From contig QFXI01000010.1 of assembly GCA_003402315.1 (NCBI GenBank), positions 1-64,000 on the forward strand: a stretch of 64,000 nt of DNA, read 5' to 3'. Below the pieces are notes generated by a model that searched no databases, had not been told where the DNA came from, and saw nothing but the letters and a program-made list of their open reading frames with translations. Every line of letters begins with the position of its first letter. Position 1 is the first letter of the stretch. Both the position numbers and the translations under genes were made by a program. This DNA comes from Candidatus Nitrotoga sp. LAW. GTDB lineage: Bacteria; Pseudomonadota; Gammaproteobacteria; Burkholderiales; Gallionellaceae. Positions 1 through 64,000 of the stretch are shown piece after piece.

Positions 1-354
1 TGCTAGTATGAAACATGAGCGTTACCTTTCTTTTAGTTTGATGACGGATTCGACACCCATATCAAACTCGGTAACGCTCACTTTTACAAGTGCATTGTCA
101 GATCAGATTGAGACTAGTTCAAATAATTTCAACACAGCACAACAGATGTTGTACTCATTCCTCAAGCGGGAGGCCTAATATGGTTCATCAATGTCGCCAA
201 CGTTATCCAGAATGCTCAGAGGCGAGCACAAAGCACTCATACCTCAGTCTTTACTGGCTTGGCATTCCAATGATAGCTAGAATCCCCCATTACTTGCTGT
301 TTTCTGCTCTCACCTTCCACGTATCCGCAGCTTACTTAACTTAGAGGAAGCGGA
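1..354. other. Intergenic stretch downstream of ppiD
   Basis: No convincing gene is seen here. An open stretch at 90-344 on the plus strand has no family I recognise and looks like chance. The only clear structure is a two-part inverted repeat near the left edge (16-80), described separately. In many related genomes fabI or another gene follows ppiD, but no trace of it could be read here. Confidence 0.5.
16..80. repeat. Bipartite inverted repeat (long hairpin)
   Basis: TGAGCGTTACC (16-26) is the exact reverse complement of GGTAACGCTCA (70-80), and AGTTTGAT (35-42) of ATCAAACT (61-68). The arms nest into one long hairpin with an asymmetric 8-versus-1 nt internal loop and an 18-nt apical loop. 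No T-run follows either arm, so a plain intrinsic terminator is unlikely. It may be a remnant of a mobile-element end or an RNA structure belonging to a gene outside the window. Confidence 0.6.
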
Positions 355-2244
355 TTATTTATTTTCCTCAGCAGAAAAAGATTTCATGGTAATACCGGCG
401 TGTTTTTTGGTATCCACAAGATATGCTTGAAACGCTTCATCACCAGTTATATGGCGAAGTTGCTGCATATAACGGGCACGCTTGGTATCGTCGGTGACAG
501 TAGCGTCTTTAATTGCATCTATACGAACCAGTACATAGCCATTCTGTTCATTTTCGACTCCCATATATATCGGAAGGGCAGCCGCGTTTGCCTGAAATAC
601 TTGACGAGCCAGACTATTATCAAGCTCAGCATGCTGTTCACGCGTTACTACAGTCGGTACTGTCCATTCCACGTTAATCTTCTCACCACGTTGCAACTTC
701 GCCAACACCAATTGACCCTGTTTGACTGCAAGCTCTAGCGCTTGCTTGCGCAGTAGTTTCTGACGAATACTTGCATTTACCTCTTTCAACGGAAGTGTGC
801 TGGCTGGCTTATATTCTAACAACCGTGCCGCGAACAAGGTATTAGGCGCGATCTCGATGGCAGCGCTATTGCGCTTCTTTTTCGTTACATCTTCCGCAAA
901 CACAGCCTGCAATGCTTTATCCGTCCAAGGTAATTGTCCAACTTGTTTTTTGTGCAACCAACCGCTTTGCTGTAGCGGCATTTTCACCAATTCTGCAGCT
1001 GGTTTGAGAGAATCACTCTGTTCATACACAATATTGCTAAATTTCTCTGCCAATTCGGCAAACTTATCATTTGCTTTCTGCAGTTTCAACCTCTGCGTAA
1101 CAGTACTCTGTGCCTCATCCAGCGGAAGCACTTTAGCAGGATTCACTGCCAGCAGCTTGATAATATGATAGCCAAAATCAGTTTGTACCAAACCGCTAAT
1201 TTCGCCTATCTTAAGCTTGAATACAGCCTCTTCGAATGGCTTGACCATCATCCCGGGGCCAAACTGACCAAGATCGCCCCCACTAGCAGCGGAGCCAGGA
1301 TCCTGCGAATATTGTTTAGCTAATTCGGCGAATTTATCCGGTGACTGCCTAACCTGCTGCAATACCTGCTCTGCTTTAGTCTTGGCAGCCAGCTTATCTG
1401 CATCTGCTGCCTGCACGGCCACCGCAATCAGAATATGTGCAGCCTGACGCTGTTCTGGTGAACCAAATTCATTCTGGTGTTCATCGTAATATTTTTTAAT
1501 ATCAGTCTTATCCACTGTCACTTGTGACTGCAATGCATCGGCCGAGAATGACACATACTCCACCCGCACCTGCTCATCCGTCTGAAATTCCTTCAAATTC
1601 ATATCATAATAACTTTGCACCGCAGCTTCATCTACTTTCGCCTGTTTTAGATATGTTTCAAAAGAAATTTTTGCCACAGCAACAACACGTTGCTGTTCAT
1701 TTAAGCGTATTAAATTATCCGCAATAATACTTGATGCATAACCATTCCGCATATATGCATCAATCAACTGATGCATATATAGTTCTCGTGCTACGTTTGA
1801 CTCAAATGTCATCGGCGTCATTTTCTCACGGCGCAAGACCGACTCATAAAGCTGCTTATCGAATTTTCCATCTTTTTGAAACGCTTCAATACCGGCTATA
1901 CTCTGAGCCAAATATTTCTCATTTACAGTTAACCCGATGGAACGCGCCTGCGAAATCAACAAACGTTGGCTAACAAGACTTTCCAGAATCGCACGTTTTG
2001 TTTCAGGCTTATCAAACATAGTTTGATCATAGTTACTACCCATCATTTTACGCATTCTCTCTTGCTGCTGACGCACAGCTTGATCGAACTCTGCTTGGTT
2101 GATTTTTTCACCATTCACTGTAGCTAAAGCTTCGCTATGGGAGGACTTATTGTAAGAATCCACACCCCAAAATGTAAACGTAAGGATGATGAGTAACAAC
2201 ACGATTTGTACAAATCGCCGATTCCCATGCACAAAATCAAACAT
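355..2244 (-). CDS. ppiD: Peptidyl-prolyl cis-trans isomerase D (periplasmic chaperone)
   Basis: PpiD is an inner-membrane-anchored periplasmic chaperone that helps newly exported outer-membrane proteins leave the Sec translocon. The 629-residue product begins with a short cytoplasmic tail and one membrane anchor (about residues 12-31, [17 protein letters not shown]). A SurA_N-type chaperone region follows, then a parvulin domain at about 262-365 with the typical AAHILI start and a DFGYHIIKL end, and a long helical C-terminal part. Length fits the family (about 620-640). It is the last gene of the lon/tRNA stretch, separated from tRNA-Asp by a strong terminator, so it probably has its own promoter or depends on read-through. 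Parvulin catalytic activity in PpiD proteins is often weak; I cannot judge it here. Confidence 0.95.
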
Positions 2245-2274
2245 AATAACCGCCCAATAAAATTTATTTACAAT

Positions 2275-2305
2275 AAATAAAAAAAGGCGAACTTTCGTTC
2301 GCCTT
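2275..2305 (-). terminator. Intrinsic terminator after tRNA-Asp
   Basis: On the minus strand AAGGCGAAC-GAAA-GTTCGCCTT forms a perfect 9-bp stem with a GNRA-type GAAA tetraloop, followed at once by a run of seven T and more A/T. It lies 4 nt past the CCA end of tRNA-Asp, so it should end the tRNA-Val/tRNA-Asp transcript before ppiD. Confidence 0.92.
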
Positions 2306-2309
2306 AATG

Positions 2310-2386
2310 TGGCGGAGTGGACGGGACTCGAACCCGCGACCCCCGGCGTGACAGGCCGGTATTCTAACCAACTGAACTACCACTCC
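2310..2386 (-). tRNA. tRNA-Asp (GTC)
   Basis: A 77-nt cloverleaf reads on the minus strand from GGAGTGG to CCACTCC-G-CCA, with CCA encoded. The anticodon loop reads CTGTCAC, giving GTC (Asp). The T-arm contains GGTTCGAGTCC. It lies 13 nt downstream of tRNA-Val and shares its transcript, ended by the hairpin at 2284-2305. Confidence 0.97.
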
Positions 2387-2399
2387 AAATCTAAGCAGC

Positions 2400-2475
2400 T
2401 GGTGGGTGCTGAGGGGCTCGAACCCCCGACATTCGCCTTGTAAGGGCGACGCTCTACCAGCTGAGCTAAGCACCC
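2400..2475 (-). tRNA. tRNA-Val (TAC)
   Basis: A 76-nt cloverleaf reads on the minus strand from GGGTGCT to AGCACCC-A-CCA. The anticodon loop CTTACAA gives TAC (Val). The D-arm has TAGCTCAGCTGGTAGAGC and the T-arm GGTTCGAGCC. It is first in a two-tRNA unit with tRNA-Asp. Confidence 0.97.
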
Positions 2476-2485
2476 AATTAAAATA

Positions 2486-2587
2486 TCATTCTACAACATT
2501 CTTCAGACCTTTACCAGCGCAGTATTTCGATACTTTCACTACTTTGATCAAGGTCAACTCACCAGCACTAAAATTGCAACAATACAT
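2486..2587 (-). pseudogene. Decayed 3' remnant of an HU (hupB-like) gene
   Basis: The minus-strand frame ending in TGA at 2486-2488 encodes 33 residues, the last of which read AGELTLIKVVKVSKYCAGKG then LKNVVE. This matches the shape of the HU C-terminus: TG(E)..IK...KV..F.AGK.LK..V. In many betaproteobacteria hupB sits exactly between lon and the tRNA-Val/tRNA-Asp pair. The upstream two-thirds of an HU gene is absent; the ORF opens with a Cys-rich non-HU start and no Shine-Dalgarno site. I therefore read it as a leftover of hupB, not a working gene. A chance match to a 25-residue lysine-rich tail is possible, but position and orientation both fit. Confidence 0.5.
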
Positions 2588-2615
2588 GCGCCGCAACCAA
2601 AAAATCTACAATAGC

Positions 2616-2644
2616 TTTATATCAAGGGGCTGTAGCACGGTCAA
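2616..2644 (-). promoter_or_regulatory. Sigma-70 promoter for the tRNA-Val/tRNA-Asp unit
   Basis: On the minus strand TTGACC (2639-2644) and TATAAA (2616-2621) are separated by exactly 17 nt, a near-consensus sigma-70 promoter. It lies about 140 nt before tRNA-Val and just before the HU-like remnant, so it may be the old hupB promoter, now serving the tRNAs through a long leader. Confidence 0.65.
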
Positions 2645-2702
2645 ATAAATTAGCGCATTATTATACACTTATAATGGTTTTTTAAAATTTGTGCATATTT
2701 CA

Positions 2703-5114
2703 TCAATGTTTCATCACAGTAGCGCGACTTTCATCCGCCACCAAAATCGGATTAACTACTGGCGCAGCCTCAGGTAGGGGTTCTGGCTTACGTTCCAGTG
2801 CCATTTCCAATACCTGTTCAATCCATTTAACCGGATGAATTTCAAGTTTATTTTTTACGTTATCAGGAATTTCAACAAGATCCTTAGTATTTTCTTCCGG
2901 AATCAAAACAACTTTAATGCCACCACGTTGAGCTGCCAGTAACTTCTCTTTTAATCCACCAATCGGCAACACCTCGCCACGTAGCGTAATTTCCCCGGTC
3001 ATCGCCACATCAGCACGCACCGGGATACCAGTTAACGCCGATACTATCGACGTACAAATACCAACACCAGCACTCGGTCCATCTTTTGGTGTAGCACCCT
3101 CAGGCAAGTGGATATGTAAATCAGTTTTTTGATAAAATTCGTCAGAAATACCCAAGCTACGGGCGCGGCTACGCACTACGCTAAGTGCAGCTTGAATCGA
3201 CTCTTTCATAACATCGCCTAATTTGCCAGTGGGGGTGATATTACCTTTGCCTGGTAATACCGCAGTTTCAATGGTTAATAATTCACCGCCAACTTCTGTC
3301 CACGCTAATCCAGTTACTTGCCCAACCTGATTATGCTTCTCTGCGATTCCATAGCTATAACGCCGCACTCCAAGATATTTGTCCAGGTTACGAGCGTTCA
3401 CCATTACCTTGCTATCGCGCCCTTTGAGCAATAATGCTTTCACCACTTTACGACAAATCTTAGAAAGCTCGCGATCCAAGCTCCGCACACCCGCTTCGCG
3501 GGTGTAATAGCGCAGTATGTCACGAATCGCACTCTCTGAAATACCAATCTCTTCAAGCTTTAACCCATTATTTTTAAGTGCTTTGGGTATTAAATAATGC
3601 ATCGCAATATTTACTTTTTCATCTTCCGTATAACTTGACACGTGAATAATTTCCATACGATCCAAAAGCGGACCAGGAATATTCATGGTATTCGCAGTCG
3701 CAACAAACATTACATCAGACAAGTCATACTCAACCTCGACATAATGATCAACAAAAGTGTGATTCTGCTCTGGATCGAGCACCTCGAGTAGCGCCGACGA
3801 AGGGTCACCACGAAAATCCATACCCATCTTGTCTACTTCGTCAAGCAAGAACAACGGATTTTTCACGCCAACCTTAGTCATGTTCTGCAAAATTTTACCA
3901 GGCATAGAACCAATATAAGTACGGCGATGACCTCGAATTTCTGACTCATCACGCACCCCACCTAATGACATACGAATAAATTTACGACCCGTAGCCCGCG
4001 CAATAGACTGACCCAATGAAGTCTTACCGACACCTGGCGGCCCAACCAAGCATAGGATAGGCGCTTTCATCTTGTCGACGCGCTGCTGTACCGCTAAATA
4101 TTCTACAATACGTTCTTTCACCTTCTCCAATCCATAATGATCTGCTTCCAAAATTTCTTCAGCTGATTTCAACTTATTGTTAATCTTTGTTTTCTTTTTC
4201 CATGGCAAAGCCACCAATACATCGATATAGTTACGCACCACAGTCGCCTCAGCAGACATTGGGGACATCAAACGCAATTTTTTCATTTCGGCTTCGGCCT
4301 TGGCACGCGCTTCCTTAGGCAAATGCGCAGCCTTTATTTTTTTTGCCAACTCCTCAAAATCTGCACCATCTTCACCTTCTCCCAACTCCTTCTGTATCGC
4401 TTTTACTTGCTCATTCAAGTAATACTCGCGTTGGCTTTTTTCCATCTGCCGCTTGACTCGTCCGCGAATCCGTTTTTCTACTTGCAAGATGTCAAGCTCA
4501 GCTTCCAATAGACCCAACAAATGATCAAAACGCTTTCGAACATCAAAGATTTCCAGTATTTCCTGCTTTTGCTCTAATTTGAGTGGTAAGTGCGCTGCTA
4601 TGGTATCTGCTAATCGCCCGGAATCATCCATACCAGCCAAAGACGTCAGTGTTTCCGGCGGAATCCTCTTGTTTAACTTAACATATTGATCAAATTGATT
4701 AATTAAGGCACGACGCATAGCTTCTGCTTCACTACCCAAGCTGTCACCAACTAAAACTGGATCAATGTCAGCATCAAAATGACTTTTTTCATCTAACACG
4801 TGCAGTATTGTTGCACGTTGCGTACCCTCCACAAGAACCTTAACGGTACCATCAGGCAACTTGAGCATCTGCAAAATATTAGCAATGCTACCAACGCGAT
4901 ACAAATCCTCTGCGGCAGGTTCATCTTTAGCGGCAGTTTTTTGCGCCACCAACACAATGCTCTTACCCGCTTCCATAGCGGACTCCAAGGCCTTAATTGA
5001 TTTCGCGCGTCCAACAAACAATGGAATTACCATATGTGGAAACACCACTACATCACGTAACGGAAGTAATGGAAAAAAACTGGAAACAAGTGCACTAGTA
5101 TCATGCTCAGTCAT
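2703..5114 (-). CDS. lon: ATP-dependent protease Lon
   Basis: Lon degrades misfolded and selected regulatory proteins in the cytoplasm. The 803-residue product has the N-terminal substrate domain (about 12-205), a coiled-coil linker, an AAA+ module with Walker [10 protein letters not shown] and Walker [11 protein letters not shown], and a C-terminal serine-lysine protease domain. The catalytic Ser lies in DGPSAGVGI and the Lys in [10 protein letters not shown]. Length is normal. The ATG at 5114 follows an AGAGGAG ribosome site. A sigma-32 promoter lies 35-63 nt upstream, so it should be induced by heat shock and proteotoxic stress. It follows clpX on the same strand. Confidence 0.98.
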
Positions 5115-5148
5115 GGCAGGAAACTCCTCTGTGGATTAACTTGACAGT

Positions 5149-5177
5149 TAGATGGGGGCGCGGCGAAATAATTCAAG
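5149..5177 (-). promoter_or_regulatory. Heat-shock (sigma-32) promoter of lon
   Basis: On the minus strand CTTGAA (5172-5177), 14 nt, then CCCCAT (5152-5157) followed by CTA matches the RpoH consensus CTTGAAA-N11-16-CCCCATnT almost perfectly. It lies directly upstream of lon, a classical heat-shock gene. Confidence 0.85.
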
Positions 5178-5231
5178 TGGCAATACAAATCACCGCACAC
5201 CAACTTAATTTAGGATACCGCTTAAATATAA

Positions 5232-6488
5232 TTAAGCTGCCCTGGAAGTATCCGCGTATATCACAATTGGTTTAATTTCGTCATTTGTGCTGCTTACATC
5301 CAGCACCACCTTGCTCACATTATCCATCGAAGGCAAGTCGTACATAATATCGAGCAAAGAATGTTCCAGAATAGAACGCAAACCACGTGCACCCGTCTTA
5401 CGTTCCAGCGCTTTTTTGGCGATAGCCTGTAATACGCCCTCATGAAATTCCATATCCACGCCTTCCATCGCGAACAATTTATGATATTGTTTGGTCAAGG
5501 CATTTTTAGGTTCGGTCAAAATTTGAATTAATGCCGTTTCATCCAACTCTTCCAGTGTAGCAACCACTGGCAGGCGTCCAACAAATTCTGGGATCAAACC
5601 AAACTTGATCAAGTCTTCGGGCTCCAAATTACGTAGCACTGTACCCACACTTTTCTTGTCGCTATGTTTGGCGAGGCTTGCGCCAAAACCAATACCGGTT
5701 TTCTCTGAGCGATTAAGTATGACCTTCTCCATGCCATCAAACGCTCCACCGCATATAAAAAGAATATTAGTAGTGTCCACCTGCAAAAACTCGGTATTGG
5801 GATGTTTGCGGCCACCCTGGGGCGGAACAGACGCCTTGGTGCCCTCGATCAACTTGAGTAGCGCCTGTTGCACCCCCTCACCAGAAACGTCACGAGTGAT
5901 AGAAGGATTGTCTGATTTGCGAGAAATCTTATCAATTTCGTCAATATAAATAATACCGCGCTGCGCGCGTTCTACGTCATAATCACACGCTTGCAATAGC
6001 TTCAGAATAATATTCTCGACATCTTCCCCTACATACCCCGCTTCGGTCAGCGTAGTAGCATCGGCCATCACAAACGGCACGTCCAGCAGACGCGCCAAGG
6101 TTTGCGCCAGCAAGGTTTTTCCAGAACCAGTCGGACCAAGAAGCAAAATATTACTCTTGGCCAACTCCACACCATCCTTATTAGTACTTCTCAAACGTTT
6201 ATAATGGTTATACACCGCCACAGACAAAATTTTCTTGGCGTGTTCCTGACCAATTACATATTCATCAAGACGCGCACGAATTTCATGCGGCACCAACAAA
6301 TCAGCCTTATCCGTTTTGCTGGATGCAACACTATTAACTTCCTCACGAATTATGTCATTGCAAAGCTCGATACATTCATCGCATACGAATACAGAAGGCC
6401 CCGCAATCAGTTTGCGAACTTCATGCTGGCTCTTGCCGCAAAACGAGCAGTACAATAATTTGTCGCCCTTGCTTTTATCCAGCACCAT
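5232..6488 (-). CDS. clpX: ClpX, ATP-binding subunit of the Clp protease
   Basis: ClpX is the AAA+ unfoldase that recognises tagged substrates and feeds them to ClpP. The 418-residue protein starts with a C4 zinc-binding domain (CSFC ... CDEC within the first 45 residues). It has Walker A GPTGSGKT near residue 118, Walker [11 protein letters not shown], the sensor/arginine region EFVGRLPV, and a C-terminal small AAA domain. Length is typical. It lies 63 nt downstream of clpP on the same strand, the usual clpP-clpX-lon order. Confidence 0.98.
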
Positions 6489-6551
6489 TTATATCCCCTG
6501 TTTTGTTTATCGCCTACATTTATTATTTATCGATTAAGTCTATACGGTTGT

Positions 6552-7181
6552 TTAAGCGCGCTTATCCAGAATTTTATCTACCAAGCCATAATCGACCGCT
6601 TCAGTCGCATTTAAGAATTTATCGCGCTCGCTATCACGGGCAATTTCCTCAACATTGCGACCTGTGTGCTGCGCCATCAGGGCATATAGGCGCTCACGCA
6701 AGCTCAAAATATATCTAGCATGAATTTCAATATCCGTCGCCTGCCCCTGGAATCCTCCTAACGGCTGATGGATCATCACCGAAGAATTAGGCAAAACAAA
6801 GCGCTTTCCTTTTGCACCGGCTTGCAATAAAAAAGCGCCCATCGATGCCGCCATACCGATGCACAACGTAGAAACCTCCGGTTTTATGAATTGCATAGTG
6901 TCATAAATCGCCATGCCTGCCGAAATAGAGCCGCCAGGCGAATTGATATAGAGGTGAATCTCCTTATCTGGATTTTCAGACTCCAGAAACAACAATTGCG
7001 CCACCACCAAGTTAGCGGTCGTATCATTGATGTTGCCAACCAAAAATATTACGCGTTCCTTGAGCAGACGCGAATAAATGTCGTATGCACGCTCTCCACG
7101 CCCGCTAGTTTCTATCACCATCGGAATCATACCGATATTTTGCGGATCCTCATTATTTTGAGGTACTTCGCTATGTATCAC
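6552..7181 (-). CDS. clpP: ClpP, proteolytic subunit of the Clp protease
   Basis: ClpP forms the barrel-shaped serine peptidase that works with ClpX. The 209-residue product shows the Ser in GMAASMGAF and the His in MIHQPLGG; the Asp lies in the YGLVDKIL region. The chosen GTG start overlaps the tig stop in GTGA, which points to translational coupling. An internal ATG at the MIPMVIE segment could be an alternative start and is closer to the mature N-terminus of known ClpPs. Confidence 0.97.
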
Positions 7182-8488
7182 GCGGCACTCTCCATCAACT
7201 CGTTAAATTCCATCACCCTCTCTGTTACCTTAACAGCATCCGTCACCCAAACTACTACATTATCCTCCAGCACCAGATTTTCCGCGTCTTGCAAACGCGC
7301 CGGATCATTATAGTGCCACTGCACCACTTCTTCCGGGTTGTCATAGCTTTGCGCATAATCCTCAACCAACGCCTTAATCTGCTCAGGTTTAGCGTGCAAA
7401 TCATATTTATCTACCAACTCTGTCAAGATCAGACTCAACTTGACACGCTTTTGTGCACGCTCAGTAAACAGTTCGAGTGGCAACGACTCTTCCCCCTTCG
7501 GCATTTCCATTCTGCGCTTTTTCATATCGCGCATAGTTTGCTGCATCAAGCTCTGCGCTTCAGCATCCAGTAATGCCTTGGGCACCTCTAGTTGAGCAAC
7601 CTTCAGCAAGGTAGCCATTGCGCTGTCTTTGTTACGCAACATTAAACGACGCTTGATTTCTCGCTCTAGATTATCGCGGACTTCAGCCTTTAGCTTATTC
7701 ACATCGCCATCTTCTATACCGAGTAACTTGGCAAAGTTAGCATCAATCCCTGGCAAATGCTGCTCTTCTACCTTGTGCAAGGTAATGGTAAAAGTCGCTG
7801 ATTTACCAGCAACTTTTTCTGCCTGATAGTCTGCCGGGAAAGTCATGTCGAAAGATTTCGTTTCTCCCGCCTTCATGCCAATGATTGCATTTTCAAAATC
7901 CGGCAATAAGCGTCCCACACCCAGCAACACGGCTAAATTCCTAGCCTCACCACCTTCAAATATTTTTCCTTCCAACAAGCCACTAAAATCAATATGCACC
8001 CTATCTCCATTTTGCGCCGCACGATCAATTACTTCAAATGTCGCGTGTTGCTTACGCAAAGTAGCAATCGTAGTGTCAACATCGGCATCACTCAAGGTGT
8101 AAACCGCTTGCTCCATGCTTTCAGCGCTAATATCACCCAATATGACTTCAGGATAAACCTCAAAAGTCGCACTATATTCAATCCACACGGCATCCGGGTC
8201 TGTGGTCTTGACCTCGAAAGTTGGATAACCAACCACTTTCAACTGGTTCTCCTGCGCTTCTTTGGCAAAGGACTGCCGTAAAGCATCTTGCAACACTTCT
8301 TGCTGTATTTTCGCACCGTGTTTTTGTTCCAAAATCTTGAACGGCGCCTTGCCCGGCCTGAAACCAGGCACCTCAGCGGTACGTGCCAGAGTTTTCAGGC
8401 GCGCTTCCATTTCACTGCCAACCAGTTGCAGAGGGATGGATGCATTAAGGCGGCGCTCCAACCCGCTCATGATTTCTATACTCGACAT
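7178..8488 (-). CDS. tig: Trigger factor, ribosome-associated chaperone
   Basis: Trigger factor binds the ribosome exit tunnel and holds nascent chains. The 436-residue protein has the N-terminal ribosome-binding domain (about 1-115, containing [12 protein letters not shown], which matches the GFRxGKxP signature). An FKBP-type prolyl isomerase domain follows (about 155-245, [14 protein letters not shown]), then the long helical C-terminal arms. The ATG has AAGGAAAG 8 nt upstream. The gene begins 37 nt after tRNA-Leu and overlaps clpP by 4 nt, so tRNA-Leu, tig and clpP may share a transcript. Confidence 0.98.
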
Positions 8489-8525
8489 GCTAACTTTCCT
8501 TAGGTTAATAAGTGAATTCTTCAGT

Positions 8526-8967
<442 letters not shown>

Positions 8968-10389
8968 TCATATATGAATCGTGCGTTTATCAACTGCCAG
9001 AGCCGCTTCATGCATCACTTCGGCCAATGACGGATGTGCATGAATGGTGCGCGCCAAATCTTCACTACTAGCCGAAAATGCCATCGCCAATACTCCCTGC
9101 TGAATGAGCTCAGATGCCATCGGACCTATGATATGCACGCCGAGGATACGATCTGTATTGGCATCGGCAATGATTTTAATAAACCCCGTCGTATTACCCA
9201 AGGCGCGGGCACGCCCATTAACAAGAAAAGGAAATTTCCCAGCCTTGTAAGCGACACCCGCTGCCTTAAGCTGCTGCTCAGTCTTACCCACCCAAGCAAT
9301 TTCCGGGACGGTATACATTACATTCGGTACCAAATTCAAGTCGCTGCCCCCCATCTGCCCGGCGATCAATTCCGCTACCATCACGCCTTCTTCCGACGCC
9401 TTGTGCGCCAGCATCGGGCCCCGCACCACATCGCCCACCGCATACACATGCGGCAGGCTGGTACGGCACTGTTCATCCACTTCAATACGCCCTGCGGTGT
9501 CCAGTTTGAGCCCAACTGTTTCTACGCTCAGACCTTGTGTATTTGGCACACGCCCAACTGCAACGATCAATTTGTCCGCAACCAATTCCTGCGCGGCTCC
9601 CTGTATATCGCGCCAATTAATTTTTACAGCCTCAGCAGACTGAGTAACACCATCAATCTGTGCGCCCAAGTGGATAGTCAGATTCTGCTTGGTAAAAGCA
9701 CGTAACGCTTCTTTCGCCACTTGCTCATCAGCGGCGGGAAGGAATACGGGCGAAGCTTCCAGTAACGTCACCTCAGCCCCCAATCTACGCCACACACTGC
9801 CAAGCTCTAGTCCAATGACCCCCGCACCGATGATAGCGAGGCGCTTGGGCGTCTCGCTAAAACTCAAGGCTCCTACATTGTCCACAACCTGTACCCCATC
9901 CAGCGGAGCTTGCTGCAAAATGCGCGACGTCGAACCAGTGGCAACAATAACGTGCTTCGCCCTCACTTCCTCTCCATCCACAATTCCGACACGCCAAACA
10001 TCACCATCCCGGCCGAGAATTTGTGCCCTGCCATGCAGCGAGGCCACTTTGTTTTTCTTGAATAGCTGACTAATGCCCAGTGTGAAATCGGACACAATCT
10101 TATTCTTGCGCGCCACCATCTTCTCCACGTCCACACTCGCATTATCGGCACATATGCCGTGCACCGCAAAATCATGCGTCAGACGCTCGAAGTTTTCCGA
10201 AGATTCCAGCAAAGCTTTGGATGGAATACAGCCCACATTAAGACAAGTCCCGCCTAAACTGGGCTTGCCTTGCGCGCTTTTCCAATCGTCAATACAGACT
10301 GTAGTCAGACCTAATTGAGCACAACGTATCGCCGCCACATAACCTCCGGGACCGGCACCGATAACTACAACATCAAATGATTTCGACAT
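8968..10389 (-). CDS. lpd: Dihydrolipoamide dehydrogenase (E3)
   Basis: E3 reoxidises the lipoyl groups of the 2-oxoglutarate dehydrogenase complex and passes electrons to NAD+. The 473-residue flavoprotein has the FAD motif GAGPGGYVAA, the redox-active disulfide GGTCLNVGCIPSK, the NAD motif GAGVIGLELG, and the C-terminal His-Glu pair in HAHPSLAEVMHEA that acts as the active-site base of the partner subunit. It is the last gene of sucA-sucB-lpd, 70 nt after sucB, so it most likely serves the 2-oxoglutarate complex. Sharing with other lipoyl enzymes is possible. Confidence 0.97.
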   Translation of the reverse strand: MSKSFDVVVIGAGPGGYVAAIRCAQLGLTTVCIDDWKSAQGKPSLGGTCLNVGCIPSKALLESSENFERLTHDFAVHGICADNASVDVEKMVARKNKIVSDFTLGISQLFKKNKVASLHGRAQILGRDGDVWRVGIVDGEEVRAKHVIVATGSTSRILQQAPLDGVQVVDNVGALSFSETPKRLAIIGAGVIGLELGSVWRRLGAEVTLLEASPVFLPAADEQVAKEALRAFTKQNLTIHLGAQIDGVTQSAEAVKINWRDIQGAAQELVADKLIVAVGRVPNTQGLSVETVGLKLDTAGRIEVDEQCRTSLPHVYAVGDVVRGPMLAHKASEEGVMVAELIAGQMGGSDLNLVPNVMYTVPEIAWVGKTEQQLKAAGVAYKAGKFPFLVNGRARALGNTTGFIKIIADANTDRILGVHIIGPMASELIQQGVLAMAFSASSEDLARTIHAHPSLAEVMHEAALAVDKRTIHI

Positions 10390-10459
10390 AATGAAATCCT
10401 TTTATTAAGCTCTGATCCCGTAAAAACATTTCATCCTGCCAGGATCGACAAAAGCGTAG

Positions 10460-11623
10460 TTACAAATCCAACAACACTCGTCCAGGATATTCCAACGCCT
10501 CTTTGATAGTGGCGAGAAATAATACGGCATCACGCCCATCAACGATACGGTGATCATAAGACAGCGCGAGGTAGTTCATCGGACGAATGACGACTTGACC
10601 ATTTTCGGCCACTGGCCTGTCTTTGGTGGCGTGAATACCGAGGATAGCGCTCTGCGGCGGATTAATAATGGGAGTAGAAAGCATGGAGCCGAACACGCCG
10701 CCGTTGGAAATGGAGAAGGTACCACCAGTCAATTCTTCCAGCGTAATCTTGCCGTCCTTGGCACGCGCACCGAAGTCAATGATTTGTCTTTCGATATCGG
10801 CTAGCGAAAGTTTGTCAGCATCACGAATGATAGGCACCACCAAGCCACGCTCGCTGCCGATTGCCACGCCGATGTCGTAATAGCCATGGTAAATGATATC
10901 CGTGCCATCCACCGACGCGTTTACCACAGGGAATTTATGCAACGCAAGCAGCGTGGCCTTGATGAAAAATGACATGAAACCGAGCTTGACGCCATGCTTC
11001 TTTTCAAAAGCATCCTTATAATGATTGCGCAACTCAATCACTGGCAGCATATTCACTTCATTAAAGGTAGTAAGAATTGCGGCATTCTGTTGCGATTGCA
11101 GCAAGCGTTCGGCGATGCGCTGACGGATGCGAGTCATTGGCACGCGCTGTTCCACACGCCCGCCCGCTGTAGGTTGCGGAACCGCAGTAGTAGCTGGCAC
11201 AACCGCTTTTTCCTGCATCGCAATCAACACATCTTCTTTGATAACACGCCCATTACGTCCGCTACCACTAATCGTAGTAGTATCAATTTTATTTTCTGCC
11301 GCAATCTTCTGCGCCGCAGGCATCACGGCAGCTTGCTCCTTAGCCGTCACATCTGGTTGCGCAGCGCGGCTCACATCAGGTTTGGCATCGGTATCCAGTA
11401 AGGCAATCACCTCATTGCTGGTTACCTTATCGCCATTCTGCTTGAGAATTTTGGTCAACACTCCAGATTTGATTGCGGGCAACTCTAAAACCACCTTGTC
11501 GGTCTCAATGTCGATCAAATTCTCACCTTCAGCCACAGCTTCACCCGGCTGCTTGTGCCAAGATACCAGGGTGGCTTCGGAAACCGATTCTGAAAGCTGC
11601 GGAACTTTCACTTCAATTTGCAT
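10460..11623 (-). CDS. sucB: 2-oxoglutarate dehydrogenase E2 (dihydrolipoyl succinyltransferase)
   Basis: E2 transfers the succinyl group from E1 to CoA through a swinging lipoyl arm. The 387-residue product has one lipoyl domain (1-75, lysine in [10 protein letters not shown]), a linker, an E3/E1-binding domain with [20 protein letters not shown] (about 110-145), and the C-terminal acyltransferase domain ending in [13 protein letters not shown] with catalytic His and Asp. The single lipoyl domain and the length point to the succinyltransferase. The ATG at 11623 lies inside the end of sucA (11-nt overlap), with AGGAG 9 nt upstream. Confidence 0.97.
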
Positions 11624-14501
11624 GGTGTCTTGCTCCTGATTTAATGTCGAGATCGCAGCGGAATGCAGCGTCTATCACCGCCTTCTGTTGTTCATTATGC
11701 ACTGCCAAATATCCTGCTGCGGGCGATGCCGAAGAATATCGCAACGCATAAGCAAGTCTCATACCGTCACGCAGATGGCGCAGCAAATAATGCTGAATGC
11801 GATGCCACGCGCCCTGATTGCCCGGCTCTTCTTGACACCACAGCAATTCCATCGCATTTGGATAATTGGCAATCTGTGCCTCGAAAGCATCATGCGGAAA
11901 AGGATAAAGTTGTTCCAGCCGGATAATCGCCACCTCTTCTGGAGGCAAGGACTTCGGCGAGGTATTTTGAATGCCGCGTTCACGTCGCGCGGCCTTAAGC
12001 TCATAATAAATTTTTCCGCTACACACGATAATACGCCGCACCTTGGCAGCTTCCAGCGTATCCACTTCTCCAATCACTGGCTGAAATGAACCCTGAGTCA
12101 AGTCATTCAGCGGCGAAGATGCATCCTTGCTGCGCAACATACTTTTGGGCGTAAACACGATGAGCGGCTTGCGTATCGGGCGCAACATCTGGCGGCGCAG
12201 CAAATGGAACATCTGAGCTGGCGTGGAAGGGATACACACTTGAATATTGTAATCTGCACATAGCTGTAGATAGCGCTCAATCCGCCCAGACGAATGTTCC
12301 GGCCCCTGCCCTTCATAACCATGTGGCAACAACATCACCAGCCCGCACATGCGTCCCCACTTGGCCTCCCCCGACGAGATGAATTGATCGATTACCACCT
12401 GCGCACCATTAGCGAAATCGCCGAACTGCCCCTCCCATATAACCAGCGAATTAGGTTCAGCGCTAGCATAACCATACTCAAATGCCAGCACCGCCTCTTC
12501 CGAAAGAATGGAATCAATCACAATGAAATCGGCCTGATTCGGTGCAATATTTTGCAAGGGAATGTGATAACCCTTATCCCACTGCACGCGGTTTTGGTCA
12601 TGCAGCACCGCATGGCGATGGAAAAAGGTGCCGCGCGCGCTGTCTTCCCCAGACAAACGGACCGGAATACCTTCAGCTACCAAGCTGGCATAGGCCAGGT
12701 TTTCTGCCATGCCCCAATCCAAAGCCAGTTCGCCATTACCCATGGCGCGGCGGTCGGTGATAATCTTTTCCACGCGCGAATGGAGCTTGAAATCCATCGG
12801 TACTTCCGTCAGTCGCTGAGCCAATTTTTGCAATTGTTCGTGCGGAATGGCAGTATTCACCGCCACATCCCAAGACACACCACTCCTGAATTTAGACCAA
12901 TTTACTGCGTATTCCTTATTAAAATCATTCAGTACTGGTTGAATCGGATTGATACCCTCATCCATCGCGCGACGATAGGCCGCAATCATCGCCTCCGGCT
13001 CCCCTTCCGCCACTACGTTTTGCTCTAGCAGACGTTTAGCATACAACGCACGTGTGCCCGGATGCTGGTTAATATAACGGTACATGAACGGCTGCGTAAC
13101 CAACGGTTCATCTTGCTCGTTATGCCCCAGCTTGCGGAAACACACCATATCAATTACGACATCCCTTTTGAAGGTCATGCGGTAATCCAGTGCAATTTCT
13201 GCAATTAACAATACCGCTTCAGGATCATCCCCATTCACATGAAAAATCGGGGCTTCTATCATCTTCGCTACATCGGTACAGTGCAAAGAAGATCGGGCAT
13301 CACGTTTGTCCGAAGTAGTAAAACCGATCTGGTTGTTAATAATGATATGCACTGTGCCGCCCGTCTGATAGCCGCGCGTTTGGGACAAGCTGAACGTTTC
13401 CATGATCACGCCTTGTCCGGCGAAAGCCGCATCGCCATGCAGCAATACCGGTAGTACCTCACGCCCTTCCTTGTCACCGCGACGATGCTGGCGCGCGCGC
13501 ACCGAGCCTTCTACCACCGGATTAACGATTTCCAAGTGCGAGGGATTAAACGCCAAAGCCAAGTGCATCGCTCCGCCCGGAGTAGGAATGTCCGAGGAAA
13601 AACCTTGGTGATATTTCACATCACCGGAAGTCAGCTGTTCACTGTGCTTACCTTCAAATTCAGCGAACAAATCACGCGGCAGCTTGCCTAGCGTATTCAC
13701 TACCACATTCAAGCGCCCACGATGCGCCATACCGATAACTGTCTCGCGCACTCCCTGCGTGCCTGCACGTTGCAATAAATGTTCGAGCATCGGAATAAGC
13801 GATTCACCGCCCTCCAGCGAAAAACGCTTCTGGCCGACATACTTGGTATGCAAATAGCGCTCCAACGTTTCGGCAGCAGTCAGCCGCTCCAGGATACGAT
13901 GCTGCATGTCAGCGCTGTAATTTGGTTGGCCGCGCACGCTCTCCAGACGATTTTGGATCCAGCGCTTCTGCACAACATCATTGATATACATATACTCTGC
14001 GCCTATGCTGCCGCAATAGGTCTGGCGCACCAACTGCAGAATTTCCCGCAGCATCATACGTGGTGAACCTACCAGAGAGCCTGTCTCGAAGGTGATATCC
14101 ATGTCCGCCTCAGTGAGACCGTGAAAGGCTGGATCCAATTCAGGCACTTCAGGCTTAAGATGTCGGTTAAGCGGATCGAGGCTGGCGCGGCGCACCCCGA
14201 GGAAACGATGGGCATTGATAAGTTGCAGTACTACCACCTGCTTGCGCGCCATATCAGCATCTTGGATTGCACCTTGCACACCTGTTAACGGCAAGGCAGC
14301 AAAAGCACGAACCACCGGGCTATGCGGCAAATCTTGTAGCACCGTGCTCGGCATGTTTTGCAGGGCATCGAAATAGGCACGCCACTCATCCGAAACCAAA
14401 TCGGGGGCGCTCAAATACGCCTCATACAGACCTTCAATGTACGGCGCATTGACACCAAACAACATAGAGTTGCTTAGCATGGTTTGCATTACCGACGTCA
14501 T
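11613..14501 (-). CDS. sucA: 2-oxoglutarate dehydrogenase E1
   Basis: E1 is the thiamine-diphosphate enzyme that decarboxylates 2-oxoglutarate, a rate-setting step of the TCA cycle. The 962-residue protein is of usual length. It shows the N-terminal peptide that docks on E2 ([16 protein letters not shown]), the [16 protein letters not shown] block, the [14 protein letters not shown] and INNQIGFTT thiamine-binding regions, and a C-terminal transketolase-like domain. The start is uncertain because no strong ribosome site precedes the ATG; the next ATG is four codons in. It leads the sucA-sucB-lpd unit, 159 nt after gltA. Its presence argues for a complete oxidative TCA cycle. Confidence 0.97.
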
Positions 14502-14660
14502 GTATTATTACCCATCTGTTTATATCGCGATGTCTTTGCGTTTCATTACTTCATCAAACTTCCGCGCCTGAACATCAAATGAATTCAATGTGGTATGACA
14601 TCAGAACGCATAAACACCCTCCAGCCTCTATTTTTCCATGTGTGAGTTTGCGATCCGACT

Positions 14661-15947
14661 TTAACGCTGGGCAAGCGGTATAAAATCCCGCTGCGTCGCA
14701 CCCTGATATAACTGACGTGGACGACCGATCTTACGCTCGCTGTCAGCAATCATTTCATTCCACTGCGACACCCAACCTATGGTGCGTGCCACAGCAAAGA
14801 TTACTGTGAACATATTGCTCGGGATACCCAACGCACGCAGCACGATTCCGGAATAAAAATCCACGTTGGGATACAGCTTGCGCTCTATGAAATATTCGTC
14901 CCGCAGCGCAATCTGCTCAAGTTCTAGCGCCATTAAAAATAGAGGATCATTCTCCAGTTTCAGCTCTTCAAGCACCTCATAACACGTAGCGCGCATCACT
15001 TTTGCGCGCGGGTCCATGTTTTTGTATACCCGGTGGCCAAAGCCCATCAGACGGTATTTTTTTTCCTTTACACCCTGTATAAAATCCGCCACGCGCGACA
15101 CATCACCTATCTCTTCCAGCATCTTTAGCACTGCCTCATTCGCACCGCCGTGCGCTGGCCCCCACAGTGCCGCAATACCGGATGACACGCACGCGAATGG
15201 GTTCGCCCCACTGGAACCGGCCAGCCGAACAGTCGAAGTCGAGGCGTTCTGTTCGTGATCAGCGTGCAGTATAAAAATACGCTCCAGTGCACGCACCAGT
15301 TTCTGGTTCGGCACATAGTCTTCTGCCGGGGTAGCGAACATCATGTACATGAAATTTTCCACGTAACTGAATTCATTCTTCGGAAACATAAATGGAAAAC
15401 CGGTGTAGTATTTATAGGTCATCGCGGCGATGGTAGGTACCTTGGCCAGCAGGCGTAGCGCCGAAATTTCGCGATGCTCCTGGTTATTGATATCAAGCGA
15501 ATCATGATAAAAAGCCGACAGCGCGCCCACCACCCCAACCATTACCGCCATCGGATGAGCGTCGCGGCGGAAGCCGTTAAAAAAACGGGCAAGTTGATCA
15601 TGCACCATGGTGTGCTGCATAACCTTTCCCTTGAACTCCCTTTTCTGTACTGCATTCGGTAATTCCCCGTGCAGTAGCAAGTAGCACACTTCGAGAAAAT
15701 TCGACTTCTCCGCCAGTTGTTCGATGGGATAACCGCGGTAATACAGTAATCCGGCACCACCATCAATAAAAGTGATACTGGAAGAACAACTGGCGGTGGA
15801 GACGAAAGCCGGATCGTAAGTAAACATGCCGAGTTTACCCAATTCGCGGATGTCGATCACATCAGGACCCAGAGTGCCAGACAATATCGGCAACTCGATA
15901 CTACGGCCATCATCCAGCATCAGTGTTGCAACGCGTTTTTCTTTCAT
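14661..15947 (-). CDS. gltA: Citrate synthase (type II)
   Basis: Condenses acetyl-CoA and oxaloacetate to citrate. The 428-residue length, N-terminal extension and sequence blocks are those of the hexameric, NADH-sensitive Gram-negative type. Catalytic regions visible are [19 protein letters not shown] and [14 protein letters not shown] (His residues), and [14 protein letters not shown]. It sits between sdhE and sucA, all on the minus strand, within the TCA cluster. Confidence 0.98.
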
Positions 15948-15999
15948 TATGCCTCCTGTTTTTACATCTTTCTGTCACAGCAAATCACGCTGTTAAAGC

Positions 16000-16236
16000 T
16001 CAAACTGCCTGAAGCAATTCAAGCACCGCACGCTGTTCATTTTGTAGCGACGAAGACTGTGTATCGGCAATCATATCCCAGAGTATCGGGTCGGGCATGT
16101 CCAGCAACCTATCAAATGCAGCCTGCTGCGCCTCATTCAAACTTGCATAATGCTGCCCGATAAATCGGCCCAGCACGATGTCAAGTTCCAACAGACCGCG
16201 TCGACAGCGCCAGCGCACGCGTTCCAGTTCTTTCAT
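16000..16236 (-). CDS. sdhE: FAD assembly factor SdhE
   Basis: SdhE helps attach FAD covalently to SdhA. The 78-residue product carries the hallmark RxGxxE motif as RRGLLELD near residue 13, and the length is typical of the family (formerly DUF339). Its ATG overlaps the sdhB stop by 4 nt (ATGA), so the two are translationally coupled and act on the same complex. Confidence 0.95.
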   Translation of the reverse strand: MKELERVRWRCRRGLLELDIVLGRFIGQHYASLNEAQQAAFDRLLDMPDPILWDMIADTQSSSLQNEQRAVLELLQAV

Positions 16237-16928
16237 ACTGCACGCTTCACCATTAACGCTTTAATTTTTCCTATGGCTGCCGTAGGATTCAAACCTTTGG
16301 GGCATACATCCACACAATTCATAATAGTGTGGCACCGAAACAGCCGATACGGGTCTTCCAGATTATCTAGCCGCTCGCTCGTTGCCTGATCACGACTGTC
16401 AACGATAAAACGATAGGCTTGCAGTAAACCAGCGGGACCTACAAATTTATCAGGATTCCACCAAAATGATGGGCAAGCAGTTGTGCAACAGGCACACAAG
16501 ATGCATTCATACAAACCGTCCAGCTCAGCGCGCTGCGCTGGCGACTGTAAGCGCTCGGTTTCTGGAGGCGGATCGTTATTCACCAAATAAGGCTTAATCG
16601 AATGGTACTGCTTGAAAAACTGCGTCATGTCCACGATTAGGTCACGTATCACAGGCAAACCAGGCAACGGACGCAATTCAATTGGTTGCTTCAAGCTGGA
16701 CAGCTGCGTAATGCAAGCCAAGCCATTGCGCCCATTAATATTCATGGCATCCGAGCCACACACTCCTTCGCGACAAGATTTGCGCAAACTTAGGCTGTCG
16801 TCCTGCTCCCTGATAAGTAATAACGCATCTAGCAACATCATATCGCCCGCTTCTATGTCCAACTCATAATTGTGCATATAGGGCTGCTCGTCAGTTTCAG
16901 GGTTATACCGGTAAATTTTGAATTGCAT
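16233..16928 (-). CDS. sdhB: Succinate dehydrogenase iron-sulfur subunit
   Basis: Carries electrons from the SdhA flavin to quinone through three Fe-S centres. In the 231-residue protein the [2Fe-2S] ligands are in SCREGVCGSDAM and NGLAC, the [4Fe-4S] ligands in CILCACCTTACPSFWW, and the [3Fe-4S] ligands in CHTIMNCVDVCPKG. The length matches the family. AGAGGAA lies upstream of the ATG. The gene is unusual in lying 1.75 kb away from the end of sdhA, because a DUF262 gene and remnant sequence intervene. Expression may therefore depend on read-through of the insert or on a new promoter. Confidence 0.98.
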   Translation of the reverse strand: MQFKIYRYNPETDEQPYMHNYELDIEAGDMMLLDALLLIREQDDSLSLRKSCREGVCGSDAMNINGRNGLACITQLSSLKQPIELRPLPGLPVIRDLIVDMTQFFKQYHSIKPYLVNNDPPPETERLQSPAQRAELDGLYECILCACCTTACPSFWWNPDKFVGPAGLLQAYRFIVDSRDQATSERLDNLEDPYRLFRCHTIMNCVDVCPKGLNPTAAIGKIKALMVKRAV

Positions 16929-16999
16929 GGTTTCATTCCTCTGCTAATCGCGTCGAGCCATTTACCTCCACTATCCCCGCATCTCGCCCAATCGTCCGC

Positions 17000-17098
17000 C
17001 TCAAAATAATTACGGGTCCACAGCCTATTTTTAAACTCGTGACCACACCAACACACTTTATTTTTTGCTGAATTATATTGAATGCTTCAGTCACTGGC
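17000..17098 (-). pseudogene. Decayed duplicate of the sdhA 3' end
   Basis: Bases 17068-17097 match 18763-18792, inside the 3' end of intact sdhA, at 26 of 30 positions, with 12 in a row identical (TGAATGCTTCAG). Read in the sdhA frame the remnant gives stop-LKHSI-stop-FS, against WLKHSLYFS in intact SdhA; both stops are single-base changes. Weaker similarity (CTGTGGA..., then GAGGCG versus AAGGCG) seems to run on towards sdhB to about 17000. It lies immediately upstream of sdhB, where the original end of sdhA should be. I infer that it is the original sdhA end, displaced when the DUF262 segment integrated and supplied a fresh end. The outer limits are approximate. Confidence 0.7.
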
Positions 17099-17178
17099 TG
17101 CACTACATATGGCTATCGTACATATGACCACCAAAGCTCACTTCACACAATGCCAGAAACTATGGCGGCTTACGTATT

Positions 17179-17331
17179 TCAACGAGGTGAACCAAGCTCC
17201 CATTCTATCGGCACTCCAACAAGGTACCCACCTATCAGTAGCTTGATTAATGACAGGGCATGTTTTACGTTAAAGCCAGCACTTTCAAAATCGTAATCAT
17301 TCCCTGATACCTATTTTTCCAACCTATACAG
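17179..17331 (-). pseudogene. Frameshifted DUF1524 (GmrD-like) remnant of the DUF262 gene
   Basis: Beyond the point where the DUF262 ORF runs into unfamiliar sequence, another minus-strand frame reads LYRLEK, a TAG stop, then VSGNDYDFESAGFNVKHALS. This resembles the start of the DUF1524 domain that normally follows DUF262 (RYxLxxLE...SGxxYDFExAxxxxEHILP). The HNH-type His is only partly kept (VKHALS rather than xEHILP), and a second stop follows at 17179-17181. I infer that the ancestral protein was a full DUF262-DUF1524 nuclease whose C-terminal part has decayed. Confidence 0.6.
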
Positions 17332-18662
17332 CGAGAAGTAGTCGTACTGATTTTTTTAGCAGAAAAAGCGCTACGAAATTCGTCATCGCTAGGATAAATA
17401 AATTGCATGGCTTCCAATACAGCTATCGCAGTACTAATATCACCACGTGAAATTTTTTGTGCCACCAAATAATAAATACTCTCTTGTTTGTTCGTCGGCT
17501 GACTGCCAATTACAATGTAGCGAAACGCAATCGCTATACAATTACATAACACACGCTCAAAGTCACTGGCAGACAGCATTCGATGAGCTGCCAAAAGCAA
17601 TGGAAAAGGCTGGCGCACTCTAAGCATATGCAAGTCCCGAATAGATTCCTTGAGATCAACAGGCCATTGTGATGACTCCACCTCGGTAAGCGCCAGATAG
17701 GTTTTTATATCCTCTTCCATACCCTGCAACAGCTTGAAAACTTCTTCACGGCTTGTTATTTCGGAACGTATGGTTTTAAAAAGCTCAGATTGCCTAACAA
17801 AAGTATGGCGGCTAATCCAGTACACTAGCAAAAAATCGGGGAAACTCTCGCTACCCAAGCAAATAACCATTGCTTCCCAGCGGTCTTCCAAAATTTTCAT
17901 TTCATGCAAATAATCCTTATCGTCATATAGCACAGACAAGAGATGGTTTTTCAGCAAATCCACTGAGGATAGCCGTATGCCGCGTGCATTAAGCATTTCA
18001 AATACTTTATAGGCATTGAGTTCATCAGTAACGCTGATAACCGTAAAAAATAGCCTGTCACTAATTGACTCCACAAGACTTGCCAGCGTTACTCCTTCGT
18101 CCCCGCCAACAATTTTTGTATATTCATTCATTTTGATCGCAAACCATTCTAATGCTTTGCACAGCCTGCGCTCAGATTCCTTACAGCCACTTTGCAATAA
18201 ATAATCCAGTGGGATCAAATAATTTTGAAAATAAACATCGTTATTGCGATTGAGCGTAAGCTTGGTTTGCGACACCAACGTTACAGGATCAAGATAAGTA
18301 ATATAGGTTTGACGAATTTGATCCATCCGTTGCTGATTAACTTCCGGATTGCTTTTTTCTGCAATCAATCGCGCTAAATTCTTGAGTGCCGCTAAAGTAA
18401 TCAGCATGAGGGTTGTCAAACGCTGCTGCCCTTCAATCACATCGAATGTCCTGTTATCTTTCGATTGCAATACAAGGTAGCCCATATAGTGCGCTGGTTC
18501 GCCGTCGGCCTGAATAACCGCCATAATATCTGCCCACAAATCTCCCCATTCATTTTCCGTCCAGCTATAGTCCGGCTGAAAATGAGGTATACGATAACTC
18601 AAGCCATTACTGATCAACTTGCGATAAGTATTATTTTCCGTTTTAAAATTGGTTGCAGACAC
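17265..18662 (-). CDS. DUF262 (GmrS-like) protein, C-terminally truncated, inserted in the sdh operon
   Basis: DUF262 proteins have a ParB/Srx-like nucleotide-hydrolysing fold and belong to GmrSD-type (type IV) restriction and other anti-phage systems. The 465-residue product shows YRIPHFQPDYSW near residue 23 (usually IPxFQRxYxW; here Arg is Pro) and the signature DVIEGQQRLTTLMLI near residue 74. A long helical region follows. The last about 25 residues do not look like the family, while DUF1524-like sequence continues in another frame, so a frameshift or small deletion removed the nuclease half. It lies 15 nt after sdhA and separates it from sdhB. Without DUF1524 it may be inactive, although its long intact frame suggests recent decay or a retained partial role. 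Confidence 0.85.
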   Translation of the reverse strand: MSATNFKTENNTYRKLISNGLSYRIPHFQPDYSWTENEWGDLWADIMAVIQADGEPAHYMGYLVLQSKDNRTFDVIEGQQRLTTLMLITLAALKNLARLIAEKSNPEVNQQRMDQIRQTYITYLDPVTLVSQTKLTLNRNNDVYFQNYLIPLDYLLQSGCKESERRLCKALEWFAIKMNEYTKIVGGDEGVTLASLVESISDRLFFTVISVTDELNAYKVFEMLNARGIRLSSVDLLKNHLLSVLYDDKDYLHEMKILEDRWEAMVICLGSESFPDFLLVYWISRHTFVRQSELFKTIRSEITSREEVFKLLQGMEEDIKTYLALTEVESSQWPVDLKESIRDLHMLRVRQPFPLLLAAHRMLSASDFERVLCNCIAIAFRYIVIGSQPTNKQESIYYLVAQKISRGDISTAIAVLEAMQFIYPSDDEFRSAFSAKKISTTTSRCIGWKNRYQGMITILKVLALT

Positions 18663-18677
18663 GCTTCTATCTCCTGA

Positions 18678-20441
18678 TTAGTACACTCGCGCCTTAAGCG
18701 GAAATGATTCCACAGTCAACGGTTTCAGCCGAACTGGCTTGTAATCCAGTTTTTTCCCTTCACTGAAATATAGTGAATGCTTCAGCCAATGGTCATCATC
18801 GCGTTGAGGGAAGTCATCGCGCGCGTGCCCGCCACGGCTTTCTTGCCTCGCTGCAGCCGAGGCCATGGTGGCTTGCGCTACTTCGATTAGATTATCGAGC
18901 TCCAATGCCTCCACGCATGCAGTATTAAACACCTTACTCTGATCATTAATCATGGTGTTTTTTACGCGCTCGGCCACTGTACGGATTTTTTCCACGCCTT
19001 GAGTCAGCAAATCAGGAAACCGAAATACACCGCAATGATTTTGCATCACGCGCCGCATCTCCGCCCCTACTTCGGCCACACTCTCACCATTTTTTTGTGA
19101 TCTCAGCCTTGCAAGGCGCGCCAGCGGACGTTCAGCGGCATCGTGTGGCAATGGTTTTGGATGCGGGTTACGCTGCAAGTCCTCGATAATCTGCCTCGCC
19201 ACCTCACGCCCAAACACCAGCAAATCCAGCAATGAATTACAGCCCAGCCGGTTAGCGCCATGCACCGACACGCAAGCGCATTCACCCACCGCATAAAACC
19301 CCTGCACCACTTCTTCTGGCCCTGTTTTGTATGGGGCAACCACTTGGCCATGATAATTGGTGGGAATACCCCCCATCATATAATGCGCAGTGGGCACCAC
19401 CGGAATGGGGTTCAGGGCCGGATCAACATGCGCAAATTTTAGGGAAATCTCACGGATACCAGGCAAACGCTGACGGATGACAGCATCACCAATGTGGTCC
19501 ACTTTCAATAAAACATGATCACCATGTTTACCGCAACCGCGCCCTTCCTTGATCTCAGTGGCAATGGCACGTGACACCACGTCACGGCTGGCGAGGTCTT
19601 GCGCATTTGGCGCATAGCGCAGCATAAAGCGCTCGCCATCTTTGTTGATAAGATAACCGCCCTCACCGCGTACACCTTCTGAAATCAGCACACCCGCGCC
19701 ATACACGCCAGTGGGATGAAACTGAAAAAATTCCATGTCCTCCAGCGGAATGCCGGCACGGGCCGACATGCCCAGGCCATCGCCGGTATTAATATAAGCA
19801 TTGGTGCTAGCCTGAAAAATGCGCGCCGCGCCTCCGGTAGCAAACAACGTGGCGCGCGCCTGCAAAATCATCACTTCACTGGTTTCAATTTCCATTGCCA
19901 CCACGCCGAGAACATCCCCATCTTCATCACGGATTAAATCCAGAGCCATCCACTCCACGAAAAAAATGGTATTACTCTGCATATTTTTTTGATACAACGT
20001 ATGCAACAAGGCATGGCCAGTGCGATCAGCCGCGGCACAAGCGCGCTGCACCGGGGTCTTGCCATAGTCTTGCATGTGGCCGCCGAATGAGCGCTGATAA
20101 ATTTTGCCATTTTCCAAACGATCGAATGGCATGCCGAAGTGTTCCAGTTCGTACACCACTTCCGGCGCGGCGCGACACATGAATTCAATGGCATCCTGAT
20201 CGCCCAGATAATCCGAACCTTTCACCGTATCGTACATATGCCAATGCCAATTGTCCTCGTTGATATTACCCAACGATGCCGCAATACCACCTTGCGCCGC
20301 TACCGTATGCGAACGTGTGGGAAAAACCTTGGACAATACCGCCACCTTCAAGCCCGCCTCAGACAATGCCAAAGCCGCGCGCATCCCTGCACCACCCGCC
20401 CCTACAATTACAACGTCAAATGTGCGTTTCGCCACTGCCAT
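18678..20441 (-). CDS. sdhA: Succinate dehydrogenase flavoprotein subunit
   Basis: Oxidises succinate to fumarate at a covalently bound FAD. The product from the chosen start is 587 residues: FAD motif [14 protein letters not shown], flavin-linking His in [12 protein letters not shown], active-site blocks [21 protein letters not shown] and [13 protein letters not shown]. The start was set at 20441 ([10 protein letters not shown]) because its ATG overlaps the sdhD stop in TGATG; an upstream in-frame ATG would add ten unsupported residues and overlap sdhD. Its last about 20 codons have a decayed copy 1.7 kb downstream, next to sdhB. Confidence 0.97.
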
Positions 20442-20812
20442 CACATTCCCCACAAAATTTGTACTGCCCAAATCGAATACAGCAGCAGCGCCATTATCAC
20501 CAGTACATATATAACAAGGCGTGTTCTTGCCGATTTGACATAATCCATGACAATGTCACGCACGCCAATCCATGCGTGGTAGAAAACGGCAAACAGAAAC
20601 AACAACGAAAACGAGCGCATCACCAAGTTCGAAAATAACCCCGTCCAAGTGTTGTAATCGAGACCGATCCAGGCATTGCTTTCAAAATGGGAATGCAGCA
20701 CCACATAGCCAGCAATAAACAGCGTATAAGCCACCATCAGAACAGCGGTAACACGCTGCACCAGCCAATCCCGCAGTCCATAATGCGCGCCAGTTACGAT
20801 GCGATCTACCAT
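20441..20812 (-). CDS. sdhD: Succinate dehydrogenase membrane anchor subunit D
   Basis: One of two small membrane subunits that hold haem b and the quinone site. From the chosen start ([12 protein letters not shown]) it has 123 residues and three membrane spans: about 20-40 ([20 protein letters not shown]), 60-82, and 95-120. AGGAG lies 7 nt before this ATG; an ATG two codons upstream is only 1 nt from the same site and less likely. The start lies within the end of sdhC (7-nt overlap). The HAWIGVRDI segment fits the haem/quinone region of SdhD. Confidence 0.92.
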
Positions 20813-21180
20813 AGCCATGCTCCTATTAGCAAGGTTAAACCCATACTCACGAACAACACCCACTTGCTGCTGGCACGCGCCTGCGCTAGCCTTACTCCAA
20901 TATGCATATCTATCGCGAGATAGCGTATTCCGGCGCAAAGGTGGTGTAAAAATGCCCACAGCAGGCTGATTAAAATTAATTTACTTAAGGGATGCCGTAG
21001 CGTAGCGGCCAACTGGGTATATGTCTCGATAGAAAACAGGCTGGACTGCAGCATCCTCAAAAACAACGGCAACGCTAAAAACAACAATAATCCGCTTACA
21101 CGATGCAGAATAGATACAAAGCCCGGCAAGGGCAGTTTGATCAAACGCAAGTCAAGATGGATAGGACGCTTTTTATTCAT
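20806..21180 (-). CDS. sdhC: Succinate dehydrogenase cytochrome b556 subunit
   Basis: Membrane subunit of complex II with a haem b ligand. The 124-residue product from MNKKRPIHLDL has the family block LPGFVSILHRVSGLLLF (quinone-site Ser and Arg) near residues 17-35 and the haem-binding region LLWAFLHHLCAGIRYLAIDMHIG near 75-97, with three membrane spans. The start was chosen by family length; upstream in-frame codons exist but have no support. It is the first gene of the sdh-gltA-suc-lpd cluster, so the main promoter should lie in 21181-21300. I could not pick a clear -35/-10 pair there. Confidence 0.93.
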   Translation of the reverse strand: MNKKRPIHLDLRLIKLPLPGFVSILHRVSGLLLFLALPLFLRMLQSSLFSIETYTQLAATLRHPLSKLILISLLWAFLHHLCAGIRYLAIDMHIGVRLAQARASSKWVLFVSMGLTLLIGAWLW

Positions 21181-21249
21181 TGGCGCACACAAAGTGGAGT
21201 AATAAACCAACGTTTGTAATTTTACACATGATGGGTAATGAATTATCAA

Positions 21250-21775
21250 TCAAAGAATAATTTGAATTATTAACCCAGTCCATTGAACTTCAAAGTTTTC
21301 ATATTGCATATTTCACACGAAAATCCTGAAAGTAATTTTTAACCCGCTTCTGCATATGCTCTGTTATTACAATCTTCAGGCTTACCTAAGCGCGGACAAA
21401 AATCTTTGCATAAATGGCCCGCTTCACACCAGCATTAAATCGTACTTTCGGGTTCAGTTCTGAACTGTAACTAAATCAATTAAAGCATGCTGTTTCTTTC
21501 CAACCACACCTTACTGGTTTGCTGTGATGCACTTTCAAATTATGTTCCGTGGAACAACATATTTTTTAGAGATAGCCTAGTAACAAACTTGACTACCTTA
21601 TAAAGATTTTTGTGATAACTATATAAAAATCGCTTGAACATACCCATCGCCTTAAAGTATCTCAATAACCTGCCGTAAGACAACTATCTTAAAAAGCATG
21701 CGGTGCGAAAGGTGGACTGTTTAATTTCCTCATTAAAACATAGGCCATGCTGCGGTTGCGGCTTAACCTAAACTT
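21250..21775. other. Divergent intergenic region sdhC / lytic transglycosylase
   Basis: No gene is visible in these 526 bases. The stretch should hold the promoters for the sdh cluster (leftward) and the transglycosylase gene (rightward). It is A/T-rich and holds two palindromes with GTTC...GAAC arms, listed separately. Confidence 0.5.
21452..21556. promoter_or_regulatory. Two GTTC/GAAC palindromes, candidate operators
   Basis: GTTCAGTTCTGAAC (21452-21465) overlaps CAGTTC-T-GAACTG (21455-21467), and about 80 nt to the right lies TGTTCC-GT-GGAACA (21543-21556). All share GTTC...GAAC arms. They may bind a dimeric regulator of the divergent genes; no regulator family can be named from sequence alone. 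Confidence 0.35.
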
Positions 21776-22378
21776 ATGCGACCAATTCAAAAATGTTATT
21801 CAGCTTACATTAAGCTACACTTGCTGGCGGCGGGATTACTATTCGCCCACGCAACACACGGCAGCGCGCAAACTTACCAACCTCTATCCGCCAGCGTGCA
21901 AATTGCGTTCAACCATTTCATTTCAGATCAAGCGCCACCCAAACTGACATTCGCAGCGCAACGTGAGTATGACACTTGGTTGAATAATACATCGCGCCGC
22001 TTGGAGAAACACATTCCAGACGCGGGTGACCGTGTAGATTTCCTCAAAACTGTCTATTACGAAGCCACGCGTGCCGGATTAGATCCACAATTGGTATTAG
22101 GATTAATTCAAGTAGAAAGTGGTTTCAAGAAATATGCCGTCTCCAGCGTGGGAGCAAGAGGATACATGCAAGTCATGCCGTTTTGGCTGAATCTCATCGG
22201 TCAACGTGAGGGTAATTTGTTTCACCTGCGCACAAACCTGCGGTATGGTTGTATCATTTTGCGCCACTACCTCGACATGGAGAAAGGCAACCTTTACCGC
22301 GCTCTGGGGCGCTATAATGGTAGTTTAGGCAAACCGGAATACCCCAACCTAGTCAATGCCGCATGGCACAAACGCTGA
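21776..22378 (+). CDS. Soluble lytic transglycosylase-type (SLT) murein hydrolase
   Basis: The 200-residue protein has an export signal (about 1-32, ending near SAQTYQ) and a lysozyme-like SLT domain at about 85-190. The catalytic Glu lies in LIQVESGFKK, followed by SSVGARGYMQVMPFW and YNGSLGKPEYPNLV. It should cleave peptidoglycan in the periplasm to anhydro-muropeptides. Related small SLT proteins serve cell-envelope machine assembly, and a pseudopilin gene follows, but co-transcription across the 346-nt gap is not shown. The start could also lie at an upstream codon, since no strong ribosome site is seen. Confidence 0.85.
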   Translation: MRPIQKCYSAYIKLHLLAAGLLFAHATHGSAQTYQPLSASVQIAFNHFISDQAPPKLTFAAQREYDTWLNNTSRRLEKHIPDAGDRVDFLKTVYYEATRAGLDPQLVLGLIQVESGFKKYAVSSVGARGYMQVMPFWLNLIGQREGNLFHLRTNLRYGCIILRHYLDMEKGNLYRALGRYNGSLGKPEYPNLVNAAWHKR

Positions 22379-22724
22379 AATCTGTCACACCACACAGCCA
22401 GTCCCTAAAATTAACAACGGTTCCAATTAAATTTTAGTCCCATTATTAATACTCAACTCAACTCCATCTGACAGGCTCCGGAAAACACCTCAAACCTTAA
22501 ATAACCAAGAGTTTTACCGTCGTGCCATCCGGTCACCAAACTAGATTACAAACTGGTTTAGTGCCGCTTTTAAATTGCGAATCAACATCACCCATGCCTT
22601 ACTAGTATCATCGATTACCCCAATCTCCTGACTTCATGAATTTACACTTACAATACAATTACTTACCACTGTTGCCCTATCCTTTTTTCATGATATCCTG
22701 CCTTCAGACGTAAACATAAGGAAT
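22379..22724. other. Intergenic stretch before the pseudopilin gene
   Basis: No gene, RNA or clear terminator is seen in these 346 bases. The last part contains CATAAGGA, a plausible ribosome-binding site just before the pseudopilin ATG at 22725. Confidence 0.4.
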
Positions 22725-23267
22725 ATGAAACCCATTATCCCTAAATATTTTCTTAATCTAATTAAAGTTGCTCGTTACCATTCATTACAACAACAGCATA
22801 AAGAAATCTTCTTTACCCAACTTGCATTCACGTTAGTTGAATTAATAGTGACAGTAGCAATAATTGGCGTACTTGCCGCCATTGCTATACCCGCATACCA
22901 AGATTATCTGGATAAAGCTAGGACGATACGGGCAATCTCAGACATTGAAAATATTGGACGACGCCTCCACGACTATCATATTGACAATAATAACTACCCT
23001 GCCTCATTAATTGAAATTGGTGCAGATAACATTCTCGATCCTTGAGGAAACCCCTATCAATACCTTAACTTATCAGATCCAAGTATCAGAGGGGCTAGCG
23101 GAAGGGCCCGTAAAGACCTCAATTTAGTCCCCATTAATTCAGATTTCGATTTGTATAGTATGGGTAAAGATGGACAAAGCGTCGCACCATTAACAGCACA
23201 AGCAAGTCGCGATGATATTGTCAGGGCCAACAACGGACGGTTCATTGATTCGGCGTCCAAATATTAA
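22725..23267 (+). pseudogene. GspG-like type II pseudopilin / type IV pilin-like gene with in-frame TGA
   Basis: The frame encodes 180 residues if codon 107 is read through. A 33-residue leader is followed by FTLVELIVTVAIIGVLAAIA, the class III signal and N-terminal helix of pilins. Ala rather than Gly precedes the Phe cleavage site. The globular part has the GspG-type block DP-stop-GNPYQYLN, where TGA (23043-23045) stands exactly at the Trp of the DPWGNPY motif. The frame then stays open and protein-like for 74 more codons, with SDFDLYSMGKDGQS and SRDDIVRANNG, to TAA at 23265. One TGG-to-TGA change explains this: a fresh nonsense mutation, a sequencing error, or read-through. It lies 9 nt before a GGDEF/EAL gene, so they are probably co-transcribed. 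Confidence 0.8.
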
Positions 23268-23276
23268 ATCATAGAC

Positions 23277-26093
23277 ATGGGACTTGAGAAAAAATTTCTT
23301 CGAAGTAAAGTTGCCCGCAGAATGTTGGCTTTTTTTATATTATCAGCCTTCATTCCCGTATTATTTCTCGCATTTTTATCCTACTGGGAATCTAACAGGT
23401 TACTGGTCGAACAAGCCCATACCCGCTTAAATTCTGCCAGCACCATTTACAAAACATCGATCTATGACAAATTATTAATATTGGATCAATTAGTTAACGA
23501 TGTCTCACAACATCTTACAGAAAACACCCTACCCACAAACATTGAGGCAATGTTTAGTGAAAAATTTCGCAGCTTAACTCTGCAGTTTCCAGAAAAGCGC
23601 ACGATCACGCTACATGGCAAAACAACCGAAAACATACCGCTTAATGCTGATGCTTTAGCGCATTTATTCAACGGCAAGTCTTTACTCTTAACAAAGCAAA
23701 GTGACCAAAACATAAAAATTTATATTTTGCATGCACAAAATTCTTTAGTTCACAAAAATGGAATACTCATAGCAGAAATTATTTCTGATTATCTATGGGG
23801 AGACTCGGGGACTTTTAGACATGACTCAACTCTCTGTATATATACAGCTGATTATATAAAAATATTTTGCACAAATCCGAATACCCATCCTCAAAATATT
23901 AAAGAACACACGCATGCCACTAAAGGAAATTTTACTTGGCAAGATGAAAATAATGAGAAATACATTGCCAACTATGATGAAATTTTTCTACAACCAAAAT
24001 TCCTGACATCTCGTTGGCTTGTCGTTGCGACACAACCAGAGACCGGCGCCCTCAATTCATTGAAGAAATTCAATGCTATTTTCTGGGGCAGCGTTATTCT
24101 TTCAATGCTTTTGATTTTATTGTTTAGCATGATGCAAATTCGGCGTGTTCTAGTCCCACTGGAACAACTTATCGATGGCACACGACGTCTTGGCAGTCAT
24201 GATTTTACCACTCAGGTGCAAGTAACCAGTTCCGATGAATTCGGAGAATTGGCATCGTCGTTCAATATCATGAGTGAAAAATTGGGTGACCAGTTCGAAA
24301 CACTTGCGGCACTTTCAAAAATTGATCAAGAAATCCTTGCAACGCTGAATATTGAAAAAATCGCCGAAGATGTTTTGATTCACTTGCAACAAATTACATC
24401 TGCACATTCTGTATGTATTTCAGTAATAAATGATCATTCATCACAAGCGATGCATACCTACACAATTGGCAAAAATGAAAAAAATCTACTCACCCGAACT
24501 CTTTCATTATTGGATAACACTCGGCAATTACTCATCCAGAATCCCAATGGATTATGGATAAATGACGAACTGACCTATCCGCAAGCGCAAGCGCAAGCCA
24601 GCGAAATAATTGCTAGCCCGCATCTTTTCTTACTCCCGCTGAATTGGAAAGCTCAAATGGTTGGCTTTATCTCTTTAGAATTCCCAGTAACGATGCAATG
24701 GGAAACCGATAAAATCAAACGTATCCAAGATTATGCAGACCGAATAGCAGTTGCTTTTTTTACCAAAAACCGAGAAGAGCTGTTGCTTCGACAAGCACGA
24801 ATCGACGCCCTAACAGGCCTGCCAAATCGATTTCTCTTTGTTGAGCAATTACAAAAAGAACTTGCACAAACTCAGCGTACAGCAGAAAAATTAGCTGTCC
24901 TCTATATTGATCTTGATCATTTCAAAAAAATTAATGACAGTTTCGGGCATTCTGTTGGCGACAAATTATTATGCGAGGCTGGCATACGATTACAACAATG
25001 CGTGCGGGTAAGTGATACAGTCGCCCGTCTTGGCGGCGATGAATTTGCCATTATTATCAGCCAATTTAATTCAGAGCATCAAGTCACTACAGTGGCAAAT
25101 CATGTTAACCATGCATTAGCCCAGCCATTTCTTCTCGATCAAGAAGAAAATATTGTAACTGCCAGTATCGGTATCGCCGTTTATCCATACGATGGGAAAA
25201 ATATCGAAGATTTAATGCGTAATTCAGATATTGCGATGTATCGAGCAAAAGCAGAAAGCGGGAATCAGTATGTTTTCTTCGAAGAAAGCATGAATGCCGA
25301 AGTAATCAAGCGCGCAACCATTGAAAGAGAGTTGAGGCGTGCCATTTCAGAACAACAATTCATTTTGCATTATCAGCCACAAGTTGACCCAAAAATAAAC
25401 TTAATTCGCGGAGTTGAAGCGCTTGTACGCTGGAATCATCCTGAAAAAGGCCTTGTCTCACCTGAATACTTTATTGGTATTGCTGAAGATACCGGATTAA
25501 TAGCAGAAATCGGGCATATCGTATTAACCGAAGCCTGTGCGCAATATTGTGCGTGGCTTAATCAAGGAATTCCGTTAGAGTATGTCGCAGTTAACGTCTC
25601 AGTCAAACAATTTTGTCATCCGAACTTCCTGCAAACCATCAAAGATTTATTACGCGATAATAATATGCAAGCACACTGTCTTGAGATAGAAATTACAGAA
25701 AGCGTAATGATGAATGACACTGAAGTTGTAGTAAATGTGCTTTACCAGTTAAAGCAACTCGGTGTGCAACTCTCAATAGATGATTTTGGCACCGGTTACT
25801 CTTCTATGTCTTATCTGGAGCAACTTCCTTTTGATACCCTAAAAATTGATATGTCATTTGTGCGTAAAATTCAACCCAATGGCGAAGGCGGTACGATTGC
25901 CGCCACAATTACCGCTATGGCTCATGCCCTTAATAAAAAAGTGGTTGCCGAAGGTGTTGAAACACAGGCGCAGCTTGATTTCTTGCACAAACATAATTGT
26001 GAGTTAATTCAGGGCTATTTTTATAGTCGGCCACTACCAGCTAACGAGCTGACTTTACTATGTAATCAACGTGGCATGATTACAACCGTATAA
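23277..26093 (+). CDS. Membrane GGDEF-EAL protein (c-di-GMP synthesis/breakdown) with periplasmic sensor
   Basis: The 938-residue protein has a membrane span at about 15-35, a periplasmic cache-like sensor region (about 40-265), a second span (about 268-290) and a HAMP linker. A GAF-like region (about 350-500), a GGDEF domain (about 505-670) and an EAL domain (about 685-930) follow. The GGDEF motif is intact (RLGGDEFAII) and RVSD five residues before it fits the RxxD inhibitory site. The EAL domain keeps VEALVRW, EITESVMM, DDFGTGYSS and VVAEGVET, so both activities look possible. It likely links an outside signal to surface behaviour. The pseudopilin gene just upstream suggests a pilus or secretion role, but this is inference. 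Confidence 0.92.
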   Translation: MGLEKKFLRSKVARRMLAFFILSAFIPVLFLAFLSYWESNRLLVEQAHTRLNSASTIYKTSIYDKLLILDQLVNDVSQHLTENTLPTNIEAMFSEKFRSLTLQFPEKRTITLHGKTTENIPLNADALAHLFNGKSLLLTKQSDQNIKIYILHAQNSLVHKNGILIAEIISDYLWGDSGTFRHDSTLCIYTADYIKIFCTNPNTHPQNIKEHTHATKGNFTWQDENNEKYIANYDEIFLQPKFLTSRWLVVATQPETGALNSLKKFNAIFWGSVILSMLLILLFSMMQIRRVLVPLEQLIDGTRRLGSHDFTTQVQVTSSDEFGELASSFNIMSEKLGDQFETLAALSKIDQEILATLNIEKIAEDVLIHLQQITSAHSVCISVINDHSSQAMHTYTIGKNEKNLLTRTLSLLDNTRQLLIQNPNGLWINDELTYPQAQAQASEIIASPHLFLLPLNWKAQMVGFISLEFPVTMQWETDKIKRIQDYADRIAVAFFTKNREELLLRQARIDALTGLPNRFLFVEQLQKELAQTQRTAEKLAVLYIDLDHFKKINDSFGHSVGDKLLCEAGIRLQQCVRVSDTVARLGGDEFAIIISQFNSEHQVTTVANHVNHALAQPFLLDQEENIVTASIGIAVYPYDGKNIEDLMRNSDIAMYRAKAESGNQYVFFEESMNAEVIKRATIERELRRAISEQQFILHYQPQVDPKINLIRGVEALVRWNHPEKGLVSPEYFIGIAEDTGLIAEIGHIVLTEACAQYCAWLNQGIPLEYVAVNVSVKQFCHPNFLQTIKDLLRDNNMQAHCLEIEITESVMMNDTEVVVNVLYQLKQLGVQLSIDDFGTGYSSMSYLEQLPFDTLKIDMSFVRKIQPNGEGGTIAATITAMAHALNKKVVAEGVETQAQLDFLHKHNCELIQGYFYSRPLPANELTLLCNQRGMITTV

Positions 26094-26277
26094 TTACAGA
26101 TACCTAACACGATGGGCATAGGTCGGCTATATCGATACAAAGACCATTCGAAATGGCATCAAGAAAGACCGGACAGGCAACCATTTCTGGCATGATACAA
26201 ATATCAATGGCAAAATATTCACGCAACGCACTTCTCAAAGAACGAAGCTAGACTAAATAATTTTAAAGGACAACCTT

Positions 26278-26703
26278 ATGACTACGCCAAACCACCTCAA
26301 GACTGTCGGCCTCAAAACTACGCTACCGCGCCTGAAAATCCTCAACCTGTTCGAAAATGCCGAGGTGCGGCACTTAAGCGCCGAAGATGTTTATAAAATG
26401 CTTATCGGAGAGGGGCTCGATGTTGGTCTGGCAACGGTATATCGTGTACTTACACAATTCGAGCAAGCGGGACTACTTGTCCGTCACCACTTTGAAACTG
26501 GCAAAGCGGTATTCGAACTTAATAAAGGTGAGCACCATGACCATTTAATATGTCTGCAATGTGGTCGGGTTGAAGAGTTCCACGACTCCGCAATCGAAAA
26601 ACGCCAAATAAAAATTGCCGATGAACTTGGTTTCACGATCCGTGACCATGCGCTTTACCTCTATGCCGACTGTACTAAAGTCAATTGCCCAAACAAGGCA
26701 TAA
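26278..26703 (+). CDS. fur: Ferric uptake regulator Fur
   Basis: Fur represses iron-acquisition genes when loaded with Fe(II). The 141-residue protein has an N-terminal winged helix (DNA-recognition helix around [10 protein letters not shown]) and a C-terminal metal/dimer domain with [18 protein letters not shown], plus a second cysteine pair (CTKVNCPN) near the end. Length is typical. AAAGGA lies 9 nt before the ATG. A textbook Fur box stands before fbpA, 4 kb away, so it very likely regulates the neighbouring fbpABC genes. Confidence 0.97.
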
Positions 26704-26805
26704 GCGCAACTCAAGGGAACAGGATATATTTTTGCTGATAAAATCAGCATCGAATTAAGCGTGGCTCAAATCCGGTGCCCACCTAAATACAAAAATAAGC
26801 CTGCT

Positions 26806-27891
26806 TCATGACGCGGCATTTTTAATTTTTGGAAAAGCCACCACATGATCCACTTCCAAACGGATCCCGATCCGCTCACCGATGGCATGGTTATGGTGGC
26901 TCGGTACTAGGGAAAGTACACGGTTACCGCCAGGCAGGCGCAAGGTATAAAGAATATCCGCACCGCGAAACGCTTTATGTTCAACTTGGGCTAATAGGGA
27001 ACTTGCGTCGTCATGGATAATATCGTCCGGGCGTAGCAACACCTCCACCTCACACCCTTTTCTATTGCTACCATCATTACAATCTGCCGTAGAGTAAGCA
27101 CCAGGAGTTTTGCTATACAGTGTACCTAGCTCAATTTCAACCTGGTTAGCGTTAAGTAACTTCCCCGGCAGAAAAACGCCTTTACCAACGAAATCCGCAA
27201 CGAAACGGTTCTTGGGCAAATGGTACAAATTGTAGGCTTTGTCCCACTGCTGAATCTCGCCATCATGCATTACGCCTATCATGTCGCCCATGGCGAATGC
27301 TTCATGCTGATCGTGAGTGACAATAATAGCGGTAGCGCCCTGCTGCTTAAGTATATCGCGCACCTCTAACGAAAGTCGTTCGCGCAACTCAACATCCAGA
27401 TTGGAAAACGGCTCGTCCATCAACAATAGGTTCGGGCAAGGCGCTAGTGCGCGAGCCAATGCCACGCGTTGCTGCTGACCACCGGAAAGTTCATGCGGAT
27501 AAGCTTGACCACTCCCTTCCAGACCTACTGTTTGCAACAATTCTTCCACACGCTTATTGCGTTCCGTGCGGGATTGCCCATGCAAGCCAAAACCCACGTT
27601 GGCGGCCACATTCAAATGTGGGAACAGGGCATAGTCCTGAAATACCATTCCGATACGACGCTTCTCGGCAGGAATAATAAAACCGGGTGCACTCACTCGC
27701 TCACCATTAAGCACAATTTCACCACCCGTAATAGGCTCGAATCCGGCAATAGCGCGGAGCACAGTGGTCTTGCCACACCCTGACGGGCCAAGCAAACAGC
27801 CTATATCGCCAGTATTAAGCGCAAAGGAGAGGTCGCGCAATACTCTGCGTGCAGCGTAGGACTGACTGACATGTTTAAGTTCAAGCAGCAT
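26806..27891 (-). CDS. fbpC: Ferric iron ABC transporter ATPase
   Basis: ATP-hydrolysing subunit of a periplasmic Fe(III) importer. The 361-residue protein has Walker A GPSGCGKTT (about 34-42), the ABC signature LSGGQQQRVALARAL, Walker B NLLLMDEPFSNLD, the switch His in VTHDQHEAF, and a C-terminal regulatory (TOBE-like) region from about residue 240. The fold and partners match FbpC/AfuC. It is separated from fbpB by 163 nt with no clear promoter, and is the last gene of the fbpABC unit. Confidence 0.93.
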   Translation of the reverse strand: MLLELKHVSQSYAARRVLRDLSFALNTGDIGCLLGPSGCGKTTVLRAIAGFEPITGGEIVLNGERVSAPGFIIPAEKRRIGMVFQDYALFPHLNVAANVGFGLHGQSRTERNKRVEELLQTVGLEGSGQAYPHELSGGQQQRVALARALAPCPNLLLMDEPFSNLDVELRERLSLEVRDILKQQGATAIIVTHDQHEAFAMGDMIGVMHDGEIQQWDKAYNLYHLPKNRFVADFVGKGVFLPGKLLNANQVEIELGTLYSKTPGAYSTADCNDGSNRKGCEVEVLLRPDDIIHDDASSLLAQVEHKAFRGADILYTLRLPGGNRVLSLVPSHHNHAIGERIGIRLEVDHVVAFPKIKNAAS

Positions 27892-28054
27892 GATAAGTAG
27901 TCTTCAATTTTCTTTTGTATTTATTCAACCAGATAGCTATAAACTCAGAAATTTCCAAAAGGATCGAGAATACTAGGAATTTCCGCTAACCTTTTTTATG
28001 GAATCAAGATACCCTGTCCTGCCTTTGTTTAAACCTGAACCCAACACACCGGAA

Positions 28055-29701
28055 CTATTTGGAACGATATTTAGTCAGCACAACGACTGGTGCCAGTCCA
28101 GCCAGTACCAAGGCCACGGCGGGTAGTGCAGCTCGGTTCCACTCGCCTCCCGAGGTCATCTCAAACACCCGCACCGCCAGCGTATCCCATCCAAACGGTC
28201 GAGTCATCAGAGTAATCGGCATTTCCTTCATCACGTCCACAAATACCAGCGCCGCCGCCGTTAAAAGGCCGCCACGCAACATCGGTAAGTGCACCCGGGC
28301 AATTAATCTAACACCAGACACGCCCAAGCTGCGCGCTGCCTCATCCACGCTACGGGTAATACGATGCATTTGACTTTCTACCGGACTGTGGGCCACCGCC
28401 AGAAAGCGGACTAGATACGCCAGCAGCATTACCATCAAAGAACCTTGTAACAGCGGCGACTGCACCCAGCCCGCAGCCATTAATTGATTATCCAGCCACG
28501 CCACCGGAATGAATACCCCCACCGCCAGCACCGCACCCGGTAGCGCGTAACCAATAGTGGCGATACGTGCCGTCACACGCAACAACAAACCAGGATGCTG
28601 GCGCGCGCTATAGCTCAATAATAAGGCAACTGCTCCTGCCAATAGCGCAGCAAAACCAGCCAACGCCAACGAATGCCAGAAAAAATCCAAGTAGCGTGCA
28701 TCTAAATCTTGCTCCACCACTTCTGACGCCCACAATAATAACTGAGTGACCGGTATGATAAATCCGAGTGCCAGCACTGCGAGGCAAAAACCGGCAGCCA
28801 GCCAAGCCCGAGCACCCTTAAGCAGGATGCGAGCCTGAACGCTGTGTTTTCCAGTCTGAGTATAGTGCATGCGTGTGCGGGTCTGCTGCTCTGCCAACAA
28901 CACCACCAACACGAACACAATCAGCAGTGAAGCTAGTTGCGAAGCGGCTTGGAGCGAAAACAGCGAGAACCACGCCTTATAGATAGCGGTGGTGAACGTG
29001 TCATAGTTGAATACCGCCACGGTGCCAAAATCTGCCAAGGTTTCCATCAGGGCCAACATCACGCCGCCAACGATCCAAGGCCGCGCCATTGGCAGGGCCA
29101 CCCGAAAAAACCCGACTTCAGGCGACAGTCCAAGGGACTGCGCCACCTCCAGCGCGTGTTTACCTTGGGTGAGAAAGGCATTTCTAGCAATCAGATAAAC
29201 ATAGGGGTAGAGCGCCAATGTCATCACCGCGATGACGCCACCGCTCGATCGGATCGATGGAAACTCAATCGGCCCCCACCATTCTCGCGCCAGGGTTTGT
29301 ATCGGCCCGGTAAAATCAAGCAAACCGATAGCGACAAATGCCGTCACATAGGCGGGAATCGCCAGCGGCAATAATAGTGCCCAAGAAAACTGCCTGCGTC
29401 CTGGAAACTCACATACAGCCGTGAGCCACGCTAGGGAAACCCCAATTATCGCCACACCCAATCCAACACCCAATACCAGCCAGAAAGTATTAGTCAGCAA
29501 TTGAGGCAGTTGGTATTCCACCAAATGCGTCCAGATTTCCCGTTCCGGCGTTAGCAATGAGCTAAGCACTACAGCGATTGGAACCAAGGTGAGCATAGCA
29601 ATAAGCAGTGCCGCTAGAACCCAACCACTGGACAAGCGGAACTTAAAAATAAAAGCGCCCGCTGTGGGCGCTTTTTCAAAAGACATAGGCAATCGCTGCA
29701 T
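28055..29701 (-). CDS. fbpB: Ferric iron ABC transporter permease
   Basis: Membrane channel of the Fe(III) importer. The 548-residue protein is a fused double permease: two sets of about six membrane spans, each with a binding-protein-dependent transport loop (ARSLGVSGVRLIARVHLPML in the second half; AQSLGLSPEVGFFRVALPMA in the first). It starts 8 nt after fbpA. No strong ribosome site is seen for the ATG at 29701; another ATG lies five codons in. Its first codons form a strong terminator-like hairpin, listed separately, which may lower fbpBC expression relative to fbpA. Confidence 0.94.
   Translation of the reverse strand: MQRLPMSFEKAPTAGAFIFKFRLSSGWVLAALLIAMLTLVPIAVVLSSLLTPEREIWTHLVEYQLPQLLTNTFWLVLGVGLGVAIIGVSLAWLTAVCEFPGRRQFSWALLLPLAIPAYVTAFVAIGLLDFTGPIQTLAREWWGPIEFPSIRSSGGVIAVMTLALYPYVYLIARNAFLTQGKHALEVAQSLGLSPEVGFFRVALPMARPWIVGGVMLALMETLADFGTVAVFNYDTFTTAIYKAWFSLFSLQAASQLASLLIVFVLVVLLAEQQTRTRMHYTQTGKHSVQARILLKGARAWLAAGFCLAVLALGFIIPVTQLLLWASEVVEQDLDARYLDFFWHSLALAGFAALLAGAVALLLSYSARQHPGLLLRVTARIATIGYALPGAVLAVGVFIPVAWLDNQLMAAGWVQSPLLQGSLMVMLLAYLVRFLAVAHSPVESQMHRITRSVDEAARSLGVSGVRLIARVHLPMLRGGLLTAAALVFVDVMKEMPITLMTRPFGWDTLAVRVFEMTSGGEWNRAALPAVALVLAGLAPVVVLTKYRSK
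29645..29675 (-). terminator. Terminator-like hairpin at the start of fbpB coding sequence
   Basis: On the minus strand AAAAGCGCCC-ACAGC-GGGCGCTTTT (29651-29675) is a perfect 10-bp stem with a 5-nt loop, followed by ATTTTT (29645-29650). This is the layout of an intrinsic terminator, yet it lies about 10 codons into fbpB and encodes KAPTAGAF. It could end most fbpA transcripts so that binding protein exceeds permease; translation of fbpB could prevent its folding. Confidence 0.75.
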
Positions 29702-29709
29702 TTAGCTAC

Positions 29710-30738
29710 TTATTTATAATTGGCACGATCCATTAATTTAACTGCAGCGGCTTGCAACTCGCCTGCTTTAACCACGTTAAGGGGATTTTGCTTAAATTCG
29801 CCCCAGGCCGCAACCGTAGCATCAGGTTTCACCTTGGGGTTGACCGGATATTCCATGTTTATATCAGCAAACAGATTCTGCGCTTTTTCTGAGGACAGCC
29901 ACTCAAGGAACTTAACCGCCTCCGCTTGATGTTTAGCATGGCGAGTGATGCCCGCGCCGGAAATATTCACATGCACCCCACTGCCTTTCGTATCCTGATT
30001 TGGCCAGAAAATCGCAAGCGGAAGATTAGGTTTTTTCTTCATCAGACCGCCAAAATAATAAGTGTTAACCACCGTTATATCGCACTGGCCAGCGGCCACT
30101 GCGGCCATCGCTCTGGCGTCGTCGGATATAGGAGGGGTAGCGAGGTTAGCCACCCAAGATTTTATGATCTGCTCAGTTTTAGGCTCACCATATTCCTGAA
30201 TCATCATCGCCACCAACGATTGGTTATACACCGTCTTCGAAGTGCGCAAACATAAGCGCCCTTTCCACTTTGGATTACCCAAATCTTCGTAGGTAGAAAG
30301 AGCAACTGGTTTCACTTTATCCTTGTTGTAAATGATAGTGCGGGCTCGCACCGACAAACCAAACCACTGATTAGCCGGATCCCGTAGATGGGCGGGAACA
30401 TTATCTAACAGCGTCTTGGATTGCACTGGCTGCAACAGCCCCAAATTGGTTGCTTGCCACAGGTTACCGGCGTCTACCGTAATCAACATATCGGCAGGAG
30501 TATTGGCTCCCTCCGCTTTGAGCTTTTGTAGCAACGCCCCTTCCTTGTCAGTGAGGAACTTAATGCTGGTGCCGGTTTCCTTGGTGTAGGCGTCGAATAG
30601 CGGTTTGATCAATTGTTCGTTACGAGCCGTATAAACCACAATTTCATTAGCAGCGTAGGTAGTCATTGGCGCTGTTAACATACTAGTAGCAACAAGAATG
30701 CCGAAAAAGCGATGTGAAAATGACAGGCGTTTGTCCAT
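29710..30738 (-). CDS. fbpA: Periplasmic ferric iron-binding protein
   Basis: Captures Fe(III) in the periplasm and hands it to FbpBC. The 342-residue protein has a signal peptide (cleavage near TYAA-NEIVVY, about residue 29). It also has the family blocks VVYTARNEQLIKPLFDAY and VNTYYFGGLMKK; the adjacent Tyr pair in NTYYFG fits the iron-binding tyrosines of the FbpA/AfuA family. Length is normal. It is the first gene of fbpABC and is preceded by a Fur box. Confidence 0.95.
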   Translation of the reverse strand: MDKRLSFSHRFFGILVATSMLTAPMTTYAANEIVVYTARNEQLIKPLFDAYTKETGTSIKFLTDKEGALLQKLKAEGANTPADMLITVDAGNLWQATNLGLLQPVQSKTLLDNVPAHLRDPANQWFGLSVRARTIIYNKDKVKPVALSTYEDLGNPKWKGRLCLRTSKTVYNQSLVAMMIQEYGEPKTEQIIKSWVANLATPPISDDARAMAAVAAGQCDITVVNTYYFGGLMKKKPNLPLAIFWPNQDTKGSGVHVNISGAGITRHAKHQAEAVKFLEWLSSEKAQNLFADINMEYPVNPKVKPDATVAAWGEFKQNPLNVVKAGELQAAAVKLMDRANYK

Positions 30739-30809
30739 TTTTATAAACTCCGAAGTGTCAATTTAGACAAATTACAAAGAAAACCGAGAAAAGACTAGTT
30801 AACCATAAA

Positions 30810-30824
30810 TGATAATAATTATCA
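30810..30824. promoter_or_regulatory. Fur box upstream of fbpA
   Basis: TGATAAT-A-ATTATCA is a perfect 7-1-7 palindrome equal to the core Fur-box consensus. It overlaps a possible -35 element (TTGATA on the minus strand, with TTAACT 17 nt on), about 70 nt before the fbpA start. Fur-Fe(II) binding here would block fbpA transcription in iron-rich conditions. Confidence 0.9.
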
Positions 30825-31146
30825 AACGCGATAAAAACATACTTCTTGTTAGGGTCCTTAATCAGAGCTGGGTACACGGCGCTCGCAATGAAAGTCTTTA
30901 CTACACCTTCTGTTGCAACAAGTTCTTGATAAAAATAAAGCGTGCTTCCTCACACGCTTACGGTCTTGTCTTGCACAGCTTTAGAAACGTTTTGAAGTGC
31001 TGAAACATGGGCATACCACGCTATATTTAGCTTGGGTTCACCTTTGTATATTGCCATCGACAATCCATTATTGGGGATGAACGTTCAATGGAACTGATTC
31101 TCAACCTGTCACTTGGCGCGCAACACTTCAAAAGTAGGCTGGTAAC
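30825..31146. other. Intergenic stretch between fbpA and rppH
   Basis: No intact gene is seen. It holds one copy of a repeated degenerate segment (30920-30997) that has a partner at 40846-40919. The rest shows no recognisable feature. Confidence 0.5.
30920..30997 (-). repeat. Degenerate repeat, copy 1 (possible gene remnant)
   Basis: About 75 nt resemble 40846-40919 in the same orientation; shared blocks include TTCTTGAT, 4 nt, ATAAAGCGTGC. In one minus-strand frame both copies read EARFIxIKN close to a stop, so they may be 3' ends of a lost gene such as a transposase or other small accessory gene. The family is not recognised. Confidence 0.45.
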
Positions 31147-31671
31147 TTAAAAAGTACTAGCGATTTTTTTAGCCGCACCCCAACCAGAAAAATTATTGGC
31201 TGGCGGCAAATAACGTACTAACTCATTCAATGCCAAACGATAAACATCCCTTTTAAACTCGATCACACTTTCCATCTCAACCCAGTAATCATTCCAACGC
31301 CAAGCATCAAACTCGGGGTGAACGGAAGCGCGCAAACAGACATCACAATCTCGCCCCACCAGCCGCAGCAAAAACCATATTTGCTTCTGCCCCTTATAAC
31401 TACCACGCCACTCACGTTTAACCCAATGTTGCGGTACCTCATAACGTATCCATTCACGCGTACGGCCAAGTATTTGAACATGACAAGACTGCAAACCTAC
31501 CTCTTCCTGCAATTCGCGATACATCGCTTGTTCCGGTGTTTCGCCGCACTGAATGCCACCTTGCGGAAATTGCCACGCATGTTGCCTGATGCGCTTGCCC
31601 CAGAATACCTGATTCTTAGCGTTGGACAGAATGATGCCGACATTGGGGCGATAACCATCCCGATCAATCAT
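31147..31671 (-). CDS. rppH: RNA pyrophosphohydrolase (Nudix)
   Basis: Removes pyrophosphate from 5'-triphosphate RNA ends and so starts mRNA decay. From the chosen start ([15 protein letters not shown]) it has 174 residues, with the Nudix box [20 protein letters not shown] followed by VGL (about 38-60). The start at 31671 fits the family N-terminus and has AGGTGG 6 nt upstream; an upstream in-frame ATG would add 15 residues. It stands divergent to proS with about 150 nt between, a common pairing in betaproteobacteria. Confidence 0.96.
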
Positions 31672-31822
31672 CTTCGCCACCTGTTTAATTAATTTACATA
31701 GTGTAGATTTTTTCACATTTCACACCATATTGAAAGCCGTCTCATCACAATCGGTACAGCATGCTTACTTCGTTCGCTGTAAAATCAACACTCTGATAAT
31801 TCGATTTGGCAAACATACCATC

Positions 31823-33535
31823 ATGCGCGTTTCACAATTTTTCATCTCCACCCAAAAAGAAGCCCCCTCCGAAGCCGAGCTAATCAGCCATCGTTTGATG
31901 TTACGTGCCGGCTACATCAAGAAACTAGCCAGCGGCCTGTACACCTGGATGCCGTTGGGACTACGCGTGTTACGAAAAGTAGAAGCCGTGGTACGCGAAG
32001 AAATGAATAATGGGGGTGGCATTGAGCTGCTAATGCCCGCCGTACAGCCAGCCGAACTTTGGCAAGAAACCGGGCGCTGGGAAGTATTTGGGCCGCAAAT
32101 GCTCAAAATCAAAGATCGCCATGACAATCTATTTTGTTTTGGCCCCACCCACGAAGAAGTTATTACTGATATCGCACGCCGTGAAATAAAAAGTTACCGT
32201 CAGTTACCCGTAAATTTCTACCAAATCCAAACCAAGTTCCGGGATGAGGTACGTCCCCGTTTTGGTGTGATGCGTGCACGCGAATTTGTAATGAAAGACG
32301 CTTATTCATTCCATGCCAACTTCAGCAGCCTAGAACAAACCTACCAAATGATGTATGACACCTACAGCCGCATTTTCACCCGTCTTGGCCTCCAATTCCG
32401 GGCTGTTGCGGCGGATACAGGCGCCATTGGCGGCAGTGGCTCGCATGAATTCCATGTGCTAGCCGATTCCGGCGAAGACGGCTTAGCGTTCTGTCCCACT
32501 TCTGATTATGCCGCCAATGTGGAACTGGCTGAGGCCATCGCACCAAGCACTTTACGCGCGACTGCCAGCGAAGCATTACAAAAAGTCATTACGCCCGGAC
32601 AAAAATCCATCGAAAGCGTCGCCACTTTCTTAAATGTAACACCGCAACAAATACTAAAAACAATCGCCGTAATGGATGCCGGTGGCAACTTTACTCTGCT
32701 TCTGCTGCGCGGAGATCATATGCTGAACGAAATCAAGGCAACCAAGATCCTAGGCGAATTCCGTTTCGCCAGTGACGATGAAATCCATCAGAACATGGGT
32801 TGCCGCACCGGTTACATCGGCCCGGTCAATACGGCCGTACGAATCTTGGCTGATCATGCTGCTGCTGCCATGAGTAATTTTGTATGCGGAGCCAATGACG
32901 ACGGCTTTCACTACATTCACGCAAACTTCGGACGTGACATTAGCTTGGATGAAACCAATGTGCATGACCTCCGCAACGTGGTCACCGGTGACCCCAGTCC
33001 CGATGGAAAAGGCACGCTGGAACTTTGTCGCGGTATCGAAGTTGGCCATATTTTCCAGTTGCGCACCACATATTCCGAAGCGCTCAATGCTAATTACCTT
33101 GATGAAAACGGCAAATCTCAACCTATTGAAATGGGTTGTTATGGTATTGGAGTTTCGCGCATCGTCGCTGCAGCAATAGAGCAGAATTATGATGATCGTG
33201 GAATTACTCTGCCTGCTGCCATGGCTCCGTTCCAAGTGGCACTTGCCCCAATTGGCATCAATAAAAGCGAAGCCGTGCGCCTAGTGACAGAGCAGCTTTA
33301 TGCTGATCTTGGCGCGGCAGGGATTGAGGTATTGCTTGACGACCGTAACGAACGCCCAGGCGTAATGTTTGCTGATATAGAACTCATCGGCATCCCACAT
33401 CGTATCGTAATTGGAGATCGCGGTCTTAGCCAAGAAGTGCCTATGGTTGAATACAAAGGACGGCGTGATGAAGAAGCGCAACAAATCCCGTTGCAAGATA
33501 TTGTTAAATTCGTGCAATTAACCTCACTTAAATAA
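31823..33535 (+). CDS. proS: Prolyl-tRNA synthetase (bacterial type)
   Basis: Charges tRNA-Pro with proline. The 570-residue enzyme from [15 protein letters not shown] has class II motif 1 around [12 protein letters not shown], motif 2 in [17 protein letters not shown], and motif 3 in [13 protein letters not shown]. An inserted editing (YbaK-like) domain lies between motifs 2 and 3 (about 225-405), and the anticodon-binding domain is at the C-terminus. The start was moved 31 codons in from the first possible codon because the family begins at this Met. Confidence 0.97.
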
Positions 33536-33565
33536 ATTTACTATTCAATACAAATAGAGGTAGAT

Positions 33566-34291
33566 ATGAAACAGTCAAGATTCGTTATTGTCATTGCCGT
33601 ACTGGCGTTGTCGGCGTGCGGAAATAAAAGCGAACAGGAGCCAGCAGCGAACCCAGCATCGCCACCGTTAAGTGAGCACAAAACTACCGTTATCCCCGAC
33701 TCGCCAATGACCACCCCCACGAAGGACAAAATACCGGAAATGGCATTACCAGCGCCAACGACCGTTACGCCAATTGCTCCTGAAAAAACGGGCAAACCAC
33801 CGAAGGCAAATGATGGCGTAAAGGACGAGTTGCTTAGTCATCAAAAAGCCCCGGGCGTAAAACACCCCCTCCCAATAATAACCGGGCAACCAATACCCGC
33901 ACCTACAAAAGAAACGGTGCCAGAAAAAGCAGTGCTAGAGCCAGCTGTCTCCAAACCCGCCTCTCCGGCGAAGGCCGAAATACCCGTTACGGCCAATAAC
34001 AGCAAGAATAGCGGAGCACAGAGTCATGAAGAAGGACTGGCTTTAGCTAATAAAAGCGGCTGCCTAGCCTGCCACAAGATCGAAACCAAGTTAGTTGGCC
34101 CTGCATGGCGCGACGTAAGTAAACGCTATAAAGGAGATCCTGACGCTAAGGAGCATCTGATTGCAAAGGTAAAGGCTGGTGGCAAAGGCAATTGGACAGA
34201 TGTAACGGGTGGAATCGCTATGCCGCCTTATTCTCCTCGGGTATCAGATGAAAATATCGAGAAGCTGGTGACATTTGTGTTGTCCCAATAA
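33566..34291 (+). CDS. Lipid-anchored class I cytochrome c with Pro-rich linker
   Basis: The 241-residue protein has a lipoprotein signal (LALSAC-G, Cys18). A roughly 130-residue linker rich in Pro, Ala, Lys and Thr follows, then a C-terminal cytochrome c551-type domain with haem motif CLACH (166-170) and a likely Met ligand at 219 in AMPPY. The linker probably lets the haem domain reach partners across the periplasm. It is thus an electron carrier tethered to a membrane; the partner is unknown. The 30-nt gap to proS suggests possible co-transcription, and AGAGGTAG precedes the ATG. Confidence 0.9.
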   Translation: MKQSRFVIVIAVLALSACGNKSEQEPAANPASPPLSEHKTTVIPDSPMTTPTKDKIPEMALPAPTTVTPIAPEKTGKPPKANDGVKDELLSHQKAPGVKHPLPIITGQPIPAPTKETVPEKAVLEPAVSKPASPAKAEIPVTANNSKNSGAQSHEEGLALANKSGCLACHKIETKLVGPAWRDVSKRYKGDPDAKEHLIAKVKAGGKGNWTDVTGGIAMPPYSPRVSDENIEKLVTFVLSQ

Positions 34292-34377
34292 GCAATTAAG
34301 TGCAAATAGCCTTTGGTGTAACTGTATTTACCCATTCATTGGCAATTACACCACGATTTATAATTTGAAAGGACGGT

Positions 34378-35415
34378 ATGCGCCATTTTAGAATTTCATT
34401 TCTTATTGCTTTTGTAGGCCTTGGGGTTGCAGCATGGTGGGGTTATAGCCGTGGTGGTTGGGTAATCGCGCTTGAAGCCCTTGGAATTGCCTCTATTCTC
34501 TGCGTTATGGAAGTATCACTTTCCTTCGACAATGCCGTCGTCAATGCTTCTGTACTAAAAAGCTGGAACAAATTCTGGCAGGACATCTTTCTGACAATTG
34601 GAATGTTGATCGCCGTGTTTGGCATGCGATTGTTTTTTCCGCTTGTGATTGTTGCGCTCGCGGCTGACCTCGGATTAATTGAGGTGTGGAATATGGGGCT
34701 AAACAATCCCGATGAATATGCGCTTCACTTGGTCAATCATCATGCTGAAGTCGCCGCGTTTGGAGGAGTTTTTCTATTGCTGGTATTCCTCAATTTTCTA
34801 CTGGATGCAAAAAAAGAATTGCATTGGCTTGGTCATATTGAGGAAAAAATCGCCACTTTTGGTAAAGTGGCATCCATTTCGGTCATGATTGCGCTAGGCA
34901 CGCTATTGGCCAGTTTATCCATGGTTGAGGAGAGCAAGCAACTAGTGGTACTAGTCGCCGGCCTTTGGGGAGTGTTGTCCTACGTGGGTGTAGACGTACT
35001 CAGCAGTCTTCTTGAAAAAGAAGAAGATGACGCAAAAATCGGTGATGTTATTAAGCGCGGCGGGATAGGTGGCTTTCTTTATCTTGAGGTACTAGATGCT
35101 TCTTTCTCTTTTGATGGAGTGATCGGGGCATTTGCCATTACCAAAGATATCGTCATCATTATGATTGGCCTGGGTATTGGCGCGATGTTCGTACGCTCAA
35201 TGACTGTATTTCTGGTACGTAAAGAAACACTTGATGCGTATGTGTACCTTGAGCATGGTGCGCATTATGCGATTGGAATTCTGGCTGTCATTATGCTTGC
35301 CAGTATGAAATTTCATATCCCTGAGATTTTCACTGGTTTCGTAGGGGTAATTTTTATTGCCGCCTCGCTATGGTCTTCATTACGCTACAGGCGTATCAAG
35401 CAACAAAATAAATAG
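34378..35415 (+). CDS. TerC-like integral membrane protein (DUF475)
   Basis: The 345-residue protein has about nine hydrophobic spans and the repeated acidic-membrane motif of the TerC superfamily: VSLSFDNAVVNA (about 47-58) and ASFSFDGVIGAFAIT (about 241-255). These are thought to form a metal-ion path. DUF475 members are related to TerC and to manganese exporters, so metal efflux or supply to exported proteins is possible, but the substrate is not shown here. GAAAGGACGGT precedes the ATG. Confidence 0.85.
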   Translation: MRHFRISFLIAFVGLGVAAWWGYSRGGWVIALEALGIASILCVMEVSLSFDNAVVNASVLKSWNKFWQDIFLTIGMLIAVFGMRLFFPLVIVALAADLGLIEVWNMGLNNPDEYALHLVNHHAEVAAFGGVFLLLVFLNFLLDAKKELHWLGHIEEKIATFGKVASISVMIALGTLLASLSMVEESKQLVVLVAGLWGVLSYVGVDVLSSLLEKEEDDAKIGDVIKRGGIGGFLYLEVLDASFSFDGVIGAFAITKDIVIIMIGLGIGAMFVRSMTVFLVRKETLDAYVYLEHGAHYAIGILAVIMLASMKFHIPEIFTGFVGVIFIAASLWSSLRYRRIKQQNK

Positions 35416-35417
35416 CC

Positions 35418-35465
35418 ATCACAATAAAAAGTCCCTCCGCTAAAGCGGATTATTTACGTTGTGAT
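35418..35465. terminator. Candidate bidirectional terminator between DUF475 gene and dut
   Basis: Outer arms ATCACAA (35418-35424) and TTGTGAT (35459-35465) flank an inner hairpin CCGCT-AA-AGCGG (35437-35448). A/T-rich runs follow the inner stem on both sides (GATTATTTA; on the other strand GGACTTTTTATT). It sits between two convergent genes, where a shared terminator is expected. Confidence 0.6.
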
Positions 35466-35515
35466 ATGTTGGCCTACCAGCTTGTGATTCATAGGCCGTA
35501 TCCGTCAAGCCACTA

Positions 35516-35968
35516 TTAATGTTTGCCGGTACTGCCGAAGCCGTCACTTCCGCGCTGACTAAGAGGGAAGTCCTTGACGATATTGAGTTGCATTTGCAGT
35601 ACTGGCACGACAACCAGTTGTGCCATGCGCTCCAGGGGCATTAGCGTGAACGGGTGCTGTCCACGGTTCCAAATAGAAACAAATATTTGTCCTTGATAGT
35701 CGGAATCGATTAATCCGACCAAATTGCCCAGTACAATCCCATGCTTATGTCCAAGCCCGGAACGCGGCAAGATCATTGCAGCGCACTGTGGATCGGCTAA
35801 ATGGACTGCAATACCGCTCGGGATGAGTTCACATTGACCGGGCTGAATAATCATGCTCTGGTCAATACAAGCGCGCAGATCTATCCCTGCTGATCCAGGC
35901 GTGGCGTAAGCGGGCGGGTGCTCATGCAAACGTGAGTCGAGAATTTTCACATCCACAATTTTTTTCAT
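35516..35968 (-). CDS. dut: dUTP diphosphatase
   Basis: Hydrolyses dUTP to dUMP, keeping uracil out of DNA. The 150-residue trimeric-type enzyme shows the five family motifs, including [36 protein letters not shown] and the C-terminal GSDGFGSTG. The ATG overlaps the coaBC stop by 4 nt (ATGA), so the two are coupled, a common bacterial pairing. Confidence 0.98.
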
Positions 35969-37164
35969 AATTCATTTCCTTGCCGGTAAAGTTTGACTAC
36001 GTGCTGCAACAAAGCGCGCGCAAGTGTGAGTTTATCCGTGCGCGGCAATACATGCTCGCCCGCATCGTCAAATAAAATCAACTCGTTATCATCTGCCCCA
36101 ATTGCTTGCTGCGCTACATTAGCTGCGAGTAGTGGAATTTTTTTTGTTTTGCGCTTCGTTGCAGCGTATTCGTGCAGATTGTGGCTTTCGGCCGCGAAAC
36201 CCACACAGAATGGTGGTTTTGGAAGCCCTGCAACATATCCCAGAATATCTGGATTGGGTAATAATTCCAGTGTTAGTCCGCCAGTACTCTTCTTGATTTT
36301 CTGTACGGTTGGTTGTGCTACGCGATAATCGGCTACAGCTGCCACGCCAATGAAAATATCGGCATCTGCGACATGTTTTTGGACTGCATCGAACATTTCC
36401 GCCGCGCTAGTGACATTCACCAAAATAGCACCATGAGGACTAGATAAAGCTGTAGGACCAGAAACCAATGTCACCTCTGCACCCAGTTCCAGCGCAGCCT
36501 GAGCAATGGCATAGCCCATCTTGCCGGAGCTACGATTGGTAATGCCGCGCACTGCATCTATTGCTTCGTAGGTTGGCCCGGCAGTCAGCAGAATTTTCAC
36601 GCCAGATAGTAGTTTTGGCTGAAAAAAGGTGAGCACAGCGCGTGCCAACTCTATGGGTTCCAGCATGCGTCCCATTCCTTCCTCACCACATGCTTGCACA
36701 CCGCTGACAGGACCTAAAATAATTACACCGTCAGCAATAAGCTGCTGAATATTGCGTTGCGTGGCTGGACTTTCCCACATTTGCCGATTCATTGCAGGGG
36801 CGACCAGCAATGGACAATTGCGAGCCAAGCACAAAGTGGAAAGCAGGTCATCGGCCAAACCATGCGCCAGCTTAGCAATGAAATCAGCTGTGGCCGGTAC
36901 GATTATGATGGCATCGGTAGCACGGCTTAGGTTAATGTGTACCATATGATTAGCTGCATGTTCGCCCCACTGATTGGTGAACACCGGTTTGCCGGATAAG
37001 GCCTGCATGGTGGTCGGGGTGATGAAGTGGCACGCAGCTTCAGTCATCGCAACCTGTACCTGTATGCCCTGATTGACCAATAGGCGAGTTAATTCGGCGC
37101 CTTTATAGGCGGCAATACCTCCGGTAAGACCAAGCACAATACACTTTGTTTGAATTTGTTCCAT
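35965..37164 (-). CDS. coaBC: Bifunctional phosphopantothenoylcysteine decarboxylase/synthetase
   Basis: Carries out two steps of coenzyme A synthesis. The 399-residue product has the flavin-dependent CoaC domain (about 1-185: [14 protein letters not shown], the His in [10 protein letters not shown], the APAMNRQMW block). The CTP-dependent CoaB domain follows (about 186-399: [25 protein letters not shown]). The start was set at the fifth codon of the longest frame ([12 protein letters not shown]) by family length; an ATG 12 nt upstream is possible. It is divergent from radC, the usual neighbour. Confidence 0.96.
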
Positions 37165-37234
37165 AATGCTATGCATCTTAGCAAAAACTGTTGTTCCATA
37201 TCAAAAAACCACCATGCTTAGGCAAAGGACAGCA

Positions 37235-37909
37235 ATGGGAATTAATAATTGGCCTGAGGGAGAACGACCGCGGGAAAAGTTAATTCAGCGTGGTGCAAGC
37301 TCACTCTCGGATGCCGAACTGCTGGCAATATTTCTGCGCACTGGTGTAGTAGGCAAAAGTGCGGTGGATTTGGCGCGTGACTTGCTTATCCAGTTTGGCA
37401 CACTTACCCGTTTATTCGCAGCGAACCAAGAAGAGTTTTGCGCCATATATGGCATGGGACAGGCAAAATATGTTCAGTTGCAGGCCGTACTGGAAATGTC
37501 GCGGCGTGCGTTGCAAGAGGTAATGCGCATGGGCGATGCGCTAAACTCACCGGGCGCGGTACGCGATTATCTCCGATTACTGTTGCGTGGCCGCGAACAG
37601 GAAGTGTTCCTGGTTGTCTTCCTCACCGCACAAAACCGTGTAATTGCATCAGAGGAAATGTTCCACGGCACACTCACCCAAACTAGCGTGTACCCGCGCG
37701 AAGTGGTTAAACGCGCGCTATATCACAACGCGGCGGGAGTCATCTTGGCACATAACCACCCTTCAGGTGTAGCTGAGCCCAGCCAGTCCGACCGCTTGCT
37801 TACCGACACGCTCAAACAGGCACTCGCGCTGGTGGATGTGTGCGTGCTAGATCACTTCATTGTGGCAGGAACCGGGGGCTTATCATTTGCAGAGCGAGGA
37901 ATGCTGTAA
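37235..37909 (+). CDS. radC: RadC-family JAB/MPN-domain protein
   Basis: The 224-residue protein has an N-terminal helix-hairpin-helix region ([14 protein letters not shown]) and a C-terminal JAB metallo-isopeptidase-like domain with HNHPSG followed by SQSD, the zinc-binding JAMM motif. The true function of RadC is still unclear; older repair claims are doubtful. The start [14 protein letters not shown] was chosen by family alignment and AAAGGAC upstream, not the longer frame that begins inside the coaBC promoter region. Confidence 0.93.
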
Positions 37910-38416
37910 TGGATTCTGTAATCAACTGCTAACCAACTATCAGCTCGTTTCCCCTAACCCACGCACCAATAATTTCAACTAATTTTCATTATTTCAGCTT
38001 TTCAAGAACCTCATTTCGGTAGAACTCCCGCTTTCTCATTTTTTTGCAAATTTCTGGCGTAGTACTAACAAGAGCTTCAGTCTGGCGTAACGGTAATTAG
38101 CCGCTATAAGTCAAAAATAACCGGCTCACCAATTTTTGGTCGCGATGCCGCTTTTTTAGAAAATTGTTATTGCGCTATTATTTGCGCCTGAAGTCTCAAA
38201 CGAACTTTTTGTCAAAATGGAGTCCAACAGTCAGAATTATCTTTCACAACAAAAACGAAACAAAAGTAATGGTAACGGGGGCTGAGTATAAAAATACTCA
38301 TGTGCCAGTAAATATGTTGTAGCAAAGAAAAATATTAGCGCCAAAATGGATATACTCCTTGCAGTTTTGTTAGGCGAATATAACAATGCGTTCCAATTTT
38401 TTAAAATGGAGATTCC
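37910..38416. other. Intergenic stretch upstream of the first FGE-like gene
   Basis: No gene is recognised in about 500 A/T-rich bases. A perfect hairpin TGAGTAT-AAAA-ATACTCA lies at 38283-38300 without a T-run, so it is a possible operator or RNA structure, not a clear terminator. The ribosome site for the next gene is probably GGAGATT just before its ATG. Confidence 0.5.
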
Positions 38417-39406
38417 ATGAAATCAGTTTATGTTTTATTCCTGCTAATGATGCCTCTCACGGTATCTGTTAATGCGTATGCAGCCGGATCCGTGTTGAGC
38501 GTCAATTGCAAAGGTGATGATGAAGGGGCAGAAGTATTGGTTAACGGCAAATTTAAAGGCGAATGTCCGTTAGACATAAAAGTGCCGGTAGGCAAATTGA
38601 AGTTGAAGGTACAAAAGAAAGTTGATGCCTTTAGTGATCGAATATTTGAACAAGAAATTCGTATGGGCGATGACGTAGTAAAAAAGATCGAGGTAATCTT
38701 GGGTGCGGCGCAACTTAACGCAAAAGGCAAACGGCAAAAACCTAAGAAGCTAGCCTTAGAAGATAAAGCAAAAACATTACAGGAAGAAAAGAAGAAATGT
38801 GTCGAATGTCCCGAGATGGTACCGATTCCAGGCACCAATTTCGCCATGGCAAAATACACTGTCACGTTCCAAGACTGGGATGCATGCGTGGTTGACGGTG
38901 GCTGTAACGGTTATCGTCCCTCGGATAAGGAATGGGGGCGTGACACACGCCCCGTGATTAATGTGAGTTGGAATGATGCCCAGGCTTATATTCAATGGCT
39001 ATCGAACAAGACCGGTAACCCTTACCGTCTGCCGACTGAACAGGAATGGGAAATCGCCGCGCGAGCTGGCACTACTACCGAATATTATTGGGGCATTTTC
39101 CCTTTTGGAGATTCAGCCTCTAGCGCTAATGCTAACTGTAATGCTTGTGGAAGCAAGTGGGACAACAGGACAACCGCACCAGTTGGCAGTTTCAAGCCCA
39201 ACGGTTTCGGCCTATACGACATGTCTGGTAATGTTTGGCAATGGACGGACAGTTGCTGGGAGGGGGACTGCAAGAAGCGAGTGCTTCGTGGCGGCTCTTG
39301 GAATGACACCACAACAAACATTCGCATCGCTACCCGTTTCAAGGATGATGTGACTGAACGCTACCATATCAGCGGATTCAGACTTGCCATGACGTTGAAA
39401 AAATAG
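38417..39406 (+). CDS. Secreted PEGA + FGE-sulfatase-fold protein, copy 1
   Basis: The 329-residue protein has a signal peptide (cut near AYAA-GSV, about residue 23) and a PEGA-like beta domain (about 25-95, [20 protein letters not shown]). A basic linker and a formylglycine-generating-enzyme/SUMF1 fold follow (about 118-328: [48 protein letters not shown]). The domain set is that of cell-surface FGE-like proteins, often structural or ligand-binding rather than sulfatase-maturing. Several Cys pairs ([27 protein letters not shown]) suggest disulfides, consistent with export. A second copy follows 207 nt downstream. Confidence 0.88.
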
Positions 39407-39532
39407 AAAACTCCGGGTTAGCATTTAATTTTTATCTCCCCATAAATGGGTATATGGAAGACAATCGTTGAATAAACAATTTCGGCAACCAGGATAATTT
39501 GAGTCTAAACCCATAGTTAAAACCTTATGCAC

Positions 39533-39579
39533 TTAATAAGGAAAACCTTATTAAAATAGCTTAATAAAATGCATTAAGC
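39533..39579. promoter_or_regulatory. Two adjacent A/T-rich hairpins before the second FGE-like gene
   Basis: TTAATAAGG-AAAA-CCTTATTAA (39533-39554) is a perfect 9-bp stem, and GCTTAAT-AAAATGC-ATTAAGC (39559-39579) a 7-bp stem, only 4 nt apart. They stand 35-80 nt before the second FGE-like ATG. They may be operator sites, since both share TTAAT half-sites, or a leader RNA structure. Confidence 0.45.
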
Positions 39580-39613
39580 ATCTGCCCATTTTTTATTTTT
39601 TAACGGAGATTTC

Positions 39614-40591
39614 ATGAAATCAATTTATTTTTTGTTCTTGTTAGTTCTGGCCGCATCATCCGCTAACGTTTACGCGGCTGGCTCAGTACTGCGTGTTGTG
39701 TGTAAAGGTGATGACGTGGGTGCCGAAGTTTTGGTTAATGGGAAATTTAAAGGCGAATGTCCGCTAGATATAAAAGTGCCTATTGGCACACTTAAACTGA
39801 AGGTACAAAAAAAAGTCGATGCCTCCAGTGATCGTATCTTTGAACAAGAAATCCGCGTGGGCGATGGCGTAGTAAAAAGGGTCGAAGTGCTGTTGGGCGC
39901 GCCAAAACTTAGCGCCGAAGGCAAACGGGCTAAACCTGAGCGATCGAAAGCTGCCAAGACTGAAGAGAAGAACATAGAAGAAAAGCTTGCAACATGCACT
40001 GTCTGCCCTGAAATGGTGCCGATTCCAGGCTCAGATTTTGAGATTGGAAAATATACTGTCACATTCGATGAATGGGATGCATGCGTGGAAGACGGTGGTT
40101 GTAATGGTTATAAACCATTAGATGAAGAATGGGGACGTGGCAAACAACCCGTGGTTAATGTGAACTGGAATGATGTTCAAAGCTACATTGAATGGCTATC
40201 CCGCAAGACTGGTAAAACCTACCGTCTACCAAGCGAACATGAATGGGAAATCGCCACGCGAGCCGGTACTACCACTCAGTATTATTGGGGGGATGAACTC
40301 GGGTTTCAGAATGCCAATTGCCATGGTTGTGGTAACAGATATGAGAAAAAAAAATCGGCCCCAATGCCAGTGGGAAGTTTCAAACCTAATCCCTATGGTC
40401 TGTATGACATGCTGGGCAACGTCTGGCAATGGACGGATGGTTGCAGGGAAGGCGATTGTGCGAGACTGGTTCTTCGAGGTGGGTCTTTTGAATACGATTC
40501 AGAGTATCTAAATGTAAGCTACCGCGAGGGGATTGAAGCTACAGAACGCGTTAACAACCTTGGGTTTCGCGTTGCCAGGACACTGCCGTAA
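39614..40591 (+). CDS. Secreted PEGA + FGE-sulfatase-fold protein, copy 2
   Basis: A 325-residue paralog of the preceding gene. It has a signal peptide (cut near YAA-GSV), a nearly identical PEGA-like domain ([20 protein letters not shown]), a diverged charged linker (about 95-125), and an FGE-like domain ([50 protein letters not shown]). The same Cys pairs are kept. The domains stay alike while the linker has drifted, as expected after tandem duplication followed by selection on fold. The role is unknown; both copies probably act in the periplasm or at the surface. Confidence 0.88.
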   Translation: MKSIYFLFLLVLAASSANVYAAGSVLRVVCKGDDVGAEVLVNGKFKGECPLDIKVPIGTLKLKVQKKVDASSDRIFEQEIRVGDGVVKRVEVLLGAPKLSAEGKRAKPERSKAAKTEEKNIEEKLATCTVCPEMVPIPGSDFEIGKYTVTFDEWDACVEDGGCNGYKPLDEEWGRGKQPVVNVNWNDVQSYIEWLSRKTGKTYRLPSEHEWEIATRAGTTTQYYWGDELGFQNANCHGCGNRYEKKKSAPMPVGSFKPNPYGLYDMLGNVWQWTDGCREGDCARLVLRGGSFEYDSEYLNVSYREGIEATERVNNLGFRVARTLP

Positions 40592-40954
40592 ATTTGTATT
40601 AGCCCAGACCTGATCTGACAGTTACCGAATTTCTAGTGCCTGTCAGATATCTGCATAAAATTTTTTGCAGAATTGAGAGCGGGCATCACTGTCTGAAACA
40701 AACACACCGCGCTTACGTCATTTATTACTGGTACGGGGATTATTGACCATATGCAGGAAAATCTGCTGTGTAGCTGATAACGATAAAAGCCTGTTCTGTA
40801 CGAATGAATTTTTAATCGGCGCTTCCCTAAATTTTAGGTTCTAACGAATTCTTGATCGCGATAAAGCGTGCCTCTCGACCTGCTTATCCTCTAGCAGGCT
40901 TCAGAGACGCTCTGGAAGCAAGATTTGGGATCCACCTGTGGAATAACCTGCCGC
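40592..40954. other. Intergenic stretch after the second FGE-like gene
   Basis: No intact gene is seen. It contains the second copy of a degenerate repeat (40846-40919) and a hairpin-forming segment CTGCATAAAATTTTTTGCAG near 40651. The genes on both sides converge here, so terminators are expected, but none is strong. Confidence 0.45.
40846..40919 (-). repeat. Degenerate repeat, copy 2 (possible gene remnant)
   Basis: Partner of the segment at 30920-30997: shared ATTCTTGAT-like start, ATAAAGCGTGC core, and TTxAGAxACGxTxTGxAAG end. One minus-strand frame reads EARFIAIKNSLEPKI then stop, against EARFIFIKNLLQQKV then stop in copy 1. This supports descent from the 3' end of one coding gene. Confidence 0.45.
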
Positions 40955-41452
40955 TTATAATATTATTGGCTTATTTGGCAATTCATTCACCGAAGTAGAT
41001 TTCTTTGGGAAATACTGCTGCAAATGGCTGCTCACTGCATGAATCCCCTTAATTACCCCAGCTTCAAACTTGCCCAGCCGAAATGCCGATTCCATTTCAA
41101 GACAAATTTCCTCCCAGCCAGCCTTGCCAAGCTTAACATTTATGCCACGGTCAGCGACAATTTCCACGTCACGATCAGCGAGTAGTAAATAAATCAGCAC
41201 TCCATTGTTGTGCTCGGTATCCCATACTCTCAATTGCGAAAACATATCAATAGCCCGCTCACATGCAGTCTGGTTAAGCCACAGGGCGGCAAAATCGAGC
41301 GATGCTTCAACCGCAAAGCGGACCTGCCCGGCATGTTTGGCTTCGGCTTCATGAATTGCCTGCTCGATGGCATGCAGCGCATGCGCAGGAAACGCAGCCC
41401 TCACCGCTGCGCTGCCCGTAATTAAATGCTTAATGATACGTTTAATAGCCAT
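40955..41452 (-). CDS. TPM-domain protein (cytoplasmic/peripheral)
   Basis: The 165-residue protein has a TPM (DUF477) domain over most of its length: AIHEAEAKHAGQVRFAVE and NNGVLIYLLLADRDVEIVAD are typical. It has no signal peptide and no clear membrane span. TPM proteins of this kind are found in lemA-ygcG operons and linked to envelope or metal-dependent roles; no enzyme activity can be claimed. It is the third gene of lemA-TPM-TPM and directly abuts the gene upstream. Confidence 0.85.
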   Translation of the reverse strand: MAIKRIIKHLITGSAAVRAAFPAHALHAIEQAIHEAEAKHAGQVRFAVEASLDFAALWLNQTACERAIDMFSQLRVWDTEHNNGVLIYLLLADRDVEIVADRGINVKLGKAGWEEICLEMESAFRLGKFEAGVIKGIHAVSSHLQQYFPKKSTSVNELPNKPIIL

Positions 41453-42292
41453 TCACCATCGCCCCGATGCACCACCGCCGCCAAAACCACCGCCGCCACC
41501 ACCAAATCCCCCCCCGCCAAACCCTCCTTGGCCAAAGCTACCGCCTCCCAAAGTGCCGTGCCCACCACCAACCAAAGTAAAGATAAACGCGATGATACCC
41601 ACAATCCCCGCTATTAAAATGGGGGCGATTATGAGCCAAGCGAGCACAGCTGTAGTAAAGCCAATAACAATCGCCGCGGGTAGCCGCCCTAACAATTTGC
41701 GCAGTACACCACCCACCACAATCACCAACATAAAACCGATAAATAACAATGGCTCCAAATTTTGAAAACTTCCTGATATTGCGCTGCGCTCACGTGATGA
41801 CGGTAACGATTCACCTTCAATGACCGCCAGCAGTTGTTCGATCCCGGTTGAAATACCCGCATAGTAATTTCCGCGCTTAAAGTGCGGCGTTATTGTCTCG
41901 GCAATAATACGCTTCGCAACAGCATCGGGTAGTGCACCTTCCAGACCGTAGCCAACTTCAATGCGCAATGTGCGATCATCTTTGGCAATGAGCAGCAATA
42001 CACCATCATTAATTCCTTTACGCCCAAGCTTCCACGCTTCAACAACCCGAATACCGTATTGTTCAATCGCTTCCGGTTGGGTAGTTGGAACCAGCAGTAC
42101 AGCAATTTGCGCACCTTTTTTCGCTTCAAATTGGGCGAGGCGTGTTTCAAGCTGTTGTTTTTGGGCAGCATCGAGAGTACTGGTCAAATCGGTTACACGT
42201 GCGCTTAGTGGCGGCACCGCCACTTCGGCATGCGCTAAACCGCTTAACCATATCAGTGCGAGCAGCAGGGCTGGCGCCCAGACACGCATCAT
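41453..42292 (-). CDS. TPM-domain membrane protein with Gly-rich tail (YgcG-like)
   Basis: The 279-residue product has a signal peptide (cut near AHA-EVAV, about residue 23), a periplasmic TPM domain (about 30-155, NDGVLLLIAKDDRTLRIEVGYG), and two or three membrane spans (about 185-240). It ends in an extremely Gly-rich tail of GGGFGGGGA type. The start MMRVWAPALLL was chosen because its ATG lies 1 nt past the lemA stop; the longer frame overlaps lemA. Paired with lemA it forms a conserved envelope unit of unknown mechanism. Confidence 0.9.
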   Translation of the reverse strand: MMRVWAPALLLALIWLSGLAHAEVAVPPLSARVTDLTSTLDAAQKQQLETRLAQFEAKKGAQIAVLLVPTTQPEAIEQYGIRVVEAWKLGRKGINDGVLLLIAKDDRTLRIEVGYGLEGALPDAVAKRIIAETITPHFKRGNYYAGISTGIEQLLAVIEGESLPSSRERSAISGSFQNLEPLLFIGFMLVIVVGGVLRKLLGRLPAAIVIGFTTAVLAWLIIAPILIAGIVGIIAFIFTLVGGGHGTLGGGSFGQGGFGGGGFGGGGGGFGGGGASGRW

Positions 42293-42293
42293 G

Positions 42294-42908
42294 TCACTTA
42301 GCAGGCGATAACTGGCCAGGCGCGCTGAAATCAACTGTCGGCGGCTTGGAAATTTCTTTCTCGTTTTCGACCGTAAACGAAGGCTTCACTTTGAATCCGA
42401 ACATCATCGCGGTTAAGTTACTGGGGAAAGAGCGCACAACAATATTGTAATCCTGCACCGTTTTAATATACCGGTTACGCGCCACTGTAATACGATTTTC
42501 CGTGCCTTCAAGCTGCGCTTGCAAATCGCGAAAATTGGCGTCAGATTTCAACTGTGGATAATTTTCGCTTATTACCAGCAATCGGCTTAATGCCGAAGTC
42601 AATTCACTCTGGGCAGCTTGAAATTTGGCGAAAGCTTGTTCGTCATTGATGAGTTCCGGTGTAGCCTGGACGCTGCCGACCTTGGCCCGCGCATTGGTTA
42701 CGCCCAATAACACTGCTTGCTCCTGTGCGGCAAAACCTTTGACGGTATTAACCAGATTGGGCACCAAGTCGGTGCGGCGCTGGTATTGGTTTAATACTTC
42801 AGCCCAACTTGCCTTGATTTGCTCGTCGGTGGATTGCAGCGTGTTGTAGCCACAGCCGCTTAAAGCCAGTGTGGAAAGAAAAGTCAAAAATAATAGCCCA
42901 ATACGCAT
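42294..42908 (-). CDS. lemA: LemA family lipoprotein
   Basis: The 204-residue protein starts with a lipoprotein signal (LALSGC-G, Cys19) and has the LemA helical domain (YQRRTDLVPNLVNTVKGFAAQE, YPQLKSDANFRDLQAQLEGTENRI, YNIVVRSFPSNLTAMMFG). Length is typical. It heads a three-gene unit with two TPM-domain genes. LemA function is not firmly known; envelope location is expected. GGAGAAC precedes the ATG. Confidence 0.95.
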   Translation of the reverse strand: MRIGLLFLTFLSTLALSGCGYNTLQSTDEQIKASWAEVLNQYQRRTDLVPNLVNTVKGFAAQEQAVLLGVTNARAKVGSVQATPELINDEQAFAKFQAAQSELTSALSRLLVISENYPQLKSDANFRDLQAQLEGTENRITVARNRYIKTVQDYNIVVRSFPSNLTAMMFGFKVKPSFTVENEKEISKPPTVDFSAPGQLSPAK

Positions 42909-43517
42909 GAAGTTCTCCTCATCAAAAAATTATAGAAAAACAATTTCCAACTATCTAACCCCAGTGTGGTACATATTACGCTACTGATGGCGATACGTCT
43001 GGATGAAAATACAGCCATTGGCGGCTGAAATGTGAAGCAGCGTTATTGGCTCTAGCAGCCTGTCGGGCTACCCGTTAGTTTTGCCAGCCACCTGGTATTG
43101 CCAAGTAGATTTAGTCGTAATTCCATAAACCAAGCCCAAACTAATAGCAGGGAAACATATTGTAAACGGGAGGCAGATACAGCGGGCATCTAAGCCAGAA
43201 ATGCCTACAACGAAGCCAGGCATACACACACAATAAGGAAGGCAGGGGTACGACGTTACCGCAGGCTATGCCAAACAAGGCACATGTATGTCTCCATCAA
43301 GCTCTCGGTCAGAGATATCCGATGTAGGTGACTAAACAGATGGAACATGTTGACTGAACCATAATTGCCAAAGTGTATGGGGAATGAACACCGACCGCCT
43401 AGCCGGACGTTTGGAATAAAACTGTTGCAGTCTTTGGTAAGACTGCAACGAATACCCAACCTATTGTTCAATATTTACTCAACAGGCCAGTGATATAGGG
43501 GGGCAAGCAGGCCAGCG
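42909..43517. other. Long intergenic stretch between lemA and the DUF4399 gene
   Basis: About 600 bases with no recognised gene. It contains the terminator of the DUF4399 gene at 43414-43449. Minus-strand frames at 43068-43223 and 43256-43471 are open, but they have no start signals and no family I know, so I leave them out. The part nearest lemA should hold the lemA promoter. Confidence 0.5.
43414..43449 (-). terminator. Intrinsic terminator of the DUF4399 gene
   Basis: On the minus strand GTTGCAGTCTT-ACCA-AAGACTGCAAC is a perfect 11-bp stem with a 4-nt loop (43424-43449), followed by AGTTTTATT. It lies about 70 nt past the stop of the minus-strand gene at 43518-43955. Confidence 0.8.
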
Positions 43518-43955
43518 TTATTTCACGACCACGCTAATTGTGCTACGCATTTTTTCGCCATAAGAGACATGCGCGCCATTAGCAAATTGCAACGTCAACG
43601 TATGCGTACCTGGAGCTAACTTGACCGAAGTCTCTGTTTGACCTTTACCGAAATGGAGATGCTTGTTACTTCCAGTCGGAACAGCTTCCCCGGCATTCAG
43701 CTGCTGTTGCACGTCTATCAGTAAATGATGGTGCCCAGTGTTATCTACTACGGCGCCAGCGGGCTTGATCTCCATGCCTTCTACACCCATCACAACTTTA
43801 ACTTCGTTACCAACTATTGCGCCATCTTTGGGCTCAACAAAATAAACTCGCTGTCCAGGCGATTTTATTGAATAGTAGTCGCTCGCCAATACATTGTGGG
43901 CGTACCCGATTGATGACAACAACATAAACATCGGCAACACTAGCTTTGATCTCAT
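43518..43955 (-). CDS. Exported DUF4399 protein
   Basis: The 145-residue product has a signal peptide (about 1-25, ending near VLAS-DYY) and one DUF4399 domain: YFVEPKDGAIVGNEVKVVMG, the histidine cluster DNTGHHHLLID, NKHLHFGKGQTE, and APGTHTLTLQFANGAH. The many histidines hint at metal (perhaps copper) binding but this is not established. The start MRSKLVLPMF was chosen because AGGAG lies 8 nt upstream; a longer frame has no such site. It is a single-gene unit with its own terminator. Confidence 0.88.
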   Translation of the reverse strand: MRSKLVLPMFMLLSSIGYAHNVLASDYYSIKSPGQRVYFVEPKDGAIVGNEVKVVMGVEGMEIKPAGAVVDNTGHHHLLIDVQQQLNAGEAVPTGSNKHLHFGKGQTETSVKLAPGTHTLTLQFANGAHVSYGEKMRSTISVVVK

Positions 43956-44149
43956 TATTTTGTCTCCTAAGTTAAGTATATCCAGCGGCACAATTTTAAC
44001 CCGTAAATTAATTTCCACAAGAAATAACTGGCACAATGGTAATTGTTGCTGAATAACCGATAAGATGCTCTTCCATTTACTTTTGCAAGCTATAGTACAT
44101 AGGGAAAAATAGATGCAAAAACCTTTAAAAATAAAGCGCTACACTAAAC

Positions 44150-45724
44150 ATGCTGCAATTTGATGTTTTAATTATAGGCAGCGGACTGGCAGGGCTTTCA
44201 TTGGCGTTAAAGCTTGCCGATCAGCGAAAAGTCGCCATCATCACCAAGAAATCGTTATTGGAAGGTGCAAGTGTTTGGGCACAGGGCGGAATCGCTGCCG
44301 TGTTGTCGCAAGAAGACTCTCTGGCTGCGCATATACAAGATACATTGACCGCCGGTGCTGGCCTCTGTGACCCAGCCACCGCGCGCTATGTTATCGAGCA
44401 CGCCAAACCGGCAATTAACTGGCTTATTGAGCAAGGTGTACCGTTCACACGTGATGCCAATACCGATACTGGCTATCACCTAACACGCGAAGGCGGCCAC
44501 AGCCATCGACGTATCATCCACGCCGCCGATGCCACTGGCCATGCCGTACAGGAAACGCTTGCCTCCAAAGCTCTGGCGCATCCCAACATTACGCTATTGG
44601 AACATTACATTGCCATCGATCTGATTACCGGCAATAAGCTCGGCCACACGCACAATCATTGCTATGGCGCTTACGCGCTCAACAGCCTGAGCGACGAAGT
44701 CAACACCATCGCTGCCCATGACACAATTCTGGCCACTGGCGGTGCTGGCAAGGTATATCTTTACACCACCAATCCAGACACCGCCACTGGCGACGGCATT
44801 GCCATGGGTTGGCGTGCCGGTTGTCGGGTGGCCAACATGGAATTCATTCAATTCCACCCGACCTGCCTATATCACCCACACGCCAAGTCTTTCCTCATCT
44901 CTGAAGCGGTTCGTGGTGAGGGCGGCATCTTGAAACTACCTGACGGCACACGATTCATGCCTACCCATGATGAACGCGCCGAACTCGCGCCGCGCGACAT
45001 CGTCGCGCGCGCTATTGATTTCGAAATGAAAAAGCGTGGTTTAGATTGCGTGTATCTCGATATTTCACATCGGTCGATAGAATTTCTGCAAGCGCATTTT
45101 CCTACCATCTACGCGCGCTGCCTATCGCTAGGTATCAATATCGCGCACCAGCCTATACCCGTGGTACCCGCAGCGCACTATACTTGCGGTGGCATCGTTA
45201 CTGACCTACATGGACGCACCGATCTCGCTAATCTCTACGCCATTGGTGAAACGGCACATACCGGTTTGCATGGAGCCAACCGCCTAGCAAGCAATTCGCT
45301 GCTGGAGTGCATGGTATTTGCCGAGGCTGCCGCGCGCGACATACTGGCTACGCCGCAAAGGCCGTTCATTCCCCTACCGCAATGGGATGAGAGCCGGGTG
45401 ACCGATGCCGACGAAGAAATTATTATCTCGCACAACTGGGCAGAATTACGCCAATTCATGTGGGACTATGTCGGAATTGTACGCACCACCAAAAGACTGC
45501 AACGCGCACAACACCGCATTCGATTATTACACGAGGAAATCAATGAGTATTACACCAATTTTCATGTTACAGCCGATTTGCTGGAATTACGCAATCTCGT
45601 ATTAACGGCCGATCTCATCGTGCAAAGTGCATTGTCTCGGCATGAAAGCCGTGGATTACACTACAGCAAAGACTACCCTGATATGCTGCCGCTGGCCGTA
45701 CCGACCGTGCTTACTCCATCTTGA
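44150..45724 (+). CDS. nadB: L-aspartate oxidase
   Basis: First enzyme of de novo NAD synthesis, oxidising aspartate to iminoaspartate. The 524-residue flavoprotein shows FAD motif [25 protein letters not shown], the [18 protein letters not shown] block, [12 protein letters not shown], and [17 protein letters not shown]. It belongs to the SdhA superfamily, but these blocks and the length mark NadB. No neighbouring nadA or nadC is in the window. Confidence 0.97.
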
Positions 45725-46041
45725 TAAGGGAGTCTTTTTAAAGTATTAAATTTTACGTGATCAACCAGTTGTGAAATTTCTTGGTAACTTAACTGGACTA
45801 ACCCCAGTCTAATTTGGCAGTGCATCGCTCAGAATAGCTAACTGCCAGATCAAGTTTGAATGACTGCAAACGAATAATCATAACCACAAGTTTGACACTC
45901 TGCTAAACTTCACGGCGGTTCATTTTCTTTTCAAGATTATTGGTTATGCGGCACCGTGTTAATCGCGTGGCTTTAGGCGAATAGCCTGATGCGACCATTA
46001 ATGGTAGTGCAGATCTATTGTGTAAATCTCGAGTTCGCCCT
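45725..46041. other. Intergenic stretch before the glycan region
   Basis: No gene, tRNA or clear terminator is seen in about 300 bases. It marks the shift from housekeeping genes to the surface-glycan genes. No clear ops/JUMPstart element (GGCGGTAG) was found. Confidence 0.4.
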
Positions 46042-47508
46042 GTGAATCAACCCCCCACGCTACTTGCAAATACTGGGAGTGAATATATCCCTTTAGTTGT
46101 TGACTTGGACGGAACTTTAACGCCAACGGATACGCTAATTGAGTCAATTATTCAATTAGTCAAGCACAATCCCTTAGCAATGCTTAGTCTTCCATTTTGG
46201 ATGCTAAGCGGTCGTGCTGTTTTTAAGTCGAATATCGCTACACAAGTTAATTTTTCAGTTGGAAACCTACCCTATCGGCAGCCACTTGTGGATTACTTAC
46301 GCAGCGAGAAGGACAAAGGTCGACGGATTATCCTTGCCACGGCCGCTCATCGGAGTATTGCTGAATCTGTAGCAGAGCACCTTGGGTTATTCGATAGCGT
46401 GCTTGCAAGCGATGGGGAACGAAATCTGAAAGGAAGGGTTAAACTCGCGGCCATCCGCGAAACGGTCGGTGAAAGGTTTGTCTACGCGGGTGATAGCGCA
46501 GCCGATTTACCTATCTGGAAGGCGGCCGAGGCTGCGATATTGGTGGGGACGCCCCCCCGAGTTTCAAAAGCCGCTCGGCGCATTACTCCAATTGAGCGGG
46601 AATTTCCGCGAATAAATCCAGGTGGGATTGTTTGGCTTCGTGCATTACGGATCCATCAATGGCTAAAAAACCTTCTATTATTCGTCCCACTATTAACCGC
46701 TTTTTCCTTTTTCGATGCCAGTAAACTGACGACAATGATTGTCGCATTTTTCGCCTTCTCACTTGCTGCATCTGCAACCTACATGGTGAATGACCTATGG
46801 GATCTTGAAAATGACAGATCGCATCCACGAAAGCGTAATCGCCCATTTGCCAATGCCAGCATAACGATTCCGACCGGCATCACAATTGCCGCTGGCGCTC
46901 TGATGGTAGCGCTCTTGTTGGCGGCATTCATTTCGAAGAGCTTTTTCCTAATGCTTGTTCTCTATATTACGCTTACCAGCGCGTACAGCTGGGTACTCAA
47001 AGAGTATGTACTGATTGATGTACTGATGCTCTCGTTACTTTACACACTACGCATCCTTGCAGGAGCGGTTGCTATTAGCATACCAACCAGTTCTTGGTTG
47101 CTCGCATTTTCAGTATTCATTTTTTTCAGCCTTGCGTTAGTAAAGCGTTGTTCCGAGCTTGTTTCCCTCCGGCAGATAGGGGGGGAAGCAGCGCGTGGGC
47201 GGGATTATCGTGTAACTGACCTGATCGTGCTTTGGCCATTGGGGATTGGCGCTGCCCTTTGCGCCGTGGTTGTGTTTGGCTTGTTTATTAGTGCCACAGA
47301 AACCCAGGCAAGATATGTTAGTGCCCAACTTTTATGGTTCGTTGCCATCGGCTTAATTTATTGGCTTGCGCGTCTATGGATCAAGACTGCCCGGGGTGAA
47401 ATGCATGACGACCCACTGGTTTTTGCGCTCAAGGATTTAGGTAGCCGTATGACGATTCTGGCGATGCTCCTCGCGACTCTCGTCGCTCATTTCATACATA
47501 TTGGGTAG
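46042..47508 (+). CDS. HAD phosphatase-UbiA prenyltransferase fusion (lipid-phosphopentose type)
   Basis: The protein has about 488 residues. The N-terminal part (about 15-190) is a HAD phosphatase: VVDLDGTLTPTD, ATAAH, a KGRVK lysine, GDSAADLPIW. The C-terminal part (about 200-488) is a UbiA membrane prenyltransferase with about eight spans, the first Asp motif NDLWDLENDRSHPRKRNRPF and the second block DVLMLSLLYTLRILAGA. That second block resembles polyprenyl-phosphate phosphoribosyltransferases more than ubiquinone enzymes. A fused phosphatase would remove the 5-phosphate to leave polyprenyl-phosphoribose. Substrate and product are inferred. The GTG start at 46042 is uncertain; TTG at 46018 is also in frame. 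Confidence 0.85.
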   Translation: MNQPPTLLANTGSEYIPLVVDLDGTLTPTDTLIESIIQLVKHNPLAMLSLPFWMLSGRAVFKSNIATQVNFSVGNLPYRQPLVDYLRSEKDKGRRIILATAAHRSIAESVAEHLGLFDSVLASDGERNLKGRVKLAAIRETVGERFVYAGDSAADLPIWKAAEAAILVGTPPRVSKAARRITPIEREFPRINPGGIVWLRALRIHQWLKNLLLFVPLLTAFSFFDASKLTTMIVAFFAFSLAASATYMVNDLWDLENDRSHPRKRNRPFANASITIPTGITIAAGALMVALLLAAFISKSFFLMLVLYITLTSAYSWVLKEYVLIDVLMLSLLYTLRILAGAVAISIPTSSWLLAFSVFIFFSLALVKRCSELVSLRQIGGEAARGRDYRVTDLIVLWPLGIGAALCAVVVFGLFISATETQARYVSAQLLWFVAIGLIYWLARLWIKTARGEMHDDPLVFALKDLGSRMTILAMLLATLVAHFIHIG

Positions 47509-47511
47509 GTT

Positions 47512-47877
47512 ATGAATACACTAATTATTGCCATGACGAGCATTATTCTCTCCGTTGCAGCTCAATTCGCACTAAAAAACGGTATGTCGAGCATTGAAGT
47601 TAAAGAAGCGCTATCCCAACCCACTGCCCTGCGCACCATTTTTGTAATTTTGACAAACAAATTCGTGATTGGTGGTTTTTTGTTGTATGGACTAGGAGCT
47701 GTCGTGTGGCTTGGAGTTCTCTCGCGTTGGGATGTGAGCAAGGCATATCCACTAGTCGGGATAGGATTTGGATTGACTGTCATTGTAGGGTTTCTGTTAG
47801 GTGAACAAATCACAATGCCACGCGCTGTTGGAGTAGCGCTCATTTGTGCGGGCGTTTTCTTGGTCAGCCGGAGTTGA
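47512..47877 (+). CDS. SMR/EamA-type small membrane transporter (possible lipid-sugar flippase)
   Basis: The 121-residue protein has four hydrophobic spans (about 3-22, 45-68, 75-95, 102-120) and the small-multidrug-resistance fold, with SKAYPLVGIGFGLTVIVG typical of that group. The membrane Glu of drug exporters is not present in span 1 (SVAAQFALKNG), so it fits better with ArnE/F-like flippases of lipid-linked sugars. It starts 3 nt after the UbiA fusion and is followed by a GT-C enzyme, which supports a flippase role. Confidence 0.8.
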   Translation: MNTLIIAMTSIILSVAAQFALKNGMSSIEVKEALSQPTALRTIFVILTNKFVIGGFLLYGLGAVVWLGVLSRWDVSKAYPLVGIGFGLTVIVGFLLGEQITMPRAVGVALICAGVFLVSRS

Positions 47878-47879
47878 TA

Positions 47880-49508
47880 TTGCGAACAGCTCTGTTACCG
47901 ATTCTCGCTGTTGTAGCCATCAGCGTCTTAATGGTTGCACATCTATTTTTTCGCGCACCCATTTTTCCATTCTCTCCAGATAGCGCTAACTATATTGAAC
48001 AGGCTCGAAGCCTAATTCAAAACGGTTTAACGTTTAGCAATCCCTCTGGCGCAAATGGAATGGATAAAATGCCGAGCCCTTTGTTTCCAATAGGATTCCC
48101 TATAATATTGGCATTCTTCAGTATTTTCGGCTTTGATGCACAAGAAGCATCTATTGCGGTGGGGTGGCTGTCTGCAATTTTATTTCCTGCGCTGTTGTAC
48201 ATTTGTTTCCAAAAACAAATAGGTCCGTTATATGCAGCAATGTTAGTAGGCCTGAGTGCGCTCTCACCGGGAGTACTCACATATGCTCCAATGGGTTTAA
48301 CCGATATATTTTCCCTGATACTTGCTGTTGGTGCCATTGGATTAGTGTTGAACTCCCGTTCAACCACTTTTTTCTTTGTGGGTGGTGTAGTTGCAGGATT
48401 GGCTTACGCAGTGAGAAATGCGCATATAGCCTTACTCACAGCACTCGCTGTGTATTTTTTATACCTGTGGGTTAGCAATCCAGCACAGCGCACTCAAACA
48501 ATAAAACAGGCTACAGTTTTTGCAGTAGGTGCATCGCTCATCATATTGCCATTATTACTACGCAATTTAATGATCTTTGGTGCGCTGAATCCTTATAAAA
48601 TGCCACTATCCACCGTGAGTGCCGTACACAATATACGTGTTTATATTCAAGAATTTGTATATGATTTAACGGCCTTACGTAGCCTTGGGATTTTCGTTGG
48701 ATGGTCTACTCAAGGATTAGTTTTTCTCTTAGCGTTGGTGATTGGCGTAAGCGGGATGCTGATGATTGTATGGAGAGGACAATTAGCGGAAGAAAAGAAG
48801 AAGACAATATTTTTGTGTGCCACATACTCAATAATTGGTACATGCGTTGTAATTGCCGCACGTTCACGTTATGAGTGGGGGGAAATGATCAATATACGGC
48901 ATACCTTGCAATACACGCCGTTCTTTTTAGCGGCGTTACTTGCTGCCATTCCTAGTGCGAATAGTGACGCTGCTTTATCTTTTGCGCGAAAAACCGGACT
49001 AACCTTAGTATTTTTTCTTGGCATCTTTCACACACTCTATGCACATAAATTAGGGGCAGAATATCAACAAAGCGTGCGCAGAAGTTTAGATGCCATGAAT
49101 GCGTACCAGAATGGAAAAAACCATTTGTGTGTTTCTGAAGAAAATACCTTGCTTATGTCGAATTGGGAGTATGTGTTTAGTATCCAATGCGCCGCACGTG
49201 CCCAGAATATGGAGCCTGTTAATCTCCGGTGTGATGGACAGGCACCTTTAGCTAAAAATAAGGCTGAAGAGTGTCATACATTAGTTAATGGGATATTGAG
49301 CTTATCAGATAAGTTGGCGGGAAGATCAATACGGGCCGGTTTCTTTCCTGGCCGCTCTGGGATAAATGTTAATAATCTACCACTTCCTGAAGCGGATATT
49401 TTAAGCTTGCAAAATTCCGGGTGGGACATCGTTCAGAACAATACTAGCGGTCTGTTATTATCATATCAATCAAACAGTACCAAAAATTCCGGCTATTTAA
49501 GCAGATAA
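47880..49508 (+). CDS. GT-C family membrane glycosyltransferase
   Basis: The roughly 542-residue protein has about ten to eleven membrane spans and an N-terminal loop with FPFSPDSANYIEQARSLI, matching the acidic first-loop motif of GT-C enzymes that use polyprenyl-phosphate sugars. A periplasmic C-terminal domain follows from about residue 390. It resembles ArnT/PMT-type proteins but cannot be assigned to one sugar. The TTG at 47880 has GGAG 6 nt upstream; another TTG at 47874 overlaps the stop of the transporter gene. It likely transfers the sugar made by the two preceding genes. Confidence 0.82.
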   Translation: MRTALLPILAVVAISVLMVAHLFFRAPIFPFSPDSANYIEQARSLIQNGLTFSNPSGANGMDKMPSPLFPIGFPIILAFFSIFGFDAQEASIAVGWLSAILFPALLYICFQKQIGPLYAAMLVGLSALSPGVLTYAPMGLTDIFSLILAVGAIGLVLNSRSTTFFFVGGVVAGLAYAVRNAHIALLTALAVYFLYLWVSNPAQRTQTIKQATVFAVGASLIILPLLLRNLMIFGALNPYKMPLSTVSAVHNIRVYIQEFVYDLTALRSLGIFVGWSTQGLVFLLALVIGVSGMLMIVWRGQLAEEKKKTIFLCATYSIIGTCVVIAARSRYEWGEMINIRHTLQYTPFFLAALLAAIPSANSDAALSFARKTGLTLVFFLGIFHTLYAHKLGAEYQQSVRRSLDAMNAYQNGKNHLCVSEENTLLMSNWEYVFSIQCAARAQNMEPVNLRCDGQAPLAKNKAEECHTLVNGILSLSDKLAGRSIRAGFFPGRSGINVNNLPLPEADILSLQNSGWDIVQNNTSGLLLSYQSNSTKNSGYLSR

Positions 49509-49628
49509 CCATCATATTCCGCAGCGTATCTTGAATCACCAAACGCCCATCCAACCATTGCAAAAATGGCTCATGGTGAAACCAGATTTATTCATCAACC
49601 TTGCTTATACCTAAACAGAATTTGACAC

Positions 49629-50831
49629 TTATTGCACCAATTCTTCGAGCCGAGAAATTTCTGCGGATCGCTCTAACCTATATTTCACGCCATCTTGACG
49701 GATAGCCAACAAATGGGTATTGATATTTTCTGGCGTCAACGCCACGCCAAAATCAGCCTCACCCGCTCCAGATAAGCGAGCCAATATTTGATGCCCCAAT
49801 TCTTTCTTGAAGTGCCCAGCTTCCCAATAATCAGGTACAACAGCCTGTTTATCGCCAACAGATGGGACAGTCTCGCGTGCGTAACGGTGATAGCCACTAA
49901 AGTCCCAAAGGGTTACCTGATCGCGGCTATGAGTAGCGATTCGCAATGTCAGCTCCCGTTTCCAATCTTCAAACATATCCCAACAATTAGTGATACGAAA
50001 AATCTCCAGTAAGTGGGCATGATATGGATAAATAACCACCTTAACTTGGATTCCATGGGCATGAGCCGCATCCAGAATGGCGGCCACGTCCTCAAAAGCA
50101 GGAGAGGTATGAGTGCCACGGGAAAACAAATTTTTTGGACGCTTCTGATAGACGCGCATATTCTCGATATCCCGCTGCCGGAATAAATTAAAATATCCCT
50201 CATTGCGTGCAATCCGCGAGTAATCATGCATGGGATTAAATCCAGCCGCAGTTAGATGTGCAACCTCTGTCTTGCTGTGCATTCGCATGGTGTCTACACT
50301 ATGCAACACAGCATTCAGGGAAGCCAGAGTGATGGCACCATCGAGCATCATCTGTAACCAGCGTTTATTATTGATCTGTCCATCTGGCGTAATCAAAAGC
50401 CGATGAATAATGTCTGGTTCCCATTTATTACTTACATCGGGTGATACCAGAAAATCCATGAAGTCCACCCCCAGCACGATTGTTTTGGGGGGACGAGCTG
50501 CCAAGACATGCTCAAAGAGCCGGCGGGCAACACGGGTACCTGTGCCCGGCAGTGCTAAGTTATATATGGGCTGCGCTGATTCGGGCCAAGCCGCATCTTC
50601 GGGGTCGAAGCCCACTTCAGCCCGTGAGTTACCTAAAATAAGTGTGCGCGGTGAACGTTTCAATACCAGATAAGGCTTAACCAATTCGCCTTGTGCAGCA
50701 CCATTAGGCTTCCAACCACCTTCACTATATGGCCGATAAAGTCCATAGGGATCGACCCAGTAATTTAATGTCACAGCCCCTACCAACAAAATCAGTAAGG
50801 CAAGAAACCAAATACGCAAGTAGGTTGCCAT
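49629..50831 (-). CDS. SGNH-like exported protein paired with MBOAT acyltransferase
   Basis: The 400-residue product has one N-terminal membrane anchor (about 5-25, IWFLALLILLVGAVTLNYW). An SGNH-hydrolase-like domain follows, with LILGNSRAEVGFDPED (block I-type; Ser in GNS) and, near the end, WEAGHFKKELGHQILARL (His-containing last block). The start MATYLRIW lies 2 nt after the MBOAT stop; the longer frame overlaps that gene. By analogy with AlgJ/AlgX and AlgI it would complete transfer of an acyl group to an exported polysaccharide. The acyl group and acceptor are unknown. Confidence 0.82.
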   Translation of the reverse strand: MATYLRIWFLALLILLVGAVTLNYWVDPYGLYRPYSEGGWKPNGAAQGELVKPYLVLKRSPRTLILGNSRAEVGFDPEDAAWPESAQPIYNLALPGTGTRVARRLFEHVLAARPPKTIVLGVDFMDFLVSPDVSNKWEPDIIHRLLITPDGQINNKRWLQMMLDGAITLASLNAVLHSVDTMRMHSKTEVAHLTAAGFNPMHDYSRIARNEGYFNLFRQRDIENMRVYQKRPKNLFSRGTHTSPAFEDVAAILDAAHAHGIQVKVVIYPYHAHLLEIFRITNCWDMFEDWKRELTLRIATHSRDQVTLWDFSGYHRYARETVPSVGDKQAVVPDYWEAGHFKKELGHQILARLSGAGEADFGVALTPENINTHLLAIRQDGVKYRLERSAEISRLEELVQ

Positions 50832-50833
50832 AA

Positions 50834-52390
50834 TCAAAACTGGTAATAGAGGAATTGCGTAGCCTGGGACAGCGAAAGTACGCCAGCTACTGCAAGTATT
50901 ACCATCGCCAACCCCCAAGCAAGGGTTGTTCTCCATTCCAATCGTGCCGTAACTGCTACTGGATCGAAATCGAGCCCGGGGGAATGGCAGCGCATTAGCT
51001 CCTGGGTATTTGGCAGAAATAGCGCGATCGCTAACAGGCAGATAACCCATCCCCAAGTAAGTATGAAACGGCTGCCGCCCCCGAGAGAAAACTGTATGCC
51101 CAGATTTTCCAGTATGCCAGCTGCACCACCCAACTTTGACTGAAATATTGTCGGCAGGCTGATGCCGTGCAATCCGACCATGCCAGAAAGCATGTTTAAC
51201 GCACCTTCAAGCGTGGTTGCACGAAAGAACACCCATGCCACTACAACGGCAATAAAAGTGAAGGTCCATGCCGTCAGTTTGCCCCAAATCCCCGTATCGC
51301 CAAGATCTGGAAAATATTTTTTGCATAGGGAACGCCAGCCATGATTGATCGCCAGATACAAACCGTGCAGCCCGCCCCATAATACAAAATTCCAGGACGC
51401 TCCATGCCACAAACCGCCCAGAAGCATGGTAACCATCAGATTAATCTGCCGCCGCATGGGGCCTTTGCGATTACCTCCTAAGGGGATATATAGATAATCC
51501 CGCAAAAAACGTGACAGGGTCATATGCCAACGGCGCCAAAAATCAATAATATTAGTTGCTTTGTAGGGCGAATTGAAATTCAGCGGTAACACGATGCCAA
51601 ACATCCTTGACAGCCCAATGGCCATGTCTGAATAGCCGGAAAAATCGAAGTACAGCTGTACGGTATAAGCCAATGCACCACCCCATGAAGCCAGCAAATC
51701 CAGCTTTTCTCCCATATCGGCAGCATGAAAGGCAACATTGGCATAGGGTGAGACGCCATCGGCCAATACAGATTTTTTGAACAAGCCTATGGTGAAGATA
51801 GTCAGGCCGATGGTCATATTGTCCCAAGAAAAACGATATGTCTCGAGGCGAGCGAATTGGGGCATCATTTCTTTATGATGCAGTACCGGACCGGCGATCA
51901 GATGTGGGAAATAAGTGACAAACAATAGGTAGTGGATGAAATTGTATTCCCGCGCTTTGCCCGACCAAGCATCCACCAAAAAAGCAATTTGTGTAAAAGT
52001 GAAAAATGAAATACCCAATGGCAAGAGTATGTCCTGCAGAGTCCAGCCCGTATCTAAAATACGGTTGGTCGTATCAAGAAAGAAATTGGCGTACTTGTAA
52101 TAGCCCAATAGCAGCAAGTCAGCAACAATACCGGCCGTTAGAATAAAATTCTTACGTCGATTCCGATCCGTATCGTATTCCCGGGCGAGAGCGTAACCTA
52201 TCCCATAATTGAAGAAGATTGAAGCCAGTAGCAATCCTACATAGGCGGGGTTCCAATATCCATAAAAAAACAGGGAAGCGGCACCCAACCAAGCAGCGGC
52301 AAGCTGTTGGCTATAGGCACCTAAACGGAAAAAACCAATCGCCGTCACAGGCAAAAATAGCAGCAGGAATGAATAGGAATTGAATAGCAT
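50834..52390 (-). CDS. MBOAT family O-acyltransferase (AlgI-like), minus-strand copy
   Basis: The 518-residue membrane protein has many spans and the MBOAT signatures: YFDFSGYSDMAIGLSRMFGI, FWRRWHMTLSRFLRDYLYIP, and the catalytic His in MLLGGLWHGASWNFVLWGGLHG. AlgI-type proteins pass acetyl groups across the inner membrane for polysaccharide O-acetylation. It is followed 2 nt later by an SGNH-like partner, and a second similar pair lies at 55683-58141 on the other strand. Confidence 0.93.
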   Translation of the reverse strand: MLFNSYSFLLLFLPVTAIGFFRLGAYSQQLAAAWLGAASLFFYGYWNPAYVGLLLASIFFNYGIGYALAREYDTDRNRRKNFILTAGIVADLLLLGYYKYANFFLDTTNRILDTGWTLQDILLPLGISFFTFTQIAFLVDAWSGKAREYNFIHYLLFVTYFPHLIAGPVLHHKEMMPQFARLETYRFSWDNMTIGLTIFTIGLFKKSVLADGVSPYANVAFHAADMGEKLDLLASWGGALAYTVQLYFDFSGYSDMAIGLSRMFGIVLPLNFNSPYKATNIIDFWRRWHMTLSRFLRDYLYIPLGGNRKGPMRRQINLMVTMLLGGLWHGASWNFVLWGGLHGLYLAINHGWRSLCKKYFPDLGDTGIWGKLTAWTFTFIAVVVAWVFFRATTLEGALNMLSGMVGLHGISLPTIFQSKLGGAAGILENLGIQFSLGGGSRFILTWGWVICLLAIALFLPNTQELMRCHSPGLDFDPVAVTARLEWRTTLAWGLAMVILAVAGVLSLSQATQFLYYQF

Positions 52391-52590
52391 CTTTAATATC
52401 GGGAAATGCTATTTATCTTCGTATACCTAAATCCCATCTATCGGGAGTCATATCTTTTTAGCATCTGCCACCTCGTTTCGTACCGGCCATTTAGAGAACC
52501 AGTATGATCGATTCTAATTCGTCGCCCTTAATGCGACAGAACCGTCTTTTAGGTCTGGCTGCCATAATTGCGAAAGGTAGAGCAAATCCC

Positions 52591-54426
52591 CTAGTTTTCA
52601 TGATGCTGCAACCATTGCTCCAGCATCATCAGCACCCAAATCATAACGCCGTAATAAGCTGCATGTCCCGAGCGGTGTTGTTCAATCAACGCGTCCAGGT
52701 ATTCTGGCCTGATATAACCTCGCCCTCGCAATGACTTCAAACTGCCATAGGTCAACTCTTGCAGTGGACGATAAGTTTGCATCCAAACGCCAAAAGGCAA
52801 ACCAAATCCTTGCTTGCTCTTGGTGAGCGTTTCTTGGGGCAAAAAATCTTTGAGCGCTTCTTTGAAAAAGAATCTAAGCTTCAACCCTTTTACTTTAAGG
52901 GAAGGGGGAAGTTGCGCTGCAAACGTGACAATATCCTCATCCAACAGAGGATAATGAACTGCTACACCTGCCAATTCGCACATTCGGTTAACCTTGCGCA
53001 AGTCATTGTCGGCCAAGGTGAACTTTAGATCCAGATTAAGGAGGCGATTGATAGAGGAAGTGGAATCGGTACGGCCATATTCTGCTCGCAGCATTGCGTT
53101 CGGTTCTTGGTGATTCACTTGAGCCAGAAAGTCAGCAGTGAATATCTCATTCGGTGAAGTGCGATGTAAAAAATTATAAGTTTCCAACCGATCTGGTAAT
53201 GGAATTCGGGCTTGCGCGATGTAGCTTTTTAATTTTCTCAATAATGGGATATGTTCTATACCCGGCATGCCAGACATAACAGGCTCCAATAGGCTATGTC
53301 GTAGCATTGCAGGTACAAGAGAATATGCTTCGAATATTTTTTGTTTGGCATAGCGCGCGTTTCCGCCAAAAATTTCGTCCCCGCCGTCCCCCGCCAGCAT
53401 CAGCCGAATGCCTTGCTCTTTGGCTAATTTGGCACAACAATAAGTAGGGACTGCTGATGCATTTCCAAAGGGCTCATCATAGGCTTGGGCAATCAACGGG
53501 ATCGTATCAACGACATCTTGTGGCGTAACATAGTATTCATGGGCATGGGTACCAAAATGTTTGCTCGTAATCCGTGCAAATTCCATTTCATCGTAGCCTT
53601 CGGCTGCAAATCCAATAGAAAAGGTATTTGCCGGCTTAGTGGAGGATTGGGCGAGTACCCCTGCAATAGTCGAGCTGTCCGTACCACCACTTAGAAAAGC
53701 ACCTACTTGCTCATCAGTGACCGACCTTTCTAGGGCGGTTTGCAGCAATTTCTTAAGGCTTTCCTGGCGTTGTATAAAGTGGCTTTGACCCGAATCAGCA
53801 TATTTCAGGTGCCAATAAAAATTGGTTTCAATTTTCCCATTTTGGAATAGCGCATACTGTCCGGGCAGTAGCTTGCGTACATTTTTATAGATACTCCCTG
53901 GAGCGGGGACGGAGTGAAAAAACAAATAATTAAAGATCGATTGAGGATCGATCACCCGCTCCATATTGGGATGAGCGACGACCCCATTTGTGCTGGTCGC
54001 GAAAATAAAATGGTCACATGGTGCGGCATAGCAAATCGAGTAAATACCCAATCGATCAATGGCGACAAAGGCCGTACCTTCCTGTGCGTTCATAACAGCA
54101 ACACAGAAAGCTCCATGCATATCCTCAAGAAATGCCTTCCCTGATTTTGAATAGGCTTTAGCCACCGCAGCGGCTGAAGTTTGCTCTTGTGCTAACGCAT
54201 TTAACTCATCGTTTCCCCAATATACATTGCCGATAACCGCTACCTTAAGCGAGCCTTCTTCATGGCAACTTGCCTGGTCAAATTTTGACCAAGCCGCTAC
54301 TCCCTCACAACAACCGTAAAGCGACCATATGGAATCAGCTTTTTTGTCAGTCATCGCAACAACTATGGCATCGGTTATTTCCTTGGCAAGAATGGGATCC
54401 CTCTCACCACCGAGCCAACCACACAT
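52591..54426 (-). CDS. Asparagine synthase-type glutamine amidotransferase
   Basis: The 611-residue protein has a class II glutaminase domain (about 1-210) whose nucleophile must be the Cys right after the initiator Met (M-CGWLGG), and an ATP-pyrophosphatase synthase domain with LSGGTDSST (about 250). Length fits asnB-like enzymes in exopolysaccharide clusters, which may amidate a sugar acid rather than make asparagine. A strong AAGGAGG lies near another ATG 9 nt upstream, which would put MKG before the Met-Cys. The start at 54426 is preferred on catalytic grounds. Confidence 0.88.
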   Translation of the reverse strand: MCGWLGGERDPILAKEITDAIVVAMTDKKADSIWSLYGCCEGVAAWSKFDQASCHEEGSLKVAVIGNVYWGNDELNALAQEQTSAAAVAKAYSKSGKAFLEDMHGAFCVAVMNAQEGTAFVAIDRLGIYSICYAAPCDHFIFATSTNGVVAHPNMERVIDPQSIFNYLFFHSVPAPGSIYKNVRKLLPGQYALFQNGKIETNFYWHLKYADSGQSHFIQRQESLKKLLQTALERSVTDEQVGAFLSGGTDSSTIAGVLAQSSTKPANTFSIGFAAEGYDEMEFARITSKHFGTHAHEYYVTPQDVVDTIPLIAQAYDEPFGNASAVPTYCCAKLAKEQGIRLMLAGDGGDEIFGGNARYAKQKIFEAYSLVPAMLRHSLLEPVMSGMPGIEHIPLLRKLKSYIAQARIPLPDRLETYNFLHRTSPNEIFTADFLAQVNHQEPNAMLRAEYGRTDSTSSINRLLNLDLKFTLADNDLRKVNRMCELAGVAVHYPLLDEDIVTFAAQLPPSLKVKGLKLRFFFKEALKDFLPQETLTKSKQGFGLPFGVWMQTYRPLQELTYGSLKSLRGRGYIRPEYLDALIEQHRSGHAAYYGVMIWVLMMLEQWLQHHEN

Positions 54427-54435
54427 TCCCTTCAT

Positions 54436-54762
54436 GTAACCTCCTTGTTAAGGCTCACGATAAAATCTAGCATATCAATGCAATCACCATGTATTTCTCC
54501 CATGTATTTCTTTTATTACTTATTTCTGCATGCCAGCATGTTACTTTATAATGTTTAATTGTGGGAAACGTCGATTTAATGATGTTAAAAAGCTACAGAG
54601 TATTATTTAAATACAGCAATCTTTTCCATCATCTATCAGAATGAGAATTCACACCTATCTTTCGATAAAGAAACTTAACAATAAGGGCGTACGCTTTGCG
54701 TATCCTTGCCAGTTTAAGGTTCAATTTGATGGTAAATCATAAACATTTTTGAAAGATTTCAA
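54436..54762. other. Divergent intergenic region asnB-like / sulfotransferase
   Basis: No gene is seen. It holds a tandem 13-bp near-repeat CCATGTATTTCT(C/T) at 54487-54511 and a short inverted repeat TACGC-TTT-GCGTA at 54690-54702. Both are candidates for control of the divergent genes. The region is more A/T-rich than its flanks. Confidence 0.5.
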
Positions 54763-55686
54763 TTGAGTGAATTCTGGATAAAAGTCGATAAAACGCTTCG
54801 TTATCATGGGCGGCAGGTTTTACGTTCAGCACGCGATGCATGGTGGGGCATGCGCCATTTACCTGTGGAACGCCCTATTTTCGTCATCGGCTGTAGCCGG
54901 GCGGGTACCACCTTGGTGTACAAAACATTTTCTGAATCAAAGAATTTAGGCACGCTTCAGCGGGAAACGCATGATTTCTGGACGGATATGCATCCACTGG
55001 CCAGCAAACACTGGGATACCCATGCGTTAAGCGCACAAGACGCCACCCAAAACGACAGGGATACTGTAGCCCGCTATTTTTATGCCCATACTGGTAAAAC
55101 AAGATTTATCGACAAAAATAACCAGAATGGCTTATGTGTATCCTATTTATATTCCTTATTTCCTGATGCCCATTTCGTTTACGTAAAACGCAACCCCGGT
55201 GACAACATTAATTCCCTTATCGAGGGTTGGAACAAACCAAGGGAATTCGCCACCTGGTCAAATTTATTACCGGAACAAATCACTGTCGAAAATGGACGGC
55301 ATACGCAATGGTGTTTCTTCCTTGCCAATGGCTGGCGTGACTATATCAATGCATCTGTCGAGGAGGTCTGTGCATTCCAATACAACGCGATCAACCAGGC
55401 TATTCTCGATGCCCGGCGCGTTATTCCAACGGCACAGTGGAGCGAAATTTTTTACGAAGATATAGTTCGTCACCCGACAGACAGTTTCCGCAAGCTATTC
55501 GAGGCTAACGGCTTACCTTTTGATGCGCAACTACAGGCGCATTGCGAGAATGTACTAGACACACCTTACAACGCCTTCTCCGAAATCCGCGTGGATAAAT
55601 GGAAGGATGGCCGCAATCGCGAAAAAATTGAGCGAGTGCTGGCTAAAGTTGAAGCGACCGCTTGTGCCATGGGATATAAACTTTGA
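54763..55686 (+). CDS. Sulfotransferase family protein
   Basis: The 307-residue protein shows a PAPS-binding P-loop-like motif FVIGCSRAGTTLVYKTF (about 40-56) and the 3'-phosphate region FVYVKRNPGDNINSLIEGW (about 138-156), as in bacterial sulfotransferase_1/3 families. It may sulfate a surface glycan or lipid. The start is a TTG at 54763 with GAAAGA upstream; no better codon is near. It heads a tight plus-strand run with an SGNH protein, an MBOAT, a deacetylase and two glycosyltransferases. Confidence 0.85.
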   Translation: MSEFWIKVDKTLRYHGRQVLRSARDAWWGMRHLPVERPIFVIGCSRAGTTLVYKTFSESKNLGTLQRETHDFWTDMHPLASKHWDTHALSAQDATQNDRDTVARYFYAHTGKTRFIDKNNQNGLCVSYLYSLFPDAHFVYVKRNPGDNINSLIEGWNKPREFATWSNLLPEQITVENGRHTQWCFFLANGWRDYINASVEEVCAFQYNAINQAILDARRVIPTAQWSEIFYEDIVRHPTDSFRKLFEANGLPFDAQLQAHCENVLDTPYNAFSEIRVDKWKDGRNREKIERVLAKVEATACAMGYKL

Positions 55687-56705
55687 GTCGTTTCACCCGG
55701 GTATTCCATTTATTCGGCTGGGGCAGTGTAATCGGCTTATTATTGCTGGGGCTGGCAGAAGCCTGGCTACACACAGACGACTTCATGTATCGCTACCGTT
55801 CAGTGTTCGCCACGGGGCGCGCCATGGGTAAGCTACATTACGTAAAATCACATAATCCAACACTGCTGGTATTAGGAAATAGCCGGATAGATAATGGATT
55901 TATCCCACGAATCTTGTTGGAAGATGGTGCGGCAAATGTCTCCGGTTTCAATATGGGTATGCCGGGCGCTAACGCGGGCATTCTTTACGGCGTAGTCAAA
56001 CGTTTGGCGGATGATGGCAACCTGGGCGCAAAAGGAATACGCACCGTACTTATCGGCCTAGACGAACATCTGTTACAAGCTGAGGATAGTCTAGGGTATG
56101 GTGTGTTTTACAGTGACCCCGCATGGTTATGGCACAATCGCGATTGGCGTGGAATGCTGGCGCACAGCTTACGCCTATGGGGATTCTCCGCTAATCTGAA
56201 GCAATTGCGGGAACCGGGCAAAGCACTGGGATTTTTTCAGGCAAGTTTTACCAATACCGAACCTATCGGTGGTGGTGCAGCAATGTACTTAGGCTATCGC
56301 GCTGGTTTTGGTGGCTTGCAGGATGCAGGACAGATACGCCGGCAGCAGGAAAGTTTTGATGCGCCCCCCGACGGGGTTCAGATCGACGCGCTATTCGCCA
56401 CAATTGCCCTGCTGCGACAGTATGGCGTACAGGTGGCAGTGGTATATCCTCCGCTGCTAAATCGTGAGCTTTTGTACCTCACGCCACAGCTACCGGCGGC
56501 GCGCCCCTATATCGCCGTGGCTGAACGTTTGAATGCCCAGGGTGTTCCGCAGTTGACACTAGAGACGGGTACACAGCGCAACCCAGAAATGTTTATCAAT
56601 TCCGGCCACTTGAACGATCACGGCGCGCAATATCACAGCCGCTTACTGGCACGGCAATTGCGGGCCATCTGGCCAAGCCTGTTTGTCAAAGGGGGGGGCG
56701 CATGA
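55683..56705 (+). CDS. SGNH-like exported protein, plus-strand copy
   Basis: The 340-residue product has one N-terminal membrane segment (about 10-27, GWGSVIGLLLLGLAEAWL). An SGNH-like domain follows, with LLVLGNSRIDNGFIPRIL (about 58-75) and the last block INSGHLNDHGAQYHSRLL, an Asp-x-His-like pattern. The TTG start overlaps the sulfotransferase stop in TTGA, and the end overlaps the MBOAT start in ATGA, so three genes are translationally coupled. It is probably the periplasmic partner of that MBOAT. Confidence 0.83.
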   Translation: MSRFTRVFHLFGWGSVIGLLLLGLAEAWLHTDDFMYRYRSVFATGRAMGKLHYVKSHNPTLLVLGNSRIDNGFIPRILLEDGAANVSGFNMGMPGANAGILYGVVKRLADDGNLGAKGIRTVLIGLDEHLLQAEDSLGYGVFYSDPAWLWHNRDWRGMLAHSLRLWGFSANLKQLREPGKALGFFQASFTNTEPIGGGAAMYLGYRAGFGGLQDAGQIRRQQESFDAPPDGVQIDALFATIALLRQYGVQVAVVYPPLLNRELLYLTPQLPAARPYIAVAERLNAQGVPQLTLETGTQRNPEMFINSGHLNDHGAQYHSRLLARQLRAIWPSLFVKGGGA

Positions 56706-58141
56706 TTTTCAGCAGCATGAGCTTCATAATGTTTCTGTTAGCGGTGTTATTCCTCTATGCCGCCACCGATAACTACCGCCAGCGTGCCGCTATCATTCTG
56801 GTAGCGAGCTTGGTGTTTTATGGGTCGTGGAAACCCTCCTACCTGCTTTTGCTGATAGCCTCGCTTACCCTCAACTATGGCTTTTACCGCATCCTCCAGC
56901 ATAGCCCCTCCCGCGCCTGGCTCAGCCTGGCTTTAGTGATTAATCTTGGCATACTGGTTTTTTTCAAATATCTGGGGCTGTTTTTCGAGACCCTCATCAC
57001 CATGGGTGGCTATTTCCAATTCCCCGTACCTGTCGAATCACCTAGTTGGGCACAATGGGCACTACCACTGGGAGTTAGTTTTTATACTTTCCATATGCTC
57101 TCGGTGATGATCGACGTGTACCGGGGCGATTGGGTACGCCCCATCAGCTTCCGCGCCTGGAGCATGTATGTCACCTTTTTCCCACATATGATTGCCGGCC
57201 CCATACTGCGTGCCAGCGAATTAGTGGAACAACTGGAAAAACTCGAACCACTAAAACTGGATGCGGTGCGGCTGGGTGCGCTAATTTTTATCGGCGGACT
57301 TATCAAAAAAACACTTTTGGCTGACAATCTGGCGGGGCTTGTGGAGCCACTATATGCCCACCCGGAGCAGTTAAATTTTTTCACTTCCTGGCTCGCCACA
57401 CTGGCCTTCGCCTTACAGATTTATTTCGATTTTTCCGGGTACAGCGAGATGGCCGTTGGTCTCGCCCGTATGTTTGGTGTTACCCTTCCACGCAACTTTC
57501 TCTACCCTTACATTAGCCGCAGCGTCAAGGAATTCTGGCAACGCTGGCACATTACCCTGTCGCGTTGGCTCAGGGATTACCTCTATATTTCATTAGGCGG
57601 TTCGCATTGCTCCTTTCCGCGCAACATGGGCAATCTCATGATTACCATGTTATTGGGTGGCTTATGGCACGGTGCGGGCTGGAATTTTGTGTTCTGGGGT
57701 TTCTTGCATGGAAGTTACCTGATAGGACATCGTTTGTTACTTCATGTTTACACTTGGGCAGGCGTTACGACAGGTTCAATTACTGATCGCACCCTGTCTT
57801 GGCTGGGCTGGCCCCTTACCTTCATTTTAGTGTGCTTTACCTGGGTATTTTTCCGCGCCAACACCTTCCCCGATGCTTGGCACATTAGTGCAACTATGCT
57901 GGGCCTGGCCCAGCCCAATGGGACAATTCATGTTATTCGCCTCTCGGAACAAATGATCATCGCTGCAGCCTTATTGGTGGCATTGCTGGAACCACATATC
58001 GTGGCGTGGTTTCAACGGCAAGGCCCCCTCAATTGGTGGCGGGTAGCCAGTCCTGTGCGTGGTTTTGCATATGCGGCGCTGGTACTGGCATTAGTAGTGT
58101 TTGGCGGCGACACCCAGAAATTCATCTATTTTGATTTCTAA
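56702..58141 (+). CDS. MBOAT family O-acyltransferase (AlgI-like), plus-strand copy
   Basis: The 479-residue membrane protein has the MBOAT blocks YFDFSGYSEMAVGLARMFGV, FWQRWHITLSRWLRDYLYIS and MLLGGLWHGAGWNFVFWGFLHG with the catalytic His. Like its minus-strand counterpart it is next to an SGNH-like gene. The two MBOATs align throughout but differ clearly, so they are old paralogs or independent acquisitions. It likely serves a second acylation site or a different polymer unit. Confidence 0.93.
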   Translation: MIFSSMSFIMFLLAVLFLYAATDNYRQRAAIILVASLVFYGSWKPSYLLLLIASLTLNYGFYRILQHSPSRAWLSLALVINLGILVFFKYLGLFFETLITMGGYFQFPVPVESPSWAQWALPLGVSFYTFHMLSVMIDVYRGDWVRPISFRAWSMYVTFFPHMIAGPILRASELVEQLEKLEPLKLDAVRLGALIFIGGLIKKTLLADNLAGLVEPLYAHPEQLNFFTSWLATLAFALQIYFDFSGYSEMAVGLARMFGVTLPRNFLYPYISRSVKEFWQRWHITLSRWLRDYLYISLGGSHCSFPRNMGNLMITMLLGGLWHGAGWNFVFWGFLHGSYLIGHRLLLHVYTWAGVTTGSITDRTLSWLGWPLTFILVCFTWVFFRANTFPDAWHISATMLGLAQPNGTIHVIRLSEQMIIAAALLVALLEPHIVAWFQRQGPLNWWRVASPVRGFAYAALVLALVVFGGDTQKFIYFDF

Positions 58142-58148
58142 GATTACG

Positions 58149-59357
58149 ATGCAAATTTGGCTGTATGGAATAGGTATCATTTGGCTGTTAGCCCAAGTAG
58201 GGTTGCTTTTCGTCTATCGCCATACGCTGGCCGCTTATTGGCGGGAGCCGGTGTTACGATATCCGGTACTAGTTTTTGAAAGTGACGATTGGGGTGCGGG
58301 GCCGCTCGAACAGGCACAAGCACTCGATGCGCTGCGACAGATACTAAAAAGCCACCGGGATCAATCTGGCCATTATCCGGTAATGACTTTGGGGCTTATC
58401 TTGAGCATCGCGGATACTCAGGCCATATCTACGGCAAAAAACACCGATTACATTCGGATCACTCTCGACCATGCCCGCTTCGGACCCGTTTTGATTGCAC
58501 TGCACGCGGGGATAGATGAGGGCGTCTTTACCCCTCAATTACATGGCTTAGAGCACTATTGGCCACCCGCAGTCATAGCGGCGGCAATGACGGACGCGCC
58601 AGTAGCTGCATGGCTCAAAACAAATGGCTTAGCGTATACCGAAGACTTGCCTTCCCGCTTACAAAGCCGCTGGATTGACGCCACATCACTTCCCTCTCAG
58701 CCACTTTCTGAAACAGAAATTTATGCTGCTGTAGCGGAAGAGGTTAAAGTTTATATGCAAATTTTTGGTACAAAACCTGTAATTGCGGTACCCACTACTT
58801 TTATTTGGAGCGACGAAGTAGAGCGTGCCTGGGCCGCCCATGGCGTACGCTGCGTTATTACTCCCGGCACCCGTTACGAAAGCCGCGACAGGCAAGGCCG
58901 CCCAAGCGGAGACGGTAGGGTAATCCTGAACGGCGAGCACGGGCAAGGTAATGTGATGTACCTGGTACGCAACAATTATTTCGAACCTAAACTCGGTCAT
59001 CTTGCCGAAAAAGGACTGGCCGCCCTATCATTGCAAACACAATGTGGACGCCCAACTTTGCTGGAAACACATCGTTTTAATTTTCTGGGTAATCCGGCCC
59101 AGTCCAAGGCCGCACTGGCAGAACTGAACCGGCTGCTGACGGAAGCGCGGACACGTTATAGCGAACTGCGATTCTTGTCCACGCAAGACATTACCGATGC
59201 GATTGCAGATCAGAGTACGTCGCTGATCGCAACCACACCGCGCGCCCGGATACACGCTTGGCTTGCGCGCATCAGTCAAATATCACGTTTTTGGAAACTT
59301 GCGCGGCTCACTGGATTAGTGGTACCACTATGGTTGTTAAAAAAATGGGCAGCCTGA
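58149..59357 (+). CDS. Polysaccharide deacetylase-like protein
   Basis: The 402-residue product has an N-terminal membrane anchor (about 3-22). A NodB-like fold follows, with FESDDWGAGPLEQ (paired Asp as in motif 1), HLHGLEHYWPP-type His residues as QLHGLEHYW, and AVPTTFIWSDEVERAW. It would remove acyl groups from a glycan in the periplasm. The start at 58149 (MQIWLYGIG) was chosen because the longer frame overlaps the MBOAT end; it lies 7 nt after that stop. The family with an SDDW motif is common in exopolysaccharide clusters. Confidence 0.8.
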   Translation: MQIWLYGIGIIWLLAQVGLLFVYRHTLAAYWREPVLRYPVLVFESDDWGAGPLEQAQALDALRQILKSHRDQSGHYPVMTLGLILSIADTQAISTAKNTDYIRITLDHARFGPVLIALHAGIDEGVFTPQLHGLEHYWPPAVIAAAMTDAPVAAWLKTNGLAYTEDLPSRLQSRWIDATSLPSQPLSETEIYAAVAEEVKVYMQIFGTKPVIAVPTTFIWSDEVERAWAAHGVRCVITPGTRYESRDRQGRPSGDGRVILNGEHGQGNVMYLVRNNYFEPKLGHLAEKGLAALSLQTQCGRPTLLETHRFNFLGNPAQSKAALAELNRLLTEARTRYSELRFLSTQDITDAIADQSTSLIATTPRARIHAWLARISQISRFWKLARLTGLVVPLWLLKKWAA

Positions 59358-60283
59358 GCGTGCCGCGTTTCTCTGTCATTATTCCTGCTTACAATGCAGC
59401 AGGCACTCTGGCGCGTGCACTTGATTCAGTACTCACCCAAACTTGGGCAGCATTTGAAGTTATCGTGATTGATGATGGCTCCATCGATAATACTGCAGCA
59501 GTAGCCGCAAGTTATGGGGAAAAAATTCGTTACCTGCGCCAAAACAACGCCGGGGTGTCTGCTGCACGTAACCATGGCGCACGCATAGCGAGTGGCGACT
59601 GGCTGGCTTTTCTTGATGCCGACGACTGGTATTACCCCGACCGGTTGAGATGGCACGGCGAATGGATTACGCGCGATCCAACATTGGATTTTCTCACTGG
59701 CGATTATGAATATCATGATACTAGTGGCACGCTGCTAGGCTGCTCCATGCAAGGCAAGGCATCTGGTCGCGTCATGCTGACCAAAGCTGCGGGTTGCCGT
59801 GAGATAGTGATGGAAAATGCAGAATTTGAACCTTTCATTGCCGACCATTTTGGCGATACCCATACCTTGAGTTTGCCACGTGCCACTTTTCTGGAGTTGG
59901 GGGGCTATCCACTGGGATTCAAGGTTTGTGAAGACGTACACCTGCTGACCCGCCTGGTAGCGCGCAGCCACCGGGTAGGCGTAGTTTGCGAACCATTGGC
60001 GGTCTATCTCATCCATGCCGCCAGTGCGACCCGTGCTGACCCGGTGCGGGCGCAGTTCGAAAATGTGCGCACCCTACTTGCGCTTGGTAAACTTGCAGGC
60101 AGTCTGCCGCCAGTGGTGCGCCAGGGTTATTTTACCCGGCTGCGCCAAGCGCGGCTGAACTTGGGTTACGCGCTAATAAAATCAGGGCGTCATTTTTCTG
60201 CCGTACGCGCCGTATTACCTTCGTTAATCGAAGCGCCAAGCCTGACCAGCGTGCGTAATTTATTGTCCATCATTAAAGGCTGA
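59345..60283 (+). CDS. Family 2 glycosyltransferase
   Basis: The roughly 312-residue cytoplasmic enzyme has the GT-A fold with FSVIIPAYNAAGTLARALDS at its start, EVIVIDDGSIDNT, and the metal-binding FLDADDWYYPDRL (DxD-type). It would add a sugar from a nucleotide donor to a growing lipid-linked glycan. The start is uncertain: ATGs at 59330 and 59345 both overlap the deacetylase end, and no strong ribosome site marks either. The sugar specificity cannot be told. Confidence 0.9.
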   Translation: MGSLSVPRFSVIIPAYNAAGTLARALDSVLTQTWAAFEVIVIDDGSIDNTAAVAASYGEKIRYLRQNNAGVSAARNHGARIASGDWLAFLDADDWYYPDRLRWHGEWITRDPTLDFLTGDYEYHDTSGTLLGCSMQGKASGRVMLTKAAGCREIVMENAEFEPFIADHFGDTHTLSLPRATFLELGGYPLGFKVCEDVHLLTRLVARSHRVGVVCEPLAVYLIHAASATRADPVRAQFENVRTLLALGKLAGSLPPVVRQGYFTRLRQARLNLGYALIKSGRHFSAVRAVLPSLIEAPSLTSVRNLLSIIKG

Positions 60284-60284
60284 C

Positions 60285-61427
60285 ATGTCGCGTTATCTGG
60301 TACTTACCGAGTTATTTTTACCTACCAAAGGCGGCACTGCCGTCTGGTTTGCTGAGGTGTACCAACGCCTGTCCGGCAAGGAAACCCACATTGTCACCGC
60401 CGACGTACCCGATGCGGCGGCGGTGGATGCGATACATTCCAATACAATACATCGTATCCGCATGCGTCGGGTGACTTGGCTCCGGCCGGAATCGTTGGGC
60501 ATGTACGCTAACCTGCTTATCAAATCCTTATGGTTGGCGCTTACTCACCGCTTCACCGCTATCCATGCCGGCCGCGCCCTGCCGGAAGGCATTACTGCCT
60601 GGCTGGTGGCTCGGTTGACGTTACATCCGGTCGTGATCTACGCCCACGGCGAAGAACTCACCACTTGGGGACGCGGTGGCAAATATAAGGCAATGCGATT
60701 TGCTTTACGGCACGCTGACCAAGTTATTGCGAATAGTGAATTTACCCGCGATACCCTCATCAAAATGGACGTAAAGCCTGCCAACATCACACTCATTTAT
60801 CCTGGCGTAGACGTGACCCGTTTTCGCCCAGGTTTGGAATGTACAGACTTGCGTCAATTAACGGGCGTAACAGATACCGGCAAACTGATCTTGTCGGTAG
60901 GACGGTTGTCACGGCGTAAAGGGTTTGACCAAGTGATTCAAGCACTACCTGCACTAATTCACGCTGGGCTGGATATACAATACGTACTGATTGGAATTGG
61001 CGAAGATTATGATTACTTGTTAAATCTCGCACTTAAACACGGTGTATCTGAACATGTCCATTTATTAGGCCACGTTAGTACTGATGACCTACCGCGTTGG
61101 TACAATGCCTGTGACGTATTCATCATGCCTAACCGTGAAATTAATGGTGACACTGAAGGTTTCGGCATGGTATTTATCGAAGCAGCGGCATGTGGGAAGC
61201 CTGCTATTGCCGGCCAAACTGGCGGCACTGGCGCAGCGGTGGTGGATGGGGTGACGGGTTTCCGAGTGGATGGCACAGATGCCGCTGCAATCGCTACTGC
61301 ATTGCAACGCGTCCTGGAAGATAAACAGTATGCCCAGCAAATTGGGAACCATGCATTAGCAAGAGCGATCAGTCAATTTGACTGGTCTATCGTGGCCGAA
61401 AAAACCCGGCAATTGCAAACGAAATAA
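60285..61427 (+). CDS. Family 4 glycosyltransferase
   Basis: The 380-residue enzyme has the GT-B fold: N-terminal LTELFLPTKGGTAVWFAEVY, the donor-binding SVGRLSRRKGFDQVIQAL, and the E-x7-E motif region EGFGMVFIEAAACGKPAIAG. It likely adds a hexose or similar sugar to a lipid-linked acceptor in the cytoplasm. It starts 1 nt after the GT2 stop, so both are made from one message. It ends the tight plus-strand run that begins at the sulfotransferase. Confidence 0.93.
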   Translation: MSRYLVLTELFLPTKGGTAVWFAEVYQRLSGKETHIVTADVPDAAAVDAIHSNTIHRIRMRRVTWLRPESLGMYANLLIKSLWLALTHRFTAIHAGRALPEGITAWLVARLTLHPVVIYAHGEELTTWGRGGKYKAMRFALRHADQVIANSEFTRDTLIKMDVKPANITLIYPGVDVTRFRPGLECTDLRQLTGVTDTGKLILSVGRLSRRKGFDQVIQALPALIHAGLDIQYVLIGIGEDYDYLLNLALKHGVSEHVHLLGHVSTDDLPRWYNACDVFIMPNREINGDTEGFGMVFIEAAACGKPAIAGQTGGTGAAVVDGVTGFRVDGTDAAAIATALQRVLEDKQYAQQIGNHALARAISQFDWSIVAEKTRQLQTK

Positions 61428-61488
61428 TACCTGGCCATTACTTCACTTTAGGGCACTTCAATCATATTGAATATAAAGGATAGATAAT

Positions 61489-62310
61489 ATGGGACTAACC
61501 AAATTATGGATTACATTGCCATTAACAATACTGGCAGCGTTTGGATTGCTTGGAGTAAACCAGGCATCAGCTGTTGCGGGATATTCCGCGACCACGGCAG
61601 AGTTATCCCTACTTCCGCCTTTTTGCCAAGCTAAATTAGGTTCCAATCCAGCAGACCACCAACTATATTCCGGAAAGATTGGGCCGGATTGGCTGCACAT
61701 CCACCATTACTGCGTTGGACTCAATTTTATCAATCGGTATAAACGGTCTTTTGGTAACAAAGCGGACCAGCAATTCTATTTTCAAAGCGCGATGGGTGAA
61801 TTTGAATATATGTTTGCCCACTCGTCACCCACTTTCTGGATGCGGCCTGAAATGCATGTCCAGAAAGGCAAATTACTTGCTAGCGCTAAACGCACTGTCG
61901 AAGCGGTAAACGAATTTGAGATGGCGCTAAAAGATAATCCAAAATATCTGGAAGCGCATGTTGCACTCAGTGATCTTTATAAAAATACGGGTCAACCATC
62001 AAAATCCATTACGGCATTGGAACAAGCATTGCAGCTTGCGCCAAATAATAAATCCTTGCAAAGGCGATACAATCAGCTGACAGGTAAAGTCTTTACGCCG
62101 CCGTCCCCACCCACGGTCGAGCAGACTGCACCAACCCCTCCTACGCCAATACCTGTTGAGCAAGCCGCTGCGGTAAGCGGGGTTAATTCGACTACTACGC
62201 AACCTGTTCCCGCTTCATCTCCAGTTCCCGCTTCATCACCCGTTGTCGTGCCCGAAAAAATTGGCACGCCTTCCAACCCATACTGCCGCTTTTGTCCGCC
62301 AGAAGAATAA
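61489..62310 (+). CDS. Exported TPR protein with Pro-rich region and CxxC tail
   Basis: The 273-residue product has a signal peptide (about 1-29, ending near ASA-VAGY) and a Cys/His-bearing N-terminal part (PPFCQAKLG, HIHHYCVGLNF). About two TPR units follow (about 115-190, AVNEFEMALKDNPKYLEAHV and SITALEQALQLAPNNKSLQR), then a Pro/Thr/Ala-rich linker with a PASSPV repeat, and a C-terminal end YCRFCPPEE. The TPRs suggest a scaffold for glycan assembly or export; the CxxC could bind metal or form a disulfide. I do not recognise the family. AAAGGA precedes the ATG by 9 nt. Confidence 0.75.
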   Translation: MGLTKLWITLPLTILAAFGLLGVNQASAVAGYSATTAELSLLPPFCQAKLGSNPADHQLYSGKIGPDWLHIHHYCVGLNFINRYKRSFGNKADQQFYFQSAMGEFEYMFAHSSPTFWMRPEMHVQKGKLLASAKRTVEAVNEFEMALKDNPKYLEAHVALSDLYKNTGQPSKSITALEQALQLAPNNKSLQRRYNQLTGKVFTPPSPPTVEQTAPTPPTPIPVEQAAAVSGVNSTTTQPVPASSPVPASSPVVVPEKIGTPSNPYCRFCPPEE

Positions 62311-62347
62311 CAATGTCCCATCTGTGCAGTTGAATCTAAAGGATCAT

Positions 62348-64000
62348 TTAATCCAAGCTCTCTCTAACCTTAGCATTTCTTCCCACCCAAGCCAGTAACT
62401 GTTGTTTCATGGCTTCTGCCAGTTCAGCTTTATCCGCAATGCGGTTGTGCTGGCAGGCTGGATCCGTTTCTAAGTCGAACAATTTATATAGCGCGCCGCC
62501 TACCACAGGTTGGTACACCAGCTTCCAGCGCCCAATACGGATCATTCTGTCCTTGGCCTCAAGCACAATATCACGGTATTGCGGCTTGATTACCAACGCG
62601 CCGCTGGCCTTATCGGGAACTTCCAATAGCTCTAATAGATTGGCGTAACGCAAATGGTCTTCGTGCATACCTGGCAGGTCGGTAATCCAAATACCCGTTT
62701 CGTTGAAGGCGGGCAGCCCTAAATCAATTTTTTCACCATGTACGATAGCCGCCAGGGAGACGCCTTCCATCGTCCCTGGAATGGCGAGCCCGGCCAGTTC
62801 CAGCAAGGTCGGCACGATGTCCACACTGCGCACAATTTGTTGTTGTATACCGCTACTGGGAATAAGTGGGGCACGGATGATGAGCGGAATGCGGGCGGAA
62901 AAATCGCCTACCGCGCTGTTTCCTTGGCCCCAAGTGTCGTGCTCGAAAAATTCCATGCCGTGATCAGAATAGACAACAACAATGGTATTGCTTGCCAAAC
63001 CACACTCATCGAGGTGGCGCAGCATTTTTCCTACTTCATCATCAAATTCGGCCACGCAGCCATCATATAAATCAATGATTTGATCAAGGTCAAATTCCTC
63101 TTTGGGTGCACCCTGCCGGCGGATAATCTCAAATGGGTCAGTCAATCGTGCCATGGCGAACTTGGATTCACCATCGTAGGCTGGATCAGAAAATCGTGCA
63201 TACCACGGCCACTCAGAGGCAAATGGCGGGTGCGTAGTGGAATAAAAAACATTGAGAAAAAACGGCTGGGCACTATCCGCTAAACGTGAAACCAGACGTC
63301 GGGCATATTTACCCATCGGTTCGGTCAACGGCACGCCTCCAAGATAATATATTTCTGGCAGCAGCAGCCGTCCCAACAAATTGTGCGTGAACAGTGACAC
63401 AAAAAGGCGTAAATCCTTAGGCCCTTGCCGAATCAAATATTTTAGATTCCACTGGTCTTCTGGCAGGTCGGTGTAATCAAAACCGAAGGAGAATTTGCCC
63501 ATATCACCGCCGCACCAATCCGAGATCGCAGCGGTACGGTAGCCCTGTGCCTTGAGCAGATGGGGCAGTGCATCAACTTTCAGTCGGGTAACATCGTCCG
63601 CGTTAAAATTATCGCGAATGCCGTGGGTGTGCGGCCAAGTGCCTGTCATCAGCGAAATCAAGCTGGGAGCGGTGCGGGCGCAGGGCACATAACAATTGGC
63701 AAACAACACCCCCTGCCCGGCCAACTGATCAATATTGGGCGTGAGAGCGCGTCTATATCCCAACATACCCAAGCGATCCGCACGCAAGGTGTCTGATCCG
63801 ATCATTAAAATATTAGGTGGCGCATTGTCTACACGCTGGGGTATTCGGCGGATTGGCCGTGCCTCAGGCAACCAAGCCGCCCAAGTAACTGTACCAGTAA
63901 AAAATAATACAGCAGCCCACAACGCAATGAGATCGGTTATTTGATTTTGCTTGGCCAATTGCCACGATGCGGCGACCAGCAACAATAGAGTGGCAAAAAC
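62348..64000 (-). CDS. Sulfatase-fold membrane hydrolase/transferase (5' end outside window)
   Basis: The frame is open to the right window edge, so the N-terminus is missing. What is visible has membrane segments at the start (a span near LIALWAAVLFFTGTVTWAAW) and an alkaline-phosphatase-superfamily domain: MIGSDTLRADRLGMLGYRR, TPNIDQLAGQGVLFANCY, TAPSLISLMTGTWPHTHG and VVYSDHGMEFFEHDTWGQGN. At the nucleophile site (usually C-x-P-x-R, for formylglycine) there is T-A-P-S-L, so a formylglycine-type sulfatase is unlikely. A Thr-based phospho- or sulfo-transferase or hydrolase is more likely. It converges with the TPR gene. Confidence 0.82.
   Translation of the reverse strand, partial: VFATLLLLVAASWQLAKQNQITDLIALWAAVLFFTGTVTWAAWLPEARPIRRIPQRVDNAPPNILMIGSDTLRADRLGMLGYRRALTPNIDQLAGQGVLFANCYVPCARTAPSLISLMTGTWPHTHGIRDNFNADDVTRLKVDALPHLLKAQGYRTAAISDWCGGDMGKFSFGFDYTDLPEDQWNLKYLIRQGPKDLRLFVSLFTHNLLGRLLLPEIYYLGGVPLTEPMGKYARRLVSRLADSAQPFFLNVFYSTTHPPFASEWPWYARFSDPAYDGESKFAMARLTDPFEIIRRQGAPKEEFDLDQIIDLYDGCVAEFDDEVGKMLRHLDECGLASNTIVVVYSDHGMEFFEHDTWGQGNSAVGDFSARIPLIIRAPLIPSSGIQQQIVRSVDIVPTLLELAGLAIPGTMEGVSLAAIVHGEKIDLGLPAFNETGIWITDLPGMHEDHLRYANLLELLEVPDKASGALVIKPQYRDIVLEAKDRMIRIGRWKLVYQPVVGGALYKLFDLETDPACQHNRIADKAELAEAMKQQLLAWVGRNAKVRESLD

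What the first reader, a model, noticed from the sequence alone, without database searches (positions are those of the whole stretch)
17000..18792. DUF262 gene inserted between sdhA and sdhB, leaving a duplicated and decayed end of sdhA
The sdhA-sdhB junction, normally compact, is split by about 1.75 kb holding a DUF262 defence-type gene. On the far side of the insert, just before sdhB, lies a 30-nt segment 26/30 identical to the 3' end of sdhA. In the sdhA frame it reads stop-LKHSI-stop-FS against WLKHSLYFS. This is what is expected if incoming DNA carried its own sdhA end and integrated at that point, restoring the gene and displacing the old end. It suggests an integration mode using a conserved protein-gene end in place of a tRNA.
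Basis: partly seen in the sequence, partly recalled or inferred. Interest (0 to 1): 0.75.

Follow-up and report, generated by a model that had tools for sequence, protein, structure and literature searches.

The report
Displaced sdhA end beside inserted gene
In nitrite-oxidising Nitrotoga bacteria a lone defence-type gene sits inside the succinate dehydrogenase operon, and the decayed old end of sdhA is still visible behind it, a scar that hints at how single genes can enter core operons without breaking them.

Summary
Between the DUF262 gene and sdhB lies a decayed copy of the sdhA 3' end about 142 nt long (17062-17203, minus strand), not 30 nt. It is found in 9 of 13 spacers of genus members that carry the gene or its remains here (best E 2e-21, window E 9.7e-9). 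The gene is at this site in 13 of 19 genomes of the genus. In the 10 intact copies aligned, the HNH half is gone and DGQQR reads EGQQR, yet median dN/dS is 0.14. Full-length relatives sit in other core operons: before rarA, between nusB and thiL and, for a remoter one, between dapC and dapD. One genome (G032) shows the same scar with other genes: lolA, a type IIG restriction gene, a 147-nt old lolA end, DUF262, rarA. I read this as additive recombination: homology in the upstream gene, illegitimate joining on the far side. Not shown: that the intact sdhA end is foreign (tree tests undecided). Not supported: an integrase. Protein-gene ends as integration sites are already known (e14 in icd).

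The parts
18678..20441 (-). sdhA, succinate dehydrogenase flavoprotein subunit, intact, 587 aa; its 3' end is the intact copy
   Evidence: TIGR01816 above cut-off; Pfam FAD_binding_2 and Succ_DH_flav_C
17265..18662 (-). inserted DUF262 (GmrSD_N) gene, 465 aa, GTG start 15 nt after the sdhA stop; HNH half (GmrSD_C) missing
   Evidence: PF03235 E 1.5e-31; PADLOC HEC-06 E 1.3e-164 over profile positions 1-443 of 569; alignment with six full-length relatives
17062..17203 (-). decayed copy of the sdhA 3' end (displaced gene end)
   Evidence: nhmmer with an sdhA 3' profile, E 9.7e-9 in the window and 2e-21 in G009; shuffles
16992..17307 (-). possible full extent of the displaced sdhA end, overlapping the last codons of the DUF262 gene (window positions worked out from the consensus, approximate)
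   Evidence: consensus alignment of nine spacers, score 70.5 against at most 32.8 in 300 shuffles; the outer parts taken alone are weakly (upstream) or not (downstream) significant
16929..16991 (-). remaining sdhA-sdhB intergenic stretch with the likely sdhB ribosome-binding region
   Evidence: GCAGAGG..ATG block alike in most spacers and in G005, which lacks the gene (by eye)
16233..16928 (-). sdhB, succinate dehydrogenase iron-sulfur subunit, intact, 231 aa
   Evidence: TIGR00384 and NF004616 above cut-off

Best explanation
In the ancestor of 13 of the 19 genomes of the genus, incoming DNA that carried an sdhA end followed by a DUF262/GmrSD-type restriction gene was added at the sdhA-sdhB junction. 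It recombined by homology within sdhA. Its other side was joined illegitimately, or a circle went in by a single crossover. The host sdhA kept a complete end, DUF262 came to lie inside the operon, and the host's old sdhA end was pushed to the far side, where it has decayed in front of sdhB. Shown: the insertion, its place, the second decayed sdhA end, its presence across the clade, and purifying selection on the gene. Inferred: one-sided homologous recombination as the route, a close relative as donor, later loss of the HNH domain, and a function in defence or one derived from it.
For: Displaced end found in 9 of 13 spacers, at the corresponding place in the alignment. The 13 carriers form one group in the sdhA tree (support 1.000 for the whole gene, 0.886 for the 3' part), with G005, which lacks the gene, nearest. 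The insert holds one gene, placed 15 nt behind the sdhA stop with a ribosome-binding-like stretch. Full-length relatives with nearly the same first residues (MSATNFKTENNTYRKLI) lie in other core operons: before rarA (G032, G131) and between nusB and thiL (G156, G087). In G032 a type IIG restriction gene lies behind lolA, and behind that a 147-nt old lolA end (score 79.5, 500 shuffles reach at most 18.3; also a protein match, E 5.3e-13). G131 and G032 share DUF262 and about the first 400 nt of rarA at 85-96% DNA identity; left of the gene identity drops to 63-70% and lower, as expected if homology on one side carried the gene. A ComEC-type competence gene is present in the window's genome. dN/dS of DUF262 has a median of 0.138 over 45 pairs of 10 intact copies.
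Against: No donor arrangement was found: DUF262 relatives above 60% identity in the family lie elsewhere than at sdhA outside this genus, and the two other copies of the type IIG gene among 158 genomes (G023, G018) have no lolA within 1.5 kb. The remnant's ancestry is unresolved at both loci. The scar is rare: of 9 lolA|rarA junctions with more than 600 nt between the genes only G032 shows one, and of 34 sdhA|sdhB junctions without DUF262, 8 have spacers above 200 nt and none a recognised scar. In the G131-G032 comparison rarA falls to 76-80% after 400 nt but rises again to 85-88%, so the homology edge is soft. The ComEC family also rings in E. coli in the tool's control, so it is weak evidence for natural competence. 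Exact joins cannot be read because the remnant has decayed.
Confidence: 0.55

Rival explanations
1. Site-specific integration at the sdhA end, as with e14 in icd: an element with an integrase carried its own sdhA end as attachment site and was later reduced to the DUF262 gene.
For: The product looks the same: restored gene end, old end on the far side. e14 leaves a 163-bp icd' copy (PMC6379469, passages).
Against: Apart from DUF262 no listed frame in the window's insert exceeds 72 aa and the four small frames tested match no Pfam family; the other genomes' spacers were not scanned for integrase pieces. DUF262 starts 15 nt behind sdhA and the remnant begins about 60 nt behind its stop, so little else can have been there. 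Cargo at such junctions is mostly one gene.
Confidence: 0.15
2. Tandem duplication of the host's own sdhA end, followed by entry of DUF262 between the copies, or one event within the lineage in which both ends are native.
For: The remnant agrees with the carriers' own sdhA more often than with outgroups, 25:10, 10:7, 13:6 and 16:4 at informative sites.
Against: The two-step form needs two events at exactly the same place, and no genome with the duplication alone was seen in the loci examined. A close-relative donor gives the same site counts. A second locus with other genes and the same layout argues for one coupled process.
Confidence: 0.25
3. Chance similarity of a 30-nt stretch.
Against: 0 of 2000 shuffles and 0 of 1194 control stretches reach the score; matches in nine genomes, best E 2e-21.
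Confidence: 0.01

Closest known systems
Homology-facilitated illegitimate recombination, and the displaced effector ends in Vibrio cholerae T6SS arrays (PMC5361080, passages read; PMC3240628, abstract)
   Same: Homology anchors one end of incoming DNA, the other end joins illegitimately; in the T6SS case an old 3' end is shifted behind the new module.
   Different: There the replaced part is an effector gene or its domain and the module includes immunity. Here the anchor gene is a core enzyme whose function does not change, and the cargo is a lone defence-type gene.
e14 integration in icd of E. coli (PMC6379469, passages)
   Same: A protein-coding gene end is restored by the incoming DNA and the old end (163 bp) lies on the far side.
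   Different: e14 is a prophage with site-specific integration; here there is one gene and no recombinase seen.
GmrSD/DUF262-DUF1524 type IV restriction enzymes, PADLOC HEC-06 (PMC4619093, passages)
   Same: N-terminal GmrSD_N domain, near full-length match to HEC-06 up to position 443.
   Different: In Nitrotoga the HNH domain GmrSD_C is absent and the DGQQR motif reads EGQQR in the 10 intact copies aligned.

Membership tests
GmrSD-type (DUF262-DUF1524) restriction enzyme | GmrSD_N (PF03235) domain | tested here: met
   110.6 bits, cut-off 33.2
GmrSD-type (DUF262-DUF1524) restriction enzyme | GmrSD_C / HNH (PF07510) domain, fused or separate | tested here: not met
   Absent from the window protein at E 0.001, present in the full-length relative at 423-556; a separate GmrD partner elsewhere in the genome was not searched for
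GmrSD-type (DUF262-DUF1524) restriction enzyme | (I/V)DGQQR motif | tested here: not met
   VIEGQQR in the 10 Nitrotoga copies, VIDGQQR in the six full-length relatives aligned
Integrase-dependent element at a gene end (e14/icd kind) | duplicated gene end on both sides of the insert | tested here: met
Integrase-dependent element at a gene end (e14/icd kind) | recombinase gene in the insert | tested here: not met
   No listed frame other than DUF262 exceeds 72 aa; four small frames match no Pfam family; window only
Homology-facilitated illegitimate recombination | homology at one end only | tested here: inconclusive
   sdhA on the left; right join decayed; donor not found
Homology-facilitated illegitimate recombination | RecA-dependent uptake and joining | not testable with these tools
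   only presence of a ComEC-family gene was checked

The most novel reading that the evidence does not exclude
Lone defence-type genes enter core operons by a general 'gene-end replacement': incoming DNA brings a complete end of the upstream core gene, so the operon is never broken, and the old end is left behind the cargo as a scar that decays. sdhA|sdhB in Nitrotoga, lolA|rarA in G032 and perhaps sdhB in G011 are snapshots of different age, and many clean single-gene insertions in core operons would be the same process with the scar gone.
Probability: 0.35. Interest if true: 0.65.

Novelty: new variant of a known kind. Interest (0 to 1): 0.5.

Why it matters
Single defence-type genes are found between housekeeping genes with no integrase or transposon in sight. 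A scar behind the inserted gene turns the question of how they got there into one that can be tested by scanning genomes for displaced gene ends. The locus also shows a restriction-type protein that lost its nuclease half yet stays under purifying selection inside a respiratory operon.

Tried and rejected
Foreign origin of the intact sdhA end: sliding identity against 21 relatives showed no clear break. The last 230 nt are 0.766 identical to G005 against 0.806 for the rest; other relatives show no consistent drop. AU tests at sdhA and lolA reject nothing; the remnant's branch at sdhA is very long. My first reading (note) that the lolA remnant was the native end and close to G131 was not borne out: in 8 of 10 relatives the intact end matches at least as often as the remnant (for example G144 18:13, G131 17:12, G143 16:16), in G019 and G021 the remnant by one site.

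A general scar at cargo-bearing junctions: rejected as a rule. One search covers 37 sdhA loci. In one search G025 was skipped, six had under 30 nt to compare, and 30 were aligned: G000, G006 and G009 pass clearly, and G031 gave an off-site match (21.8 against 18.4 in 60 shuffles) that I take as chance. In one search, 22 lolA and 20 sdhA loci gave one scar (G032). G159 (18.8 against 15.9), G066 (21.1 against 20.4) and G174 (13.0 against 12.4) are slightly above their 30 shuffles and were not followed. The lolA loci were mostly the closest lolA matches, so they are not a random sample.

Donor search for the G032 type IIG gene: 3 of 158 genomes hold it at E 1e-100, two of them without lolA within 1.5 kb. 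G025 has a frameshift before its only sdhA end, so it is not a displaced copy. Extra sdhA ends in G153 and G158 lie at contig ends and were not counted; those in G124, G105 and others in the capped list were fetched in part and not analysed. Promoters inside the insert: 0 found, 4.6 expected from shuffles; one terminator-like site, 1.7 expected; no conclusion. Literature: the listings show no report of this insert; they search only the held open library.

Full report
What is there. The window is contig C10 of a 2.81 Mb genome. Its nearest named relatives are Candidatus Nitrotoga, family Gallionellaceae. All three genes lie on the minus strand: sdhA 18678-20441, the DUF262 gene 17265-18662, sdhB 16233-16928. 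The sdhA-sdhB spacer is 1749 nt.

The copy is longer than stated. A DNA profile of the sdhA 3' ends of 13 genomes was run against 13 spacers. It matched 9: G009 2e-21, G006 1.1e-15, G001 1.1e-14, G014 4.4e-13, G013 6.9e-13, G018 6e-11, G000 (window) 9.7e-9, G015 9.7e-8, G007 0.0019. It did not match G003, G017, G008 and G012. G003 and G017 appear to share a deletion that removes the copy and leaves the gene intact (by eye). G008 keeps only the first 138 residues of the gene, and G012 has a decayed gene. In the window the match covers 17062-17203. The consensus of nine spacers aligns to sdhA over about 320 nt, nearly to the stop (70.5, 300 shuffles at most 32.8); taken alone, the upstream part is weakly significant (0.2%) and the downstream part is not (23%). 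A family-wide profile run on 47 sequences (36 stretches behind sdhA and 11 further stretches) found, at E 0.1 or better, six of the carriers, the intact sdhA inside one fetched stretch, and one 42-nt sdhA end upstream of sdhB in G011 (E 3.5e-6).

Distribution. Of 19 genomes of the genus, 13 hold the gene or its remains at this place (for G013 the contig breaks inside it). The 13 carriers form one group in the sdhA tree (support 1.000), with G005, which has no gene and a 357-nt spacer, nearest. This reads as one old acquisition with later losses, not an exchangeable cassette.

The gene. It carries GmrSD_N and matches PADLOC HEC-06 up to position 443 of 569. A full-length relative carries GmrSD_C at 423-556. 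The 10 intact Nitrotoga copies lack this half and read EGQQR where six full-length relatives read DGQQR. DGQQR is the proposed NTP-binding motif (PMC4619093, passages). dN/dS has a median of 0.138 over 45 pairs of the 10 intact copies (sdhA 0.026, sdhB 0.016; G008, G012 and G013 left out as incomplete). The protein is therefore maintained, probably with a changed activity.

The gene family appears between core genes elsewhere. Of 158 genomes of the family, 37 match at E 0.001. The nearest outside the genus are G032 (63%), G131 (63%), G156 (62%) and G087 (63% and 77% on two contigs). They lie before rarA (G032, G131) and between nusB and thiL (G156, G087), not at sdhA (lolA, nusB and thiL confirmed, where RarA scores below the curated cut-offs). 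Of 399 genomes of the order, 10 match the G156 protein at E 1e-60. Some of these lie in other settings: G283 beside a methylase in what looks like a defence island, and G243 (42%) between dapC and dapD. For the same query the best plasmid match is 63% (Paracoccus) and the best phage match 28%.

A second scar. In G032 the order is lolA, a type IIG restriction gene (Eco57I and TaqI_C domains), a 147-nt copy of the lolA end with a frameshift, DUF262, rarA. The copy scores 79.5 against at most 18.3 in 500 shuffles and appears independently as a protein match (E 5.3e-13). The same layout with another core gene and another cargo argues for one kind of event.

How common. sdhB was found behind sdhA in 27 of 37 loci and 19 of 20 further loci. 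Twelve of these carry the DUF262 gene or its remains. Of the other 34, eight have spacers above 200 nt, none with a recognised scar; G159 and G174 lie slightly above their 30 shuffles. lolA|rarA: 22 loci, 9 with more than 600 nt, one scar (mostly the closest lolA matches, not random). Cargo at these junctions, one protein each tested in Pfam: YhcG/DUF1016 nuclease, KilA-N (two more alike by eye), a glycosyltransferase, a Y1 transposase relative, NERD, PDDEXK_3 and DUF3617; named by eye only: a 10.5-kb restriction island (G143) and a GGDEF-like protein (G159).

Mechanism. The product fits DNA that recombined inside the upstream gene by homology and joined without homology on the far side, or a circle integrated by one crossover. 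It keeps the upstream gene whole and leaves the old end behind. G131 and G032 share DUF262 and about 400 nt of rarA at 85-96% DNA identity, with a sharp drop at the left end of the gene; in rarA identity falls to 76-80% and rises again to 85-88%, so that edge is soft. The window's genome has a ComEC-family gene, as E. coli has in the control. Against: no donor was found, and the ancestry of both remnants is unresolved. At sdhA the remnant leans to the carriers' own sdhA (25:10, 10:7, 13:6, 16:4), while a quick tree puts it on the outgroup side with low support. The donor, I infer, was a close relative, or there was none.

Comparison. e14 in icd leaves a 163-bp icd' copy (PMC6379469, passages), so gene ends as integration sites are known, but by site-specific integration of a prophage. 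Displaced 3' ends by homology-facilitated illegitimate recombination are proposed for T6SS effector arrays (PMC5361080, passages), and the process is described in competent bacteria and E. coli (PMC3240628, abstract). New here, as far as the listings show, is the scar next to lone defence-type genes in core operons.

Verdict. Observation confirmed and extended; interpretation partly supported; a new variant of a known kind.

Noticed in passing
L071 2534-2575 (minus strand): In G011 (71% complete) a 42-nt copy of the sdhA end lies upstream of sdhB, with a gene that looks like DUF3617 between them, while the intact sdhA is on another contig.
   Followed up: partly
L080 788-5035: G032: type IIG restriction gene behind lolA, then about 380 nt with several short hairpin-like repeats, then the old lolA end in front of DUF262. 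The hairpins were seen by eye and not analysed.
   Followed up: partly
L068, L069: In G021 sdhA and sdhB are 23 kb apart, with genes that look like sensors and regulators between; in G030 and G051 they lie far apart on one contig.
   Followed up: no
L109: G025 has a frameshift before its only sdhA end; error or real loss not decided.
   Followed up: no
L144-L163: lolA|rarA often holds extra genes, several nuclease-like, in the Gallionellaceae loci looked at.
   Followed up: partly
L100: A remoter DUF262 relative (42% identity to the G156 protein) lies between dapC and dapD in G243.
   Followed up: partly
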